Below, piece by piece: positions 1 to 64,000 of a stretch of DNA of 64,000 bases. Made by a program: the position numbers and the translations under genes. Under the pieces are notes generated by a model. The model worked only from the letters and a program-made list of their open reading frames with translations, was not told where the DNA came from and searched no databases. The number at the start of each line of letters is the position of its first letter. The stretch's first letter is position 1. Source of the stretch: Bacteroidota bacterium (GTDB taxonomy: Bacteria > Bacteroidota > Ignavibacteria > Ignavibacteriales > Melioribacteraceae). The stretch is from contig JAKAKD010000083.1 in NCBI GenBank assembly GCA_021824635.1, forward strand, positions 1 to 64,000. The letters run 5' to 3'.

Positions 1-2544
1 GAATTGTTCCAATGTCTGAGAATTGATTTTAAACTCAACAGTTTTTGTCTGGTTTGGCTTCAAAGAGATCCGCTCAAAACCTTTAAGAGATTTAATTGCA
101 CCGAATGAATTAAAAATATTTCCGTAATTATAAAGCTGAACAACTTCTTCGCCAAAGACTTTCCCGGTATTCTTCACATCAACAGATAATTTTACTGAAT
201 CACCCACACAAATTTTGTCTTTGCTTAAACGCAGATTGCTGTATTCAAACGCGGTATAACTTAATCCATATCCGAACGGATATAAAACTTCTCCATCAAA
301 ATATCTATAAGTTCTTCCATGTGATTTACCAACCACGGACACTGAAGAATTCCCATTCACATAAGTATAATTTTCGCTGCTCATGTTATAATCTTTGAAA
401 TCTGGAAGTTGATCAACAGATTTATAGAATGCCACCGGCAATCTTCCGGCGGGATTATAATCGCCGAAAAGAACATCTGCAATGGCTCTTCCAGCAGCTT
501 GTCCTCCGTACCAGGCTTCAATTATTGCAGGAATATTTTTATCTGCCCAATTAATCGAAAGAGCGCTTCCGTTTATAAGCACCAGTACAATCGGTTTTCC
601 CAGCGCATAAATTTTTTCTAATAATTTTTCTTGAGTCTCCGGCAAATCCAGATTTGTTCTGTCGCCTCCCTTAAATCCCTTTACATCAATATTTAGCTCT
701 TCTCCTTCGAGCCGAGGTGATAGCCCCAAGAACATTATAGCCAAATCGCTTTTCTTTACGGCTTCGATCGCACTCTCTTCGGCATTGTCATCCGGTACAG
801 ACCAGAGTAACTGCATTTGTGCGTATCGGCGATAAGCAAAAAATTCTATTCTGATTTTATATAATTTGTCTGCGTCAAGTCTAACATTTTGATAAACTTT
901 ATTAGGATGATGCTCGCCGTTAAATTTTACGAGCAAAGAATCGTCCAGATAAATATTGAAGCCGTTAAAACCGTAGCCACCGATTTGATAAGTCCCGGAT
1001 TTTTTCGGTGCAATATATCCGGTCCATCGAACACTTATATTTTCTCCATAAAAATTGTCTTTAGAACTTGGAAGCCATTTGAAATCAATATTCTTATCAA
1101 CTCTAATTATAGCGGGTTTACCTTTCCATTCCGTATTATCAAAGTACTCTCCATACAATCCGTTTTGTTTTTTGTCAGTTGAAGTAAAAAGAAAATCAGC
1201 GGGAATAGTTTCCATGTATGGAATTCCATCTGTAATGTTGCATCCTCTTTCAAAAATAATTTTGGAATTCTTTCCTACTTTTTGAATAATTCCGTTTAGA
1301 GGAGTGATAGAGTTTGAAGGCGTTCCGTTATAATTACCAAGAAGAATTTCTTCATCGTTCGCATTTGGTCCAATGACGGCAATGGTCTTAATATTTTTTT
1401 TGAGAGGAAGAAGATTATTTTCATTCTTTAATAGGACAATTGATTTTTTTGCCGCTTCTTCCGCAAGTTTTTGATTCTTCTTCGAATCAACTATATCCAT
1501 CTTTAATTTTGAATACGGAACCATTGATGGCGGATCGAATATTCCAAGTTTTAAACGGGCTTCCATCAATCTTTTCAAAGAGAGATCAATTTCTTCCTCA
1601 GTTACTAATCCTTTTTGAATTGCGTCGCTCAATGCCGGATAAGAATTACCACATTCAAGATCGGTTCCCGCTTTCACGGCAAGAGCAGAAGCTTCTGCCG
1701 CATCTTTAGTCTGTTTATGAAACTGATATATATCTGATATTGCCCAGCAATCTGAAACCACGTAACCCTTAAAGCCCCATTCTTCACGGAGAATTTTTTC
1801 GAGTAATGGGTCATTGCTGCAGCAAGCTTTACCTCTCAGACTATTATACGCACACATCAACGATTGGACATGTCCATCTTGAACGCTCATCTTAAATGCC
1901 GGCAAATATGTTTCGCGCAAATCGTACTCACTTACATTCGCATCAAATGAATGACGGTCTGGTTCGGGCCCACTATGAACGGCAAAATGTTTTGCTGTTA
2001 CAACTACTTTCAAATATTTCGAATCATTTCCCTGCAAACCTTTTATAAACTGAACTGCCGTTTGTCCGGTGAGATAAGGATCTTCGCCGTATGTTTCCAT
2101 GCCTCGTCCCCACCTTGGATCGCGAAAGATGTTGATATTAGGCGACCAGAAAGTTAATCCTTGATATATTCCTCTTTTGCCTCGTTGAACAGCATCATTA
2201 TATTTCGCGCGGGCTTCATCAGAAATTGCACTGCCGACTTTGTACATTAAATTTTTATCCCACATCGCGGCTAAGCCAATTGCTTGAGAAAACACAGTTG
2301 CCAATCCGTTACGTGCAACTCCGTGAAGACATTCATTCCACCAGTTATATTTAGGAATACCAAGCCGTTCGATTGCCGGGGCATCATAATTCATTTGAGA
2401 AATCTTTTCCTTGAGCGTCATACGGGAGACAAGGTCAGTCGCCCGTTCTTCTACAGATAATTTCGTATTCTGAAAAGGAAATTCATTTTTCTGCTGTGCG
2501 AATAACGAAACCGACAACAATATGAGAATAAATATATTCTTCAT
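1..2544 (-). CDS. GH3 beta-glucosidase/beta-xylosidase with PA14 insert (3' end cut by window edge)
   Basis: Secreted family 3 glycoside hydrolase that should remove terminal beta-glucosyl or beta-xylosyl units from oligosaccharides. I read 848 codons in frame. A Sec signal peptide covers about residues 1-17. The GH3 N-terminal barrel carries the SDCW motif with the nucleophile Asp265 (family knowledge). The GH3 C-terminal alpha/beta domain is interrupted by a PA14 carbohydrate-binding domain at roughly residues 460-580. A fibronectin III-like domain begins near residue 770 and runs off the window, so only the last few dozen residues are missing. The ATG is preceded by an AGAGG ribosome-binding site. 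It is the third gene of a minus-strand run with a second glycosidase and an S9 peptidase. Substrate choice between glucoside and xyloside cannot be read from the sequence. Confidence 0.93.
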   Translation of the reverse strand, partial: MKNIFILILLSVSLFAQQKNEFPFQNTKLSVEERATDLVSRMTLKEKISQMNYDAPAIERLGIPKYNWWNECLHGVARNGLATVFSQAIGLAAMWDKNLMYKVGSAISDEARAKYNDAVQRGKRGIYQGLTFWSPNINIFRDPRWGRGMETYGEDPYLTGQTAVQFIKGLQGNDSKYLKVVVTAKHFAVHSGPEPDRHSFDANVSEYDLRETYLPAFKMSVQDGHVQSLMCAYNSLRGKACCSNDPLLEKILREEWGFKGYVVSDCWAISDIYQFHKQTKDAAEASALAVKAGTDLECGNSYPALSDAIQKGLVTEEEIDLSLKRLMEARLKLGIFDPPSMVPYSKLKMDIVDSKKNQKLAEEAAKKSIVLLKNENNLLPLKKNIKTIAVIGPNANDEEILLGNYNGTPSNSITPLNGIIQKVGKNSKIIFERGCNITDGIPYMETIPADFLFTSTDKKQNGLYGEYFDNTEWKGKPAIIRVDKNIDFKWLPSSKDNFYGENISVRWTGYIAPKKSGTYQIGGYGFNGFNIYLDDSLLVKFNGEHHPNKVYQNVRLDADKLYKIRIEFFAYRRYAQMQLLWSVPDDNAEESAIEAVKKSDLAIMFLGLSPRLEGEELNIDVKGFKGGDRTNLDLPETQEKLLEKIYALGKPIVLVLINGSALSINWADKNIPAIIEAWYGGQAAGRAIADVLFGDYNPAGRLPVAFYKSVDQLPDFKDYNMSSENYTYVNGNSSVSVVGKSHGRTYRYFDGEVLYPFGYGLSYTAFEYSNLRLSKDKICVGDSVKLSVDVKNTGKVFGEEVVQLYNYGNIFNSFGAIKSLKGFERISLKPNQTKTVEFKINSQTLEQF

Positions 2545-2590
2545 AATTACCTCTTTATAGATCATGGCCGAAAAAACTAATTTATCTCTG

Positions 2591-5500
2591 TCAATGTTCT
2601 AATTTTAGTTTCACAGTTTTGTTCAGATATTTTGATGAACTCTTTTCAAACTCAACTGCAATTTTATAAACTGAGCCATCCAAAGAAATAATTTTTCCAT
2701 TCTCAGCATTAGTAATTTTATTATCCGCACAGTAAACTTTCATTTCATTCGTGCTGCCGCTCTTTCCTTGAACCTCAATAGAATATATTTTTCCCTCAAG
2801 TTTATCGGAGAGTATTCTAAATCCTTTTGAAGAATCGTTTGGTTTCGGAAGAACAATCTCGGGCAAAACAGATATTCCGCCGGAATGAAGAATTTCGATC
2901 TTACACGATTTATAAAGTACTAAGGATAAATGAATTGTTGAATTGTTCAATTGCTCGATTGCAGTCTGCTTACCATTGATAAATAAGTTGTTCAATTTTG
3001 TCCCGTTAGCAAATGAGGGATTGAATTCTATTTGTATTGGACAAGAAGAAGGAGATGTAAAATTAAATTCAGTTTTTCCGTTTTCCCGTTTCATTTCAAA
3101 ATTTACAAAAGCATTCCCGATTTTAATCTGTTCAACTTTTACCCAATTCCAGTCGGCAGGAAAACGCGGCGAGAGTTTTAAAATATTTTTTTGAGCATCC
3201 ACTTCCAATCCGAGCATTCCTTCAATTGCCGGTTGAAGCACCATTGTTTCACTCCAAGCTTGATGCGAACAAACTCCCGAAGGCTTATATTCTGCACCGT
3301 TTAAAACTTCTTCCATAAAACCAAGCTGCCAATTTTTGTAAACGAGCAGATTATTCATTACATGAGTAAATCCTTGAACTGCATTTCCATTCTTATACTC
3401 TGCAAGTGCGGACCACCCGGTGAAGAGCGGCCAGACACTTCCGGTATGATAACCGCGCGGATTGAAGATTGGACTGTCTTCGCGTAGGATTCTAACTCCC
3501 CAATCAGATGAGAAATAATTTTCCGCAAAAGCATTTACAACTTTTTTAGCTTTAGTACTTTCGAGCATATCAAAATAAACCGGCACTGCCGCAAGCACGG
3601 TTTTTTCTGAATTGAATTTTCCATCTTTCATTTTGGAAAAACTTAGAAAATCATTTCCCTTATTCCAGAATTCATCATTAATTATTTTTTTTACCGTTCT
3701 GGATTCATCATCATATTTTTTGCTTTCTTCATTCGAACCGATTGCCTTAGCCATTCTGCGCGCTTCATTAAGAGCTTCCGACCAGCATGCCGCAAGATAA
3801 ACTTCCGTATGAGCGGTATAAAGTCCGCCCCCTTCAACCCACCCATGTCCAACATTTGTATTTTCGATCAAATGATCTTTGTCGGTATCGGTTGAATAAC
3901 AGAAGTCAATTGCTTTTTTGATGTGCGTCCAATTCTGTTTAATAAATTCTACATCACCGGTATGTTGAAGATATCTTCCCGCAAGAATTATATAAAGTGG
4001 AGTTGCATCCGCCGCATCGTAATGAACCGCACCGGAAGTAGTCAGTTCGTGAAATATTTTTCCATTTAAATCTTGATACTTATTGAAGAACTCAAGAACT
4101 AATTTAACTTTTTCAAAATCTCCGTAATCAAGTAAAGCAAAACTACTCCACACGCCGTCTCTGCCAAAATACCACGCATAACCGGGACGTCCGTTAATTT
4201 TTTGTCCGCCATCCCATCCCTTTGCCGTTGTTGAATAACCTGCGACAAGAGATTTACCAATTCCCGGAGTGTTCACAAAGAACCGATCAGTTCCAACAAG
4301 TGCCCATCTATAACCCTCATTGAAATCTTTGTCCGGAGTTGTAATCATTAATGAGTTATTGAAAAATTTATGAGTGTAATCAATCGCAGAATTAAAAACG
4401 TTTTCCGGATTGGAAATTGCCGAACGGTATTCGTTAATTGTTTTATGAATTCCTTCATTCGAAGCAGAGATTACGATATCAAGATTATCATTCGGTCCAA
4501 GATTAAATTGTGAGCATGCGGCAATTTGAGAATTCTCGGTTGAGATTCCAATTAGATGAGAATCAAAATTTTCAAAATGTCCAATGTTTCTATCAACCGG
4601 TTTTTTATCTGCGCCGACAACGCTAACAAAATCTCCGCTCTCATTCTTTACAACAAATGCATTGAGCGCATCATTCCAGCTATAATAGATAGAGCCGGTA
4701 GTCTTTTCCGAATAAGGCCACATGAAACGTAAGTTGCTTTTAAATCTCACAACCAATTTCAAAGAAACATTTCCTCTTAATTCATAATGAACAATTGCTG
4801 TTGGTTTGGTTATAGATGTTGTGATTATCTCCGTGAGTATTGAGTTGCCTAATTTATATGTACGCATAAAAGATTCCGGCTTCACTTCAACTTTAGTCGG
4901 AATATTTTTTAACCATAAGACAGAATCATCTTTGACAATTCCAGTTTCATAATCCCGCAGAGCCATGAACGGATGCGCCCAGATTTCATCAATGCCGGCT
5001 TTTTCTTTTCCCATAACAAGCATACGCTGCCCGGCAACATTCCAATAATTATCTGTAGCAGTTTCATTAACAAGCTTCAATGAAGCGGAATTATTTTTCC
5101 ATGTTGTGGCTTTCAATGAACTTACCGACACGGCCTTATCAATTTTTATTTCAGAGAGTAAAACTTGAACCGGTTTATAATTCCAATAGCGTTTTATTTC
5201 TTTATCATATTTTCCTGCAAGATAGTTCATGCAGTTTTGGGTAAATAATTCTAAGTGATCGCTGCTATTATTTTTTATTGAGAAATATGTGTAAGCTCCG
5301 ACCGCAAGAATTTTTCCCTTACCAAATTTATATTCAACAGCAAGCCGCAAGTCTTCTTTCATGTTGATGTAAGCCCAGTCAACCGCAATAACTTTTCCAT
5401 TTTGCGGAATCGCTTCTCCGAAAAATCCGATCTGCCTTGTTTTCATATCTTGTATTGGATTAAAAATGTAGGCGCCGCCATTAAGCCCATTAAATATTGG

Positions 5501-5953
5501 GTGAGAACGAAATGAATGTAATCCCAGCTTTCGTCCGTAACCGTCATCAATGGCTTCAACATATTTTACTGTCGGCACTACGCTTTCTAACCCAAGAGTA
5601 TTTAAGTATTTCATCGCGTCAAGAGTAAGAAACAGATTGCCGCCGTTCTTAATATAATTTTTAAGAGCGGAAATAAAATGTGGATCTGTTTCTTCTTTCG
5701 TCAACTCAGTTGAGTCGGGGCGGTGAATCCAGATAATTTTATAATTGTGAATTGAGAATTGATAATTGATAATTTGATTTGTGTTAATTAATTCTGTTTT
5801 AAAAGCTTTATCATTTTTCAGAAATTCATATGCGGCTTTTACTTCGGGGTTATTTTCAATGGCGTTATTAAAATCCGTGAATCCGACTTTTATTTGCGCC
5901 GATATGGTCATTGATAAAAAAAAGAAAAGAATAAGAGGGAGTTTGACGCGCAT
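2591..5953 (-). CDS. Large secreted glycosidase: amidotransferase-like N-terminal domain plus six-hairpin (debranching-enzyme-like) domain
   Basis: 1120 residues with a Sec signal peptide (about 1-19). Residues about 20-235 look like a ThuA/class I glutamine-amidotransferase-like domain with no obvious catalytic Cys. The middle is a beta-rich region. Residues about 540-930 match the alpha/alpha toroid of amylo-alpha-1,6-glucosidase/GH15-type enzymes; visible motifs are WYFGRDGVW, DAADATPLY, WVEGGG and GYHTGSVWP. The C-terminal part is beta-sandwich-like. GGAG lies just before the ATG. The gene follows the S9 peptidase gene and precedes the GH3 gene by 46 bp, which suggests joint use of imported or extracellular glycans. 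Two degenerate short-period repeat arrays lie inside the reading frame, one near residue 65 and one near residue 1000. The exact glycoside family is not certain. Confidence 0.8.
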   Translation of the reverse strand: MRVKLPLILFFFLSMTISAQIKVGFTDFNNAIENNPEVKAAYEFLKNDKAFKTELINTNQIINYQFSIHNYKIIWIHRPDSTELTKEETDPHFISALKNYIKNGGNLFLTLDAMKYLNTLGLESVVPTVKYVEAIDDGYGRKLGLHSFRSHPIFNGLNGGAYIFNPIQDMKTRQIGFFGEAIPQNGKVIAVDWAYINMKEDLRLAVEYKFGKGKILAVGAYTYFSIKNNSSDHLELFTQNCMNYLAGKYDKEIKRYWNYKPVQVLLSEIKIDKAVSVSSLKATTWKNNSASLKLVNETATDNYWNVAGQRMLVMGKEKAGIDEIWAHPFMALRDYETGIVKDDSVLWLKNIPTKVEVKPESFMRTYKLGNSILTEIITTSITKPTAIVHYELRGNVSLKLVVRFKSNLRFMWPYSEKTTGSIYYSWNDALNAFVVKNESGDFVSVVGADKKPVDRNIGHFENFDSHLIGISTENSQIAACSQFNLGPNDNLDIVISASNEGIHKTINEYRSAISNPENVFNSAIDYTHKFFNNSLMITTPDKDFNEGYRWALVGTDRFFVNTPGIGKSLVAGYSTTAKGWDGGQKINGRPGYAWYFGRDGVWSSFALLDYGDFEKVKLVLEFFNKYQDLNGKIFHELTTSGAVHYDAADATPLYIILAGRYLQHTGDVEFIKQNWTHIKKAIDFCYSTDTDKDHLIENTNVGHGWVEGGGLYTAHTEVYLAACWSEALNEARRMAKAIGSNEESKKYDDESRTVKKIINDEFWNKGNDFLSFSKMKDGKFNSEKTVLAAVPVYFDMLESTKAKKVVNAFAENYFSSDWGVRILREDSPIFNPRGYHTGSVWPLFTGWSALAEYKNGNAVQGFTHVMNNLLVYKNWQLGFMEEVLNGAEYKPSGVCSHQAWSETMVLQPAIEGMLGLEVDAQKNILKLSPRFPADWNWVKVEQIKIGNAFVNFEMKRENGKTEFNFTSPSSCPIQIEFNPSFANGTKLNNLFINGKQTAIEQLNNSTIHLSLVLYKSCKIEILHSGGISVLPEIVLPKPNDSSKGFRILSDKLEGKIYSIEVQGKSGSTNEMKVYCADNKITNAENGKIISLDGSVYKIAVEFEKSSSKYLNKTVKLKLEH
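2932..2963. repeat. Octamer array inside a coding sequence
   Basis: Four consecutive 8-bp units read GAATTGTT, GAATTGTT, CAATTGCT and CGATTGCA. They lie in frame in the C-terminal part of the large glycosidase gene and encode an N/Q/T/I-rich stretch. Unit and period are seen directly; how the array arose is unknown. Confidence 0.6.
5741..5775. repeat. Heptad (7-bp period) array inside a coding sequence
   Basis: Five 7-bp units: ATAATTG, TGAATTG, AGAATTG, ATAATTG, ATAATTT. The array is in frame in the N-terminal domain of the large glycosidase and encodes NYQFSIHNY on the coding strand, which is almost G-free here. A closely matching array occurs in the Memo-like gene near 16.3 kb. Confidence 0.75.
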
Positions 5954-6031
5954 AGATTTACTCCGAGAAATTTGGAAGAAATGACTAATTGAAAATTGGT
6001 AAACTTGGAGAGAAATTCCAAAAGAAAAGAG

Positions 6032-6050
6032 GGCGGCGCAATGCCGCCCA
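6032..6050 (-). terminator. Rho-independent terminator of the S9 peptidase gene
   Basis: GGGCGGC and GCCGCCC form a perfect 7-bp stem with a 5-nt loop. On the minus strand it is followed by a T-rich tract (TCTTTTCTTTT). It lies directly after the peptidase stop codon and before the next minus-strand gene. Confidence 0.85.
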
Positions 6051-6058
6051 TAAGAGAT

Positions 6059-8314
6059 TTATTTTGCACCAGCCGGTAAATTATCGTGTAAATATTTTGT
6101 AAGAAGATTATAAAGATGAAGCGTTGTTCCTTCGCCTTCATAAATTCCATGAGAACGGTTAGGGTAAGCCATCATTGTAAACGGTTTGTTGTATTTTATC
6201 AATTCGTTAATCACAAACTCAGCATTTTGATAATGAACATTATCGTCACCGGTTCCATGTACAATTAAAAGATTACCTTTCAAATTTTTCGCATTAGTGT
6301 AAACAGAACATTTTTCGTAAACGCTGTCAACAGTCGAAGGCAATCCCATATAACGTTCTTGATAAATTGTATCGTAAAATCTTTCATTGCTAACAGCGGC
6401 AACAGCCATTCCGGTTTTATAAATATCCGGATATCTGAACATAAGCTGAAGAGTTTCCGAACCGCCGCCGCTCCAGCCCCAGACACCAATTCTTTCCGGA
6501 TCCATGAAACTCCATTTCTGCATAAGCGCCTTTGCCGCCGCCACTTGATCGGCTGAATTTAGAATTCCGATTTTTTTATAAATTGATTTTCTCCATTCTC
6601 GTCCGCGCGGTGCGGGTGTTCCTCTGTTATCAACGCTTACTATTATATAACCTTGTTGCGCAAACATTAAATACCATAAATATTGAGCTCCGCCCCATCT
6701 ATCAACAACTGTTTGAGCTGCCGGTTCGGTGTAAACATAAAAAAGAACCGGATATTTTTTTGAAGGATCGAAATCAGACGGTTTTATCATCCAGCCATCT
6801 AAGCTAACGCCATCGCCAATATCAACTTTGAAAAATTCCGTAGGAACTCTTTTTAATGCTTCGATTTTTTCAGCAAGTTTTTTATTCTCAACTAATCTCT
6901 TGATTATTTTATGTTCGGGAAGTTTAATCAAATTACTTATTGGCGGAGTGTCCGATGAGGAGAAAGAATGAATCGCATAATTGGCACCGTCGGAAATTTG
7001 GTAACTGTTGCTTCCGCTGAATTCTTTCGGCGTAATCCGTTCCAATTTTCCGTTACCGTTTAGAGAAACTCTAAACAAATATCTTTGTGCGGCGTTATCG
7101 GGTGACGCCATAAAGTAAACCCATCCATCTTTTTCATCTATACTTTGTACATCTATAACATCATATTTACCCGGTGTAAGAAGCTTTGTTTTTTGTCCGT
7201 CTCTTGAAATTAAATAGAGATGTCGCCATCCGTCCCGTTCGCTGACCCATGTGAATTCTTTCCCCTTGTTCATCCAGTTCATATCATCGTTAATATCAAT
7301 CCACGCATCATCTGTTTCCGTGAGAATTGTTTTCATTTCACCGGTACTTGCTTTGCCAAGCATAACATCATTTCTGTTTTGAAGACGGTTCAGATGCTGA
7401 ATAACAATTTCATCCGAGTTTGCCGCCCAATCCATTCTTGCTATGTAGTTGTTACGCGGATCGCCGGGTACTTTCATCCAGATCGTAGATCCTCCGTCAA
7501 TACTCACAACTCCAACTTTTCCGGCGGAATTTGTTGTACCCGCTTTTGGATATTGAACCGGAATAATTTTGGAATAGAGTGAATCGGTATTGTTAATCAT
7601 ATAAAACACACCGATGCCAGACGCATCTAGCTGCCAATAGGCAATTGATTTGCTGTCCGGGCTCCATCTGAATCCGTCGCGCAAATCAAGTTCTTCTTCA
7701 TAAACCCAATCGAATGTTCCATTGATGATTGTTGTTGAACCGTCAAACGTTAGCTGAGTAATTTTTCCATCGGATAGATTTTCTACATAAACATTATGCT
7801 CACGGACATAACCCACCATCTTTTCGTCCGGAGAAAATTTTGCGAACATTAATGTTGACGGTTTGGTATCGCCTCCCATTTTTTGAAGCTTTCCGGTTTT
7901 TAGATTAAGAACATAGTAATCGCCTCTTGTATTTTGACGCCACACTCTTGCTGTATTCGTAAAAATCATTAGCATATCACTCTTTGGCGACCAGATGTAA
8001 TTACTAATGGATAATGGTTTAGTTTGTCCTTCCGGAATTAAAAGTTTAGCAGAAACCATAATTTCCCGCGCACCGGTTTCGCTTTCGTACTTAACTATAT
8101 CTCTTCCGCCGGGCACATCTTTAGATGATTCAAGGGTTGTATAATATTTTCCATCTTCAATGAAACGGGCTGGTCCAAAACGCTCGCCCATAAATTCCGG
8201 ACTGTTGAAGATTCTATCAATTGTTAGAAGTGATTTGTCTTCTTGCTGTGCATAATACGGCTGTACAAAAATTATTATAAGGAATAGAAAATAAAACTTT
8301 CTAATTTTTTTCAT
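6059..8314 (-). CDS. S9 family prolyl peptidase, dipeptidyl peptidase IV type
   Basis: Exported serine peptidase that should cleave dipeptides after proline (or alanine) from peptide N-termini. It has 751 residues, usual for the DPP IV family. A signal peptide ends near residue 22. A beta-propeller (DPPIV N-terminal domain) fills about 100-480 and an alpha/beta-hydrolase domain about 530-745. The catalytic triad is visible: Ser615 in GWSGGG, Asp in GTGDDNVH near 690, and His722 in NRSHG. GAGG precedes the ATG. It is the first gene of the minus-strand run and has its own terminator downstream. Confidence 0.95.
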   Translation of the reverse strand: MKKIRKFYFLFLIIIFVQPYYAQQEDKSLLTIDRIFNSPEFMGERFGPARFIEDGKYYTTLESSKDVPGGRDIVKYESETGAREIMVSAKLLIPEGQTKPLSISNYIWSPKSDMLMIFTNTARVWRQNTRGDYYVLNLKTGKLQKMGGDTKPSTLMFAKFSPDEKMVGYVREHNVYVENLSDGKITQLTFDGSTTIINGTFDWVYEEELDLRDGFRWSPDSKSIAYWQLDASGIGVFYMINNTDSLYSKIIPVQYPKAGTTNSAGKVGVVSIDGGSTIWMKVPGDPRNNYIARMDWAANSDEIVIQHLNRLQNRNDVMLGKASTGEMKTILTETDDAWIDINDDMNWMNKGKEFTWVSERDGWRHLYLISRDGQKTKLLTPGKYDVIDVQSIDEKDGWVYFMASPDNAAQRYLFRVSLNGNGKLERITPKEFSGSNSYQISDGANYAIHSFSSSDTPPISNLIKLPEHKIIKRLVENKKLAEKIEALKRVPTEFFKVDIGDGVSLDGWMIKPSDFDPSKKYPVLFYVYTEPAAQTVVDRWGGAQYLWYLMFAQQGYIIVSVDNRGTPAPRGREWRKSIYKKIGILNSADQVAAAKALMQKWSFMDPERIGVWGWSGGGSETLQLMFRYPDIYKTGMAVAAVSNERFYDTIYQERYMGLPSTVDSVYEKCSVYTNAKNLKGNLLIVHGTGDDNVHYQNAEFVINELIKYNKPFTMMAYPNRSHGIYEGEGTTLHLYNLLTKYLHDNLPAGAK

Positions 8315-8485
8315 GATTGCCTCAATTATTTCGGATTGATAATAAATTGACTCTGATTCGACGCTCAGACTTCATTTTATGTTTCGAGGGATACTTTTAA
8401 AAGTGAAGTAGAATGTTAGACTGTCCAAAATATGGTCTCACTTCCAGCTCTTATACTTCTTACCTCTCACATTTCACGTTGATTG

Positions 8486-8557
8486 TACCCCCAGCAGGAG
8501 TCGAACCTGCGCGCATGGCTCCGGAGGCCACTGCTCTATCCACTGAGCTATGGGGGC
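8486..8557 (-). tRNA. trnR: tRNA-Arg (anticodon CCG)
   Basis: A complete cloverleaf can be folded on the minus strand. The 7-bp acceptor stem closes with a G-U pair, the anticodon loop is CTCCGGA (anticodon CCG), the T arm contains GGTTCGACTCC and the discriminator is A. No CCA end is encoded. Confidence 0.96.
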
Positions 8558-8877
8558 AAAGAAATTATTTTTCTATCTATAATTTAGGAATTTTTATAAT
8601 GAGAGCGGCTAGATATTATTTCTAAAAATCTATGCGGAAAAGCAATTTAATTTTAGTTTGTATCGCTCACCCGCAAAAATAAATTTCAACTTCTTACAGC
8701 TTGTTCTAATTACGGGACAACATTCAAACAGAAATTCATTGGCTGCAAAATTATATAAAAAATTTATTGCTCAGGAACAAAAATATATTTCAGTTATAAA
8801 AGAAAGAGCAATTTCTGCTTATTTACTTTTATTATAATTTACTAATTTATCGGTGTAATTATTTGAAAGGTGTAACC
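8558..8877. other. Intergenic stretch, nothing recognised
   Basis: About 320 bp of AT-rich sequence between the tRNA-Arg gene and the next plus-strand gene. I see no RNA fold, repeat or credible small ORF. It should hold the promoters of the flanking genes, but no clear promoter can be named. Confidence 0.4.
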
Positions 8878-9396
8878 GTGCCGACGACAACAAAAAAAAT
8901 TGTAACCGAAGTTGTAGCTTCTCTTAAAAAACTTCCTTCACCGGAAAAGAAAAGCAAAACTTTTTGGGATTACCTTAAAGAACAGCTCTATTCCGAAAGC
9001 CAATGGGACCAGAACGACCTTAAAGTGATTGAGAAAGAAATTAATTCCCATCTGAATAAAATCGAGAAAAAAGATCTTACCGAAATGTGGAAAAGTACCG
9101 ACAAGGGATTTGAAAAACTTGACGAGGATAAAAAAGTTGATGTGAAAGAGATGAAAGAAGATCTAACCGATGAAATGCTCGGTCAAGTTATGGATAGAAT
9201 GGACGACAACTATTCTTCTAAAGACAGCTATTTCTCTCAGCCCGAAGCTACTTACGTTTCGGAGAAAAAGGAAGGAACAGATGATCTTGACGATGACGCC
9301 GAACCGGACAAAATTGATGACGAAGAGATTGATCTTGAAGACAAAGATATTTTTGATGATGGAGAGTTTGACGAAGATGAAGAGAGCCGTTTTTAG
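8878..9396 (+). CDS. Hypothetical highly acidic cytoplasmic protein
   Basis: No family recognised. The first half is Lys/Glu-rich and helical-looking. The last third is a run of Asp/Glu, probably disordered. There is no signal peptide or membrane segment. I prefer the GTG start because AAAGG stands 7 nt before it; a TTG start 15 nt upstream is possible and would add five residues. The end overlaps the start of the next gene by 20 bp, so the two are probably translated together. Confidence 0.65.
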   Translation: MPTTTKKIVTEVVASLKKLPSPEKKSKTFWDYLKEQLYSESQWDQNDLKVIEKEINSHLNKIEKKDLTEMWKSTDKGFEKLDEDKKVDVKEMKEDLTDEMLGQVMDRMDDNYSSKDSYFSQPEATYVSEKKEGTDDLDDDAEPDKIDDEEIDLEDKDIFDDGEFDEDEESRF

Positions 9397-9805
9397 TTTA
9401 ATATTGCTTTTGATATTCTCCGTTCCCGCTTTAAGTCAGTCAAAAGTTGACAGCTTGAGTAGAACAGAAACACCTTTGAGCTTTTCCTCATACTTTAATC
9501 CTTATAATAATTTTTCCGATACCTATTTTTTTAACGAACTGAATAATCTAAGAATCAATTCATATTCCATTGACGACTCTTCTTCCATCTGGATGAGAAC
9601 ACGCATGCAGTTAGCCGGAATGTTCGACCATGACAATACAGACCGTAGTATGCAATCAGACATTCTCAACGCATTGAGCCAGCAATACAGCGCTTCTCAA
9701 AGTTTAAAAACACTTAGAAGCATTCTCGGTACAGTTCAAGTCGGGGCTGTAGGGTATCTTGCCTATCAGCATTTGAAGAAATACGGATTTCTGAAAAGAA
9801 AATAA
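9377..9805 (+). CDS. Hypothetical exported protein with C-terminal hydrophobic segment
   Basis: 142 residues from an ATG inside the end of the acidic-protein gene, in another frame. A clear Sec signal peptide (MKRAVFSLILLLIFSVPALS) covers residues 1-20. A Ser/Asn/Tyr-rich middle follows. A hydrophobic stretch near residues 118-133 precedes a basic tail (KKYGFLKRK), so it may be anchored in the inner membrane. The same frame stays open upstream, but those residues are the out-of-frame image of the acidic gene. No family recognised. Confidence 0.7.
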   Translation: MKRAVFSLILLLIFSVPALSQSKVDSLSRTETPLSFSSYFNPYNNFSDTYFFNELNNLRINSYSIDDSSSIWMRTRMQLAGMFDHDNTDRSMQSDILNALSQQYSASQSLKTLRSILGTVQVGAVGYLAYQHLKKYGFLKRK

Positions 9806-9837
9806 AAACCCGAACTGTTATTCATAGTCCGGGTTTT
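9805..9837 (+). terminator. Rho-independent terminator
   Basis: AAAACCCG and CGGGTTTT form an 8-bp stem that ends in a run of T. It begins at the stop codon of the small exported protein gene. The convergent DUF1579 gene ends 25 bp further on. Confidence 0.85.
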
Positions 9838-9862
9838 TTTAATCAATTTTTAATTGGAAAAT

Positions 9863-10444
9863 TTATTTTACTCGCGTGTAATCAATCTGCATGTTCTTAA
9901 CTTCTTTTCCGCCGTCAATCATATACATTACCATTTGCTGATGATCATCATCAATTTGTTTCATTACAGTCTTTGTCATCTGATCTTTACCGGTCATCGG
10001 ATCAACCATCGTTCCCGTATAAACAATATCACCGGTTTTATCATCCATTTTCCCTTTCAAATTCAAAGCACCGGTTCCAAAATTATCAATCCAAATACTG
10101 ATATACTCTTTGGTGGCGTTATCAAAAGCGTCCAATCCTATTCCTTCGAAAGGCATTCCCATCATATTTCCGGTGATATAGGATTTTAAATATCTGCCGC
10201 CGAGAATCATTTCGTATTTTGCGGTTGCTTCAGATTTTGCTTCCTGACCATCCATAAAATTAGTTACAGTAGCTTTCCAATCACCGGCCATCTTAGCAAA
10301 CTGCTGATGAACCGGGCCAGGTGTCATATACTCCTGCCACTTTTTCATCATTTCTGCTTGATCTCCCTGCTGAGCAAAATTAGAGGAAGTTGAAAAGAAG
10401 ATTGCCAACAACATCATTACGGTGAATAATGTTTTAATCTTCAT
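9863..10444 (-). CDS. Exported DUF1579 family protein
   Basis: 193 residues with a signal peptide of about 24. The rest matches the DUF1579 family: a lipocalin-like beta-barrel beginning with HQQFAKMAGDWKA and including YEMILGGRYLKS, EGIGLDAFDN and WIDNFGTG. The biochemical role of the family is unknown. Transcribed alone, convergent with the preceding gene. AAGGAG stands before the ATG. Confidence 0.85.
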   Translation of the reverse strand: MKIKTLFTVMMLLAIFFSTSSNFAQQGDQAEMMKKWQEYMTPGPVHQQFAKMAGDWKATVTNFMDGQEAKSEATAKYEMILGGRYLKSYITGNMMGMPFEGIGLDAFDNATKEYISIWIDNFGTGALNLKGKMDDKTGDIVYTGTMVDPMTGKDQMTKTVMKQIDDDHQQMVMYMIDGGKEVKNMQIDYTRVK

Positions 10445-10555
10445 TGTGGTGCTCCTTTCTGATTTGATTTAGAGTTGTGATGAAATATAATAGTTATAGT
10501 ATAAGATAGAAAGTGTATTCTTCAGCCGATTAAGAAAACACTCAAAGCCAGATAT

Positions 10556-11767
10556 TTAATTGAATTTTGCAGAGCGATTATTCAAACGCAAAAATAAAAT
10601 TGTTGAAATTATTCCCAACACAAACGCGCCGCTCCAAAGTATTGTTGAGCTGAAATGATCTAAAACCAAAGCACCAAGCCATGGTCCGACCATTAAAGAA
10701 AAACTGAATGTTACCTGAAAATATCCCATATATTCGCCGCGGCGTTGTTGAGGCGAAAGCACTGCTGTGTATGATGCGCTTGAAGGAAAGAAAATCATTT
10801 CGCCGAAAGTCCAAATGACAATTGTAACAACAATAAGAACCAGACTCTGAGAAATAACCATTGCGCCATAACCGACTGCGCATAGAAGAGCTCCAAGCGC
10901 AAGAGATTTCCGGTCATCCCAATGCGACATTGCATTGTTAAGAGGGACTTCCACTAAAATAATCAGCACCGTGTTAACTGCCATTAATATTCCAAAAGTT
11001 GCCGTAGAATATTTTAAATCATGAACTATGTATAAAGGAAGCCCTCCAAGAAATTGGAAGAAGACTAATTCAACCGGAATGAGAGCAAGCATAAAAAGTA
11101 AAAACGTTTTGTCTTTTAAAATTGAAAGTGATTGTTTTTGGGTTATCGCTGGTTCGAAAATTAAATTTTCTTCTTTCTTTTCGCTTCTTACTTTTTTCCG
11201 CGGTCTAATCTGCGAGATCATCAAAAAAATTCCGGCAAGAATTGATGTTATTCCGTTTACGTAAAACAAAAGCGAGAAGTTGAACGCCGAAAGAAATCCT
11301 CCGACAACAGGACCGATACTCATTCCAAGATTAATGGCAAGACGATTCAGCGCAAAAGCAGTCTTACGCTGTTCCGGTTTAACTTCATTTGAGATAAGAG
11401 AAAGATTTGCCGGGCGGAATGCCTCGCTGATAACAGCCCATAATAGTGTAACAACCAGTATTGCATAGTAATTCTGAACAAAGGAATATAAAATAATTAC
11501 AACGCCGGTAAGTATTAAAGATGATTTCATCACTAGTAAAGAGCCGAGTTTATCACTTAGCTTTCCCACAAAAGGCGCGGTAATTAAAGCTCCGGCACCG
11601 TAAAAAGCGAGAACCATTCCCGCGGCGCTTTGGCTTACGGCGATTTTTGTCGTCATGTAAATAACCAGAAACGGAAGAACCATTGTTCCGCTGCGGTTGA
11701 TCAGTGTTGCCGCCGTTACTAACCAAACATTTCGCGGTATATTTTTTAGTCCTCTCCAGGGATTCAT
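10556..11767 (-). CDS. MFS family exporter
   Basis: 403 residues, about 12 hydrophobic segments, typical of a major facilitator superfamily drug/H+ antiporter-like carrier. The signature GKLSDKLG in the loop after the second helix fits the family motif A. A central cytoplasmic linker is rich in Arg/Lys/Glu. The substrate cannot be predicted. Single gene. Confidence 0.9.
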   Translation of the reverse strand: MNPWRGLKNIPRNVWLVTAATLINRSGTMVLPFLVIYMTTKIAVSQSAAGMVLAFYGAGALITAPFVGKLSDKLGSLLVMKSSLILTGVVIILYSFVQNYYAILVVTLLWAVISEAFRPANLSLISNEVKPEQRKTAFALNRLAINLGMSIGPVVGGFLSAFNFSLLFYVNGITSILAGIFLMISQIRPRKKVRSEKKEENLIFEPAITQKQSLSILKDKTFLLFMLALIPVELVFFQFLGGLPLYIVHDLKYSTATFGILMAVNTVLIILVEVPLNNAMSHWDDRKSLALGALLCAVGYGAMVISQSLVLIVVTIVIWTFGEMIFFPSSASYTAVLSPQQRRGEYMGYFQVTFSFSLMVGPWLGALVLDHFSSTILWSGAFVLGIISTILFLRLNNRSAKFN

Positions 11768-11934
11768 AGATTAATAAATTTTATCCGGTGTTTTCTTTAC
11801 TATGTTTTTAATAAATCATGTCAATACAAAAATAACAAATCCGTGCTCTCGTCATAATGGAACATCTCTATCTGATAACTTAAAAAGATTTTTTACGATT
11901 ATTTTCCTTCATCAATTAATTGGAGTTACGTTTT

Positions 11935-12684
11935 ATGAATATATATAAATCAAAATCTCTTCCAATCTATTTTTTCTTATTAACCGGCATTATTTTGTTT
12001 CATGGCAACAAGATCAAAGCTCAAAACAACCATGAGAGAAAGCTGACTAATTTAAAAGTTCTTCCGCAGGATATTGATCCGCATGAATTGCGCAGCATTA
12101 TGCAAAGTTTTACAAACGCGCTGGGAGTACATTGCGATTACTGCCACGATGAAGACAAAGGAGAAGCATCGGATGTGAAGCCGGAAAAACAAATCGCGCG
12201 TGTTATGATGAAGATGAGAACCAACATTAACGATACATTTTTAAAAGAGGCGCGAACAATAAAAAGTGATATTGTAAATATCAATTGTGTTAATTGCCAT
12301 CACGGATCTCCCAAGGTTACTCTCCTTGAAGATGAACTTTACTTAACTTATCAGAAAAGCGGGTTCGATTCTGCAATTGAGAAATACAACTCTCTAAAAA
12401 AAGAGTATTACGGCGGAGCCATTTATGATTTTCGCGAGATTTCACTTATTTCATTCGCCGCAAAACTTTCTAACGATAAAAAATTTGATGACGCACTAAA
12501 GATTCTTGACAAGAATTTGGAAATTTTTCCTCAATCAACCAGAACATTGAACGCCGCCGCAAACACATATATGAACGAAGGAGATAAGGAAAAAGCTCTC
12601 ATTTATTTTGAAAAAACACTGGCAATAGATCCAAATGACCGGTTCGCCCGGTTAATGATAAACCGTATAAAAGAGAATAAATAA
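11935..12684 (+). CDS. Periplasmic dihaem c-type cytochrome with TPR repeats
   Basis: 249 residues from an ATG with GGAG 9 nt upstream (an earlier in-frame TTG lacks a site). Signal peptide about 1-30. Two haem c motifs, CDYCH at residue 67 and CVNCH at 118, lie in a region like the photosynthetic reaction-centre cytochrome c subunit family found in many non-phototrophs. The C-terminal half carries TPR-like helices (KALIYFEKTLAIDPND). Likely a periplasmic electron carrier. Its redox partner is not identified nearby; the octahaem cytochrome is 8 kb away. Confidence 0.85.
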   Translation: MNIYKSKSLPIYFFLLTGIILFHGNKIKAQNNHERKLTNLKVLPQDIDPHELRSIMQSFTNALGVHCDYCHDEDKGEASDVKPEKQIARVMMKMRTNINDTFLKEARTIKSDIVNINCVNCHHGSPKVTLLEDELYLTYQKSGFDSAIEKYNSLKKEYYGGAIYDFREISLISFAAKLSNDKKFDDALKILDKNLEIFPQSTRTLNAAANTYMNEGDKEKALIYFEKTLAIDPNDRFARLMINRIKENK

Positions 12685-12695
12685 CTTTATTCCGG

Positions 12696-12722
12696 TCGGT
12701 TTGCTTATCAATAGCAGACCGG
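12696..12722 (+). terminator. Stem-loop after the dihaem cytochrome gene
   Basis: CGGTTTGCT and AGCAGACCG form a 9-bp stem with one G-U pair and a 7-nt loop. No long T tract follows, so termination is only probable. Confidence 0.45.
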
Positions 12723-12821
12723 CTGTATTATCCGCCAAAGTATAATTAATTGAATTCTTCTTACAAATAATCTTCCAAATCGCTAACTTTCAACTGTTGA
12801 AATTCATCAAGGAGAATTATT

Positions 12822-13268
12822 ATGAGAATTCTGAAATATTTTTTCATTCCCTTACTTATTTTTATAACCGCCGCGTGTTCTTCTCTTGTGCTTAAACCGG
12901 CAGATTTTTCGTGGCCAATAGAAAACGCTCTTAAGGTTGACAACAAAGGATTTGTTGAAGAACAGAGATATGCATTTACTTTAAAAGTAAAATCTCTTTT
13001 CTTCGAAGAGTTTGCCGACTCAACCAATTTTGCGGGAAAGGAGATAAGAATCATCCGGGATAAACTCGGTTATGTTTATATGACCGGCAAAAATTTTAAG
13101 AATGTTTACGTTTTTATGTCAACGGAAGGCGGAATGAAACTCGAAGAAAAAATCATGGTTTCTGAAAAAGGTTTGGTCTCACCGGCTTTCAATCAAAAAT
13201 CACCGAACATCGAACTCCTTGATTCTCCAAATAAATATTTATTGAACAACAAAGGCATTGTGAGGTAA
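12822..13268 (+). CDS. Small lipoprotein of unknown function
   Basis: 148 residues. A lipobox (ITAAC) puts the lipidated Cys at residue 19. The remainder is mixed beta/alpha without a family I recognise. AAGGAG precedes the ATG. The next gene starts 4 bp after the stop, so the lipoprotein and the coiled-coil membrane protein form an operon and may work together at the envelope. Confidence 0.75.
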   Translation: MRILKYFFIPLLIFITAACSSLVLKPADFSWPIENALKVDNKGFVEEQRYAFTLKVKSLFFEEFADSTNFAGKEIRIIRDKLGYVYMTGKNFKNVYVFMSTEGGMKLEEKIMVSEKGLVSPAFNQKSPNIELLDSPNKYLLNNKGIVR

Positions 13269-13272
13269 TGAA

Positions 13273-14529
13273 ATGAAACCAAATAAATTTTTCTTTTTGA
13301 CACTATTTTTTACCGCCTTTGTGTTAAACCAAACATCACTTGCTCAATCTGATCGTGAAAAAGTAAATAATTTCGATTCCCGTTATAAACAATACGAGAA
13401 CGCAATTAAAAACGCAGCGTCTTTGGCAGAGTGTAATGTAATTGCAGAAAATATTGCAAAATTAAAAACGGAATTTGCCGATTCGAAAACTCTTATTGAA
13501 AAATCTTTACAAATAAATTACGATGATGCTTTTTCAAAAATTGAACGTGCTCTTGAAGTCCGCAAAGGTGACTTTACTCAGATCGTTCAATTGACAACCG
13601 AAGTCGGTTCTTTGAAAGACAAAGTTTCGGAATTGAGTCAGCAGAATGAAGGCTTGATCGTTCAAATCAAACAATTGCAGATACAATCAAATAAAGACGC
13701 GCAGACAATAGCATCGTTATCAAAATTAGTTTCTCAATTGAAAGCCAACATTGCACAGCGCGATGAACTTGTGCGCGGAATTGTTGATAGTCTACTTCAA
13801 GAATTTGTTAAAACCCCGGGAACACTTGACGAGGCGGAGAAACAATTGGTCTTCAAAAAAGTTGACAACGGAAATCTCTTCTTTAATATTGAACGCACCA
13901 TAAGCGACAACGTTCAATTTATGAAAGTTACACAGACTACGCCGGAAGACCTTTCTAAAATGAAGGAACAGTACAAAGATTTCAACAAAGTGTGGCGCCA
14001 GGTTGGTCCTAAACTTGCGGAAGTTTATTTGAACCGGCGCGATAAATCAGCACAGATTGCAAATATAGACAACATGTTTGCAGATTGGAATGCTCGGTTG
14101 AATGAAGAGATGTGGGGACAGATAAACAGACTCTTCCGCAGCCAAAAGCTTGCTGTGCTTCCGTTTAGAAGCGGAGATCAATTTGTAAACAGCGTTAACG
14201 CTTTTGTTGATGATGAGATAAAAAATTACGGAGTTAAAAGCTCGTCCGAATCTCAGAATACATTCTACGCTTTTACAGACAGCGTTTACTTTAAAACTAT
14301 TCAGCCGGTTTGGGTTCCTTTGTTAATTGAAAACAACATGATGACTGAAGCAAACAAAGATTCCGTTGAAAAACGAATTGCTGTTTGGAAAGAAAAAGTT
14401 GCACCAAGTTCAAAGATGAATTGGTTTTATGTCGGCGGTGCCGCCATAATTGTCTTTTTAATAATTGCTTATTTTTTAAAAGGAAGGAAGAAAGTAGTTG
14501 TAGTCAAGGAAGAAAATAAGACTGAATAA
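13273..14529 (+). CDS. Exported coiled-coil protein with C-terminal membrane anchor
   Basis: 418 residues. Signal peptide about 1-24, then a long predicted coiled coil (about 100-165: repeated Leu/Ile/Gln heptads such as VSELSQQNEGLIVQI). A globular helical middle follows. One transmembrane segment (about 384-404) precedes a short basic tail. The topology suggests a periplasmic body anchored in the inner membrane. No family recognised. Partner of the upstream lipoprotein gene. Confidence 0.75.
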   Translation: MKPNKFFFLTLFFTAFVLNQTSLAQSDREKVNNFDSRYKQYENAIKNAASLAECNVIAENIAKLKTEFADSKTLIEKSLQINYDDAFSKIERALEVRKGDFTQIVQLTTEVGSLKDKVSELSQQNEGLIVQIKQLQIQSNKDAQTIASLSKLVSQLKANIAQRDELVRGIVDSLLQEFVKTPGTLDEAEKQLVFKKVDNGNLFFNIERTISDNVQFMKVTQTTPEDLSKMKEQYKDFNKVWRQVGPKLAEVYLNRRDKSAQIANIDNMFADWNARLNEEMWGQINRLFRSQKLAVLPFRSGDQFVNSVNAFVDDEIKNYGVKSSSESQNTFYAFTDSVYFKTIQPVWVPLLIENNMMTEANKDSVEKRIAVWKEKVAPSSKMNWFYVGGAAIIVFLIIAYFLKGRKKVVVVKEENKTE

Positions 14530-14558
14530 AAAAAAAGAAATGATGGAAAGATTAATAG

Positions 14559-14666
14559 GAGGGTGTCTCACAAGTAATGTTTTATTTAACAATAGAACGA
14601 CGAAGACGCGGATTCAACTGATTTATGCAGATTTAAAAGTTGAGTAATTACTTTTGAGACACCCTC
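14559..14666. repeat. Inverted-repeat element (MITE-like)
   Basis: 20-bp arms at 14559-14578 and 14647-14666 match with a single mismatch (arm core GAGGGTGTCTCA). They enclose about 68 bp that include short GCGGATT/GCAGATT-type words. It lies between convergent genes and its right arm abuts the stop codon of the methyltransferase gene. It may be a small non-autonomous element and could also act as a transcription stop. Confidence 0.7.
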
Positions 14667-15302
14667 TTATCTTTTAAAATATACTTTTACAAAACGTTTA
14701 CCCGTTGATAATTTTATTTCGGTTTCTTCTTCACAAATCAATCCCAGTTTTTCTGCTTCCTTTCTAAATTCATCCGGTTCTACAAGTTTTATAAACGGTT
14801 CGAGAATTTTAACGCTTATAAATTGGGTTTTAGAAACAGCCGACAAGCTTTCGCTTGGCAATTGCAGTACAACCGATAAAACACCGCCGGGTTTAAGCCA
14901 TTTATAAATCTTAGAAAGAAGTTTTTCAACATCAACGTATTCAAAAATTAATGCGGCGTGTACCAGATCGAAAACTGAATCCGTTAATTCAATTTCATTT
15001 AGATCTGCGCATATTAGCTGAAGATTCGGAACATCTTGTATAAACCAGGCTCTGCATTCGGCAACGTATTTGAAATTAATATCTATTCCAACTACCCGGT
15101 CGTAAGCATTTTGGATTAAATGCTGAAATCCGTTTCCTGCGGTGGATCCCAAAACACATAACGACTTGGGAGATAACTCGTTAAGAACAACTTCAAATAC
15201 TTCATCAAGCATCTGGAGTTGCTGCACATTTGATGCGGACATATGTCCCTCATAATCTTCGAGCGGAATTTGCAGCCACGGGTTTTCCATCTCATTTTTC
15301 AA
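14667..15302 (-). CDS. Class I SAM-dependent methyltransferase
   Basis: 211 residues with a Rossmann methyltransferase core. Motif I is the variant VLGSTAGNG, the acidic ribose-binding residue is in VVGIDIN, and FDLVHAALIFEYVD corresponds to motif IV/post-II. The substrate is unknown. Its start overlaps the Memo-like gene by 4 bp (ATGA), so the two are translationally coupled. Confidence 0.85.
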   Translation of the reverse strand: MKNEMENPWLQIPLEDYEGHMSASNVQQLQMLDEVFEVVLNELSPKSLCVLGSTAGNGFQHLIQNAYDRVVGIDINFKYVAECRAWFIQDVPNLQLICADLNEIELTDSVFDLVHAALIFEYVDVEKLLSKIYKWLKPGGVLSVVLQLPSESLSAVSKTQFISVKILEPFIKLVEPDEFRKEAEKLGLICEEETEIKLSTGKRFVKVYFKR

Positions 15303-16375
15303 TTTTTATTTCCCATATATAATCCTTCTGTAAACCAGCCGCACCAGTGCCTGTATGAAAACACGGCTGTTAATCCCATGCTTGTATTTTTAACGGGTAA
15401 AACTTTTTCTGTAAACGTATCCGAATATTTAAATAGTTTTCCATAAAGTCCACCTTTATCAAATTCATTAAGAATTTTTGTAACTGTTAGAAGACCGAGT
15501 GTAATCGGATATCTTCCGCACCAAATTGGAATTGGTTTTTTATTTGTTGAATCCGGCCAGAGTTCCGTTGTTAATTTTTTAATGCCGGTATGATTTATTA
15601 CTCCGGCAAGATTTTGTTTTAAGATCCTTCGATCATTTTCTGTTGCAAGTTTATGTGCGTTCGCATCTAAACCATACGGGGAATTGTTGAAATCTTCTCC
15701 GTAATGATTTGCATCGTTCGAAATAAGAAAGAAAATATCTTTACCCAATTCAAGTTTATTTGCGCGGATATATTCCGAAATAATTTGCATCAGCCGAGTA
15801 CTCATCTCGTCCACTCTTTCAAACGGCATTTGTGTTACCATTATAGGTGTAATTTTTATATCTCTGTTATAATATTGCAGAAACGGAATCAGTGCCTCAA
15901 TCGAATGCTCTATGCTGTGTGCTTTATTGCTGACGATATAATCATCTTTCGGCAATTTGGATTTTATAATTTCCCGCAGCGGTGATACTTCTACATCTTT
16001 GTATGGTCCGCGCCATTTATCAAACTCATCAAGAATTAAAACGTTGGAAAGAACCCCCATCTCTTTGCGAACAGAGCCGTGCGTAACACCGAAGATAACA
16101 ACTTCCTTTGTTTTAATGTTTTTGTATAACGGATAATAAACATTTCCTGCATAGAGATAATCATCGTGAACAGAAATTGCCGCAACCAAATTTTTTGATT
16201 CTTCCTTTAGTTTGCCTGAATTTTCTTTTGACAGATAATCCACGAAATGATTCATCTCGCCAGCATCCCAGCAAAAGCCAATGTTATCGCGTATTGGACG
16301 TATAGTTTGGGAATTGATAATGGCGAATTGAGAATTGAGAATTAGAATAACAAAAAAATATAGTAATAATTTCAT
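15299..16375 (-). CDS. Memo-family protein (AmmeMemoRadiSam system protein B-like), exported
   Basis: 358 residues. The Memo domain is recognisable from HDDYLYAG, FGVTHGS and SNDANHYGEDF, the positions where the family has its conserved metal-site-like residues. Unlike most family members it begins with a hydrophobic signal-like segment. Part of that segment (NSQFAIINSQ) is encoded by a heptad DNA array. It is the first gene of a two-gene operon with a methyltransferase. The radical-SAM and AMMECR1 partners of the classical trio are not in the window. Confidence 0.85.
   Translation of the reverse strand: MKLLLYFFVILILNSQFAIINSQTIRPIRDNIGFCWDAGEMNHFVDYLSKENSGKLKEESKNLVAAISVHDDYLYAGNVYYPLYKNIKTKEVVIFGVTHGSVRKEMGVLSNVLILDEFDKWRGPYKDVEVSPLREIIKSKLPKDDYIVSNKAHSIEHSIEALIPFLQYYNRDIKITPIMVTQMPFERVDEMSTRLMQIISEYIRANKLELGKDIFFLISNDANHYGEDFNNSPYGLDANAHKLATENDRRILKQNLAGVINHTGIKKLTTELWPDSTNKKPIPIWCGRYPITLGLLTVTKILNEFDKGGLYGKLFKYSDTFTEKVLPVKNTSMGLTAVFSYRHWCGWFTEGLYMGNKN
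16310..16344. repeat. Heptad array in the signal-peptide region of the Memo-like gene
   Basis: Five 7-bp units: GGAATTG, ATAATGG, CGAATTG, AGAATTG, AGAATTA. In the minus-strand gene they encode NSQFAIINSQ, in the same register as the array in the large glycosidase gene. Confidence 0.75.
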
Positions 16376-16426
16376 TTGGAGAAATTCCTTCGTCTAGGTT
16401 TTTATTTTATCAATGATACTTTTTCT

Positions 16427-17209
16427 TTAATGAAATTCCATCTTAGATTCTAGGTTGGTGTAACTTTCAAATTCTTTTAACAATTTATAATTCACAAGCT
16501 GTTTTGTATAATAGAAATATTCCAGATTCGTTGATTCAAGAATATTATTTGTAATGGAGATTGCGTCATTACGGTAATTGTTGACAGAAGTTAGTTGATT
16601 AATTAGTCCAAGATTTTTTAATGTTTCCGCGTCCAGAATTTTTTCACCGTAAAGTATTTCCTGTGTTTTTGATAGCCCTATCTGTTTTTCCATAAAGAAT
16701 GGAACTCCGCCGCTTGGATGTAAACCATATTCTTTTGAATTAAGATGCACTAATAAATTAGGGTTTGCAATTCTATAATCCGCGGCTAGACTCAATCCCC
16801 AGAATGGCGAAACCACACAATGGGAAAGAGCCACAAAAATCATTTTAGGCAGTTCAACTATTTTTCTAATAAAACTGTTAAGCATATTAATTTGGATTGA
16901 CCGCGATTTATGATCAACAATTTTTTTGATTATGCGCGGTTCTTCAGGGTGGATATCTTCTCCTGTCAATGATTTCAGATGTTTAGCGTATACATAATCT
17001 CCAAAACAATATTCATCTCCGATAAAAAGAATTCCCTTAACTATCCGATCGTGACCGGCAAAATCAAATCATTCAAGTAATTCTATGTTCTCTTCAATAT
17101 TTAAGAGACCTTGAAATCCATCTGATTTAGGCTCCAGAATAATAATCGAACCAACTTTGGAACTTTTGATGTTTTCAAGTTCAAACTCTACTTTCATTTC
17201 TTTTTCCAT
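16427..17209 (-). pseudogene. Enoyl-CoA hydratase/isomerase-like (crotonase fold) gene interrupted by one TGA
   Basis: The frame from the ATG at 17209 is open for 260 codons except for a TGA at codon 47 (17071-17069). Both sides read as one protein: MEKEMKVEFELE... before the stop, and FDFAGHD... continuing into a crotonase domain (WGLSLAADYRIAN, GLHPSGGVPFF). The downstream part alone could start at a TTG (16969) and give 180 residues lacking the first beta-strands. The likeliest reading is a recent nonsense mutation (for example TGG to TGA) or an assembly error. Recoding is less likely, as other genes here end normally in TGA. The substrate is unknown; the gene stands alone. Confidence 0.75.
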
Positions 17210-17277
17210 AACAACCTCTGGCTCGTTTATTTGTTAAATGTTCCGCAAAAATGTAACTAATTATTTTATGATATTGA

Positions 17278-17305
17278 AGTGGTTTCCCCTCTAGACTCAA
17301 CCACT
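17278..17305. other. Short hairpin in otherwise empty sequence
   Basis: AGTGGTT and AACCACT form a 7-bp stem with a 14-nt loop between the crotonase pseudogene and the small-protein module. It could terminate the minus-strand module. The remainder of 17210-17500 shows nothing recognisable. Confidence 0.35.
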
Positions 17306-17500
17306 ATTGAATCCGTTTATTGGAATTTTAACCTTTAGAGGAATAAACTTACTTTTTGCTTTGCAAAACTATTACAGCGCTCATCTCAATGGGTAGTATC
17401 TATTGAATTTTACTCTCTTAAATCTGCCGAGTAATTATTTGGTGATCGGGTGTGTGTAAATTTATAGATTAATTGTCGGTTAGATAAAAAGAGAGGTTTG

Positions 17501-17863
17501 TTAATTCTTTGGTGGACTTTTAAGATCTGACGATAATAGATATTCTGGCGTTATTGAAGAGATCAGAGATTGACTTTTAAATACTCCGAAACATTTGATA
17601 GTATCGAAATATGGAGGACAATTTATTAAAGAAAGATGGTCGGCTTTTGTTTGCGGATCCCGCTCTTCTTTGTTCTGATGATTGCTCCTGATATACAATA
17701 CATCTGAAAGGAAATAATTGTTTTCAATTGTGGGAGTATTGTTGTGATTTCTTGTCCCATAATAATTTGGAGTAATGGAAATAGTTACACTAGAAGAAAT
17801 AGTAAGTAAGAACAACTCACTATAAATTATTATGGATTTAAGAAAAGTGTTCATCGGAAACAT
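17501..17863 (-). CDS. Small exported protein of unknown function
   Basis: 120 residues, or 117 from a second ATG three codons on. The N-terminus is signal-like (FLKSIIIYSELFLLTISSSVT). The rest is Asn/Ser/Pro-rich with two Cys. No family recognised. Support that it is real: it starts 2 bp after the stop of a 38-codon membrane-protein ORF that has a good ribosome-binding site, which suggests coupling. It could still be a chance ORF in a gene-poor stretch. Confidence 0.45.
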   Translation of the reverse strand: MFPMNTFLKSIIIYSELFLLTISSSVTISITPNYYGTRNHNNTPTIENNYFLSDVLYIRSNHQNKEERDPQTKADHLSLINCPPYFDTIKCFGVFKSQSLISSITPEYLLSSDLKSPPKN

Positions 17864-17865
17864 TT

Positions 17866-17982
17866 CTATAAGAATGTTTTTATAATGAACATGAGAATTC
17901 CCAAAGCGATCATTAAAAACAATAGCTTTAGTAATTCTTTGCCGAAACCTGAACTCTTAGAGTTCTCGGGTGTGTTAGACAT
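17866..17982 (-). CDS. 38-residue single-pass membrane protein
   Basis: Very short ORF starting MSNTPENSKSSGFGKELLK. A 17-18 residue hydrophobic helix (LLFLMIALGILMFII) follows, then a KTFL tail. GAGG lies 5 nt before the ATG. A polar start followed by one helix is typical of bacterial small membrane proteins. It is immediately followed by the small exported protein gene. No homologue recognised. Confidence 0.55.
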   Translation of the reverse strand: MSNTPENSKSSGFGKELLKLLFLMIALGILMFIIKTFL

Positions 17983-18124
17983 GTGACCTCATTTTTTGTT
18001 AATTGATATTATTATTTATTTGCCGAAAGGCGTTGTAAAATTATGAAAATTTTGAGGATTGGTATGGTTTTTAAAATACTATTAATAAGAACGGTTTTTT
18101 TTGAATGGGGTTTTAAAATGAAAA

Positions 18125-18151
18125 AGCTCGATTCTGGACTAGAATCGAGCT
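18125..18151 (-). terminator. Terminator of tRNA-Lys
   Basis: AGCTCGATTCT and AGAATCGAGCT make a perfect 11-bp stem with a 5-nt loop. On the minus strand it ends in TTTTTC, 7 nt downstream of the tRNA 3' end. Confidence 0.9.
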
Positions 18152-18158
18152 AAAAGAG

Positions 18159-18231
18159 TGCACCCAGGGGGACTCGAACCCCCGACCTGATGATTAAGAG
18201 TCATATGCTCTACCAACTGAGCTATGGGTGC
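18159..18231 (-). tRNA. trnK: tRNA-Lys (anticodon CTT)
   Basis: Complete cloverleaf on the minus strand. The acceptor stem GCACCCA/TGGGTGC, D arm TAGCTCAGTTGGTAGAGCA, anticodon loop CTCTTAA and T arm GGGTTCGAGTCCC are all visible. Discriminator A, no encoded CCA. Confidence 0.97.
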
Positions 18232-18337
18232 GGCGTAAAAATAAATAAAAATCGTGTGCTGGCAAAACGATACCGGAAAGAAATTAATTTTGAAAAAAGA
18301 AAAGGATGGGGATGAAATTGAGGCAAATAAAAAAATA

Positions 18338-18361
18338 GGACTTCCGTTAATCCGAAAGCCC
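18338..18361 (-). terminator. Terminator of the APC permease gene
   Basis: On the minus strand GGGCTTTCG pairs with CGGAAGTCC (two G-U pairs) around a 6-nt loop. It is followed by TATTTTTTTATTT. It stands about 50 bp after the permease stop codon. Confidence 0.75.
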
Positions 18362-18413
18362 TATGAAAGAATATATTCTTGTTAAGAACAAATCAATTTG
18401 CTTGATCTATTTT

Positions 18414-19967
18414 TTATTGTGCCCCATTTTCTTTAGCAAGTCTATGTGCCATTACACTGTGTTTTTTTCCGTACAAGAAATAGATTGCTAACCCGAGTAA
18501 TAACCAGATTAAAAGCCGTGCCCAGTTTTGCCATTCCAAAGTCAACATCATTCCCAAGTTGAAAAGAATTCCCATTGGTGCAACGAACCAAATTGCAGGC
18601 GCTCTAAAAGGACGCGGGCGGTCCGGTTCCTTCTTGCGCATTATCCATACTGCGGCGCTGACCATAACGAATGCAAGAAGGGTCCCGATGTTAACCATCT
18701 TGGAAATTCCTTCGATTGGTGTAAAGGCGGAAACGAGCGATACAACAATGCCAATTAATATATTCGCTTTCCATGGCGTTCTGAATACAGGGTGAAGTTC
18801 TCCAAATGTTTTTTTAGGAAGAAGTCCGTCTTTTGAAATTGCATAAAATACGCGCGATTGACCGAGAAGCATTACAATGCTGACCGATGTAAGTCCCGCT
18901 ATTGCCGCAAGAGAAATAATAAAGACAGCAAAACTTAATCCGTGCACACCAAATGCTGCGGCTATCGGCGCGGTAATATCTATATCTTTATAATTAACCA
19001 TACCTGTTAATACAAGAGCAACAAGAATATAAAGGATGGTGCATACAATCAGAGAAGTAATGATTCCGAATGGAACATCCTTTTGAGGATTCTTAGCTTC
19101 ACCGGCGTGAGTTGAAACGGTATCGAATCCGATATATGCAAAGAAGATATATGCTGCTCCGGATACTATTCCCAATAATCCAAACGCATTGTGAGTTCCT
19201 CCGAATGAATCGGTAAATGTTCCGCGTGCAGGAATAAACGGATCCCAATTTGCCGGATTAATATACAGCGATCCAAGAACAATTATAAACAACACTACAA
19301 CCACCTTAATTGCAACCATAACATTATTGGTGCTGGAAGCATGTTTAATTCCTCTTACAAGTATGGCAGTAAGAACCCAGATGATAACAAGCGCTGGAAC
19401 ATTGGCAGCGAAATCAATTCCAAAGAGTGAAGGAAAATTGAGATTGGAATACCTTGTTGCAAGATCTGCAAGCGTTCCCTTGCTAGTAGCTTCTGCAATC
19501 ATCTCCTTAGCGGTAAAAACATCGTTCATCAACCAGATAGGAAATTTTATATCGAATAGATGTAGAAACTTTGCAAGGTATCCGGACCATCCGACCGCAA
19601 CGGCAGATGCACCCATTCCATATTCAAGAATCAAATCCCACCCTATAATCCATGCAAACAGTTCTCCCATTGTAGCATAGGAGTAAGCGTATGCAGAACC
19701 CTCAACCGGTAGAAAAGAAGCGAATTCGGCATAGCATAATGCGGCAAATGTGCAGCCGATCCCCGCAACAACGAATGAAAGAGCCAGTGCCGGTCCCGCA
19801 TATTCCTTTGCGCCAACACCGGTCATAACAAATATTCCCGCCCCAATAATTGCTCCTACTCCTAGAGAAGTTAATCCCCATTTGCCAAGCACCCGCTTAA
19901 GCTTACTCTCTCTCATTTCTGTCTCAAAGTGTTCTACAGGCTTTCTTTGCCATAGTTGACTACTCAT
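18414..19967 (-). CDS. APC family amino acid permease
   Basis: 517 residues with about 12 transmembrane segments, typical of the cationic amino acid transporter/YfnA branch of the amino acid-polyamine-organocation superfamily. The first helix carries GVGAIIGAGIFVMTG, the substrate-binding unwound-helix motif of the family. FFAYIGFDTVSTHAGEAKNP is the conserved helix 6 region. Probably inner-membrane uptake of amino acids; the exact substrate is not readable. Single gene, divergent from the octahaem cytochrome gene across 556 bp. Confidence 0.93.
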   Translation of the reverse strand: MSSQLWQRKPVEHFETEMRESKLKRVLGKWGLTSLGVGAIIGAGIFVMTGVGAKEYAGPALALSFVVAGIGCTFAALCYAEFASFLPVEGSAYAYSYATMGELFAWIIGWDLILEYGMGASAVAVGWSGYLAKFLHLFDIKFPIWLMNDVFTAKEMIAEATSKGTLADLATRYSNLNFPSLFGIDFAANVPALVIIWVLTAILVRGIKHASSTNNVMVAIKVVVVLFIIVLGSLYINPANWDPFIPARGTFTDSFGGTHNAFGLLGIVSGAAYIFFAYIGFDTVSTHAGEAKNPQKDVPFGIITSLIVCTILYILVALVLTGMVNYKDIDITAPIAAAFGVHGLSFAVFIISLAAIAGLTSVSIVMLLGQSRVFYAISKDGLLPKKTFGELHPVFRTPWKANILIGIVVSLVSAFTPIEGISKMVNIGTLLAFVMVSAAVWIMRKKEPDRPRPFRAPAIWFVAPMGILFNLGMMLTLEWQNWARLLIWLLLGLAIYFLYGKKHSVMAHRLAKENGAQ

Positions 19968-20217
19968 GATTGAATACTCCTATTGGTTTATTTTTAATTC
20001 TATGTTCTAATTTGTTATTTATTTTAGCTGGCATTATTTCACTAATAGAATATGGCTGGTCAATTGAATGGTCTCACAAGAAATTTATCATCGTTATTTT
20101 TTGAATGACGGTGTGAATATGCTTATCTCCAAACCCTTAATTTTTTCTTGATGAACATATTTATTAGATAAGTAATTATCAACTATTATTCTTTGCACGA
20201 ACGGAAATTTAATCATT

Positions 20218-20360
20218 ATATACCTTTTAACTACAGCCGATTTTTTCTTACCAAATAACCAAAATTCATGAGTCTACTCTAAAAAGGTATATCTAAAGTA
20301 AAAATATTTTGAATTGGGTTTGTATTCATATAGTAAAATTGCATAAAAGACCTTTTTAGA
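20218..20360. promoter_or_regulatory. Possible operator cluster in the permease/cytochrome divergent region
   Basis: The 556-bp gap between two divergent genes holds three related boxes. ATATACCTTTT (20218-20228) is the exact reverse complement of AAAAGGTATAT (20282-20292). The overlapping TCTAAAAAGGT (20278-20288) is the exact reverse complement of ACCTTTTTAGA (20350-20360). Centres are about 60-70 bp apart. Such spaced inverted boxes could bind a regulator of either gene. The rest of the gap is AT-rich with no other signal. Confidence 0.4.
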
Positions 20361-20523
20361 TACGCCTCATTCATATTTATAATTTTCCGCTGTTATTCTG
20401 TTACAAAGATTAGTTTTCTAAATAAGTATTTTTTGATTGATAATTTTTAGTGAAAGAAGTAAATTATAATCGGAATTATTGATCTTATTAAAAAATATTT
20501 AATAACGTTTTTAAGAGGTATTT

Positions 20524-21774
20524 ATGAAACCAAAATTAGTCGTTGCTGTATTGATTGGATTTTTTATATCGGGTTACACATATGCTCAGAAAAGTTGTAC
20601 AGATTGTCATACTAAAGTAACTCCGAATATCGTGAGTGATTGGAAAATTAGTAAACACTCACAGAACGAAGTTGATTGCTCTGTCTGTCATGGAACAGAC
20701 CACAGCAAAGCAGATGATTTTGCAAAAGTTAAAATGCCGACTCCGGAAACATGCAATACTTGTCATGATAAACAAGTCGCACAGTATAAAAAAGGAAAAC
20801 ACGCGTTAGCTTGGGCAGCAATGAACGCCATGCCAACAACTCACATGCTGCCGATGGCATTAACCGATGGGATGAAAGGTTGCGGCAGTTGCCATAAGAT
20901 CGGCTTAAAGGATGAAGCAACAATTAAAAGATTAAAAGCTGATGGTTCAGTATTCGGTCATGCTTCATGCGATGCTTGTCATACCCGCCATACATTTTCG
21001 AAGAAAGAAGCATTGCAACCACAGGCTTGTCAAACTTGTCATATGGGGTTCGATCATCCGCAATGGGAAATGTACTCGGGTTCTAAACACGGAGTAAGAG
21101 CTTTATTGAAACAGAACGGAACTCTTCCCGAAACAACTGCTGCACCAACATGCCAAACTTGTCATATGCCAGAAGGCAACCACGAAGTTAGAACTGCTTG
21201 GGGATTTTTAGCTGTTCGTCTTCCAATGCCGGAAGATAAACAGTGGACTGACGACCGTGTAACAATTCTTCAGGGACTGGGAGTTTTGGATCCAACAGGA
21301 AAACCAACCGGAAGATTAGATGTTGTTAAAGCTGCAGATGTTGCAAGATTAACACAAGAGGCATGGCAAACAGAAAGAGATAAGATGCTCAAAGTGTGTA
21401 ACAATTGTCACTCAGGTAATTTTGCAAAAGCGGAACTTGAAAAAGGTGATAACATGATTAAAAATGCCGATCACCTTATGGCTGAAGCAATTAGAATTGT
21501 CGCCGGACTTTATAAAGACGGCGTGATTGCAAAACCCGCTAATTATTCTTCAGCATTTCCTGATCTTCTCACTTTCCATGATGCACCAACTGTTGTTGAA
21601 CAAAAACTTTTTGTGATGTTCCTCGAACATAGAATGAGAACATTCCAGGGAACATTTCACATGAATCCTGATTATGCATTGTGGTATGGTTGGAGCGAGA
21701 TGCAACGCGACTTAACTGAAATAAAAGAACTCGCGGAAGATATGCGAATGAAAATGATCCTCAATAAGAAATAA
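20524..21774 (+). CDS. Octahaem cytochrome c, hydroxylamine-oxidoreductase-like family
   Basis: 416 residues with a signal peptide (about 1-22) and eight CxxCH haem motifs at residues 25, 52, 77, 120, 149, 169, 210 and 292. Number and spacing fit the HAO/epsilon-HAO multihaem family, whose members oxidise hydroxylamine or reduce nitrite/hydroxylamine. HMNPDYALWYGW in the C-terminal helical region is where family members are conserved. Whether the HAO cross-link Tyr is present needs an alignment. AGAGG precedes the ATG. Monocistronic, with a terminator. No NrfH-like quinol oxidase lies next to it, so the electron partner is unknown. Confidence 0.88.
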   Translation: MKPKLVVAVLIGFFISGYTYAQKSCTDCHTKVTPNIVSDWKISKHSQNEVDCSVCHGTDHSKADDFAKVKMPTPETCNTCHDKQVAQYKKGKHALAWAAMNAMPTTHMLPMALTDGMKGCGSCHKIGLKDEATIKRLKADGSVFGHASCDACHTRHTFSKKEALQPQACQTCHMGFDHPQWEMYSGSKHGVRALLKQNGTLPETTAAPTCQTCHMPEGNHEVRTAWGFLAVRLPMPEDKQWTDDRVTILQGLGVLDPTGKPTGRLDVVKAADVARLTQEAWQTERDKMLKVCNNCHSGNFAKAELEKGDNMIKNADHLMAEAIRIVAGLYKDGVIAKPANYSSAFPDLLTFHDAPTVVEQKLFVMFLEHRMRTFQGTFHMNPDYALWYGWSEMQRDLTEIKELAEDMRMKMILNKK

Positions 21775-21832
21775 AAACGATTTGTGAATTTTGAATCAGT
21801 CCCACACGGTAAGCATAGTATATTGATGATTT

Positions 21833-21856
21833 AAGAGGCGATTAACTTCGCCTCTT
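21833..21856 (+). terminator. Terminator of the octahaem cytochrome gene
   Basis: AAGAGGCGA and TCGCCTCTT form a perfect 9-bp stem with a 6-nt loop, followed by ATTTTAT. Confidence 0.75.
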
Positions 21857-21921
21857 ATTTTATGAACTCATTCCGGCAATTTTTGTATTATTCCCAAGTT
21901 AATTATTAAGATCGTACGGCA

Positions 21922-22818
21922 ATGTTAAAAAAAATCTTTTTAATCTTCTCTTTGGTTTTCTTCCTCGCTTCTTGCAGCAAGGAGAATAACCCGATCCAGA
22001 GTGGTGTTTCGGTAAAGGATGATTTAGGAACAATACACATCTTCAATAAAATCCCACAACGCATTATTACACTTGCGCCAAATCTAACAGAAATGATCTA
22101 CGATCTTGGACTCGAAAACAAATTAGTGGGCAACACACTTTATTGCAATTATCCCGATGCCGCCCAAAAGATTGAGAAGGTTGGCAATTTACTTACCGTT
22201 AACTTCGAAAAAATTGTATCGCTCAAGCCGGACCTTGTATTTATTACTGTTGAAGGGAACACAAAAGAGACTTATGATAAATTCAGCCAGCTGGGAATAG
22301 AAATATTTGTTTCCAATCCGCGCGACTTTGAGGGAATTAAAAAAACATATTTAGATATTGGAAAGATTTTCCGGATTGAAGATGCGGCAAAATTTAAAAT
22401 CGCAAAGTGGGATTCGATCATAACAAAAACGGCGGTTTTATCTAAAGACTTTCCAACGAGATCCGCCATGTTCATTGTAGACCTAAAACCTTTAATGATT
22501 GCCGGCGGAAAAACTTTTTTGAATGAATTTATGGCTACGTGCGGATTGAAAAACATAGCTGCGGATTCGCCGGTAAATTATCCAATGTTTTCACGGGAAG
22601 AAATTTTGAAGCGAGATCCAGACTATATAATCATTCCTTCTGATGGCGAAGAAAATATTTCAAAAATAAAAAACACTTATCCGGAATGGGCGCAATTGAA
22701 AGCAATTAAAAATAATAATGTGATTTTTGTTAATAGGGATTTGTATTCAAGACCGGGTCCGCGTTTTGCCGAAGCAGTAAATGACCTATTTACTCGTCTT
22801 CATCCTTTAAAGAAATAG
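21922..22818 (+). CDS. BtuF-like ABC transporter substrate-binding lipoprotein
   Basis: 298 residues. Lipobox LASC puts the lipidated Cys at residue 18. The rest is a helical-backbone (type III) periplasmic binding protein: PQRIITLAPNLTEMIYDLGL, then KPDLVFI and the C-terminal YSRPGPRFAEAVNDL. These proteins bind cobalamin, haem or ferric siderophores. There is no permease or ATPase gene beside it and no cobalamin riboswitch in the short upstream gap, so the ligand is open. Confidence 0.88.
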   Translation: MLKKIFLIFSLVFFLASCSKENNPIQSGVSVKDDLGTIHIFNKIPQRIITLAPNLTEMIYDLGLENKLVGNTLYCNYPDAAQKIEKVGNLLTVNFEKIVSLKPDLVFITVEGNTKETYDKFSQLGIEIFVSNPRDFEGIKKTYLDIGKIFRIEDAAKFKIAKWDSIITKTAVLSKDFPTRSAMFIVDLKPLMIAGGKTFLNEFMATCGLKNIAADSPVNYPMFSREEILKRDPDYIIIPSDGEENISKIKNTYPEWAQLKAIKNNNVIFVNRDLYSRPGPRFAEAVNDLFTRLHPLKK

Positions 22819-23032
22819 GTTCGGCAAGATCCGCAATAAACATTTTAGAACAGATATCGCCTTTAAATTTTCCTTTTTCTTTACAAATCTTATGATGTTC
22901 TTGAACTTCTTTTAGATCAATTTCTTCACCGGGTAATCCGAAAGCATTTAAATCTTCTCCGCATTCAGTACAAAATTGAACGTTAGTCCTAACAGCTTTT
23001 TCTTTATTATGAATGTATTTCTCTCTCTTCAT
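22790..23032 (-). CDS. Small Cys-rich hypothetical protein
   Basis: 80 residues with CTEC and HHKIC motifs that could hold a metal ion. Acidic C-terminus. Its start lies inside the upstream minus-strand gene (26-bp overlap), suggesting coupled translation. Its end overlaps the BtuF-like gene end by 29 bp on the opposite strand. No family recognised. Confidence 0.6.
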   Translation of the reverse strand: MKREKYIHNKEKAVRTNVQFCTECGEDLNAFGLPGEEIDLKEVQEHHKICKEKGKFKGDICSKMFIADLAEPISLKDEDE

Positions 23033-23348
23033 TTTTTATTCCCGTTGGTTCCCAATCTAACCCTTCGCATGGAAGATTTTTTAGAGTCGGGTGTTGATCG
23101 TACTTCTGACAAATAACCGCAGTTTTATCAAAATGCATGCAAGAAGAACAGAGTGTGTCGTTAATTAGTTCATTATTTTCTTGAAGAAACATTCTGTACT
23201 GAATCATTGCCGGATGAATGATAACCCCATATACAGATAATATTCCGAACCACCACCAATATTTGTACTCCATCATACCGCTAAGAATCCAGAGAACAGG
23301 GACCAAAACTGCTGTTCTTACAATTCCCCAGAAAATGATTCCGCCCAT
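23007..23348 (-). CDS. Small membrane protein with Cys-rich tail
   Basis: 113 residues. Two hydrophobic segments in the first 50 residues (about 5-23 and 28-47), then a soluble tail with four Cys (CSSC, VICQ, LPCEG) that may bind a metal. The final residues are encoded in the overlap with the next small gene. No family recognised; the shared Cys pattern and coupling suggest the pair acts together. Confidence 0.6.
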   Translation of the reverse strand: MGGIIFWGIVRTAVLVPVLWILSGMMEYKYWWWFGILSVYGVIIHPAMIQYRMFLQENNELINDTLCSSCMHFDKTAVICQKYDQHPTLKNLPCEGLDWEPTGIKNEEREIHS

Positions 23349-23574
23349 AAAATTGCTTTCTTGTTATAATAAATCTAAATATAGTTTTCGGCACTTTCAA
23401 ATAATTGGATGGTATTTTACTTCGTGTAACAGATATAGCCGCCGGCAAAAAATTGATTATAAAAAGCTTTGTAGACTCAAGCTGGAATACAGTTGGATTG
23501 ATTTTAGCGGCTTCTTGTTTTAACTTTGACTAGGAAAATCAAAAATAAATTGTTTAGAAAGACGGAAAAGTATA

Positions 23575-24699
23575 TTGGATAATCAGAATAAACCGGAAAC
23601 CCAAATTCCACCAATCTCACAAGGTCAACAGCCACAGCAGCAGGGTCAACCGCAACAGCAAGGTCAATCTCAGCAGAAGAAACCTTACAGAAGATATTAT
23701 AACAATAGAAAAAAATTCCGTCCTCAATCGGGAGATCAAACCCAGCCGCAGCGCGAAAGCCAGGGCGTCTCTTTCAAAAAAGTTTCTATAGTCGTTCCGC
23801 TACTTAACGAAGAAGAATCTCTACGCCCTCTTTACAACGAAATAAAAAAGTCATTAAAGACAATTTCCATTGATTACGAAATACTCTTTATTGATGACGG
23901 CAGCACGGATAAATCCCTCAATGTAATTAAAGAGTTATCGAGGTTAGACAATAAAATCCATTATTTCAGTTTCCGTTCGAATTACGGAAAATCTGCGGCA
24001 CTGCAAGTTGCGTTCAAACATGTAACGGGAGATGCGGTTATTACGATGGATGCCGATCTTCAAGATGATCCGAATGAAATTCCAAATCTTCTGAAAAAAC
24101 TAGATCAGGGTTTCGACATGGTTTCCGGATGGAAGAAAAAAAGATTCGATCCGATAATCAAAAAAACATCATCAAAGTTTTTTAATTATATAACCCGCTT
24201 GTTCACACGAGTTAAAATTCATGATTTCAATTGCGGCTTGAAAGCTTACCGCAAAGAAGTTGTGCAAAGCATAAACGTATACGGTGAACTACACCGCTAC
24301 ATTCCCGTACTGGCAAATTGGAAAGGATTTTCTGTAACCGAAATTATAGTTAAGCATCATCCGCGCCGGTACGGAAAAACAAAGTTCGGCATTTCTAGAT
24401 TCTTCAAAGGTTTTATTGATTTAATTACCGTCATTTTTACAACGCGTTACATCAAACGCCCGATGCACCTTTTCGGTTTTGTTGGAATGATAACTGCATT
24501 AGCCGGTTTTGTTATAAGCGCATGGCTCGCTGTCGAAAAATTATTTTACGGATATTCACTTAGCAACCGTCCTTTACTTTTTCTTGGTATTCTTTTGATA
24601 ATTGTGGGAGTTCAATTTTTTGCAATCGGACTCTTAGGCGAAATTCTTGTCCATAATTTTCAAGATGAAAAAGAATACACTATAAAAGAGAAAAAATAA
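23575..24699 (+). CDS. Family 2 glycosyltransferase, DPM1/GtrB type, with membrane anchor
   Basis: 374 residues. An extended N-terminus of about 65 residues is rich in Gln/Pro and probably disordered. A GT-A domain follows: VSIVVPLLNEEESL, LFIDDGSTDKS and the metal-binding MDADLQDDP. Two transmembrane helices (about 305-325 and 340-362) match enzymes that transfer a sugar from a nucleotide to a polyprenyl phosphate. The start is TTG; a later start would remove the Gln-rich part. It opens the surface-glycan region. Confidence 0.88.
   Translation: MDNQNKPETQIPPISQGQQPQQQGQPQQQGQSQQKKPYRRYYNNRKKFRPQSGDQTQPQRESQGVSFKKVSIVVPLLNEEESLRPLYNEIKKSLKTISIDYEILFIDDGSTDKSLNVIKELSRLDNKIHYFSFRSNYGKSAALQVAFKHVTGDAVITMDADLQDDPNEIPNLLKKLDQGFDMVSGWKKKRFDPIIKKTSSKFFNYITRLFTRVKIHDFNCGLKAYRKEVVQSINVYGELHRYIPVLANWKGFSVTEIIVKHHPRRYGKTKFGISRFFKGFIDLITVIFTTRYIKRPMHLFGFVGMITALAGFVISAWLAVEKLFYGYSLSNRPLLFLGILLIIVGVQFFAIGLLGEILVHNFQDEKEYTIKEKK
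23623..23679 (+). repeat. Gln-rich tandem repeat in the glycosyltransferase N-terminus
   Basis: GGTCAA occurs three times at 21- and 18-bp steps and encodes GQQPQQQ, GQPQQQ, GQSQQK. It is a coding low-complexity repeat that may vary in copy number. Confidence 0.65.
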
Positions 24700-24845
24700 T
24701 CGATGGTGGTGAAGATTACGCAATGAAATGAGCTGGCAAGCAGAAACATTTTGTAGTTGCTTTTCGAAATTACTTCTGTCTCCTTTCCGAATAAAAATTA
24801 GTATTTTTGACCGTCTTTAATGAATTGTTAACAGCTAATTATTAA

Positions 24846-26114
24846 ATGAAAATCGTCATCTTCGGTCCCGGACCAAAATTTAAAGGCGGAATTGCTAATT
24901 ATACGTTATCTCTTGCAAAAGAATTTGCCAAAAGAGATGATGTTGAAACGCATATTGTCTCGTGGACATATCAATATCCGTCAATCATTCCGCGTGATTT
25001 TATAAACCGAAGCGGCTCGGCTAATCCCCTGGAAGGAACAAATGTAAAAGTTACTTATGCCACCAATTACAACAATCCTTTATCGTGGTATCAAACAGCA
25101 GATATAATTAATAACATCAAGCCAGATATTTTGATTGTGCAATGGGCTCTCGCTATTCAAGGCTTACCCATAAATACAATCTTGAAAAAAGTTAAAGCGA
25201 AGACTGATTGTGAAATTATTTTCATCCTGCATGTAGTTAAACAAAAAGAAGAAAGCATAATTGACAGTTTCCTTTTGAAACGCGCGCTTGGCAACGCCGA
25301 TTCATACATAGTTCATGCGCATAAATATTACGAAGAACTAAAACAGGTTTTTCCCGAACAAAAATTTTTTCTTGATGCAACCGGTAAACGTGCATCTCAA
25401 CCAAACGAAAAAACAGTTATAAAACTTTACCATCCCGTATATGATATGTTCGCCCCCGATCCTAATTTTGACAAAGAGAGAACAAAGAAGGAACTTGGAC
25501 TAAGAAAGAATGTATTTATTTTTTTTGGATTCATCAGAAGGTACAAGGGTCTGCACAACGTAATCCGGGCATTTGCTAAACTTGCAGATGAGCGAGACGA
25601 TGTATCGCTACTAATCGTAGGCGAATCTTTCTGGAACACGCTTGATACGAATAAATTCTCTACCAAGATTAAAAAAAGTTTGTTTGGCGCAGTTAAAAAA
25701 ATTCTTTTGAAAAAGAAAGAAGATGAAAGTGATTACCGTCCCCTGGAATTGATAAACAAGATGAATCTTGATGATAAAGTTGTCGCTGTCAACCGCTATG
25801 TTCCAAACGAAGAAGTTCACAAATATTTTCAAGTGTCTGATTGCAATGTTTTGTTTTATCTCGTTGCCACACCGTCCGGAGTAGAATCAACCGCTTATAA
25901 TTTTTCCGTGCCAAGCGTAGCAACACGTATCGGGCATTTTTCAGAAAGCATCTCTGATGGGTACAATGGTTATCTTGCAGAGCCAAATGATATTGATTCG
26001 ATGTATCTTGCAATGAAAAAATTTATTGAACATCCGATACCAAAAGAAAATATTACTGCGGCCGCAAAGAATCTAAGCTGGAATAATTACGTAAAAGTTA
26101 TTTTGAATAGATAA
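24846..26114 (+). CDS. GT-B glycosyltransferase (GT4-like)
   Basis: 422 residues. The N-terminal Rossmann half begins IVIFGPGPKFKGGIANYTLSL, with the glycine loop of GT4 enzymes. The C-terminal half has FFGFIRRYKGLHNVIRAFA, SLLIVG and PSGVESTAYNFSVPSVA, where the nucleotide-sugar-binding Glu normally lies. Probably adds a sugar to a lipid-linked glycan at the cytoplasmic face. Donor and acceptor unknown. Confidence 0.88.
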   Translation: MKIVIFGPGPKFKGGIANYTLSLAKEFAKRDDVETHIVSWTYQYPSIIPRDFINRSGSANPLEGTNVKVTYATNYNNPLSWYQTADIINNIKPDILIVQWALAIQGLPINTILKKVKAKTDCEIIFILHVVKQKEESIIDSFLLKRALGNADSYIVHAHKYYEELKQVFPEQKFFLDATGKRASQPNEKTVIKLYHPVYDMFAPDPNFDKERTKKELGLRKNVFIFFGFIRRYKGLHNVIRAFAKLADERDDVSLLIVGESFWNTLDTNKFSTKIKKSLFGAVKKILLKKKEDESDYRPLELINKMNLDDKVVAVNRYVPNEEVHKYFQVSDCNVLFYLVATPSGVESTAYNFSVPSVATRIGHFSESISDGYNGYLAEPNDIDSMYLAMKKFIEHPIPKENITAAAKNLSWNNYVKVILNR

Positions 26115-26138
26115 TATTTGATCAAATAAAAACACTTT

Positions 26139-26236
26139 TGTCATTCTGAAAGACTTGAATGCCGATTTAATTCAAAAGTATCGGCGCGAGCGGAGAAATG
26201 CATCCATCTGCTTTTTCTTTGCATTCAAGAATGACA
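26139..26236. repeat. Palindromic intergenic repeat (REP/MITE-like)
   Basis: The right arm at 26221-26236 (GCATTCAAGAATGACA) is the reverse complement of the left arm at 26139-26162, apart from about 8 extra bases (GAAAGAC region) in the left arm. An inner stem GCCGAT/ATCGGC lies at 26161-26185. The TGTCATTC/GAATGACA ends match the element between yebC and ruvC. Confidence 0.75.
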
Positions 26237-26249
26237 CACAGGAGAACAA

Positions 26250-28796
26250 ATGTCAAAACAAACAAAGAAAGTTTCAACGGCACAGAAAAAATCTACGGAA
26301 TCAAATTTTTCATTCGGTAAATTCATTCCGGAAAAATTTCAAACACCGGCGTTACTACTCATAATCTTTATTCTAATCCTAATTTATTTTTCACCAATTA
26401 TGTTCGGCAATAAGACTACAGACTCCGGGGATTTAATGCAAGTTAAGAGTCTACGCGAATACGCTAATAAAGACCGCGACGGTGTTTCCCTCTGGAACCC
26501 GTATATATTTTGCGGTTTGCCTGCGGTTGCAACCTCGATGTCGTTAAGGTGGTACGATTTGACTTCCGTAGCGTATTCATATGTGTCAAAAATTTATTCC
26601 GCCGGTTTTAAAGATTATAACGCTATCTATACTTTCAGTTTTGTTCTGCTCGCATTTACTTCTTTTTTCTTTATGAGGCGTTTCGGCGCAAGCCGCGGGG
26701 TAAGTTTTATTGTATCTGTTGCAACAATTTTCAGTACCGGGATACTTCTTCTATTTTACATTGGACATATAACCAAGCTGATGACACTTGCGCTTTTTCC
26801 GTTTATACTGATGATGCTTTTTAAATTTCAGAAAGAGATTAAATTGCTCGATCTCTTTTTGTTCGCATTGGGTCTGCATTTATTAGTGTTAAGCGCTCAC
26901 GTACAAATAGTTTTTTATTTAGCGCTTGTCGCGTTAATCTACTTCATCTATTTTTTCATCCGTTCGTTTATTGAAAAAAATAAATTCTTGCAAAGGCAGT
27001 TGCTGAAATCACTGGGAATTATGGCGGCGGTAGGATTGATTGCGGTTTTGATGTCATTCGATACATACGCCCAGCTTTATGAGTACAAACCTTACTCAAC
27101 ACGCGGAACAAAAAGTATAAGCGAGTTGCAAAATCCAGCTGAGCCGGCTCAGAGCAATTCATACGAATACGCAACCAGTTACTCTTTCTCTCCGGGCGAG
27201 ATTATGACTTTTCTAGTGCCCTCTTTTTATGGTTTCGGAAACTCAACCTATAATGGTCCTCTGTCGCAAAACCAGGATGTACTTGTGAAAACATATTTCG
27301 GACAAATGACAAGTGTTGACGTGCCGATGTATATGGGAATAATAATTTTTGCTTTGGCTCTTTTTGCGTTGTTCGCGCGTTGGAAAGAACCAGCTATACA
27401 GTTCTTCGGAATTTTGGTTGTGCTTTTTCTGCTAATATCATTCGGAAAAAATTTTCCCCTCGTTTATAATCTGATGTATTACTATTTCCCGATGTTCGAA
27501 AATTTTCGAGTGCCTTCGATGATTCTCCACACTTTGCAGATTATATTTCCCATACTTGCAGGATTTGGAGTAATGAAGATTATTTCTTTGCGTGAAGAAA
27601 AAAATGTTACTCTTGAAAGGATTTTGCGATACGCGGCTATCAGCTTTGCTTCATTCTTTATAATTTCTCTAATCGTACACAGCAGTTTGGCGAACTGGTT
27701 TAAAGGACGCATCAGCGATTTCGTTTCAACTCTGGGACAAGATCAACAATCACAGCAGCAAGGTCAAATGTTCAATGCGCTTTCAGATTATTTGTCCGGC
27801 ATGTTTACCGGAGACTTAATGATTGCGCTGGCTCTTTTAGCTTTACTCTTTGGTTTGAGTTACACTTATATCACTTCAAAAATAAGTAAAGAATTTTTGA
27901 TAGTCGGTTTGGCTGTCCTGGTTTTGTTTGATCTTTTCAGAATCGGAAACCGCGGCGCAACTTATACCAACGCAGAAGAAGTGAACCTGCAATTTGCCGA
28001 ACCGGAATATATTTCTGTCATAAAGCAGCAACATGATAAAGATCCGTTTAGATTATTGAATATGAGAAGAAGCGGAATGGGAAGTATTTACTACAATGCT
28101 AATTTTAATGTTTATTTTTTGGAAGAAGATTTTTCCGGTTACTCCGCCGTTAAACCAAGAAGCTATCAAGATTTTATGGATATAGTTGGACCGGCAAACT
28201 TTACATTATGGCGTATGCTTGATGTAAAATATGTCGTTACGGATAAACCATTCCCGTTTGAATATTTCTCGCAAGTTTCGATGTCACCGGATTCCACCAC
28301 ATTTGTTAATCGAAACGAAAAAGCTCTTCCCCGCATCTATTTTGTAGATAATGTTGAAGAAAAATCTTCGGTAGATATTTTAAATGCCGTTAAGAACAAT
28401 TCATTCGATCCGAAAAAACTTGCTTTCGTTAACAAACTCGATTTCAAATTTGATAAAGGCGATTCTACCAATACATCCGCAATTACTTTATACAAAGACG
28501 AACATGTTAGCGCGGAAGTAAATGCCGCAGGGAATAATTTTCTCTTCTTCGGCACAACATTTCTGCCCGGATGGAAAGCTCTTGTTGACGGAACATCAAC
28601 GGAAATTCATAAAACCAATCACGGCTTTCAAGGAATTGTTGTTCCAAAGGGAAAACATAAAGTTGAGTTTATCTACCAACCTGCATCTTTTGTTACCGGA
28701 AAATATTTATCGTTTATTCTCAACTTGTTTTTATTTGGCGGATTGGCTTTTGCGTATTTCAATTCTAGAAAAAAGAACGCAGCGGAAAAATTATAA
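26250..28796 (+). CDS. YfhO family membrane protein
   Basis: 848 residues, about 12-13 transmembrane segments in the first 560 residues and near the C-terminus, with a soluble C-terminal domain containing FFGTTFLPGWKALVDG. This is the typical layout of YfhO-type proteins, GT-C-like enzymes linked in Gram-positives to glycosylation of lipoteichoic acid. The DSGD motif in the first loop fits GT-C catalysis. The next gene begins right after its stop codon. Likely transfers a lipid-linked sugar on the periplasmic side. Confidence 0.88.
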   Translation: MSKQTKKVSTAQKKSTESNFSFGKFIPEKFQTPALLLIIFILILIYFSPIMFGNKTTDSGDLMQVKSLREYANKDRDGVSLWNPYIFCGLPAVATSMSLRWYDLTSVAYSYVSKIYSAGFKDYNAIYTFSFVLLAFTSFFFMRRFGASRGVSFIVSVATIFSTGILLLFYIGHITKLMTLALFPFILMMLFKFQKEIKLLDLFLFALGLHLLVLSAHVQIVFYLALVALIYFIYFFIRSFIEKNKFLQRQLLKSLGIMAAVGLIAVLMSFDTYAQLYEYKPYSTRGTKSISELQNPAEPAQSNSYEYATSYSFSPGEIMTFLVPSFYGFGNSTYNGPLSQNQDVLVKTYFGQMTSVDVPMYMGIIIFALALFALFARWKEPAIQFFGILVVLFLLISFGKNFPLVYNLMYYYFPMFENFRVPSMILHTLQIIFPILAGFGVMKIISLREEKNVTLERILRYAAISFASFFIISLIVHSSLANWFKGRISDFVSTLGQDQQSQQQGQMFNALSDYLSGMFTGDLMIALALLALLFGLSYTYITSKISKEFLIVGLAVLVLFDLFRIGNRGATYTNAEEVNLQFAEPEYISVIKQQHDKDPFRLLNMRRSGMGSIYYNANFNVYFLEEDFSGYSAVKPRSYQDFMDIVGPANFTLWRMLDVKYVVTDKPFPFEYFSQVSMSPDSTTFVNRNEKALPRIYFVDNVEEKSSVDILNAVKNNSFDPKKLAFVNKLDFKFDKGDSTNTSAITLYKDEHVSAEVNAAGNNFLFFGTTFLPGWKALVDGTSTEIHKTNHGFQGIVVPKGKHKVEFIYQPASFVTGKYLSFILNLFLFGGLAFAYFNSRKKNAAEKL

Positions 28797-30314
28797 ATGC
28801 TTGCACGGCTTAAAAGTACGGTTCGCGATACTTTAGTTTACAGTTTAAGCAACATTGCGCCTAAAATTGTTGGTGTTGTGCTTCTTCCGCTTTACACAGC
28901 AAAGCTGACACTTGTTGAATTCGGCAATTTGGATTTGCTTACCGTAACCGTCACGATACTTGTTGAGATTTTAATACTTGGACAGGCAACCTCGATTATT
29001 CTTTTCAACAATTCAGCAGACTACAAAGACAAAAAGAAGTCCACACTTTTTACAATAACAACTTTTATTTTGATGATCTGCGCTCTGTTCGTTTTATTTG
29101 CAGAAGCAGTCATTTCATTGTTTCCGGATATTTTTATTAACTCTCAGATTCACTCATCCTATCTTCGAATAATTTCTTATACCGTTCTTTTAAGCGTATT
29201 AAACAATCTGTTTTTTGCCAAATTGCGCGCTGATGAGCAATCTGTTTTTTATTCTATCGTGAGTGTAACCAGAGTTTTGCTGATGACCGGACTTACAATT
29301 TATTATTTAGTATGGCTTAATAAAGGGGTCTGGGGAATTTTATTTGCGGCAGCAGTTTCAGAATTTTTTACGCTTATAATTTTATTTGCAAAAGTAATTC
29401 CTCAAATGAAGGTAAAATTCGAATCACAAATTCTTAAGACTGCTCTAAAATTTGGAATTCCGCTTCTTTTTGCCTCGATAGGTTTTCTATTGCTAAACTT
29501 GAGCGACCGCTATATTATTAAGTTTTTGCTTGGTTCTGCCGCTCTTGCGCCTTATAGCCTGGCGTATAAAGTAGCCGGTGTGCTCAATATGTTTTTTATA
29601 CTCCCTTTTACTTTAGGATTAATGCCGGTAGCTTATAAATATTTTGGAAGTTCCGACGATAAACGTTTCTTTTCAAAACTGATGACTTATTCTGCTTTCT
29701 TTTTTATATGGGGATTTATTTTTCTCTCATTATTCAGCAAAGAGATAGTTCATTTATTTGCCGAGAAGCCGGAGTATTACAGTTCTTATATAATTGTACC
29801 GGTAATTCTTCTCTCATATGTTTTCAGCGGAATACGGCTCACTGCTTCTCTAGGAATGCTGCTGACGAAAAACACAAAGCATATTGCGTGGATTACTCTT
29901 GGCGCTGCGGGTTTGAACATTGTTCTTAATTTTATTTTTATTCCGGTATTTGGAATTATCGCCGCCGCTGTTAACACTTTAGTTTCGTTTATAATATTCT
30001 ATATCATCACACAAAATTTTTCCGACAAATATTATAAGATCCCTTTTGAGAATTATAAAATTTATCTCATGCTTATTTCCGGTTCAATTATCGCCGGAAC
30101 GATATATTTTCTTCCGGCAATGAATAGTGTTTTAGAAATTTGCATAAAACTTCTTTTGGTGGGTTTATTCCCATTTGTGCTTTATCTCTTTCGTTTTTTT
30201 GAGAAAGCTGAACTTGAAATAATTTTGAATCCCGCAAAAATTTTAGATTTTGTGAAAGGAATTGTAAAAGGCGCCGATAAAAATTCAACCGATTCCGGTA
30301 CTTTAATGCCATGA
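28797..30314 (+). CDS. Oligosaccharide flippase (Wzx/MATE-like)
   Basis: 505 residues with about 14 transmembrane helices, a member of the polysaccharide exporter superfamily. It should flip the undecaprenyl-linked repeat unit to the periplasm. Its ATG follows the preceding TAA without a gap, and its end overlaps the next gene by 4 bp. Both fit a single glycan operon. A short polar tail (about 20 residues) follows the last helix. Confidence 0.92.
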   Translation: MLARLKSTVRDTLVYSLSNIAPKIVGVVLLPLYTAKLTLVEFGNLDLLTVTVTILVEILILGQATSIILFNNSADYKDKKKSTLFTITTFILMICALFVLFAEAVISLFPDIFINSQIHSSYLRIISYTVLLSVLNNLFFAKLRADEQSVFYSIVSVTRVLLMTGLTIYYLVWLNKGVWGILFAAAVSEFFTLIILFAKVIPQMKVKFESQILKTALKFGIPLLFASIGFLLLNLSDRYIIKFLLGSAALAPYSLAYKVAGVLNMFFILPFTLGLMPVAYKYFGSSDDKRFFSKLMTYSAFFFIWGFIFLSLFSKEIVHLFAEKPEYYSSYIIVPVILLSYVFSGIRLTASLGMLLTKNTKHIAWITLGAAGLNIVLNFIFIPVFGIIAAAVNTLVSFIIFYIITQNFSDKYYKIPFENYKIYLMLISGSIIAGTIYFLPAMNSVLEICIKLLLVGLFPFVLYLFRFFEKAELEIILNPAKILDFVKGIVKGADKNSTDSGTLMP

Positions 30315-31621
30315 AAAAAGTGTTAATCATAACATATTATTGGCCTCCGGCGGGCGGTATTGGTGTTCATCGCTGTTTAAAGTTTGCAAAATACCTACGC
30401 GAATTCGGGTGGGAACCGGTGATCTGCACTGCAGAAAATGCCGAGTATCCGGTTCTTGATGAGGGAAATTTAAAAGATGTTCCTGCCGGCATTAAAATTA
30501 TTAAAACAAAAATTTGGGAACCGTACAATCTTTTCAAATTAATTTCCGGAAAGAAAAAAGAAGAGCGAATACATAATGTTTTTTTGGAAGAGGACAAACC
30601 GAGCTTTGCCCATAAATTTGGAATTTGGATTAGAGGAAATATTTTTATTCCCGACGCGCGCAAATTTTGGATTCGCCCTTCTGTAAAATTCTTGTCGAAA
30701 TACTTAAAAGAAAATCATGTTGATGTTTTGTTCACCAATGGACCGCCGCAATCAACTCACATGATAGCATACGGCGTTAAAAAAAATTTAGGAATTCCTT
30801 GGCATGCGGATTTTCAAGATCCGTGGACTCAAGTTGATTATTTTTCGCAGTTGATGCTCAACCCAATCTCAAAACGAATTCACGAGGCAATGGAACGACG
30901 CGTCTTTCGTAATGCCGATAAGATTACCATCTGTAGCAATACATGGAAAAGTGACCTTGAATCAATCGGCGCCCGAGATGTTGGTGTTATTGTCTGGGGT
31001 TATGATGAAGATGATTTTAAAAATATTTCTGTTTTGCTTTCTAAAAAATTTACACTTAGCCATTTCGGAAGTTTGGGTCCGGACAGAAATGCAAAAATTT
31101 TATGGAAGGCGCTTTCAATCATCTCTAATGAGGACAAACAATTTGCAGATGATCTTGAAATTGAGCTCGTTGGATTTATCGGTCACGCAATTGTAGATGA
31201 AATCAATTCACTCGGCATGTCAAAAAATTTAAAATTATCCGCTCACATCTCTAGACAGGAAACTCTTGTGCGGATGTATCAAGCACAAGTATTGCTTTTG
31301 ATTCTCAACGACATGCCGAATGTAAACGGAAGACTACCCGGAAAACTTTTTGAGTATCTGGCTTCTCGAAGACCTACTCTTGTAATTGGTCCCGAAGAAA
31401 GTGATGCATCTAAGATTGTTCATGGTGTTAATGCCGGTTTCACTTGCGATTTCAATGATTTAGACAAAACGCTTGCAACTCTGAGAGAGCTATACAAAAA
31501 ATTTAAGGACGGTTCTTTGACTTCAAACCAAACCGACATTTCACAATATTCAAATAGAAATTTGACAAAAAAGTTGGCGGGTTTTTTGGATGAGATAATC
31601 TCTAATAGTTCTAGCTGTTAA
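30311..31621 (+). CDS. GT-B glycosyltransferase (GT4-like)
   Basis: 436 residues. It starts VLIITYYWPPAGGIGVHRCLKF, the glycine-rich acceptor loop typical of cell-wall GT4 enzymes. The C-terminal domain has LSHFGSLGPDRN and PGKLFEYLASRRPTLVIGPEESDA, in the position of the sugar-nucleotide site. ATGA overlap with the flippase gene; the next gene follows after 15 bp. Confidence 0.9.
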   Translation: MKKVLIITYYWPPAGGIGVHRCLKFAKYLREFGWEPVICTAENAEYPVLDEGNLKDVPAGIKIIKTKIWEPYNLFKLISGKKKEERIHNVFLEEDKPSFAHKFGIWIRGNIFIPDARKFWIRPSVKFLSKYLKENHVDVLFTNGPPQSTHMIAYGVKKNLGIPWHADFQDPWTQVDYFSQLMLNPISKRIHEAMERRVFRNADKITICSNTWKSDLESIGARDVGVIVWGYDEDDFKNISVLLSKKFTLSHFGSLGPDRNAKILWKALSIISNEDKQFADDLEIELVGFIGHAIVDEINSLGMSKNLKLSAHISRQETLVRMYQAQVLLLILNDMPNVNGRLPGKLFEYLASRRPTLVIGPEESDASKIVHGVNAGFTCDFNDLDKTLATLRELYKKFKDGSLTSNQTDISQYSNRNLTKKLAGFLDEIISNSSSC

Positions 31622-31636
31622 CGGGCTAAACAAGCA

Positions 31637-33088
31637 ATGCAAAAACAAGAACGAATGAATAAAAAAATTAAAGTACTCTGCTTTACCGACGATGTTGCGG
31701 GACGTGATGTAGAGATGATGCTTCCTATCCGCTATTTTGCAGAACGGTTTCTAAATTGCGAATTCTATCACGCACTCAATATTGATATCCATGAGATATA
31801 CCGTCAGCGTCCGGATATAATTCTTCAAGCGAATACTATTGGTTCCAATTTGTATTTTGAAATTTCAAAAATTGCGCATGAGCAGAACATTCCAATATTC
31901 GCTCTTATCTCAGAAGGAAATTTTAGAACAGACGGGAGCTTTGATTATTGGGGTTTCAACCGCGATAAGAAATTCTATCAAGAATATGTATGTTGTTGGA
32001 GCGAACGCACAGCGGAATATTTAAGGAAGGAAGTTCCGGAAGCAAAAGACAAAATTGTTGTAACAGGCGGCGTTGGATTTGACCGTTACATCATTTATAA
32101 ATATTTAAGCAAAGAAAATTTTCTTCGCAAGTACAGCATGACGCATTTTTCAAAAATTATCGGTTATGCTGGATGGGCATTCGGCAAACTCGATCACAAA
32201 CGCGGAAAAAACGAATTGCTTGTCTGGGCAAGAGGCGACAAGAACAAACTAATCTGGATAGAAGAACAGCGCAAAAAAGTTAGAGATATTTTAAAGCAGG
32301 CAATTGAAAATAATCCGTCAACTTTATTTATTCTAAAACAGCATCCGCAAGAGAATTCACCGGAAAGAACGGAGCCCGTAAAGAATGAAATGAGTGAACT
32401 CGCACATTATAAAAACGTTCTCTACTTATGCGGCGAAGAATCAATTCATGATCTGATCAGCGTTTCGGATTTATGGACTTGCTTCGAATCTACTTCCGCG
32501 CTTGAATGCTGGTTAATGGACAAGCAAACAATTTTCATTAATCCGGAAAAAGATTTCAATCGCGATCAACTTTACAAAGGTTCTGCGTTAATTCAAAATT
32601 ATGACGAGTTCCAGAAATTGATTGACGAATTTTACTCGGGCGGTAGAATTGAACAATTCTTTGAAAAAGAAAAATCGGCAATAAGAAATGAATTGATTAA
32701 AAACGTAATCGGCTTTGGCGATGGACTCAATCATATCCGCGCTGGATACTATCTCCAAAAAACAATTGACAATTATTTTAGAGCCAGCAACCGACAACAA
32801 GTGACTGATAACCGATCACCAATCACAAATCACAAATCACTGTACAATTTTCATCTTTGGCATTTTTTAGTTTACTATTTAATTAGAATCGCCGGACCGT
32901 TTTACAACCGCGCGCTTTATTCACGCCTTTATAAATTCAACAAACATCTCTGGGTATTTGAAAATTACAGAATGACTAAATTGCATGAACTGTATAAAAG
33001 ATATGTTCCATTTTTTGAAGAATTTTATAAAGCCAGGAATATTGAAGAGCGATATAAAGAAAATTCACTTTTCAAGAATCTTTTATAA
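31637..33088 (+). CDS. Surface carbohydrate biosynthesis protein (GT-B fold)
   Basis: 483 residues. It resembles the 'surface carbohydrate biosynthesis protein' group related to CDP-glycerol glycerophosphotransferases: ILQANTIGSNLYFEISKIA, SEGNFR, VTGGVGFDRY, LKQHPQENSPER and SVSDLWTCFESTSALECW. Probably transfers a sugar or sugar-like acid; given the downstream pathway, pseudaminic acid is a candidate donor (inference). A second ATG six codons in could be the real start. A heptad DNA array inserts a polar stretch at about residue 385-403, just before a C-terminal helical region. Confidence 0.8.
   Translation: MQKQERMNKKIKVLCFTDDVAGRDVEMMLPIRYFAERFLNCEFYHALNIDIHEIYRQRPDIILQANTIGSNLYFEISKIAHEQNIPIFALISEGNFRTDGSFDYWGFNRDKKFYQEYVCCWSERTAEYLRKEVPEAKDKIVVTGGVGFDRYIIYKYLSKENFLRKYSMTHFSKIIGYAGWAFGKLDHKRGKNELLVWARGDKNKLIWIEEQRKKVRDILKQAIENNPSTLFILKQHPQENSPERTEPVKNEMSELAHYKNVLYLCGEESIHDLISVSDLWTCFESTSALECWLMDKQTIFINPEKDFNRDQLYKGSALIQNYDEFQKLIDEFYSGGRIEQFFEKEKSAIRNELIKNVIGFGDGLNHIRAGYYLQKTIDNYFRASNRQQVTDNRSPITNHKSLYNFHLWHFLVYYLIRIAGPFYNRALYSRLYKFNKHLWVFENYRMTKLHELYKRYVPFFEEFYKARNIEERYKENSLFKNLL
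32789..32844. repeat. Heptad array inside the surface carbohydrate protein gene
   Basis: Eight 7-bp units: AACCGAC, AACAAGT, GACTGAT, AACCGAT, CACCAAT, CACAAAT, CACAAAT, CACTGTA. In frame, it encodes a polar N/R/Q/T/S/H stretch that looks like an insertion between two folded parts. Confidence 0.8.
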
Positions 33089-33198
33089 AACAGGTTCGCC
33101 CGATTTACATAGAATTTAAGTCAGACAGACAATTTTAATAGAATGCCCATCAGTAAAATAATTTTCATAAATTTGCTCTCAGTTAATAAAGAGGAATC

Positions 33199-34230
33199 AT
33201 GGAAGGCAAAACCATTCTTATAACCGGCGGAACGGGCTCTTTCGGAAAAAAATTTATTGAAACAGTTCTAAAACGTTTCAATCCGAAAAAAATTATCGTT
33301 TACAGCCGAGACGAACTGAAGCAATATGAAATGCAGCAAGACGTACGCTTTAGAAAAGAAGGCGTTTTGATGCGCTATTTTATTGGAGATGTGCGCGATG
33401 AAAAAAGATTAACACGGGCAATGGAAGGAATTGACATTGTTGTTCACGCCGCCGCTCTTAAACAAGTGCCTGCCGCAGAGTACAATCCTTTTGAAGCAGT
33501 TAAGACAAATATCATCGGCGGACAAAATGTAATTAATGCATGCATTGACAGCGGAGTGAAAAAGGTAATTGCGCTTAGTACTGATAAAGCCGCCGCACCT
33601 ATTAATCTTTATGGCGCAACTAAATTAACTTCCGACAAGCTTTTCATTGCCGCAAATAATTTTAGAGGAACCCACGATATAAAATTTTCTGTCGTTCGTT
33701 ACGGAAATGTTATGGGAAGCCGCGGTTCTGTTATTCCATTTTTTATTGAAAAGAAAAAAACCGGCGTTCTTCCGGTTACAGACAAACGAATGACCCGCTT
33801 TAATATTACTCTTCAAGAAGGTGTTGATTTTGTTCTTGATTCTTTTGATAGAATGTGGGGCGGTGAGTTATTTGTTCCCAAAATTCCTTCGTTCAAGATT
33901 TTGGATCTAGCCGAAGCAATCGCACCGGGGATTAAAATCGAAGAAGTAGGAATTCGTCCCGGTGAAAAAATTCACGAAGAGATGATAACCGAGGCAGATG
34001 CGGTAAGCACAATTCAATTTGAAAAATATTTTGTCATTCTTCCCTCTGTTCAGCTGGGTGATTCGGAACAATTAAAATTATGGAACACAGAAAAATTTAG
34101 AACCACAAGCAATTCCAAACCCGGAAAGTTTTGTAACGACAACTTCAGATATAACAGCGGAACAAATGAGTGGTTTCTTTCTGTTGAGGAATTGAGAGAA
34201 CTAATAAAGAAGAATGTGATTGGTGATTAG
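33199..34230 (+). CDS. pseB: UDP-GlcNAc 4,6-dehydratase (inverting), PseB
   Basis: First step of CMP-pseudaminic acid synthesis: UDP-GlcNAc to UDP-2-acetamido-2,6-dideoxy-beta-L-arabino-hexos-4-ulose. 343 residues, extended SDR fold. The NADP-binding loop TGGTGSFGKKF is at residues 9-19. Lys in LYGATKLTSDK replaces the usual YxxxK Tyr region, as in FlaA1-type dehydratases. A strong GAGG precedes the ATG. The last codons and the stop are made by a heptad DNA array, so the C-terminus may have been reshaped by that insertion. Confidence 0.95.
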   Translation: MEGKTILITGGTGSFGKKFIETVLKRFNPKKIIVYSRDELKQYEMQQDVRFRKEGVLMRYFIGDVRDEKRLTRAMEGIDIVVHAAALKQVPAAEYNPFEAVKTNIIGGQNVINACIDSGVKKVIALSTDKAAAPINLYGATKLTSDKLFIAANNFRGTHDIKFSVVRYGNVMGSRGSVIPFFIEKKKTGVLPVTDKRMTRFNITLQEGVDFVLDSFDRMWGGELFVPKIPSFKILDLAEAIAPGIKIEEVGIRPGEKIHEEMITEADAVSTIQFEKYFVILPSVQLGDSEQLKLWNTEKFRTTSNSKPGKFCNDNFRYNSGTNEWFLSVEELRELIKKNVIGD

Positions 34231-34243
34231 TTATTGGTGATTA
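34216..34243. repeat. Heptad array, left flank of the S23-like gene
   Basis: Four 7-bp units: GTGATTG, GTGATTA, GTTATTG, GTGATTA. It covers the 3' end of pseB and the gap before the small four-helix-bundle gene. It is inverted relative to the array after that gene. Confidence 0.8.
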
Positions 34244-34246
34244 ATC

Positions 34247-34618
34247 ATGACTAGCATTAAATCTTTTCATGATCTGGAGATATGGAAATTATCCCATCAG
34301 CTTGTTTTAGAAGTTTATAAAATCTCGAAAATGTTTCCTAAGGAAGAAAATTTTCGAATTACTTCTCAGTTAATAAGAGCATCATATTCTATTCCTTCAA
34401 ACATTGCCGAGGGAATGGGTAGATACACAAGAAAAGAATTTGTAAATTTTCTTACTATTGCCCGCGGCTCCGTTGAAGAATGCAAATACTTAATTTTACT
34501 CACCAAGGATTTAGGTTATATATCCAAAGTCATATTTACTGAATTAACATTAAAATATGATTCTCTGGGCAAAATGATTAATTCATTAATTAATTCTTTA
34601 AAAAGTAAACCAGTGTAG
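34247..34618 (+). CDS. Four-helix-bundle protein (S23/23S rRNA intervening-sequence family, Avd-like fold)
   Basis: 123 residues. Family hallmarks are clear: FHDLEIWKLSHQL near the start, then RASYSIPSNIAEGMGR, EFVNFLTIARGSVEECKY and a Leu/Ile-rich last helix. The family forms pentameric bundles, is related to the Avd accessory protein of diversity-generating retroelements, and was first found in 23S rRNA intervening sequences; its chromosomal role is unknown. It splits pseB from pseC, is not a pathway enzyme and is bracketed by inverted heptad arrays. It therefore looks like an inserted cassette. No reverse transcriptase is in the window. Confidence 0.92.
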   Translation: MTSIKSFHDLEIWKLSHQLVLEVYKISKMFPKEENFRITSQLIRASYSIPSNIAEGMGRYTRKEFVNFLTIARGSVEECKYLILLTKDLGYISKVIFTELTLKYDSLGKMINSLINSLKSKPV

Positions 34619-34624
34619 TCCAAC

Positions 34625-35842
34625 ATGAATAAAAAACAACCAACATCTAATAACCAATCACCAACAACCAAGATATATTCTTACGGCAAACAAACAATTG
34701 ACGATGCCGATATTCAATCAGTTGTTGAAACACTTAAAAGCGACTGGCTTACGCAAGGTCCAACTATACAAAAATTCGAACAAGCGTTGAACGAAAAGTT
34801 CGGCGGCAAATATGCATCTGCGGTTGCCACAGGAACTGCCGGGCTTCATCTTATTGCAATGGGTTTAGGATGGAAGAAAGATGATATAGTGATAACATCG
34901 CCCATAACATTTCTAGCAAGTGCAAATTGTGCGGTTTATACAGGCGCTACGCCCGACTTTGCGGACATAAATGAATCAACTTACACTATTGATCCGAATG
35001 AGCTTGAGTGGAAACTGAAACAATATTCTATTCGAAACAGAAAAGTAAAAGCTGTGGTAGCCGTTGATTATGCCGGTCATCCTTGCGATTGGGATGCGCT
35101 TAGATCGTTACAAGACAAGTACGGTTTTCAACTTGTTAATGATTTTTGCCATGCGCCCGGCGCCGAATATAAAGATGACTTTAAATACGCGGCAAAATAT
35201 GCCGATGCTGTAAATATGAGTTTTCACCCGGTTAAACATTTTACAACGGGCGAAGGCGGCGCAGTATTATCTAACGATGAATCGCTCGATCATAGAATCA
35301 AAACATTGCGCTCACACGGAATGACAAAAGATGAATCTATACTTGAAAAGAACGACGGACCATGGTATTACGAAATGCATCAAGTTGGATTTAATTATCG
35401 GATAACTGATTTCCAGTGCGCGCTGGGAATTAGTCAACTAAAAAAAATTGATCCGTTCATCGAAAAACGAAGAGCGATAGCAAAATACTACGATGATTTT
35501 TTCGGAAAAGATGATAGATTTATTATACCCTACGTTTCGGAAGATTATAAACACGCTTATCATCTTTATCCTCTTCAGATTAAATTTGACGAGTTAAATA
35601 TTTCAAAGAAAGTATTTTTTTCGAAGATGAAAGAAAAAAATATTTTATTGCAGGTTCATTATGTGCCGGTTCATCTTCAGCCGTTCTACAGAAATAATTT
35701 TGGATTTAAGCATGGCGACTTTCCGATTGCGGAAATATTTTATGAAAGAGAATTATCAATCCCTATGTATCCAACGCTTTTAAATGAGGATCTGGATTAC
35801 ATTACGAGATCAATTATTGAAACTCTGGATAAAATGAAATGA
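34625..35842 (+). CDS. pseC: UDP-4-amino-4,6-dideoxy-N-acetyl-beta-L-altrosamine transaminase, PseC
   Basis: Second step of the pseudaminic acid pathway: PLP-dependent transfer of an amino group to C4 of the PseB product. 405 residues, DegT/DnrJ/EryC1 aminotransferase family. The PLP Lys204 is in FHPVKHFTTGEGG, with TGTAGLHL for phosphate contact near the N-terminus. The first 15 or so codons come from a heptad DNA array (QPTSNNQSPTTK), and the conserved enzyme begins at YSYGKQTI. It overlaps the next gene by 4 bp. Confidence 0.95.
   Translation: MNKKQPTSNNQSPTTKIYSYGKQTIDDADIQSVVETLKSDWLTQGPTIQKFEQALNEKFGGKYASAVATGTAGLHLIAMGLGWKKDDIVITSPITFLASANCAVYTGATPDFADINESTYTIDPNELEWKLKQYSIRNRKVKAVVAVDYAGHPCDWDALRSLQDKYGFQLVNDFCHAPGAEYKDDFKYAAKYADAVNMSFHPVKHFTTGEGGAVLSNDESLDHRIKTLRSHGMTKDESILEKNDGPWYYEMHQVGFNYRITDFQCALGISQLKKIDPFIEKRRAIAKYYDDFFGKDDRFIIPYVSEDYKHAYHLYPLQIKFDELNISKKVFFSKMKEKNILLQVHYVPVHLQPFYRNNFGFKHGDFPIAEIFYERELSIPMYPTLLNEDLDYITRSIIETLDKMK
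34636..34670. repeat. Heptad array, right flank of the S23-like gene, in the pseC start
   Basis: Five 7-bp units: ACAACCA, ACATCTA, ATAACCA, ATCACCA, ACAACCA. It is the inverted counterpart of the array before the S23-like gene and encodes the non-conserved N-terminus of PseC. Confidence 0.8.
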
Positions 35843-37311
35843 AAGTAGCGATTGTAACAGAAGGATTATATAATAGAGGATATGGACACATAACAAGGTG
35901 TCTATCCCTTTACCAAGCTTTTGAGGAACGGAATCTTTTTCCGACTTTATTTATTAACGGAGACGACGAGTGCAAACCGTTCATTCCGGAAACCAGGCAT
36001 GAAATATTTGATTGGCTCAATAATCAAGATGAGTTAATTAAAAAAATTTTCGACAGTGATATTGTTATTGTTGATTCATATCTGGCACCTCTGGATTTAT
36101 ATCAAAGGATTGCCTCTGTTGCAACATTAGCTGTATATATTGACGATTACATGCGATTGGATTATCCCGAAGGTATTGTTGTAAACGGTTCTATTAACGC
36201 CGAGCAGTTGGGTTATACAAATAAAGTGGGCACAGCATATTTGCTGGGGTCCAAATACACACCTTTACGAAAAGATTTTTGGACGGGAAGAGAAAAAATT
36301 ATTAAGGGTGATATTCAATCGGTTCTTATAACTTTCGGCGGACAAGATTTAGAGAACTTAACACCGCGTTTACTTCGTATGCTGGTAAGAAATCAACCCG
36401 AATTGAAAAAAAACATTGTTGTGGGCAGCGGTTTTAGAAATGTAGATTTGATAAACGAAGCCAAAGACGATCAAACCGAAATTTTTTATTCTCCATCTGC
36501 CGCCGAAATGATGAGGATAATGCTCGAAAGCGATATTGCCATTTCTGCCGCAGGTCAAACTATTTACGAACTTGCTAGAATTGGTGTTCCCACAATTGCA
36601 ATTACCGTAGCGCAGAATCAAGAAAATAATCTCACAGGATGGATCAAAGAAGAATTTTTAACAACTTATTTCAATTACGAAACGGTCAACCTCGAAAATC
36701 GTCTTCTTGTGGTTTTTAATAGTTACGGGGAAAGAGATGTCCGCTTGAAGCTTAGCGCAATCGGCAGAAAAAAAGTTGATGGTCTTGGCGCTAGGAGAAT
36801 TATTCAATCAATTTTAGATCACATAATAAATAGAAACGGCGGTTGTTATTTACGTAAGGCACTTGATGTTGATACAATGACGGTTTTCAATTTATCCAAT
36901 GAAAGGTCTGTGCGCTTAAATTCGGTCAATCAAACCCAAATTAAATGGCAAGATCATTTGCAATGGTACAAGGAAAGGATTAACGATAATAATTGTTTTT
37001 TCCTGTTAGCATTCAACGGGAACGATGAGTTTGTCGGTCAGGTAAGATTTGATATTAAACTCAACTATGCGGTGATAAGCATTAGTCTAGATAAAAAATT
37101 TAGAGGAAAAGGTCTCTCCTCTCCTCTGTTAATAAAAAGCAGTTTCCAGTGCTTAAAAGAGAAGCCGAAAGTAAAATCTATTCTCGCCTACATTAGACCG
37201 GCAAATACTCCGTCAATTAAAGCCTTTGCTAGTGCGGCATATCTTTTTTCACACGAAGAAATTATAAATGAAGAAAAATTCTTGGTTTATAAATTGGTGC
37301 GGAACGTATGA
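35839..37311 (+). CDS. Bifunctional PseG-PseH: UDP-sugar hydrolase fused to N-acetyltransferase
   Basis: 490 residues. Residues 1 to about 330 are PseG (GT-B-like hydrolase removing UDP from UDP-2,4-diacetamido-trideoxy-beta-L-altropyranose): RGYGHITRCLSL, VDSYLAP, SAAGQTIYELARIGVP. Residues about 340-488 are a GNAT domain matching PseH (acetyl-CoA-dependent N4 acetylation): VRFDIK, SISLDKKFRGKGLSSPLL, IRPANTPSIKAF. In many bacteria these are two genes, so the fusion supplies steps three and four in one protein. ATGA overlaps on both sides. Confidence 0.92.
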   Translation: MKVAIVTEGLYNRGYGHITRCLSLYQAFEERNLFPTLFINGDDECKPFIPETRHEIFDWLNNQDELIKKIFDSDIVIVDSYLAPLDLYQRIASVATLAVYIDDYMRLDYPEGIVVNGSINAEQLGYTNKVGTAYLLGSKYTPLRKDFWTGREKIIKGDIQSVLITFGGQDLENLTPRLLRMLVRNQPELKKNIVVGSGFRNVDLINEAKDDQTEIFYSPSAAEMMRIMLESDIAISAAGQTIYELARIGVPTIAITVAQNQENNLTGWIKEEFLTTYFNYETVNLENRLLVVFNSYGERDVRLKLSAIGRKKVDGLGARRIIQSILDHIINRNGGCYLRKALDVDTMTVFNLSNERSVRLNSVNQTQIKWQDHLQWYKERINDNNCFFLLAFNGNDEFVGQVRFDIKLNYAVISISLDKKFRGKGLSSPLLIKSSFQCLKEKPKVKSILAYIRPANTPSIKAFASAAYLFSHEEIINEEKFLVYKLVRNV

Positions 37312-38357
37312 CCATAAAGATCGGCAATAGAACTATCGGCGGCTCGAACAAAATTTTTATTATCGCCGAAATATCGGCCAACCATAATCAAAAGTATGAT
37401 GTGGCGGTTGAATCTATTAAAGCTATTAAAGATTGCGGAGCGGATGCGGTAAAACTTCAGACTTACACTGCCGATACTCTAACAATAAACAGCAATAAAG
37501 ATAATTTCAAAATTCAGCAAGGGACTATTTGGGACGGTAAAACTTTGTACGAGCTTTATCAAGAAGCTTTTACGCCGTGGGAGTGGCAGCCAAAATTAAA
37601 ACAATACGCAGAAGAACTTGGTTTGATCTGCTTCTCGTCGCCGTTCGATAGAAGCGCAGTTGATTTTCTCGAGACGATGAATGTGCCCGCATATAAAATT
37701 GCGTCTTTCGAAATTGTTGACATTCCTTTAATTGAATACACAGCTTCAAAAGGGAAACCGATTATAATTTCAACAGGCATTGCAACGGAAGAAGAGATTA
37801 AAGATGCGGTTGAAGCATGCAGACGGATGGGCAATAATCAAATTGCCCTTTTAAAATGCACTTCTGAATATCCCGCGTCAATTGAAGATGCTAATTTAAA
37901 AATGATTCCGGCTCTTGCGGAAAAATATAATACCGTTGCCGGTTTATCCGATCACACATTGGGTACAATTGTCCCGGTTACAGCAGCAGCGCTTGGTGCG
38001 GCAATTATTGAAAAACATTTTATACTTGATAAAAAACTCGGCGGGCCTGATTCCTCATTTTCGCTTGAGCCGTCTGAATTCAAAAGAATGATTGATGAAA
38101 TTCGTCAAGTTGAAAAAATTCTTGGTGAAGTAAAGTTTGAGTTAAGCGATAAGACAAAAAGGAGCCGAGTGTTTGCACGTTCATTATTTGTTGTCAAAGA
38201 TATCCGCGCCGGAGAAAAATTCTCGGAAGAGAATGTCTGCTCTATTAGACCATCGCACGGATTGCCGCCAAAATTCTTAAAAGAAATTCTCGGCAAAAAA
38301 GCTTCAAAGAATATCGAAAGAGGAACACCATTAGATTGGAATTTAATTGAAAAGTGA
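37308..38357 (+). CDS. pseI: Pseudaminic acid synthase, PseI
   Basis: Condenses 2,4-diacetamido-2,4,6-trideoxy-L-altrose with phosphoenolpyruvate to give pseudaminic acid. 349 residues, usual length. The NeuB-type TIM barrel (IAEISANHNQ, ADAVKLQTYTADT, KIASFEIVD, GLSDHTLG) covers about 1-270. The C-terminal SAF/antifreeze-like domain (SLFVVKDIRAGEKF) covers about 285-349. It lies in the expected pathway order and overlaps both neighbours. Confidence 0.96.
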   Translation: MTIKIGNRTIGGSNKIFIIAEISANHNQKYDVAVESIKAIKDCGADAVKLQTYTADTLTINSNKDNFKIQQGTIWDGKTLYELYQEAFTPWEWQPKLKQYAEELGLICFSSPFDRSAVDFLETMNVPAYKIASFEIVDIPLIEYTASKGKPIIISTGIATEEEIKDAVEACRRMGNNQIALLKCTSEYPASIEDANLKMIPALAEKYNTVAGLSDHTLGTIVPVTAAALGAAIIEKHFILDKKLGGPDSSFSLEPSEFKRMIDEIRQVEKILGEVKFELSDKTKRSRVFARSLFVVKDIRAGEKFSEENVCSIRPSHGLPPKFLKEILGKKASKNIERGTPLDWNLIEK

Positions 38358-39111
38358 GAAACAAAATCTCGGAATAACGGCGATAGTTCAAGCTCGCTTT
38401 GGTTCTACCCGCCTTCCGGGAAAAATTTTAAAAGAGATTTACCACAAACCGATGCTCTGGCATGTAGTTAACCGCCTTTCTCACTCCCGATTAATTGATA
38501 AAATTATTGTTGCCACGACAGATCTCGCCGAGGACGATCAAGTCCAAAAATTCTGCGAAGCAAATAATTTTTTGTTTTACCGCGGAAGCTCCGAAGATGT
38601 TCTCTCGCGTTATTACAATGCCGCTAAATCATTTAACGCAAAAATTATTATTAGAATAACTTCAGATTGCCCGGTGATTGATTTTTCTATCATAGATAAG
38701 ATGTTGGAAGAATTTATCTCAGAAACTCGGGTGAGAAAATTAGATTACCTCAGTAATGTCTTAACCCGCTCTTTTCCGCGCGGACTTGATACTGAGATAT
38801 TCACGTTTGCTGCTATAGAAAAAACATACAATGAAGCAAAACAAATCTACGAACGAGAACATGTAACTCCCTACATTTATAATCATCCGGACATATTTAC
38901 TCTTAAAAATTTCTCTAACGAAAAGGATTATTCGTTTCACCGTTGGACTGTTGACACACAAGAAGATTTTGATCTTGTTGATAAGATTTACAAATCGCTT
39001 TATGAAAAAAATAAATTGTTCCTCTTAGAAGAGATATTAAAACTTTTTGAAGAGCACCCGGCTCTTATTGAGATTAATCAAAACATTCAACAAAAAAAAA
39101 TTGGAGAGTAA
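38347..39111 (+). CDS. pseF: CMP-pseudaminic acid synthetase, PseF (SpsF-like cytidylyltransferase)
   Basis: Activates pseudaminic acid with CTP. 254 residues. The nucleotidyltransferase signature QARFGSTRLPGK is at the N-terminus; RITSDCPVID carries a likely metal-binding Asp. SpsF-type proteins with this signature commonly sit at this position in pse clusters. The TTG start gives an 11-bp overlap with pseI; no better start is visible. Last enzyme of the CMP-Pse pathway here. Confidence 0.9.
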   Translation: MKSEKQNLGITAIVQARFGSTRLPGKILKEIYHKPMLWHVVNRLSHSRLIDKIIVATTDLAEDDQVQKFCEANNFLFYRGSSEDVLSRYYNAAKSFNAKIIIRITSDCPVIDFSIIDKMLEEFISETRVRKLDYLSNVLTRSFPRGLDTEIFTFAAIEKTYNEAKQIYEREHVTPYIYNHPDIFTLKNFSNEKDYSFHRWTVDTQEDFDLVDKIYKSLYEKNKLFLLEEILKLFEEHPALIEINQNIQQKKIGE

Positions 39112-39112
39112 A

Positions 39113-40093
39113 ATGAAAATCACACGTCGTGATTTTGTTAAAACCGGCGCTCTAGTTAGCGGCGGATTAATGGCAAATCAACTTTCTCCTTCAAATATAT
39201 TTGGACGGCAGCCGGTTGACGGAAAATTGATTGCTGTTGCAACCTGGGGCGGAACAATCAAATCAACAGAAAAAGCTTTTGAATATTTGAAAGCCGGGAA
39301 AAACTCACTTGATGCTTTAGAAGCGGGAATACGTGTTGCGGAAGATGATCCGACAAATACTTCTGTTGGTTACGGAGGATTACCGGATGAAGACGGTATT
39401 GTAACACTCGATGCGTCTATTATGGATTGGAATGGTAATGCCGGTTCGGTTGGATGTATTGAAGGAATTAAAAATCCAATTTCAGTTGCAAAACTTGTTA
39501 TGCATAGAACAAAACATGTAATGCTTGTTGGCGGCGGCGCAAAAAAATTCGCTCTGGAAAACGGATTCAAAGAAGAAAATCTTCTAACTGAAAGTTCTCG
39601 AAAAACATGGGAAGAATGGAGAAAGAAAAATCCGCACGGAGTTTACCGTGTTGACGAGAAAAATCATGATACAATTGGATTGCTTGCAATTGATAATTCC
39701 AACAATCTTAGCGGCGGCGTATCAACAAGCGGAATGGCATGGAAACTTCACGGACGAGTTGGAGATTCCCCTATTATCGGCGCGGGTATGTTTGTTGATA
39801 ATGAATTTGGCGGCGCCGTTGCAACCGGAAACGGAGAATTTGTTATGCGGACAGTGGGAAGTTTTCTGGTTGTAGAAAAAATGCGTGATGGTCTTTCACC
39901 GCAAGAAGCATGCGAATACGCAATCAAAAGAATTTACAAAACAGCAAAGAACAATAGGGATATTCAAATTGGTTATGTTGCAATAAACAAGAAGGGTGAA
40001 TACGGTGCGTTTTCGCTTTACGATGGTTTCACTTACGCCCTAACAACGGAAAAAGAAAGCAAAGTGATGAAGAGTGAATTTTTAGTTAAGTAA
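39113..40093 (+). CDS. Isoaspartyl peptidase/N4-glycosylasparaginase, Tat-exported Ntn hydrolase
   Basis: 326 residues from an ATG with GGAGAG upstream, 1 nt after the pseF stop. A twin-arginine signal (TRRDFVKTGALVSGG) precedes the Ntn-hydrolase domain. The autoprocessing site is the Thr in HDTIG, which becomes the N-terminal nucleophile; STSGMAWKLHGRVGDSPIIGAG is the strongly conserved follow-on. It hydrolyses beta-aspartyl peptides or the GlcNAc-Asn bond. Its place after the pse genes may be chance or may mean periplasmic trimming of glycopeptides. Confidence 0.92.
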   Translation: MKITRRDFVKTGALVSGGLMANQLSPSNIFGRQPVDGKLIAVATWGGTIKSTEKAFEYLKAGKNSLDALEAGIRVAEDDPTNTSVGYGGLPDEDGIVTLDASIMDWNGNAGSVGCIEGIKNPISVAKLVMHRTKHVMLVGGGAKKFALENGFKEENLLTESSRKTWEEWRKKNPHGVYRVDEKNHDTIGLLAIDNSNNLSGGVSTSGMAWKLHGRVGDSPIIGAGMFVDNEFGGAVATGNGEFVMRTVGSFLVVEKMRDGLSPQEACEYAIKRIYKTAKNNRDIQIGYVAINKKGEYGAFSLYDGFTYALTTEKESKVMKSEFLVK

Positions 40094-40096
40094 CTT

Positions 40097-41167
40097 CTAA
40101 TTCGCATTAAGTTTTTCTGCTCTATCGGCGAGTTTTAATTTTTCAACGAGCTCGTTTAGATCACCTTCGATTATTTCCGAAAGGTTGTAGAGCGTAAGAC
40201 CTATGCGGTGATCTGTAACTCTGTTTTGCGGAAAGTTGTACGTTCTAATTTTATCACTGCGGTCGCCGCTTTTAACCATAATTTTGCGCGTTGCGGCGAT
40301 TTCGCTGTTCTGCTCATTTACTTTCATATCATATAAGCGCGCTTTTAAAACTTTCATAGCTTTATTCCGGTTCTTCAATTGCGAGCGCTCATCCTGACAT
40401 TGAACTACAAGTCCGGTTGGTAAGTGAGTTATGCGAATTGCAGTTTCAACTTTATTTACGTTCTGACCGCCGGCGCCGCCGCTTCTGTAAACATCAATCC
40501 GCAAATCACCGGGATCAATATTTACTTCAACATCTTCAACTTCAGCAAGAACAACAACCGATGCAGCCGATGTATGCACCCGCCCGTTTGCTTCTGTTGC
40601 AGGCACGCGTTGAACGCGGTGAACACCGCTCTCAAATTTCAAATCGGCGAAAACGCTTGTTCCGACCAGACTAAAAACAACTTCTTTAATTCCGCCAATA
40701 CCTGTATCGTTCAAATCAATTACTTCTTGTTTCCAGCCACGAATTTCCGCATAGCGGGAATACATTCTGTAAAGATTTGCGGCAAATAATCCCGCTTCAT
40801 CGCCTCCGGTTCCTGCGCGGATTTCCATAATAACGTTTTTATCATCATCGGGATCTTTCGGAACTAAAAGAAATTTAATTCTCTCTTCCATCAAATCACG
40901 CCTGGCTTTTAATTCATTTAACTCGCCTTCTGCGATTTCAGAAAGTTCTTTATCTTCGCCGCTCTCTATAATTTCCTGGTTACCTTTTATATTATTAAGC
41001 AGACTGTCGTACTCATTAAATGCTTCCACAATATCAATAAGTCCGCTTCTTTCTTTACTTAATGAAATGAGTTTCGATTGGTCAGAAAGATTTGCGGGAT
41101 CCGACAATTGCTCGTTAATCTTATCGTATTTTTCTTTTATTAATTTTAACTTGTCGTAGATTTCCAT
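40097..41167 (-). CDS. prfA: Peptide chain release factor 1
   Basis: Terminates translation at UAA and UAG. 356 residues from an ATG with GAGG 5 nt upstream; the frame stays open a little further upstream but those residues do not fit. The catalytic GGQ is in [16 protein letters not shown]. The PxT-type anticodon tripeptide region lies in [12 protein letters not shown]. Convergent with the Ntn hydrolase gene, only 3 bp apart. Confidence 0.97.
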
Positions 41168-41281
41168 GGATCCTCTTGTTAATCCGGTATAGCCAGTAAA
41201 AATAGCGGGCAAATATACTCAAGTTAGAGATGAATTTCTAAGAGGGGTAGCAGAGACGCGTTTAGATTAGCGCAAAAGAGA

Positions 41282-42625
41282 TTAGGTCATTCCTCTCAAT
41301 TCCGTCAGATACATTTGCTGAATTTCAGATGCGGGAAGCTCTTCGTTATTCATTCGAATTATTTTCTTATCGAAATGAACAAACATTTCATCCAGCGCAT
41401 CAAACATGTTTACCAAAGCAAATCCATTATCCCTTAGGTAATGAATAAGTTTCAATGTGCGAAAACCGTCAAACCAGATCATTTTCTGTTTTTGGATTTG
41501 CTCATTAGTTTTTGAGTTGAGAATGATCTTTCCCCAGCTATCTTGAAAAGAATTTTCAATAAGAAATGAATGCAAAGCTGGATCTATTTCTTTTGCTTTT
41601 TTTAAGTATTCATCCGCGCCGAGAATTTCAAGAGCGTTAAAACAGTGAAGCCATTTTTTCAGCACGTCAAAAGATTTTGGATTATACAAAAGATATTCAT
41701 TGTGAGTCCCGGCAAAATATCTGTTAACTCTTTGTCCCGTTCCGAACGGCACGCGCCACGAACCCCTGCTTGCCGGATAAACTTTTGTTGAACCGATTTT
41801 TTTTATGTTCGTGATCTTTGCAAGTTTCTCCATAAAATAAAAATCCTCGGCGGCTTTCTTTTTATTCATGCCGCCGATTCTAATGTAACTTTCATAATCG
41901 CAGATCATAGTTGAACCGATTGTTGGAAACGCAAACGGCGAGTCCGCAAAGATTAAGCCAAGCACATAATAGCGGAGAAATATTTCGTAGCAGATAATAG
42001 CATGCTGTTCTTTTTCGCTTGGAGGTAAAATATGTTCGTAATCCACATAAGCAGCATGAATGTTTGACTGATTGAATGACTGGGCGATGGCTGATAGATA
42101 ATTATTTTCAACTGTGCAGTCGGCATCAAGACAGATTAAAATTTTCTTTTCACTATTTGAATAATCGAAATGAGTTAAAGCTAAATCCATTCCTATTTTT
42201 CTTGCAAGACCAACTCCGCCGTCTTTTTCCGGCAATTCCAAACCTTTACTGGATGCATCAATCAATCCGACATTTAATCCGGCGGAACCGATTCTATCGG
42301 TCAGATCTCCGTCTGACTTATTGAAAATTATGTCGCGGAGAAGTTCTAAACTTTTTCGATTGTCACTCATTACATCTTCATGTGAACTTTTTAAGTTATT
42401 CACCACAAAGATTACAAGCGTTTGGTTAAAATATTTATTGTCGTTTTGAGCAAATGATTTTAAGAGGTTAATAATATTTTTATACTCATGAATAGCAGGA
42501 ACAACAACAATGTTGTTAAAGTACTTCGTTCCGGAAAACTCAAGTTTCCACAAACCTGCGTTATACTTGCTTAAATATTTTTTTACTTCTGCTGGTTGTT
42601 CTTTATTCATCGCCGGTAAATTCAA
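41282..42625 (-). CDS. Family 2 (GT-A) glycosyltransferase
   Basis: 447 residues. GT-A fold with VVVPAIHEY near the start and the metal-binding LICLDADCTVEN (DxD) near residue 170. GGMNKKKAAEDFYFMEKLAK matches the GT2 acceptor-site ED motif. The remaining 180 residues are helical and unassigned. It overlaps miaA by 4 bp, downstream of it. Donor and acceptor unknown. Confidence 0.8.
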   Translation of the reverse strand: MNLPAMNKEQPAEVKKYLSKYNAGLWKLEFSGTKYFNNIVVVPAIHEYKNIINLLKSFAQNDNKYFNQTLVIFVVNNLKSSHEDVMSDNRKSLELLRDIIFNKSDGDLTDRIGSAGLNVGLIDASSKGLELPEKDGGVGLARKIGMDLALTHFDYSNSEKKILICLDADCTVENNYLSAIAQSFNQSNIHAAYVDYEHILPPSEKEQHAIICYEIFLRYYVLGLIFADSPFAFPTIGSTMICDYESYIRIGGMNKKKAAEDFYFMEKLAKITNIKKIGSTKVYPASRGSWRVPFGTGQRVNRYFAGTHNEYLLYNPKSFDVLKKWLHCFNALEILGADEYLKKAKEIDPALHSFLIENSFQDSWGKIILNSKTNEQIQKQKMIWFDGFRTLKLIHYLRDNGFALVNMFDALDEMFVHFDKKIIRMNNEELPASEIQQMYLTELRGMT

Positions 42626-43527
42626 GAAAAGTAATTCTGAGAAATGATTTGTTTGGCGGCTTCAAAATCCGGTCCGTCAATCCAATTAATTTTAATTCCC
42701 TCACGCTCAATTTTTCTAAACCATGTCATTTGTCTTTTTGCAAAACTATGAATTGCGCTGTTGAGTTTTTGAAACATATCGTTGTAGTTCAACTCCCCCT
42801 TTAAATATTTACCCAAAAACTTATACTCAAGCCCGAAGAGATCAAGCCGTTCAAAAGATATTCCTTCATCAATGAGCCGTTTAACTTCTTCAATCATTCC
42901 ATTTTCTAAACGGTGTTTTAACCGAGCGGTTATTCTTTTTTTTATCTCTTCCCTTTCAAGTTTAACGCCAATTATTAAAGAAGAGATCTTCTTTTTCTCC
43001 ACCTCATTATTGTTTCCGGATTCCGCTATTATAATAGCGCGTATTATCCGGTCTTTTATAAGCATGTCTGTTGTATTATGAAGAGGTGGATTCAGCTTTT
43101 TTAAAATTGAAGTCAGTTGCTCGATCGTGAGATTGTTCAATTCAGAAAAACGTTTATCATCAAACTCAACCTTATTTAGATTATAACCTTTCAGAATGGA
43201 ATGCAGATATAAACCGGTTCCGCCGACAAGGAAAGGAATTTTTTTGCGCGAAGTAATTTCATTGTAAGCTTGGTAGAACTGTTTATTGAAGAGAAATAGA
43301 TTAAACTCGTCATCAGGTTCAATTACATCTATTAAATGATAGGGAACGGTTTTTCCGTCAATAATGTAATCGTCTAAATCTTTTCCAGTACCAATATCCA
43401 TTCCTCTATATACCTGACGTGAGTCTGCGGAGATTATTTCTCCTCCGAAATAATTTGCAAGCGAAGCGCCGAGAAATGTTTTGCCTACAGCCGTAGGACC
43501 AAGAATGGTGATTAAATTATTTTGCAT
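42622..43527 (-). CDS. miaA: tRNA dimethylallyltransferase
   Basis: Adds the isopentenyl group to A37 of tRNAs reading UNN codons. 301 residues from an ATG directly before the conserved start; the frame is open 10 codons further. P-loop GPTAVGKT, SADSRQVYRGMDIGTGK, LVGGTGLYLHS and KRQMTWFRK are all typical. It sits between the kinase-like gene and a glycosyltransferase gene, probably in one operon. Confidence 0.96.
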   Translation of the reverse strand: MQNNLITILGPTAVGKTFLGASLANYFGGEIISADSRQVYRGMDIGTGKDLDDYIIDGKTVPYHLIDVIEPDDEFNLFLFNKQFYQAYNEITSRKKIPFLVGGTGLYLHSILKGYNLNKVEFDDKRFSELNNLTIEQLTSILKKLNPPLHNTTDMLIKDRIIRAIIIAESGNNNEVEKKKISSLIIGVKLEREEIKKRITARLKHRLENGMIEEVKRLIDEGISFERLDLFGLEYKFLGKYLKGELNYNDMFQKLNSAIHSFAKRQMTWFRKIEREGIKINWIDGPDFEAAKQIISQNYFS

Positions 43528-43585
43528 AAATAAGAATCGAAACCGGTTTGCCCGCAATCAACATATTTCACAAGCATGAAAATGG

Positions 43586-45946
43586 CTAAAATACCGAAGC
43601 GATCGGGAGTGTAATTATAAATGTAGCGCCTTCGCCCAGTGCGCTTTGGACGTTTATTGTGCCTTCATGTGCTTCAACTATTTTTTTCGTAATCGTAAGC
43701 CCAAGTCCGGTACCTTCTTTTTTTCCAAGAGTCATGAATGGTTCAAAAATTTTATCTTTGACTCCATCCGAAATACCAAGTCCGTTGTCTTTAAAATAAA
43801 TTTCTACTTTTTTGTCCGCTCGTTTTGTGGAGATTTTGATCTTACCTCCTTCCGGCATCGCATCGCAAGCATTTTTAATTATGTGCTGATAAGTCTGAAA
43901 GAATTCTTTCACGTCAAGTTTAACCGTAACGTCTTTATCAAATTCATTTTGTATTTGGCAGTTACGGCTCGAAACAAATTGCTCAATGCGCGAAGCGTAA
44001 TCTGTAAACGTACTATTCAGACTCACGTTTAACATTCTAAGAACTGTTTTTCCTTCGGAATAACTTGATGTTGTCTGAACCAAATCCGCAACTTGATTCA
44101 ATTGTTCGAGCAGCATATCAAGAACTTGAACCGCATCCGGCGGCAACGATTTAGTCCGCAGATGTTCGGCGTATCTTTTACTAACAAGGATCGGCTTTTT
44201 AATATCCTGAATTAAAAAGTTTGCCATTTTGCCAAGCGATTGAACTCTTTCTCCCTGCAAAAGTTTTTCAACTAATTCAGCATTGTTAAGAGCAATGGCG
44301 GAATGAATTGACAGCGCTGCCAAAAATTCTTCGTCCCGTTTTGTGAATTCTCCGTTCGCGCTATTAAGAAGCTGAAGAACACCAACGATATTACCCTTGT
44401 TATTCTTGATCGGGAAGCAGATCATATTTTTTGTAGTATAACCGCTTGCTTTGTCAAAATCCGCTTTGAACCGTGAGTCTTTATGAACATCTTTTATATT
44501 AATCGTCTCACCGCTTTCGGCGACAAACCCAGCAAGACCTTCTCCGATTTTCAGACGGATTTCTCGCATCTCGTCACCAAGTGTAATTAGCGACCAAAGT
44601 TCGCCTTTTTCATTATCAACAAGATAAAGAGTGCCGCGATCCGAGTGAGTTAAATTTTTTGCAACATCAATAATATTTTTTAAGACTTCATCAACACGAA
44701 TGTTGGAATTTACAAGCTCTGCGGCTTTAATAATCATTTGAAGTTCGTCTGCGTTCATCTCTTCCTCCATTTGCGAATCAAAGTTGGAAGTTTCTACCGG
44801 AGCGGTTTGCAGATTTAATTTTTCTTCTGGGATTTCCAGCAGTTCAATCTCATCAATCTTTTTTTCTTCGCTACCAAAATCATCCTCTGCCCTAAAATCT
44901 CCTGTCGCTTGTGAATCTAAATGTTGTGTCACAATTTCTTGTTGCTGTTCTTGAGTTAATTTTTCTGTGGTAAATGCCTGCTCTTCTTTCTGTGCCGGAA
45001 TTTCATTAGTTAGCGGCTTCCCGGAAACTATTGGTTCATCTGTTAAACCAAAACTTTGGAAGAATGCTTCATCGTTTTCTTTTTCAGCCGGAACTTCTAT
45101 TTTTTTGTGGGTTTCAAAAGTTTCTGTAGTATTACCGCTCAGAATATTGAACAACGCATCGCTTAAACCATCGTCTGTCTTTAGTGATTCGGCTTGCGGC
45201 TCATCCGGCAATTCAACTTCCGCTTTCGGAATTCCATCTTCGTTTAAAAATGCGTTTTCATCAAAAGTAAATTCTCTCGTCGGGGTTGGAGTTGATCCGG
45301 CAACAGAAGCCGGATTATCAAGAGGGCGAATAAGATTATTCTCTTCCGCTGCTCTTGAGGTATCAGAAATTGATTTAAAAAATTCCTGCGTTTCCGGCGC
45401 TACATCTTTTTTCTGTTCTTCAACATTATCTACTTTAGCTTCATTGGCAGAGGTCCAACGCAAAGTTTCCGAGGAAGTTGTCTCATCTTTTGTTGTTTTA
45501 TTAACAGTAGCGCGTGCAGAATCATTGGCAGAAATCATTTCTTCATCAATCTCGGCAATAGGTTCGCGAAGATTAATTAGAATTTCGTCGTCCCGTTGAA
45601 TCAAAGTTTCAATTTCTTCCCGCGTTAATGCAATTAGGTAAGAATCTCTTAGCGCAACAGCAGTTGATGTGCGGGAGGTTTCTTCAAAAAATTCTTCATG
45701 CCCGAAAAAATCGTTTTCGCTGAAGATATATGATTTCGTTTTACCAAGAAGGCGTTTTTTTAAAATATTTATTTCGCCGCTGGCTATAAGGTAAATTATG
45801 TCCGCAATATCACCTTCGCGGTAAAGAATTTCCCCTTCGCCAATAGTTATTAACCGGCCGCGCACGCCGCTTAGGTTAATTTTCGATATATCGGCGTTTT
45901 TAAGTAATTTGTTACGACTTAATGTTATTAGTATTTGATTTTCCAT
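43586..45946 (-). CDS. cNMP-binding/GAF histidine-kinase-like protein lacking the phosphoacceptor His
   Basis: 786 residues. A cyclic-nucleotide-binding fold (about 20-125) is followed by a long acidic, low-complexity linker (about 130-400). Then come a GAF domain (about 415-560), a HisKA-like dimer helix and a HATPase domain with N box (IIKNACDAMPEGG), G1 (DNGLGI) and G2 (GTGLGLT). At the place of the phosphoacceptor the helix reads FLIQDIKKPI, with Gln580 where kinases have His. ATP binding appears intact but autophosphorylation at the usual site should not occur. No response regulator is adjacent. Start 26 bp from the divergent alkA-like gene. Confidence 0.85.
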   Translation of the reverse strand: MENQILITLSRNKLLKNADISKINLSGVRGRLITIGEGEILYREGDIADIIYLIASGEINILKKRLLGKTKSYIFSENDFFGHEEFFEETSRTSTAVALRDSYLIALTREEIETLIQRDDEILINLREPIAEIDEEMISANDSARATVNKTTKDETTSSETLRWTSANEAKVDNVEEQKKDVAPETQEFFKSISDTSRAAEENNLIRPLDNPASVAGSTPTPTREFTFDENAFLNEDGIPKAEVELPDEPQAESLKTDDGLSDALFNILSGNTTETFETHKKIEVPAEKENDEAFFQSFGLTDEPIVSGKPLTNEIPAQKEEQAFTTEKLTQEQQQEIVTQHLDSQATGDFRAEDDFGSEEKKIDEIELLEIPEEKLNLQTAPVETSNFDSQMEEEMNADELQMIIKAAELVNSNIRVDEVLKNIIDVAKNLTHSDRGTLYLVDNEKGELWSLITLGDEMREIRLKIGEGLAGFVAESGETINIKDVHKDSRFKADFDKASGYTTKNMICFPIKNNKGNIVGVLQLLNSANGEFTKRDEEFLAALSIHSAIALNNAELVEKLLQGERVQSLGKMANFLIQDIKKPILVSKRYAEHLRTKSLPPDAVQVLDMLLEQLNQVADLVQTTSSYSEGKTVLRMLNVSLNSTFTDYASRIEQFVSSRNCQIQNEFDKDVTVKLDVKEFFQTYQHIIKNACDAMPEGGKIKISTKRADKKVEIYFKDNGLGISDGVKDKIFEPFMTLGKKEGTGLGLTITKKIVEAHEGTINVQSALGEGATFIITLPIASVF

Positions 45947-45972
45947 TTAACGGATATTTATTGAGGTAAATA

Positions 45973-46605
45973 ATGCCCAAAAGCGAAATTGCTCTTGCTG
46001 TTAAACACCTTTCCAAGAACGATAAAGTGCTCTCAACAATAATAAAAAACTTTGGCATTATCAATTTGGCGAGTCATAAGAAATATTATGATTTATTACT
46101 CGGTTCTATAATCGGTCAGCAGTTATCAATATACGCTGCGGCTTCAATAGAAAAAAGGTTTTTAAATCTATTTAAGAATAAGCCACGGCCAGAAATAATT
46201 TTACAGACTGATGATGCAGTCTTACGCTCTGTTGGGTTATCAAACGCTAAAGTGAAGTATGTTAAAGATCTCTCGCAAAAAATTATTTCCGGTGAACTTA
46301 AGCTAAAAGGGTTTTCAAAAATGTCGGATGACGAAATAATTACAGAACTCACAAAGGTAAAAGGAATAGGAATCTGGACATCTCACATGTTTTTAATCTT
46401 TACTCTGGCAAGATTTAACGTTCTTCCCGTCGGCGATCTTGGTATTCGTAAATCTATAATGGTAAATTACGGCTTGAAAAAAATGCCGGATGAGAAAAAA
46501 ATCCATTCGATAGCAAAGAAGTACAATTGGCATCCGTATTGTTCGGTTGCAAGTCTTTATTTATGGCGCAGTTTAGATACAAATGGTGAATCTCAACTAA
46601 AATAA
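45973..46605 (+). CDS. DNA-3-methyladenine glycosylase II-like base-excision enzyme
   Basis: 210 residues, HhH-GPD superfamily. IIGQQLSIYAAASIEKRF is the first conserved helix pair, LTKVKGIGIWTSHMF the helix-hairpin-helix and PVGDLGIRK carries the catalytic Asp. Removes alkylated purines from DNA. The sigma-factor gene follows after 14 bp, so repair and an extracytoplasmic-type sigma factor may share control. Confidence 0.92.
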   Translation: MPKSEIALAVKHLSKNDKVLSTIIKNFGIINLASHKKYYDLLLGSIIGQQLSIYAAASIEKRFLNLFKNKPRPEIILQTDDAVLRSVGLSNAKVKYVKDLSQKIISGELKLKGFSKMSDDEIITELTKVKGIGIWTSHMFLIFTLARFNVLPVGDLGIRKSIMVNYGLKKMPDEKKIHSIAKKYNWHPYCSVASLYLWRSLDTNGESQLK

Positions 46606-46619
46606 AAGCATCAAATTAC

Positions 46620-47189
46620 ATGGACGAACTAAAACTTATTGAACAAGCTCAACTCGGTGATAAAAAAGCTTTGACCGAGCTTGTAAAACTCTACGAACAG
46701 ACTGTATTTAATTTCTCTTTTAAGATTTGTAGAAATAAAGAAAAAGCAGAACATACCATGCAGGAAACATTTTTGAGCATGGTGAAAAATATAAAACAGT
46801 TCAGCGGAGAATCGAAACTTTCTACTTGGCTCTACCGTGTTGTTTCGAATCATTGTCTCATGCTTGCACGTTCCGCCGGTAAATATGAATTTGCTTCATT
46901 TGAAGACGAAGATGCCGTAATTGACGAAAAAAGTATTGCCGATTGGAAAGTAACTCCGGATAAAATTACAGAGAACAATGAACTGAAAGATTTTTTAGAT
47001 AAGGCAATTGAAAAACTTCCTGCCGATTACAGAATTGTTTTTATGCTTCGGGATGTTGAAGGATTATCTACCGAAGAGACGGCAAAAATGGTAGAGTTAA
47101 CAATTCCGGCTGTAAAATCGCGTTTGCATAGAGCGCGGGCATTTTTAAGAGATGAATTAAACGAGAGATTTAAATATGAGCGAGAATAA
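46620..47189 (+). CDS. ECF-type RNA polymerase sigma factor
   Basis: 189 residues. Region 2 (VFNFSFKICRNKEKAEHTMQ, with STWLYRVVSNHCL) and region 4 (LPADYRIVFMLRDVEGLS, then IPAVKSRLHRARAFL) are clear. It overlaps the anti-sigma gene by 14 bp, the classical arrangement. Target promoters unknown. Confidence 0.94.
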   Translation: MDELKLIEQAQLGDKKALTELVKLYEQTVFNFSFKICRNKEKAEHTMQETFLSMVKNIKQFSGESKLSTWLYRVVSNHCLMLARSAGKYEFASFEDEDAVIDEKSIADWKVTPDKITENNELKDFLDKAIEKLPADYRIVFMLRDVEGLSTEETAKMVELTIPAVKSRLHRARAFLRDELNERFKYERE

Positions 47190-47412
47190 AACTATATGTA
47201 AAGATGTGATGGCTCACATCTGCGATAATCTTGGCGAAGAACTTAACTCGTCAAAGTGTGTTTCGATAAAAGCTCATCTCGAGAATTGTGAAAACTGTAA
47301 ACATTATTTCAACTCTGTGGAAACAACAATCGAGTTTTATAAAAAATATAATGTTACCATCTCTGAAGACGCACACAATCGGTTAATGGATTGTCTGGGA
47401 TTGAGGGAATAA
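47176..47412 (+). CDS. Zinc-finger anti-sigma factor (zf-HC2)
   Basis: 78 residues. The HxxxCxxC motif HLENCENC, with an upstream Cys in SSKC, is that of zinc-containing anti-sigma domains. No membrane helix, so it acts in the cytosol, probably releasing the sigma factor when its zinc site is altered (family knowledge). Overlapping the sigma gene supports the pairing. Confidence 0.88.
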   Translation: MSENKTICKDVMAHICDNLGEELNSSKCVSIKAHLENCENCKHYFNSVETTIEFYKKYNVTISEDAHNRLMDCLGLRE

Positions 47413-47419
47413 AGAATTC

Positions 47420-48586
47420 TTATTTCCACAGATGCATATACTTGTGTCCGCTTCCTGTATTGAACAGAACAACTGACTCATCATTTTTTATCCAACCGTT
47501 TTTCAGCAGATTTCTCAATGCGGCAAGTGTTGCGCCGCCTTCGGGTGCGGCAAAAATTCCTTCTGTTCTTCCTATTAAATTAGTTGATTCAAAAATTTCT
47601 TCATCGCTCACGGCAATAGCGGTTCCTTTGCTCTCTCTTATCGCGCGAAGGATTAAAAAATCTCCCACCGCCGCCGGAACACGCAAACCATCTGCAATTG
47701 TTTTTGCCCCGTTCCACATCTCGGCAAATTCTTTCCCGTCATCAAAAGCTTTCACCATAGGCGCGCATCCGGTTGATTGAACGGTAACCATTCTCGGTCG
47801 CTTTGAATTAATCCATCCCAACTTTTCCATCTCATCAAATGCTTTCCACATTCCAATCAATCCCGTTCCACCACCGGTAGGATAAATAATTACATCGGGC
47901 AAATTCCAGTTCAACTGTTCAGCAATCTCATAACCCATAGTCTTTTTTCCTTCTATCCGGTATGGTTCTTTCAAAGTTGACACATCAAATCTCCCAAATT
48001 TTTTAACTCCTTCTGCCGCTAATTTGCCGCAGTCTGTTATTAACCCATCAACTAAAGTAACCTCTGCACCTAACGCTTTGCATTCATTTATGAATGGCTG
48101 GGGAACATCTTTCGGCATAAACACAAATGATTTCATCCCGGCTAATGCGGCATAAGCGCTCATCGCACCGGCGGCATTTCCCGCAGATGGAATAGAGACT
48201 TCTTTAATTCCAAATTCAAGGGCTTTTGAGATTGCCAGACAAAGTCCCCGCGCTTTAAATGAAGTCGTTGGATTAAGTCCTTCGTCTTTTATAAAAACAT
48301 TTTTCATTCCCACTTCTTTTCCCAGCCGCGATGCATTAATCAACGGTGTAAATCCTTCACCTAACGATAACCGGAATTGTTGATTAACAACAGGTAGCAT
48401 TTCTTTGTAGCGCCAAAGAGTTGATTCTCTATTCGTCAATTTTTCTTTCGAGAATTCTCTTCTTGCTAATTCTAAATCATATCTTGCTAATAATGGTTTT
48501 CCGCAGTCCGGACATAAATTCCAGATCTTATTTTTATCGTAAATTTTTCCGCAATAACCGCATTCCAGATGAGAGAAATAGCTCAT
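47420..48586 (-). CDS. thrC: Threonine synthase
   Basis: Converts O-phosphohomoserine to threonine with PLP. 388 residues. An N-terminal zinc ribbon (CGYCGKIYDKNKIWNLCPDC) is typical of this branch. The PLP Lys111 is in TTSFKARG and GGGTG holds the PLP phosphate. Single gene, convergent with the anti-sigma gene 7 bp away. Confidence 0.93.
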   Translation of the reverse strand: MSYFSHLECGYCGKIYDKNKIWNLCPDCGKPLLARYDLELARREFSKEKLTNRESTLWRYKEMLPVVNQQFRLSLGEGFTPLINASRLGKEVGMKNVFIKDEGLNPTTSFKARGLCLAISKALEFGIKEVSIPSAGNAAGAMSAYAALAGMKSFVFMPKDVPQPFINECKALGAEVTLVDGLITDCGKLAAEGVKKFGRFDVSTLKEPYRIEGKKTMGYEIAEQLNWNLPDVIIYPTGGGTGLIGMWKAFDEMEKLGWINSKRPRMVTVQSTGCAPMVKAFDDGKEFAEMWNGAKTIADGLRVPAAVGDFLILRAIRESKGTAIAVSDEEIFESTNLIGRTEGIFAAPEGGATLAALRNLLKNGWIKNDESVVLFNTGSGHKYMHLWK

Positions 48587-48636
48587 AAACAGATTCCTTT
48601 TTAGATGATGGTTTCAAAATAAGCCCATATTCGTTA

Positions 48637-48710
48637 TTTGTAAAGAAATATCACTTTTTCGTGATTTACAAACCGCTAAAATTTTTCCATTAACTACGAA
48701 ACTTTTCGTA
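48637..48710 (+). promoter_or_regulatory. Candidate BlaI operator region
   Basis: Two symmetric sites precede the BlaI-type gene. TTTGTAAA (48637-48644) pairs with TTTACAAA (48665-48672), with ATCAC/GTGAT inside. TACGAAACTTTTCGTA (48695-48710) is a perfect palindrome 43 bp before the start codon. BlaI/MecI repressors bind TAC...GTA dyads in their own promoters, so autoregulation is likely (inference). Confidence 0.55.
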
Positions 48711-48753
48711 AGAGTGTGCCGTCTCAAGATTCAAGAAAACAAAAGGATTTGAA

Positions 48754-49143
48754 ATGGCTAAGAAACTGACACCAAGACCAACCGATTCAGAACTGGAAAT
48801 ACTTAGAATACTTTGGGAGAATGGCGCCTCTACAGTTAAAGCAGTTAACGAAAAGTTGAACGAGAAAAAAGAGAGCGGCTATACAACGACATTAAAAATG
48901 CTGCAAATAATGTATGAAAAAAATCTGGTTGTGCGAGATGAAAATGAAAGAAGCCATGTTTATAAAGCGGCAATCAAGCAAGACGAAATCCAAAAAGTTT
49001 TGCTTGATAAGCTTTTAACAACCGCTTTCAGCGGTTCTGCCGCAAATCTTGTTATGCAGGCGCTTGGTAATTCACAGCCCTCGAAAGAAGAATTGAAAAA
49101 AATAAAAGAGCTGTTAAATCAAATAGAAAGGGACCGGAAATGA
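48754..49143 (+). CDS. BlaI/MecI/CopY family transcriptional repressor
   Basis: 129 residues. Winged helix: PTDSELEILRILWENGASTVK, then GYTTTLKMLQIMYEKNLVVR. The C-terminal dimer helices end LKKIKELLNQIE. Members are inactivated by cleavage triggered by a BlaR1/MecR1-type membrane peptidase; such a gene follows with a 4-bp overlap (ATGA). Confidence 0.94.
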   Translation: MAKKLTPRPTDSELEILRILWENGASTVKAVNEKLNEKKESGYTTTLKMLQIMYEKNLVVRDENERSHVYKAAIKQDEIQKVLLDKLLTTAFSGSAANLVMQALGNSQPSKEELKKIKELLNQIERDRK

Positions 49144-51164
49144 ATTTCATTTACGATTTAATCCCGGAAGAGTTTATTAAAGCAATCGGCTGGACAATTT
49201 TCCATTCACTCTGGCAGGGCGCCGTAATTTCAATTTTACTTGCGGGAGTTTTATTGATGACCGGCAAAAAAAGCGCACAGCTTCGTTATAACCTTACTGT
49301 TACCGCACTCTTTTTTATGTTCGGAATTTCAGTTATTACGTTTGCACAGGTTTACAGCTCTAATACAACGCGCAATTCAGAAACAGTTGAAACCGCATCT
49401 GTCTCAACAATTAATTCAAATGTTTCCGAACAGATTGACACAGCCACCTTTAATAGCGAAAACAACTTTACCGGTTTGTTAAAGTCTTATTTCGCACAGC
49501 ATTTGCCTCTGATTGTTACGATCTGGTTTTTCGGATTTCTCGTTTTCTCTTTCCGATTCGTGGGCGGAGTTTTATACGTGCAGCGATTGAGACATAACGG
49601 AATAAATCCGGTAGATGATTCATGGTTTTACAAATTGAAAGAGCTTTCGGGCAAATTCGGTTTGAAGAAACTTGTCAGCTTATCTGAATCCACGAAAGTG
49701 AAAGCGCCTATTACTATAGGATATTTGAAACCGTTGATTCTTCTTCCGATTGGAATGATAAGCGGATTACCGCAAGAACAAGTTGAAGCGATAATTATTC
49801 ACGAGTTAGCACACATAAAACGTTATGATTTTCTAATTAACCTTTTCCAAACTTTCATCGAGACAATTTTCTTTTATCATCCAGCTGTTTGGTGGATTTC
49901 ATCAACCATTAAAAATGAAAGAGAAAATTGCTGTGATGATCTCACGTTAAAATTATGCGGCGGCTCGTTAATTTATTTCAAAGCACTTTACAATCTGCAG
50001 CAAATTTGTTCTGATGAAAACAAAATTGCACTTGCTGCAATAGGAAAGAAAAATCAATTATTTAGGAGGATAAATAGAATGAACTCGAATAATAAGATCA
50101 CATCGTACGGAGTTAGGTTTGCGGCATTCGCTGTTCTGCTAATTGTTATTGCGGCAGCATCTGTATACTCAACTTCATCGGCAAAAGAGAACAATCGCGG
50201 CGTAATCGCGGCTTCTTTTGTTAATCCGTTTAATTCAATCGGTGGAAATAATATGCTTACTCCGCCATCATGCAACACAACGCTTGACCATGACACAACT
50301 TCTATCAAGAAGGGAAAGAGAACTTTTAAATTTTCCGATGACGACAAAAAATACAAAGCAAAATTGGATAACGGTAAACTCGAGGAACTCTATATTGACG
50401 GCGAGAAAGTTGATGGGAAAGAATTACCGAAATATGATGCTATGATAAACGATCGTTTGAATGAATTTGATTCCTCGATGAAAGAATTCCGCGAGAACAT
50501 GAACGACTACAAAGAGAAAATGAAAGCCTTTAAAGAAAAGATGAAAAAATTCAAAGGCAATCATAGTTTTAATGACGACTATGATTTCGACTTTGATATT
50601 CCGCCAATTCCAGATATCTCTGTTAACATTCCCGATATTGACACAACCGAATGGCGAAAGATGGCAAAAGAAATTCAAAAAAATGTTTATGATAATCTTT
50701 CCCGCCACCCGATACACATTCCGCATATCGAATTCAACAATGACGAGTTCAGAAAATCCATGAAACAGTGGAAAGAGAATTTTAGAAAAGATTCGGCTAA
50801 TTGGAAAGTTGATATGAAAGATTTCAAGGTTAACATGGAAAAGTTCAAAGAAGAGATGAAAAAAAGCGGACCGAATAGCGAAGCTTTCAAGAAAAGCATG
50901 GAAGATTTAAAAGTGAATATGGACAAGTTAAAAATAGAGATGAAAAATTTAAAAGACTTTATTCATGAGACAAAGGCAGAACTCGTTAAAGACAATTTGA
51001 TTAAGGAAGGAGACGATCTTGAAGATTTTACTCTTTCAAAAGACGAAATGATTGTAGGCGGGAAAAAAGTTTCGCCGGAACTCCACAAAAAATATTTAGA
51101 AATCTATAAGAAAAATTTTGGAAAAGAGTTAACCGGGGACAAGAAGGTCAGAATTAATGATTAA
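49140..51164 (+). CDS. M56 (BlaR1-type) membrane metallopeptidase with long coiled-coil extension
   Basis: 674 residues. Four membrane helices (about 15-35, 42-62, 115-135 and 322-342) surround the M56 zinc peptidase with HELAH at 221-225 and NERENCCDDL downstream. The C-terminal 300 residues after the last helix carry no penicillin-binding sensor domain. They form a charged helical region with repeated FKEKMKKF-type heptads, an IPxIPDISVNIPDID segment and a small C-terminal domain. It likely senses an envelope signal and cleaves the neighbouring BlaI-type repressor. Confidence 0.9.
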   Translation: MNFIYDLIPEEFIKAIGWTIFHSLWQGAVISILLAGVLLMTGKKSAQLRYNLTVTALFFMFGISVITFAQVYSSNTTRNSETVETASVSTINSNVSEQIDTATFNSENNFTGLLKSYFAQHLPLIVTIWFFGFLVFSFRFVGGVLYVQRLRHNGINPVDDSWFYKLKELSGKFGLKKLVSLSESTKVKAPITIGYLKPLILLPIGMISGLPQEQVEAIIIHELAHIKRYDFLINLFQTFIETIFFYHPAVWWISSTIKNERENCCDDLTLKLCGGSLIYFKALYNLQQICSDENKIALAAIGKKNQLFRRINRMNSNNKITSYGVRFAAFAVLLIVIAAASVYSTSSAKENNRGVIAASFVNPFNSIGGNNMLTPPSCNTTLDHDTTSIKKGKRTFKFSDDDKKYKAKLDNGKLEELYIDGEKVDGKELPKYDAMINDRLNEFDSSMKEFRENMNDYKEKMKAFKEKMKKFKGNHSFNDDYDFDFDIPPIPDISVNIPDIDTTEWRKMAKEIQKNVYDNLSRHPIHIPHIEFNNDEFRKSMKQWKENFRKDSANWKVDMKDFKVNMEKFKEEMKKSGPNSEAFKKSMEDLKVNMDKLKIEMKNLKDFIHETKAELVKDNLIKEGDDLEDFTLSKDEMIVGGKKVSPELHKKYLEIYKKNFGKELTGDKKVRIND

Positions 51165-51180
51165 TTCAGAACACTCAGTT

Positions 51181-51213
51181 CAGTTCTCTTTTCTTGCCCA
51201 GAAAGGAGAACTG
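51181..51213. terminator. Bidirectional stem-loop between M56 gene and ruvA
   Basis: A 14-bp stem with one G-U pair (CAGTTCTCTTTTCT against AGAAAGGAGAACTG) and a 5-nt loop lies between the convergent genes. No strong T tract follows on either strand. Confidence 0.6.
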
Positions 51214-51220
51214 GATTAGG

Positions 51221-51808
51221 TTACTTATTAAGATTTACCAAAGCTTCCTTTATCAACTCTTCTATTGAAACATCCGGCGACTTATCTGAAATTGCACGTA
51301 CCATTCGTTCTGCAACTTTTTGATTATAGCCAAGATTTACAAGCGCCGCTATTGCATCGGAAGAAACACTTGATTTGCTGAAAGATACGCCGTCAATTAT
51401 TTCAACCACCGATTCAACCTTATCGCGCAATTCAATCACCATCCGCTCTGCGGTCTTTCTGCCGATACCGGGTATTGAGATGAGTCGTGATACATTTCCG
51501 CTTTTGAGTGCATCTTTCAAATCTTCAATTTGAATTCCGGATAAAATACTTTGTGCGGATTTCGGTCCTATGCCGCTGACGCTGATGAGCAATTCAAACA
51601 TCTCTTTTTCTGCCATTGTATAGAAGCCGAAGAGATCCATTGCAGACTCGCGTACACTTAAGTATGTAAAGAGAGAAGCTTCTTCTTTATCGGCAATTTT
51701 TTCAAATGTACTGATTGAAATGTTTACCAGGTAACCAACACCGTTTACATCTATCAAAAGTTTTGTTGGCTTTTTCGAAATTATTTTTCCGTGCAGGTAA
51801 CCGATCAT
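51221..51808 (-). CDS. ruvA: Holliday junction DNA helicase subunit RuvA
   Basis: 195 residues. OB-fold start MIGYLHGKIISKKPTKLLID, two HhH motifs (LLISVSGIGPKSAQSIL and LISIPGIGRKTAERMV) and a C-terminal RuvB-contacting domain (SDAIAALVNLGYNQKVAERMV). Holds the four-way junction for RuvB. ruvB is not in the window. It follows ruvC after a 52-bp gap that holds a heptad array. Confidence 0.96.
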   Translation of the reverse strand: MIGYLHGKIISKKPTKLLIDVNGVGYLVNISISTFEKIADKEEASLFTYLSVRESAMDLFGFYTMAEKEMFELLISVSGIGPKSAQSILSGIQIEDLKDALKSGNVSRLISIPGIGRKTAERMVIELRDKVESVVEIIDGVSFSKSSVSSDAIAALVNLGYNQKVAERMVRAISDKSPDVSIEELIKEALVNLNK

Positions 51809-51810
51809 AT

Positions 51811-51852
51811 AGTAACAAGTATTTAGTAGTTAGTATTTAGCTGTTAGAAGAT
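51811..51852. repeat. Heptad array between ruvC and ruvA
   Basis: Six 7-bp units: AGTAACA, AGTATTT, AGTAGTT, AGTATTT, AGCTGTT, AGAAGAT. It fills nearly the whole 52-bp gap and would separate or link translation of the two genes. Confidence 0.8.
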
Positions 51853-51860
51853 ACGATTTG

Positions 51861-52400
51861 TTAGACAATAACTCTATCCGGATTTTCTGCAATAAATTCT
51901 TTCCAGTTCTTACTTTTTTTTGAAAAGGAATTCATCTTGAAAGCATGACAAACAGCAACCGCGAGCGCATCGCTTTCATCAAATTTTATTTTAGTTCTTC
52001 GAATAGCGAGAAGCTTTTTGATCATATACTGAACCTGATCTTTTGATGATGCGCCGTTGCCGACTACTGATTTTTTAATCTCACGCGGTGAATATTCTTT
52101 TATCGGCAGATCATTGTGGATTGCCACAAGCATAGAAACCCCGCGCGCATAACCGATCTTTAAAGCCGATTGAACATTCTTTCCGTAGAAAGCTGTTTCA
52201 AGAGCAAACTCATCCGGCTTGAATTGCTTTATTAATTTATCGAGATCATTATAAATTGTCTGAAGGCGCGGAGGCATCTCTTTTGTAACGGAAATTTTTA
52301 TAACTCCCGCAGAGACATATTGCAGTTCATTGTTATCAAAATCAATTATCCCGTAGCCGGTAAAAATTGTTCCGGGATCAACACCAAGTATTCTCATCAA
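51861..52400 (-). CDS. ruvC: Holliday junction endonuclease RuvC
   Basis: 179 residues. The catalytic acidic residues are visible in GVDPG (first Asp), FALETAFYGKN (Glu) and KFDESDALAVAVCHA (two Asp). Resolves junctions bound by RuvAB. The start could be either of two adjacent ATG codons. Order recJ-yebC-ruvC-ruvA on the minus strand fits a recombination operon. Confidence 0.96.
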   Translation of the reverse strand: MMRILGVDPGTIFTGYGIIDFDNNELQYVSAGVIKISVTKEMPPRLQTIYNDLDKLIKQFKPDEFALETAFYGKNVQSALKIGYARGVSMLVAIHNDLPIKEYSPREIKKSVVGNGASSKDQVQYMIKKLLAIRRTKIKFDESDALAVAVCHAFKMNSFSKKSKNWKEFIAENPDRVIV

Positions 52401-52424
52401 AACCTAATAGTTATTATTTAAGTT

Positions 52425-52500
52425 TGTCATTCCAGCGAAAGCTGGAATCCATGGATTCCGGATCGTGCCTCGATTTCATCGTGACTTGTCCGGAATGACA
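52425..52500. repeat. Palindromic intergenic repeat upstream of ruvC
   Basis: Ends TGTCATTCC and GGAATGACA are perfect inverted repeats. Inside lie the hairpin CCAGC-GAAA-GCTGG (52432-52445) and the perfect palindrome GGAATCCATGGATTCC (52444-52459). It is related by its ends to the element at 26139-26236. Confidence 0.85.
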
Positions 52501-52514
52501 TGATAAGGGATCAA

Positions 52515-53240
52515 TCATTCAATAAAATCAGCATTCGAAAATACATTTTGAACATCATCGCTTTCTTCCAATGCCTCAATCAATTTCATCAGTTTTTCGG
52601 CTTCGTCACCTTTAATGGGAACACTGTTTTTTGCTATCCACTGCAAAGATGCGTTTTCAACAATCAATTTATTATCGAGTATTTTTTTTCTAACAGTCTC
52701 AAAATTTTCCAACGTAGTTGTTACTTCAAAAAAATCTTCTTCTGTGGTAAGATCATCGGCGCCGGCATCAAGAACAATTTCCATCAAATCATCTTCACTT
52801 TTTCCATCGCGTTTAAGAGTAATAATACCTTTACGCTCAAACATCCACGCAACGGAACCTGTTTCACCCATATTTCCCAATCCCCGACTGAAGATATGTC
52901 GTATTTCGGCAACGGTTCTATTTTTATTATCCGTTGCTACTTCGATAAGAAGAGCAACACCGCCGGGACCATATCCTTCATAAGTCAATTCGGAAATTTG
53001 AGAACCTTCAAGTTCACCTGTCGCTTTTTTAATTGCGCGGTCAATATTATCTGCAGGCATGTTTGCGGATTTGGCATTGTCAATTGCAAGGCGTAATCTT
53101 GGATTGCCGTCCGGATCTCCGCCCGCCTGTCGTGCGGCAATTGTAATTTCTCTAATTAATCTGGTAAAAATTTTTCCGCGTTTAGCGTCAAGAGCTCCTT
53201 TTTTTCTTTTTATAGTAGCCCATTTGGAGTGACCCGACAT
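52515..53240 (-). CDS. yebC: YebC/PmpR family translation/transcription-associated protein
   Basis: 241 residues, standard length. It begins MSGHSKWATIKRKKGALDAKRGK, cited here only in part as the family hallmark; GPGGVALLIE and GAWMFERKG-like SVAWMFERKG are also typical. Some family members are DNA-binding regulators (PmpR) and others help ribosomes over proline runs (TACO1/YebC). Commonly linked to ruvC, as here. Confidence 0.95.
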   Translation of the reverse strand: MSGHSKWATIKRKKGALDAKRGKIFTRLIREITIAARQAGGDPDGNPRLRLAIDNAKSANMPADNIDRAIKKATGELEGSQISELTYEGYGPGGVALLIEVATDNKNRTVAEIRHIFSRGLGNMGETGSVAWMFERKGIITLKRDGKSEDDLMEIVLDAGADDLTTEEDFFEVTTTLENFETVRKKILDNKLIVENASLQWIAKNSVPIKGDEAEKLMKLIEALEESDDVQNVFSNADFIE

Positions 53241-53252
53241 AAAAATTCTCCC

Positions 53253-55001
53253 TTATGAATTTCCGTTTGAACTTTGCAAACCAGCTTGGTTTTCTTTTAT
53301 ATGAATATCTTTAATGCGAATTTGCGGATAGGTTTTACCTTCCTTTTGAACTGATTCGATCGTGTATACAATATCAATCAAATTTTTTTCTTTATCAATA
53401 ATTGAAGCAAAGGCGCCAAGGTTAAATCCTATTGCATCAAAGATCTTATCATTTCCATTCTGACGTAAGCTTGTAACAATATGGTTAACTCCGACTATTC
53501 TTGGAGAATTTACCACTGTAACATTCTCGCTCATAAATACCGGGCGCATATTTCCCGGACCGAAAGGTGCGAACTGATCTAGCACTCGAATAAATTTAGG
53601 AGAAATTTCTGAGAACGAAATTTTTGTATCAACGTGAAGTTCATGCAGTTTATTTTCCGCGGTCATGTTTTGGCGCAGAATAAAATTAAATCTTTCTTTG
53701 AACTCATCTAGTTTTTCAATTTCAATTGCAAGACCTGCCGCTGCTTCATGTCCTCCAAATTGCAACAATAAATCTTCGCAGCTTTGAAGCGCTTCATAAA
53801 TATTAAATCCATGAATACTGCGCGCTGAACCCTTTGCAACTCCGTCAATCGTAGTTAACATCACCGCCGGCCGGTGAAATTTTTCTACTAAGCGGGAAGC
53901 CACAATTCCAATAACACCGGGATGCCAATCGTCATAATGCAGAACTATTCCAAGATCGGAATCCATGTTAATTTCAGAATCAACGAGCTGCATCGCATGA
54001 GAGAAAGTCATCTCGTCAATTTTTCTTCTTTCTGTATTTTCATCTTCAAGAACCTGGGCAAGTTCCAATGCTCTTTTGGGGTCGTCTGTTGTGAAAAGTT
54101 CCACTGCACGGTTAGCATCACCGAGTCTTCCAACTGCATTAATGCGAGGTGCAATTGTAAAAACAATTTGTCCGGCATTAAGATTTCCCGGTTCCATTCG
54201 TGCGCTTTTTAGTAATGCAACTATGCCCGGACGAGGATTAGTGTTGATAAGATCAAGTCCTTCTTTTACAAGAACTCTGTTTTCATCAACCAATGGGACA
54301 ATATCTGCAGCGCCCGCAAGCGCGACAAGATCTAGATACTTAAGCGCTAATTCTTTTTTCCCAATTCGTTCGCCCACAGCACTTGCGAGTTTAAAACCAA
54401 CGCCTGCACCGGAAAGATGTTTAAATGGATAATTACAGCCCGGCTTAATAGGATCCAAAACCGCATATGCGTTTGGAATCTTTTCTTTCGATTGGTGATG
54501 ATCACAAACAATGGTTTCGATTCCGAGAGAATTTGCATAATCAATCTCTTCAACGGCTGTAATTCCACAATCTACCGTGATAATGAGATTTACACCGTGT
54601 TCTTTAAGAATATCAATGCTCGTTATAGAAACGCCGTAACCTTCCGTTAGACGATTAGGAATATATGTTTCAACATTAGCACCAAGTTCTTTCAAGAATA
54701 GATACATCAACGCTGCGGAACATGTGCCGTCAACATCATAATCGCCGTAAACACATATTTTTTCATTGTGTGTAAGCGCGTGTATAACTCTTTGTGTTGC
54801 CTCGTGCATTCCATTCATTAAGAACGGATCATAAAGCGTCTCGAGAGAGGGACGGAAATAATTTTTTGCTTCGTAGAAATTTGTAATGCCTCGTTGTATT
54901 AAAAGATTGGCAAGAATATTTGAGACATTAAGGCTATCAGCCAGCGCAAGAGTAGCTTTTTCGTCCGGCGCTTCTTTTAAGTTCCAGCGTTTGTTTTGCA
55001 T
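53253..55001 (-). CDS. recJ: Single-stranded DNA 5'-3' exonuclease RecJ
   Basis: 582 residues. DHH phosphoesterase motifs are clear: VYGDYDVDGTCSAAL (metal site), TVDCGI, CDHHQSK and HLSGAGVGFKLA. The DHHA1 domain (FGGHEAAAGLAIE) and OB domain follow. Repairs and resects DNA. The yebC gene starts 12 bp downstream of its stop; the RNase P RNA gene is 22 bp upstream. Confidence 0.95.
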   Translation of the reverse strand: MQNKRWNLKEAPDEKATLALADSLNVSNILANLLIQRGITNFYEAKNYFRPSLETLYDPFLMNGMHEATQRVIHALTHNEKICVYGDYDVDGTCSAALMYLFLKELGANVETYIPNRLTEGYGVSITSIDILKEHGVNLIITVDCGITAVEEIDYANSLGIETIVCDHHQSKEKIPNAYAVLDPIKPGCNYPFKHLSGAGVGFKLASAVGERIGKKELALKYLDLVALAGAADIVPLVDENRVLVKEGLDLINTNPRPGIVALLKSARMEPGNLNAGQIVFTIAPRINAVGRLGDANRAVELFTTDDPKRALELAQVLEDENTERRKIDEMTFSHAMQLVDSEINMDSDLGIVLHYDDWHPGVIGIVASRLVEKFHRPAVMLTTIDGVAKGSARSIHGFNIYEALQSCEDLLLQFGGHEAAAGLAIEIEKLDEFKERFNFILRQNMTAENKLHELHVDTKISFSEISPKFIRVLDQFAPFGPGNMRPVFMSENVTVVNSPRIVGVNHIVTSLRQNGNDKIFDAIGFNLGAFASIIDKEKNLIDIVYTIESVQKEGKTYPQIRIKDIHIKENQAGLQSSNGNS

Positions 55002-55023
55002 GGTACCTTCTAAAGAAGAGTAC

Positions 55024-55461
55024 CAGATGATTCATGTCTGTAAGCCGAATTTTGTTCCCCGATAAATCGGGGTAGCAGTTATTTGTCTTGCCCCGAAATT
55101 ACTTCCGGGATCTAGCGGTCTACCCGAAGATATTCAAAGCGAACAACTTTGTCTGAGGGAAAACCCTACAGAAAATCTTCTGCTCGACCTTGCACCAAGT
55201 GGGGTTTACCATGTCCCGCATAAGCGGGATCCCGTTCATCGCGGGACCGCCGATGTTACCACCGACGCGGTAGGCTCTTACCCTGCCATTTCACCCTTAC
55301 TCCAAGACAAGCTCGGAGCGGTATTTTTTCTGTGGCACTTTCCGTATTCCCAAAACATGAGAACCCCGGGCGTTACCCGGCACTTTGTTCTGCGGAGTTC
55401 GGACTTTCCTCTATTCAAGAAGATACTCCTTAAATAGCAACTGCCCAACATGAACCATCTG
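55024..55461 (-). ncRNA. rnpB: RNase P RNA (bacterial type A)
   Basis: Catalytic RNA that trims tRNA 5' ends. Hallmarks on the minus strand: GAGGAAAGTCCGAACTC, GAAAGTGCCACAGAAA, AGGGTGAAATGGCAGGGTAA followed by GAGCCTACCGC, and GGTAAACCCCACTTGG. The two ends pair over 14 bp (P1), which fixes the limits at about 438 nt. Two palindromic hairpins, at 55213-55247 (P14 region) and 55057-55072 (near P18), look like extra inserts and make it rather long. Confidence 0.96.
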
Positions 55462-55474
55462 CTGTTCTTCTACT

Positions 55475-55501
55475 TATTTATTATTTAACAATTATTTTCA
55501 A
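55475..55501 (-). promoter_or_regulatory. Likely sigma-70-type promoter of rnpB
   Basis: On the minus strand TTGAAA and TAAATA are separated by 15 bp, and TAAATA ends about 13 nt before the 5' end of the RNA. The spacer is short by 2 bp, so the exact -10 is uncertain. Confidence 0.4.
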
Positions 55502-55677
55502 CTGAGGTAAATATAACAAAAAAAGGGTGCCTGCGCATCAGCAAAAATTTGACTGGAACTTAATTCTGATCTTCAGATAATTAAAGCAATTTTGGAGTAT
55601 AATTTTTGAAAAGAAGACCGTTCTTTATTTATGCCGAAAACTAACCTATGACAAGTTGATTTAATCTGCGGAAAAAA

Positions 55678-56805
55678 TCAATTGCCCATAAGGTGAGTTA
55701 TAAAGCGCATGTTTTTTGAGGTTGCGTTGGACATAATTATCTTTCCTATTGCGGTTAGTGGAACCGCCAGAAACATACCAACTATTCCCCAGATATAACC
55801 CCAGATTAATAGAGAAAGGAGGATTACAAGCGGATTCAACCCCAGGCGGTCGCCGAATATTTTGGGCTCTATTATGTTGCCGATTATATTTTGCACAACT
55901 ATTATTACTGCGGCAAGCAAAGCCGCATACCCAAAAGATTCATATTGTACAAGCGCCATCAAAGCGGGAAGAATTACTGCAATCACAGAGCCAACGTTAG
56001 GAATGAAATTTAAAAGAACTGCCAGAAACGCCCAGATTATAAAAAACTCAATCTTAAAAAGCCACAAGATAAAACCAACAATCACTCCAACCGATAGACT
56101 AATTAACAACTTTGTTATAACATATCTTTGGACTTGCTCAGTAATATCTTTTATAGTCTTCTGAAGTTTTATTTCCCGCTGAATTGTCATAGTCTCAAGG
56201 TCTGTTTCAGTTGAATCTGTAATGTTAGGTTTACCTCCCTTCATAAATTTTTTTAATGATGACCGAACTCCTTTTTCAACATAACGCGTTCTGATCGCTT
56301 CAAAAATTTTATCGTGACCGCTGTTGATAAAGATAAAAAAGAAAAACACAAGTAATACCGCCACAACTACCGTTAACGTTGAAGAAAAAACTCCGCTTGC
56401 TAAATCGCCTACATCAACAGACTGAAGAATTTTAGAGATATTAAAATGCGTAAGTAATCTGTTCTTTAATCCGATAGAAACTGCCGACGAGCTAATAATG
56501 TGATTTAGTTTAGTTTCATACATTGGGAATTGTGTGCTGAACGCAATAAATCTATCAATGATTATTTTCGAAATTCCATAAAGAAGAGATGCTGTTAAAA
56601 ATAGATCTATAAAAATTACTATTGGCAGCGGTATCTTTTTTGATTTCAAAAATTCGTTGAGCGGTTCAAAAAAGAAAAAGAGCAAGTAAGCAATTACAAG
56701 TGGAATGAATATGTGCTGAAGTTCTTTCAAGACAAAGCAGATAAAAAATAAGCCGATAAAGGAAACGAAAAACTTTACGACGGGGTCGCTAAATGATTTC
56801 TTCAT
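55678..56805 (-). CDS. AI-2E family transporter (PerM-like)
   Basis: 375 residues from an ATG at the start of MKKSFSDPVV; a TTG nine codons upstream is possible. About eight membrane segments in the family's typical pattern (paired N-terminal helices, a helical loop with a charged linker, a C-terminal cluster with FIPNVGSVIAVILPALMAL and GNIIEPKIFGDRLGLNPLV). Some members export autoinducer-2 and others exchange Na+/H+, so the substrate is not set. Single gene. Confidence 0.9.
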   Translation of the reverse strand: MKKSFSDPVVKFFVSFIGLFFICFVLKELQHIFIPLVIAYLLFFFFEPLNEFLKSKKIPLPIVIFIDLFLTASLLYGISKIIIDRFIAFSTQFPMYETKLNHIISSSAVSIGLKNRLLTHFNISKILQSVDVGDLASGVFSSTLTVVVAVLLVFFFFIFINSGHDKIFEAIRTRYVEKGVRSSLKKFMKGGKPNITDSTETDLETMTIQREIKLQKTIKDITEQVQRYVITKLLISLSVGVIVGFILWLFKIEFFIIWAFLAVLLNFIPNVGSVIAVILPALMALVQYESFGYAALLAAVIIVVQNIIGNIIEPKIFGDRLGLNPLVILLSLLIWGYIWGIVGMFLAVPLTAIGKIIMSNATSKNMRFITHLMGN

Positions 56806-56915
56806 AGTCTTAATTTCTATTTTTTCTCTCAATAATTTACTAAAAATGGATTTATATAACGTGAATTTTTAGTTAAATTTATGCAGAGTTTATATTTCCA
56901 ACGAGGAGGAGATTT

Positions 56916-58298
56916 ATGAAGCGGCTTTCATTCAAAATAAAAAGTAACCTTATCATTGTCCTCTATTTATTTATCACTTTCCCGATTCTGTCAAACCGCG
57001 TCGGCAATGATTCAAACGGAGATAATAGGAATCCCCTTGTTACTCATCCCGCGTGGAGCGTTAACGCAACAATTTATGAGGTAAATGTTCGTCAATACAC
57101 GCCGGAAGGAACATTCAAAGCTTTCGCTCCATCTATGCCCAAGTTGAACGAAATGGGAATTGGCATTCTTTGGTTCATGCCCATTAATCCAATTGGCGAA
57201 TTAAACAGAAAAGGTCCTCTTGGAAGTTATTATTCCGTTAAAGATTATACTGCAATCAATCCGGAATTTGGAACGATAGACGATTTTAAAGCAGTAGTCA
57301 AACAAGCGCACGCAATTGGTATGCACGTAATAATTGATTGGGTTGCTAACCACACATCATGGGATAATGTTTGGACTAAAACTCACCCCGAATATTACAA
57401 GAAAGATAAAAATGGAAATCATGTTTCTCCTTTTGATTGGACTGATGTTATCTCTTTAGATTACAGCAACAAAGAATTGTGGAACTCGATGCGCGATGCG
57501 ATGAAATTTTGGATTGAGCAGTGCGATATTGACGGATTCCGATGCGATGTTGCAGCAATGGTTCCGCTTGAATTCTGGAAATGGGTACGCCCTCAGCTTG
57601 AGGAAGTTAAACCAATTTTTATGCTGGCAGAAGCAAACGAGCCGGAACTTCATCAAGCATTTGATATGACATACAACTGGCAGTTGAAAGATCTATTTGT
57701 AGATTGTGCTAAAGGATACAAAAACGCAGAGGATTTTTACAAATATTACGACAAAGAAAAAACAGAATATCCCGTTGACGCTTATAGAATGGATTTTACA
57801 TCGAATCACGATGAAAACAGTTGGAACGGAACCGACAAAGAAAGATACGGCAATGCGGCTGAAGCGTTTGCTGTTGCTTCTGCACTTCTACCGGGAATGC
57901 CGCTTGTATATAACGGCGAAGAAGCCGGTTTAGACAAACGATTACTTTTTTTCGAAAAAGATTTAATTGATTGGAAAGAAGATAAAATGCGCGGGATTTA
58001 CACAACGCTTTTCCGCCTCAAGAAGGAAAACAAAGCTTTGTGGAATGGCGCGTCCGGCGGAGAATTTCAAAAAATAAGTGCCGATGATAAAAATATTTTT
58101 GCGTATGTTAGAGAAAAAGATGGCGATAAGGTTGTAGCATTCTTTAATTTTTCAGCATTGAAAAAGGAGATCTCGGTTTCCGACTCAAAGCTTGAAGGAA
58201 CGTATAAAAATCTTTTTACCGGCATTGCAACACAGTTAAGTTCGCCGTACAAAATAATTCTTGAGCCATGGAGCTACCAGATATTAATTAAGATTTAG
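56916..58298 (+). CDS. Exported GH13 alpha-amylase family glycosidase
   Basis: 460 residues with a signal peptide (about 1-28). The GH13 barrel is complete: VIIDWVANHTS (region I), GFRCDVA with nucleophile Asp211, MLAEANEPE with acid/base Glu239, and FTSNHDENS with Asp299. A C-terminal beta domain (about 385-460) follows. Hydrolyses or rearranges alpha-1,4 glucans in the periplasm or outside. GAGGAGG precedes the ATG. Confidence 0.94.
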   Translation: MKRLSFKIKSNLIIVLYLFITFPILSNRVGNDSNGDNRNPLVTHPAWSVNATIYEVNVRQYTPEGTFKAFAPSMPKLNEMGIGILWFMPINPIGELNRKGPLGSYYSVKDYTAINPEFGTIDDFKAVVKQAHAIGMHVIIDWVANHTSWDNVWTKTHPEYYKKDKNGNHVSPFDWTDVISLDYSNKELWNSMRDAMKFWIEQCDIDGFRCDVAAMVPLEFWKWVRPQLEEVKPIFMLAEANEPELHQAFDMTYNWQLKDLFVDCAKGYKNAEDFYKYYDKEKTEYPVDAYRMDFTSNHDENSWNGTDKERYGNAAEAFAVASALLPGMPLVYNGEEAGLDKRLLFFEKDLIDWKEDKMRGIYTTLFRLKKENKALWNGASGGEFQKISADDKNIFAYVREKDGDKVVAFFNFSALKKEISVSDSKLEGTYKNLFTGIATQLSSPYKIILEPWSYQILIKI

Positions 58299-58356
58299 GG
58301 GGAAGTGGTTGATGATAAAATGCTAAAAACACATTGTCCCATAAACTCTCTAAACT

Positions 58357-60921
58357 ATGGGTCATAAAGAAAAAATATCTTCCTCTAATAAAATCGTTTA
58401 CATCCTAATTCTCAGCGCAGGATTAGTGATGGCGCTTACCGTTCTCTTCAGTTTGTTTATGGGGCTTAGAACAAACTTCTTCTATTCAACACTTCTTAAC
58501 TCTGCTTTCGAAATAAAATCTAATTTGCTGAAGGCGAGAACGGAATTTATTAAAAACATTGAACAGCCCTCTCAGGAAACAGTCAGAAGCGCTTTAGAAT
58601 ACCTCGAGTTTGTAGAATATAATGCTACGCTGGTGCTTGAACAAAAGGATGCGACAAACATTATTCCCATTCCAATTGATAATCACGATTTAAAAGTTAG
58701 TGTTCAAAAACTTCAGGTTCTTCTTTTCGATTACAGAGCGCTTTCTTTAAAAATTTCTTCCAAAGAAAACAGCGTTACCGATGCTGAGTTAAGGGTTGAA
58801 TGGGAAAAACTTTTCAAGCAAATAGAAAACAAATCAACCATGATAGAGAAACAAATTCATGCAATAGTAAAAGTACAGGTTGATAATTTTAGAATCACTC
58901 AATTTGTACTAATCGGCATAAGTCTAATTCTTTCCTTCAGCACAGCATTTGTACTTTACCGATCGGAAAAAATAAAAGTGGCGTTCATACGCAAAATTGA
59001 AAACGCAAATCTTAATTTAGAAAAAGGATTAAGAAAGACTACCCGCGTTGAAGAAGCTCTTCAAAAAAGCCAGAGACAGTTAGATACATTAATTCAAAAT
59101 TTACCGGGTATGGTTTACAGATGCAGACTTGATAGCCCATGGGATTTTGAATTTGTTAGCGATAAATGCCTGACAATAACCGGATACAAAGCCGCTGATT
59201 TTATGTCTGGCAAATCCGTTCCCTACTACGATCTAATCCATCAGGACGACAAGAAGAAAACTTTAGAGCAGGTTAAAAACGCTGTTGAAGAGAGAAAACC
59301 ATATCAATTAGTATATAGAATAAAAACAACCGGCGGCTACGAGAAATGGGTTTGGGAACAGGGTGTGGGAATTTTTTCTGACGAAGAGGATGAATTAGTT
59401 GCACTCGAAGGATTTATTACAGATATCACAGAGCAGAAAACGGGCGAAGATCAAATCTCACTTCAAAGCAACGCGCTTGAAGCGGCTGCGAACAGTATTG
59501 TTATTACGGATGTAGAAGGAAAAGTTATTTGGGTTAATTCCGCATTTACAAAATTGACCGGCTACACAAGCAGCGAAATATTTGGTAAATCTCTTAGCAT
59601 CTTAAAATCCGGCGTTCATCCGCAAAGCTATTACGATTATATCGAACAAACTATAAAAACGGGTGAGATTTTTAGGGGAGAAATAATCAACAAACGCAAA
59701 GACGGTACTTTATATACCGAGGAATTCACAATTACACCGGTTAAAAATTTATCGAATGAAATTATTTATTATGTAGAGATTAAGCAGGACGTAACCGAAA
59801 GAAAGAAAGCGGAAGAAGCATTAAGAGAGAGCGAACTTAGATTTAGAGGATTATACGAAAATGCAACCATTGGAATTTACCGCACTACTCCGGAAGGTAA
59901 AATCGTTATGGCTAATCCTACTCTTCTAAAAATTCTCGGCTACAATTCATTTGAGGAAATTGCTAACCTAGCCGCAATGGAAACTTATGTAGACCCTAAA
60001 ACCCGCGACTTTTTTAAGACTGAACTTGAGCAGTATGGAAAGATCTTTGGGTTCGAAACCAAATGGAGAAAAAAAGACGGATCAATAATTTTTGTTAGAG
60101 AAAGCGCGCGCTCAGTAAAAGATGACGAAGGAAACATCTTGTATTACGAAGGCACATTAGAAGATATAAATGACAAAAAAAGAATAGAAGAAGCTCTCGT
60201 TGAAGCGAAAGAACATGCCGAACAATCGGATAGACTTAAATCGGAGTTCCTCGCTCAAATGTCGCACGAAATCCGCACTCCGTTAAATGTGATTTTAAGT
60301 TTTACCGGAATGATGAAAGAGGAACTTCAGGAACAAGTTGATGACGAATTAAAAAATGCCTTTGATGTAATTGAAGATGAAGGCAAACGAATAATGAGAA
60401 CGGTTGAACTTATACTTAATATGTCCGAACTACAAACCGGATCCTATTCTTTCCGTTCTAAAAAATTCGATCTCTTCAAAGATGTACTTCAGAAGAGTCA
60501 CAAAAGTTTTCAAAAAATTGCTGAAAAGAAAAATATTCTTTTCGGTCTTTACAACAACAGCGAAGACACAACGATAGAGGCGGACGAGTATTCCGTTAAT
60601 CAGGTCTTTCACCATTTGATTGAGAATGCCATTAAATACACTTCCGCGGGAAAAGTTGATGTAATAATCGGGCGCGATCCCCGCAACAATTTATATGTTG
60701 ATGTTATAGATACGGGCATTGGAATAGCAAGTGAATTTTTACCAAAGTTATTTTCTCCTTTTACCAGAGAAGAGCAGGGCTACACACGAAATTTTGAGGG
60801 GAACGGTTTGGGCTTAGCATTGGCAAAAAAATATTGCGACCTTAACGGCGCCGAAATAAAAGCTACAAGCGTTAAAGGGAAAGGAACAACATTCCGCGTT
60901 ACGTTTCCAAATCAAAGCTGA
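58357..60921 (+). CDS. Membrane-bound PAS sensor histidine kinase
   Basis: 854 residues. Two membrane helices (about 14-36 and 184-206) enclose a DAHL-like periplasmic helical domain. Then a coiled coil and three PAS domains (about 240-370, 375-495 and 500-625), the HisKA helix with phosphoacceptor His637 in MSHEIRTPL, and HATPase (IENAIKYTSAGK, DTGIGI, GNGLGLALAKK). The signal and response regulator are unknown. The GNAT gene follows after 5 bp. Confidence 0.92.
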   Translation: MGHKEKISSSNKIVYILILSAGLVMALTVLFSLFMGLRTNFFYSTLLNSAFEIKSNLLKARTEFIKNIEQPSQETVRSALEYLEFVEYNATLVLEQKDATNIIPIPIDNHDLKVSVQKLQVLLFDYRALSLKISSKENSVTDAELRVEWEKLFKQIENKSTMIEKQIHAIVKVQVDNFRITQFVLIGISLILSFSTAFVLYRSEKIKVAFIRKIENANLNLEKGLRKTTRVEEALQKSQRQLDTLIQNLPGMVYRCRLDSPWDFEFVSDKCLTITGYKAADFMSGKSVPYYDLIHQDDKKKTLEQVKNAVEERKPYQLVYRIKTTGGYEKWVWEQGVGIFSDEEDELVALEGFITDITEQKTGEDQISLQSNALEAAANSIVITDVEGKVIWVNSAFTKLTGYTSSEIFGKSLSILKSGVHPQSYYDYIEQTIKTGEIFRGEIINKRKDGTLYTEEFTITPVKNLSNEIIYYVEIKQDVTERKKAEEALRESELRFRGLYENATIGIYRTTPEGKIVMANPTLLKILGYNSFEEIANLAAMETYVDPKTRDFFKTELEQYGKIFGFETKWRKKDGSIIFVRESARSVKDDEGNILYYEGTLEDINDKKRIEEALVEAKEHAEQSDRLKSEFLAQMSHEIRTPLNVILSFTGMMKEELQEQVDDELKNAFDVIEDEGKRIMRTVELILNMSELQTGSYSFRSKKFDLFKDVLQKSHKSFQKIAEKKNILFGLYNNSEDTTIEADEYSVNQVFHHLIENAIKYTSAGKVDVIIGRDPRNNLYVDVIDTGIGIASEFLPKLFSPFTREEQGYTRNFEGNGLGLALAKKYCDLNGAEIKATSVKGKGTTFRVTFPNQS

Positions 60922-60926
60922 CCTTT

Positions 60927-61487
60927 ATGAAGCTCACATTTAAACCGTTAACGGAAAAAACTTGGCGCGATTTCGAAAATCTTTTTGGTGAGCGCGGCGC
61001 TTGCGGCGGGTGCTGGTGTATGAGCTGGCGGTTAAAATCCTCGGAATTCGAAAGACAGAAGGGACTTGGCAATAAAAAAGCAATGCGGCTTCTGGTCAAG
61101 AACAATGAACAGATTGGAATAATCGCATTTATGGGAAAGCAACCTATCGGATGGTGTGCCGTTGCGCCAAGAGAAAAATTTGTGCGGTTAGATAATTCAC
61201 GCGTATTGAAAAGAGTTGACAACGAACCGGTTTGGTCAATAACATGTTTTTTCATAATTAAAGAATTCAGAAGAAAAGGAATCTCAACAGAATTACTTAA
61301 CGCTGTTATCAGTTTCTGCAAAAAGAAAAAAGTAAAAATACTTGAAGGATATCCGACTGTTCCATACAACAAAAATATTCCCGCTGCTTTTGCCTGGACG
61401 GGTATTCCAACATCGTTTGAAAAAGCCGGTTTTGAAGAGGTAGAAAGAAGAAGCAAATCACGACCTATTATGAGGTACCATTTATAA
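60927..61487 (+). CDS. GNAT family N-acetyltransferase
   Basis: 186 residues. The acetyl-CoA loop is FRRKGISTELLNAV. The N-terminal GACGGCWCMSWR belongs to a GNAT subgroup found in many environmental bacteria. Acceptor unknown. It is 5 bp after the sensor-kinase gene, so the two are likely cotranscribed. Confidence 0.87.
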   Translation: MKLTFKPLTEKTWRDFENLFGERGACGGCWCMSWRLKSSEFERQKGLGNKKAMRLLVKNNEQIGIIAFMGKQPIGWCAVAPREKFVRLDNSRVLKRVDNEPVWSITCFFIIKEFRRKGISTELLNAVISFCKKKKVKILEGYPTVPYNKNIPAAFAWTGIPTSFEKAGFEEVERRSKSRPIMRYHL

Positions 61488-61510
61488 TTATTAAAAATCG
61501 AGGAGAGAAG

Positions 61511-62029
61511 ATGAAATCAAAGTTTACTGCAATTGTTTTACTAATATTTTTCAGCTCGCTCGCTTACGCGCAAGACGATATTAATTCGACCACAATTAAA
61601 AAAGTTGGAGATAACTTTCCTGAATTTACGACAACATCTCTAAACGGAACTCCCTTTTCGTCAGAAGCGCTAAAGAATAAAGTGGTTTTAATAAATTTTT
61701 GGGCTACCTGGTGTCCTCCATGTAAAGCAGAACTGCCTCTTCTGCAAAAAAATATTTACGATAAAATTAAAGACGCTAACTTTACTGTTCTTTGCATCTC
61801 CCGCGGAGAGAAAGAAGAAGTTGTCAAAAAATTCATAGAACAATATAAATACACATTCCCCGTCTATCTTGATAAAGACGCGAAGACATACAATCTGTTT
61901 GCCTCGAAATATATTCCGAGAAATTTTGTTATTGGCAAAGATGGAAAAATAAAATGGGCAAGCACTGGCTTTGTTCTAAATGAATTTGAAAAAATGATAA
62001 CCTTAATTGAAGAAGAGTTGAAAAAGTAA
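61511..62029 (+). CDS. TlpA/ResA-like periplasmic thioredoxin
   Basis: 172 residues. Signal peptide about 1-20, then a thioredoxin fold with WATWCPPC (Cys68 and Cys71) and the cis-Pro loop in YIPRNFVI. A reductive disulfide enzyme of the periplasm, often needed for cytochrome c maturation; several cytochromes c occur in this window. GAGGAGAG precedes the ATG. Confidence 0.93.
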   Translation: MKSKFTAIVLLIFFSSLAYAQDDINSTTIKKVGDNFPEFTTTSLNGTPFSSEALKNKVVLINFWATWCPPCKAELPLLQKNIYDKIKDANFTVLCISRGEKEEVVKKFIEQYKYTFPVYLDKDAKTYNLFASKYIPRNFVIGKDGKIKWASTGFVLNEFEKMITLIEEELKK

Positions 62030-62042
62030 TTTGGTGAATCGA

Positions 62043-62082
62043 AATGCCCGGTAACGGAATTTATATTTTTTCGAATCGGGCA
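62043..62082. terminator. Weak stem-loop between convergent genes
   Basis: ATGCCCG and CGGGCAT can pair across a 26-nt loop between the TlpA-like gene and the PPK2 gene. The long loop makes it a doubtful terminator. Confidence 0.35.
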
Positions 62083-62089
62083 TCTTGTT

Positions 62090-62962
62090 TCAGGAATCGT
62101 TTTTCAGCAGTTTCTCTTTACAGATCTCCAGATTTTTCTTTTGCTCACCGCTTACTTCCGGATATTTTAGATCCATGCTTTTCATAGTTTCAATTATTAC
62201 ATCAGAAATAGCAAGCCGCGTAAACCATTTTTTATCCGCCGGAATTATATACCACGGTGCAAACTTTGTGCTTGTTGCGCTAATTGCTTCTTCATAACAT
62301 CTCATATAATCATTCCAATATTCCCTTTCCGTTAAATCGCTCGCAGAGAATTTCCAGTTCTTAGCCGGATCATCAATTCTTTCGAGAAATCTTTTTGCTT
62401 GTTCCTCTATTGAAACGTTCAGATAGAATTTTAAGATGTACGTTCCGTTTTCATATAGATATTTTTCAAAATTTCGAATCTGATTAAACCGTTCTTCCCA
62501 AATATTTTTATTTATAAACTCTGCCGGGATTTTTTCCGAGTTAATCAAATTGTGAACACGAACAATTAAAACCTCTTCATAATATGACCGGTTAAAAATT
62601 CCAATCCGTCCCCGTTCCGGCAACGATTTGCTTGTCCGCCACATATAATCGTGATTAAGTTCTTCGGCCGAGGGCTGTTTGAAACTGAAGACTTGTGTTC
62701 CCTGCGGATTCAATCCGCTCATTACATGTTTAATTGCGCTATCTTTGCCAGCCGCATCCATTGCCTGAAAAATAATGAGAAGCGAATATTTATCCTGCGC
62801 GTAAAGTTTCTCTTGAAGTTCTGACATTTTTTCGATGTTCTTTTCCAGCAGTTCTTTGCTCTCTTCTTTTGAATCCAGTTTGCCGGTAAAATCTGTTTCT
62901 ATTTTAGAAAGATTTATTTTATCGTCTTTGCGGGCTCTAAATTTTTCTATGTCCATTGGCAT
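62090..62962 (-). CDS. Polyphosphate kinase 2 family (PPK2)
   Basis: Transfers phosphate between polyphosphate and nucleotides (NDP to NTP or NMP to NDP). 290 residues. Walker A in AMDAAGKDSAIKHVMSG, lid region RTSKSLPERGRIGIFNRSYYEE, and WYIIPADKKWFTRLAIS near the end. Length fits the single-domain classes I/III. Single gene; the next three hundred bases upstream contain no other gene. Confidence 0.93.
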   Translation of the reverse strand: MPMDIEKFRARKDDKINLSKIETDFTGKLDSKEESKELLEKNIEKMSELQEKLYAQDKYSLLIIFQAMDAAGKDSAIKHVMSGLNPQGTQVFSFKQPSAEELNHDYMWRTSKSLPERGRIGIFNRSYYEEVLIVRVHNLINSEKIPAEFINKNIWEERFNQIRNFEKYLYENGTYILKFYLNVSIEEQAKRFLERIDDPAKNWKFSASDLTEREYWNDYMRCYEEAISATSTKFAPWYIIPADKKWFTRLAISDVIIETMKSMDLKYPEVSGEQKKNLEICKEKLLKNDS

Positions 62963-63156
62963 CTCTATTTAATTTACTAAGTGATGATAAGCGAAGCGGG
63001 GAGAATAATCAAGGAGAAGTTTCAAACCGGTTATTTATTGCCAATGCCGTGGAAGGAATTTTTGTCATTCACTAACGATTTTCTAGTCACTTATTTCGCG
63101 CGATAAACTCCGTGCATTGAGATGACGGATCGTTTTTCATCGTTATTTGTTCTTGA

Positions 63157-64000
63157 TTATTCCTTATATCCAATCATAAGCGATGAACCGAAGCTGGTAT
63201 TTTTTCTTTCTATTTTTTTGATACCGGCATTTGTAAACCAATTCTTCATTTCAGTTCCCGTGTATGTATCGCCCCGCTCTGTTCCAACAAGCATATTAAG
63301 CGCAAAGAAAGCACCACCCGCCGGTTCGGTTCTATCTTCATTCATCACCCAATCTTTAATAACTATCTGCCCGTCTGTGTTGAGTGAGTTATAACATTTT
63401 TTTATTAGCAGATTATTTTCATCGAAGCTGTTTATATGCACAATTGCGGAAAGAAAAATTAAATCGTACCCGCCGCCAAAATCATCCACAAGGTAATCGC
63501 CACTCAAATACGAAATTTTATCATCCATTTTTTCTTGTTCAACGTATCGGCTTGTTATTGGAATAACATTTGGAAGATCAAAAACAACAGCAGACATACT
63601 GGGATTTTTTTTGATAAACTCCATCGCAAATGCGCCTGAACCGCCACCGACATCAAGCATTTTTTTTGAAGCGGAAAGATCGAGCATCAACGCCGTTATC
63701 TTTGCCTCTTTAACACCGCGGTAATGCATTGCACCAATAAACGATTCCAGCCAATCAACTCCTCCGGGAGAAGGCTTACGCTCTGCGGCAGAAGTTCCCG
63801 CCTTAACAGATTCTGTTAACGAACTCCACGTGTTCCACAAACCCAACGAATGGAAAAGTCCTCCCATAAATTCCGGCTTGTTTTTAACTAAGTATTGAGA
63901 CGCGTTTTCGGAATTAAAAAATTTTCCGTGAACTTTCCTTAAAAAACCAAGGGCGACAAGCGCGTTCATCAATCTGTCGGTTGCCCTCTCGTCGGCATTA
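63157..64000 (-). CDS. O-methyltransferase, SAM-dependent (5' end outside the window)
   Basis: The frame is open to the right window edge, reading NADERATDRLMNALVALGFL into the winged-helix dimerisation domain, so the start lies outside. The methyltransferase core shows MLDVGGGSGAFAMEF, VVFDLPNVIPIT and SYLSGDYLVDDFGGGYD. This is the plant-type O-methyltransferase/hydroxyneurosporene family that acts on small hydroxylated compounds. At least 280 residues are present. Confidence 0.88.
   Translation of the reverse strand, partial: NADERATDRLMNALVALGFLRKVHGKFFNSENASQYLVKNKPEFMGGLFHSLGLWNTWSSLTESVKAGTSAAERKPSPGGVDWLESFIGAMHYRGVKEAKITALMLDLSASKKMLDVGGGSGAFAMEFIKKNPSMSAVVFDLPNVIPITSRYVEQEKMDDKISYLSGDYLVDDFGGGYDLIFLSAIVHINSFDENNLLIKKCYNSLNTDGQIVIKDWVMNEDRTEPAGGAFFALNMLVGTERGDTYTGTEMKNWFTNAGIKKIERKNTSFGSSLMIGYKE

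Follow-up and report, generated by a model that had tools for sequence, protein, structure and literature searches.

The closest described counterpart of the locus reported here is the intervening sequence (IVS) of 23S rRNA, in which, according to the consulted part of the source, an open reading frame (ORF) of the S23 family lies between complementary ends, the whole being selfish and its ORF decaying (PMC4990558). Heptameric repeats form another body of precedent, including the STRR sequences of cyanobacteria, GGGAATC of Xanthomonas, TAACTGA of Beggiatoaceae and P6b of the Nostoc tRNA-Leu intron, and the consulted portions describe dispersed 7-nt words in tandem, which are often degenerate, lie between genes or form hairpins (PMC4692102, PMC4679880, PMC3488679). 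The terms S23 and four helix are absent from the retrieved text of PMC4692102, PMC4679880 and PMC2700814. Four helix bundle proteins are mentioned in the retrieved text of PMC8700078 and PMC5524665, of which the former lacks the terms heptanucleotide, tandem repeat and inverted repeat, and the latter has no inverted repeat and names tandem repeats only in other contexts. As far as its retrieved text goes, the open-access literature searched links no S23 gene to heptad arrays, which is no proof of novelty, since subscription papers and preprints lay outside the search.

In the window (the whole 64,000-nt stretch of DNA that was analysed), a gene for an S23 or 23S rRNA intervening-sequence protein (34247..34618, forward strand; a four-helix bundle of 123 aa) separates pseB (33199..34230, forward strand; TIGR03589, 518 bits) from pseC (34625..35842, forward strand; TIGR03588, 460 bits). 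Its ORF matches the profiles PF05635 with 134.4 bits (cut-off 33.8) and TIGR02436 with 129.1 bits (cut-off 24), and relatives of it have solved structures (2gsc, from the gene XCC0516 of Xanthomonas campestris, and 2rld). To its left lies the array GTGATTG GTGATTA GTTATTG GTGATTA (34216..34243, forward strand), placed by Tandem Repeats Finder at 34216-34242 with a period of 7; to its right lies the array ACAACCA ACATCTA ATAACCA ATCACCA ACAACCA (34636..34671, forward strand), the inverse of the left one, placed at 34638-34671 (period 7) and 34635-34671 (period 14). Profile search and repeat finder thus confirm the geometry of the initial annotation, an S23 gene between pseB and pseC with inverse period-7 arrays on both sides. 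The arrays had also been taken to supply the last codons of PseB and the non-conserved start of PseC, and four element-free relatives bear this out: in them PseB stops at residue 340-341 and the PseC alignment starts only at residue 15-18, while here PseB, a TIGR03589 equivalog of 343 aa, has its C-terminal end encoded by the left array, and PseC, whose profile match begins at residue 19, has about 14 array-made residues in front. With at most three mismatches allowed, ATCACCAATCACCAATCA has 20 matches genome-wide against 3 for its reversed control. Further S23 loci of the genome, which lay out of sight of the initial annotation, show the same layout with other words.

PF05635 genes, for which we know of no agreed function, are widespread in this lineage, occurring in 38 of the 39 genomes searched (relatives, own genome included) and in 116 of the 148 genomes sampled across the phylum; none of 14 control genomes, E. 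coli among them, gave a hit in the family search, and one S23 query protein found no match at E 1e-5 in 50,697 phage records. Left flanks of these genes come far closer to their own inverted right flank than to those of other S23 loci. At the pse locus the flanks match inversely over 23 columns with a score of 31, a value reached by 0.2% of 4000 segments of equal size drawn at random from the window, and the top inverse-flank score among 36 ordinary ORFs of at least 200 aa was 29. Inverse similarity of own versus other arms was 28.5 versus 19.3 for the 15 S23 loci of the own genome (0/100000 permutations), 30.7 versus 18.5 for 66 loci of the own genome and relatives (0/20000; in direct instead of inverse orientation, 21.8 versus 18.5), 34.2 versus 18.0 for 88 loci of a multi-phylum set, in which L087 duplicates L047 of the relatives' set (0/20000), and 43.0 versus 19.7 for ten S23 loci on cyanobacterial plasmids (0/20000). 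About two thirds of the loci also stand out individually. In the own genome 9 of 15 do so, and besides the pse locus 8 of 14 score above the 95th percentile for mismatched pairs, as do 44 of 66 loci with the relatives added (22 do not), 64 of 88 in the multi-phylum set (36 of them above the 99th percentile; 24 fall short of the 95th) and 7 of 10 on the plasmids (3 fall short).

Among 153 S23 loci the best period was 7 in 71 and 8 in 23, with none clear in 54, whereas control windows about 900 bp away gave period 7 in 6 of 125 and none in 118. The words themselves are private to the locus: they are shared by about 2% of element pairs whose S23s are less than 50% identical and by 83% of those above 85%, becoming common only above about 60% identity, while both arms of one element remain alike. 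Among S23 pairs of 60-70% identity (n=238, not mutually independent), own arms outscored swapped ones in 213 cases and fell behind in 23; within the pseB|pseC group own arms scored barely above swapped ones (28.7 vs 27.2), and little or no difference was left once S23 identity passed 80%. Arm-to-arm identity (0.785) is about equal to that between adjacent units within one arm (0.75; the stretches were picked for high scores), which argues for a shared vocabulary and not for base-by-base compensation. A code linking protein to word was considered and dropped, because S23 identity and word similarity are unrelated below 45% identity (Mantel -0.04; 881 of 1000 nulls as high), which speaks against any deep recognition code. 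The transition share (arms 36-39%, pseB fourfold sites 41-51%, composition-random 32%) lay too close for use, and stops in all frames of the left arm, considered as a cause of period 7, were only suggestive (50% of left windows vs 31% expected).

Orthologous junctions record how the element comes and goes. Seventeen pseB|pseC loci include four empty junctions, with neither S23 nor arrays (arrays judged by eye), three with a broken S23, and two remnants in which S23 is almost lost and both arrays are retained. At locus 1 both arms are enlarged in one genome (G011), and inverse arrays without cargo are found in three; the leuC entry comprises a 27-bp gap in G005 and one junction occupied by two S23s of 19-25% mutual identity. 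In two genomes, an entire arm+S23+arm unit (L237/L238) is 98.3% identical over 516 columns with flanks at 81.4 and 76.2%, and in a further pair (L003/L049) arms and S23 are 94-98% identical with flanks at 86-87%. The initial annotation's view of an inserted cassette bounded by the arrays gains support from the empty junctions, a second, likewise empty, junction, the array-keeping remnants and the 98% unit between more divergent flanks. Such islands of identity over arms and S23 appeared in only two of six orthologous pairs compared, one of the two having a short, i.e. broken, S23 frame in G010, and ordinary homologous recombination could also give rise to them. S23 paralogues of the own genome are at most 48% identical, and hence show no sign of recent copying within it. 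Intact S23s are under purifying selection (dN/dS 0.05-0.15 in 11 pairs, with dS saturated in some; 0.049 for the S23 of the pse locus against its G001 orthologue), yet the gene is often broken or deleted with the arrays remaining.

On balance we lean towards the reading that the arm-S23-arm unit is a mobile, IVS-like cassette, its heptad arms kept alike by copying at the DNA level; the cassette is probably selfish. It would consist of one S23 gene with an array of degenerate words, 7 nt (or 8 nt) long, on either side, the two arrays being inverse to each other; these arms may form a hairpin in single-stranded DNA, and perhaps also in the transcript, bound by the pentameric S23 barrel. Replication slippage and template switching within and between the arms would expand and exchange 7-nt units, and because of this exchange both arms would drift together. 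By stabilising hairpin structures, S23 might bring about array growth and, rarely, the movement of units, leaving solo arrays behind as by-products or relics. Such a model would need neither a reverse transcriptase nor a transposase of its own; to our knowledge S23 has no catalytic site, so the moving enzyme is missing. We infer that S23 may drive the writing of arrays. The far-reaching version, in which S23/IVP would be the agent of a categorically new element, a small nucleic-acid-binding pentamer making or maintaining arrays, copying words between arms and seeding solo arrays, is put forward tentatively, as we think it rather unlikely.

The likeness of the arms could instead reflect selection on the transcript, which would keep them complementary as in the 23S rRNA IVS, the arrays being merely a handy means of keeping a stem. 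The pse arms do pair in the RNA fold of 34200-34680 (z -2.5, with 3 of 100 shuffles folding equally well; an upstream control of equal size gave z 0.37), and in the Coxiella IVS, according to the consulted part of the source, the S23 ORF sits in a terminal stem of 28 bp that RNase III cleaves (PMC4990558). A coding-strand G.U asymmetry, sought as a trace of such selection, is nevertheless absent from the arm mismatches (151 vs 167, p 0.40, in the 92 of 153 loci used), so that copying of DNA is a better fit than selection for pairing in RNA; the vocabulary that the arms share with their own neighbouring units and the one-directional solo arrays, devoid of a pairing partner, speak against it as well, and we consider it improbable. 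Far less credit goes to a writer resembling diversity-generating retroelements (DGRs), with S23 as Avd and a reverse transcriptase in trans rewriting the arrays. PF05635 is like Avd in fold and profile in the consulted part of PMC10053308, and the relation to Avd claimed in the initial annotation holds in so far as there is a weak profile match, at scores below the cut-offs (bAvd 31 bits, cut-off 40; DGR Avd equivalog 25.7, cut-off 80). RVT_1, present in 11 of the 39 genomes searched, has no match in the own genome (G000, 94% complete), in G001 (100% complete, 17 S23 hits) or in G037 (one contig, 19 S23 hits), which makes a DGR-type writer unlikely, and variation goes beyond adenine, 336 of 895 arm-to-arm mismatches involving no A. 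This writer is largely refuted, and we give it hardly any chance.

The two other rivals turn on the arrays that stand away from S23. A stretch of 748 kb contains 27 lag-7 arrays, of which 19 have no adjoining S23 and 8 lie within 150 bp of one, a zone making up about 0.56% of that sequence; the refuting outcome named in the initial annotation, arrays no nearer to S23 than to random genes, did not arise. Six genomes with at least 10 S23s hold 36 solo arrays in 1544 kb, with between 0 and 7 per 100 kb in individual S23-rich genomes and with contigs of the own genome that had been chosen for carrying S23; four S23-free genomes, two of them GC-rich, hold none in 657 kb. If polymerase slippage made 7-nt repeats anywhere and S23 were a chance passenger, the majority of arrays without S23 (these 19 of 27, and all 30 loci of the AATTG word, none of which has an S23 alongside) would be accounted for, and the over-representation of heptamers in bacteria is indeed attributed to slippage in the consulted parts of PMC4692102 and PMC4679880. 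Slippage alone, however, offers no route to inverse arrays of the same private word 400 bp apart, and arrays are missing both from the 657 kb of the S23-free genomes and, by eye, from the empty junctions; we judge it a poor candidate. Alternatively, each S23 may be a regulator that binds, in RNA or in DNA, a heptad word of its own, with autoregulatory arms and the solo arrays as its regulon, which would suit the purifying selection on S23, the 91 genome matches of the AATTG word against 2 for its reversed control, and the 9 of 19 own-genome solo arrays whose agreement with the word of the resident element L009 exceeds that of all 2000 random sets. The remaining 10 match the genome's own elements no better than chance, however, and words are not common to S23s below 50-60% identity. 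Arrays also occur inside coding frames and signal-peptide-like starts, and the site of the solo array at 32781..32850 (no strand assigned), within the glycosyltransferase ORF upstream, carries arrays in the own genome and others of the genus, ten in all, with an ATCACCA word in five and an AATTCTC word in five. This regulatory reading, too, is in our opinion doubtful. A search for other cargo between inverse solo arrays (up to 3 kb) gave too few candidates to name one; an M3-peptidase-like gene (contig C92, 43385-45538) had an inverse-partner score of 29 against 16 for its control. The suggestion that the element spreads or writes arrays fits the correlation between solo arrays and S23; S23 may be the writer, and the DGR-like form of the suggestion is unsupported.

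Returning to the mobile cassette, the tie of S23 to inverse, locus-specific and concertedly evolving arrays gives PF05635 genes a testable context, and supplies one way of explaining the heptameric repeats that several phyla have each been reported to carry. Odd annotations, such as protein ends translated from arrays and S23 genes within pse, leu or cas operons, are accounted for as well. If S23 does drive array growth, the result would be a system that writes repeats with no reverse transcriptase involved, and if S23/IVP is the array agent, the heptameric repeats of cyanobacteria, Xanthomonas and others would be S23 footprints.

Compared with known systems, the element shares with DGR Avd a distant homology and the four-helix-bundle fold, and differs from it in the sub-threshold scores, in a genome where no reverse transcriptase was found and in changes that are not confined to adenine. 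RAYT/REP and MITE systems have inverse repeats flanking a gene and disperse gene-less copies, which the S23 cassette appears to resemble in outline; its ORF, however, has no transposase profile and its repeat words have no fixed sequence. From a DDE/IS transposon it differs in having S23 as the ORF between the arms, and arm words that are unconserved between distant copies. With STRR and other heptameric repeats it has the tandem 7-nt period in common, but here the arrays form the two inverse ends of S23 cassettes, and S23 genes on cyanobacterial plasmids have such arms too. Genome-wide dispersal of one word is seen for AATTG; S23 arms hold many private words. The 23S rRNA IVS remains nearest, as the pse element is likewise an S23 ORF between complementary ends; it sits, however, between pseB and pseC in a protein-coding operon and not in 23S rRNA, on both sides it ends in an array of 7-nt words that are private to the locus and turn over, and these arrays outlast the gene. 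Judged from sequence, matching inverse arrays with locus-specific words point to a type of mobile cassette not described before.

The S23 gene, a 23S rRNA intervening-sequence-protein gene (34247-34618; PF05635, TIGR02436), is located between pseB (33199-34230) and pseC (34625-35842), with a left array of four heptads (34216-34243) and a right array of about five (34636-34671). The initial annotation had described inverted heptad arrays around an S23-type gene within the pse genes, and this was borne out, the left and right arrays being mutually inverse. Their inverse alignment scored 31 over 23 columns, which was equalled by 0.2% of 4000 random window segments, and the top score among 36 ordinary window ORFs was 29. 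The heptanucleotide GTGATTA, cited for Helicobacter pylori in a passage of PMC4692102, is also present in the window array.

Inverse matching of the arms around S23 is the rule and not an accident. The own genome (3.06 Mb, 107 contigs) contains 16 PF05635 matches, and 15 loci were tested because two matches share one place; the mean inverse score was 28.5 for own flanks versus 19.3 against other loci (0 of 100000 permutations), with 9 of the 15 loci singly above the 95th percentile, and the array words vary from locus to locus. With the relatives added, 66 of 69 S23 hits were tested (one double left out, two with short or N-containing flanks dropped), giving 30.7 versus 18.5 for mismatched pairs (0 of 20000 permutations) but only 21.8 versus 18.5 in direct orientation; 44 loci exceeded the 95th and 24 the 99th percentile of mismatched pairs. 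Random segments averaged 18.0. In named genomes 589 loci were confirmed; among the 80 best, with titles covering Bacteroidetes, KSB1, Desulfobacteraceae, Planctomycetes, Acidobacteria, Anaerolineae, Campylobacteraceae, SAR324, Nitrospinota, Atribacterota and candidate phyla, 88 of 89 S23 hits were tested, yielding 34.2 versus 18.0 (0 of 20000 permutations), with 64 of 88 above the 95th percentile; this set overlaps that of the relatives by one locus, as an Ignavibacteria MAG (L087) has the flanks of relative locus L047; the window, too, probably belongs to that class. Of 30 plasmid records containing S23, ten were retrieved, all of them from cyanobacteria, and these scored 43.0 versus 19.7 (7/10 above the 95th percentile; 0 of 20000 permutations). 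On two of these plasmids (L371:310-2558 and L376:386-2550) cas6 and cas4 lie on either side of S23, which may be why a legend of PMC10910872 on domains linked to CRISPR names "23S rRNA IVP"; the arms of L371 match inversely with a score of 53, whereas those of L376, flanked by long AAAGCTA-type arrays, hardly match (15).

The best period among 153 loci was 7 in 71, 8 in 23, 9 in 3, and 5 and 6 in one each, 54 having none at threshold. The 125 paired control windows, placed about 900 bp off, gave 7 in 6, 5 in one and no period in 118. On the S23 strand, left arms are rich in G (mean GC skew of +0.31, above zero in 130/153), and right arms are opposite (negative in 109/153).

The words turn over while both arms of one element remain matched. 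To keep homology between neighbouring genes out of the comparison, cross-locus similarity was scored from the left arm of one locus to the inverse of a different locus's right arm. Of the 30 element pairs above 85% S23 identity, 83% had high values, as did 29% of 233 pairs at 60-70% and about 2% of pairs below 50%. When own arms were set against swapped arms (165 elements, pairs not independent), own arms won 213 and lost 23 of 238 pairs at 60-70% S23 identity, 33 and 11 of 46 at 70-80%, and 15 and 10 of 26 at 80-90%, with no difference above 90%. By junction, own versus swapped arms scored 45.8 versus 32.7 at locus 1 (own contig C87), 36.7 versus 24.4 at leuC, and 28.7 versus 27.2 at pse, so concerted change is not shown by the window's junction alone. 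Arm-to-arm mismatches were without G.U asymmetry (151 versus 167; 92 loci), and two arms resemble each other about as closely as one unit does the next, which speaks for whole-word exchange rather than compensatory base changes.

Related genomes display the junctions in several states. Among 17 pseB|pseC loci (G003 unreadable, G008 not such a pair), the S23 frame is open in G000 (own), G001, G006, G009, G022 and G020 (S23 41% identical), broken in G010, G007 and G004, and reduced to its last codons with both arrays retained in G005 and G002; G013, G016, G018 and G027 are empty, with no arrays by eye. At locus 1 (12 genomes, G006 not placed), S23 is present in G000, G001, G002 and G011, the last with both arms expanded; G008, G009 and G010 hold inverse arrays without the gene, G003 and G005 short gaps without S23, and G004 and G007 other sequence. 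At leuC (12 genomes; G002 unplaceable, G009 without match), seven genomes carry S23, G005 has a 27-bp gap, and G010 and G011 carry another S23 of 19-25% identity to that of the seven, so this junction was occupied by insertion at least twice. A unit of a divergent S23 subtype in G010 and G011 (L237/L238; 99% identical in the shared part, frame short in G010) is 98.3% identical over 516 columns between flanks of 81.4 and 76.2%, and at a junction resembling nuoC|nuoD (L003/L049) arms and S23 reach 94-98% versus 86-87% for flanks; four other pairs compared had little or no such island. S23 dN/dS is 0.05-0.15 (11 pairs).

Arrays also occur alone. The 748 kb scanned in the own genome hold 27 lag-7 arrays above threshold, 8 of them no more than 150 bp from S23, a zone that makes up 0.56% of the sequence, and 19 elsewhere; 9 of these 19 bear the word of resident element L009, and for the other 10 no own element fits better than chance. 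That word has 91 matches in the own genome and 9-154 in each of 12 genus genomes, versus 0-2 for its reversed control, except in G006 (control 28, matches 16); no S23 was found in the fetched stretches of 30 such loci. Four S23-free genomes (G013, G041, G043, G108; two GC-rich) had no arrays in 657 kb, G152, with one S23, none in 100 kb, and six genomes with at least 10 S23 had 1, 1, 7, 0, 8 and 19 in 100, 100, 100, 100, 398 and 746 kb, the own-genome sample having been picked for contigs with S23. Solo arrays of the window include about eight in-frame heptads in the upstream BFO_1060-type glycosyltransferase ORF (32781-32850), a site with an array in ten genus genomes (by eye, ATCACCA in five, AATTCTC in five), AATTG words at 5734-5785 and, inside a signal-peptide-like start, at 16306-16347, and GTATTTAG at 51811-51853 between two genes, presumably ruvC and ruvA. 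Hairpin arrays without S23 lie at C87 7282-7355 (DNA fold z -6.6) and, in frame inside a gene that we take to be rpiA, at C65 55233-55324 (L200:15227-15326; z -2.9), where a stretch like NNGELRINDQNSLSIINYQLS is added to the enzyme. Inverse arrays also surround a 717-aa gene, which we take to be M3-peptidase-like and which is possibly another cargo (C92 43313-45584, in L192); the adjoining gene is its paralogue.

We favour a hairpin-based DNA process behind the arms, in which slippage and template switching would act within each arm and between arms. S23 has solved relatives (2gsc and 2rld) and its structure reportedly consists of five four-helix bundles; we infer that it would bind the arm hairpin, that an enzyme would insert the unit, and that S23 may play a causal role. 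A reverse transcriptase is not needed for the arrays, since a profile search found no RVT_1 in G000, G001 and G037.

Both components are known separately, S23 from intervening sequences of rRNA that end in stems (PMC4990558) and heptameric repeats (PMC4692102, PMC4679880 and PMC3488679), and in the open-access literature searched we found no paper linking S23 intervening-sequence elements with heptameric repeats. A categorically new array-writing activity would be the bold reading; we file the window cassette as a variant of the IVS/S23 element.
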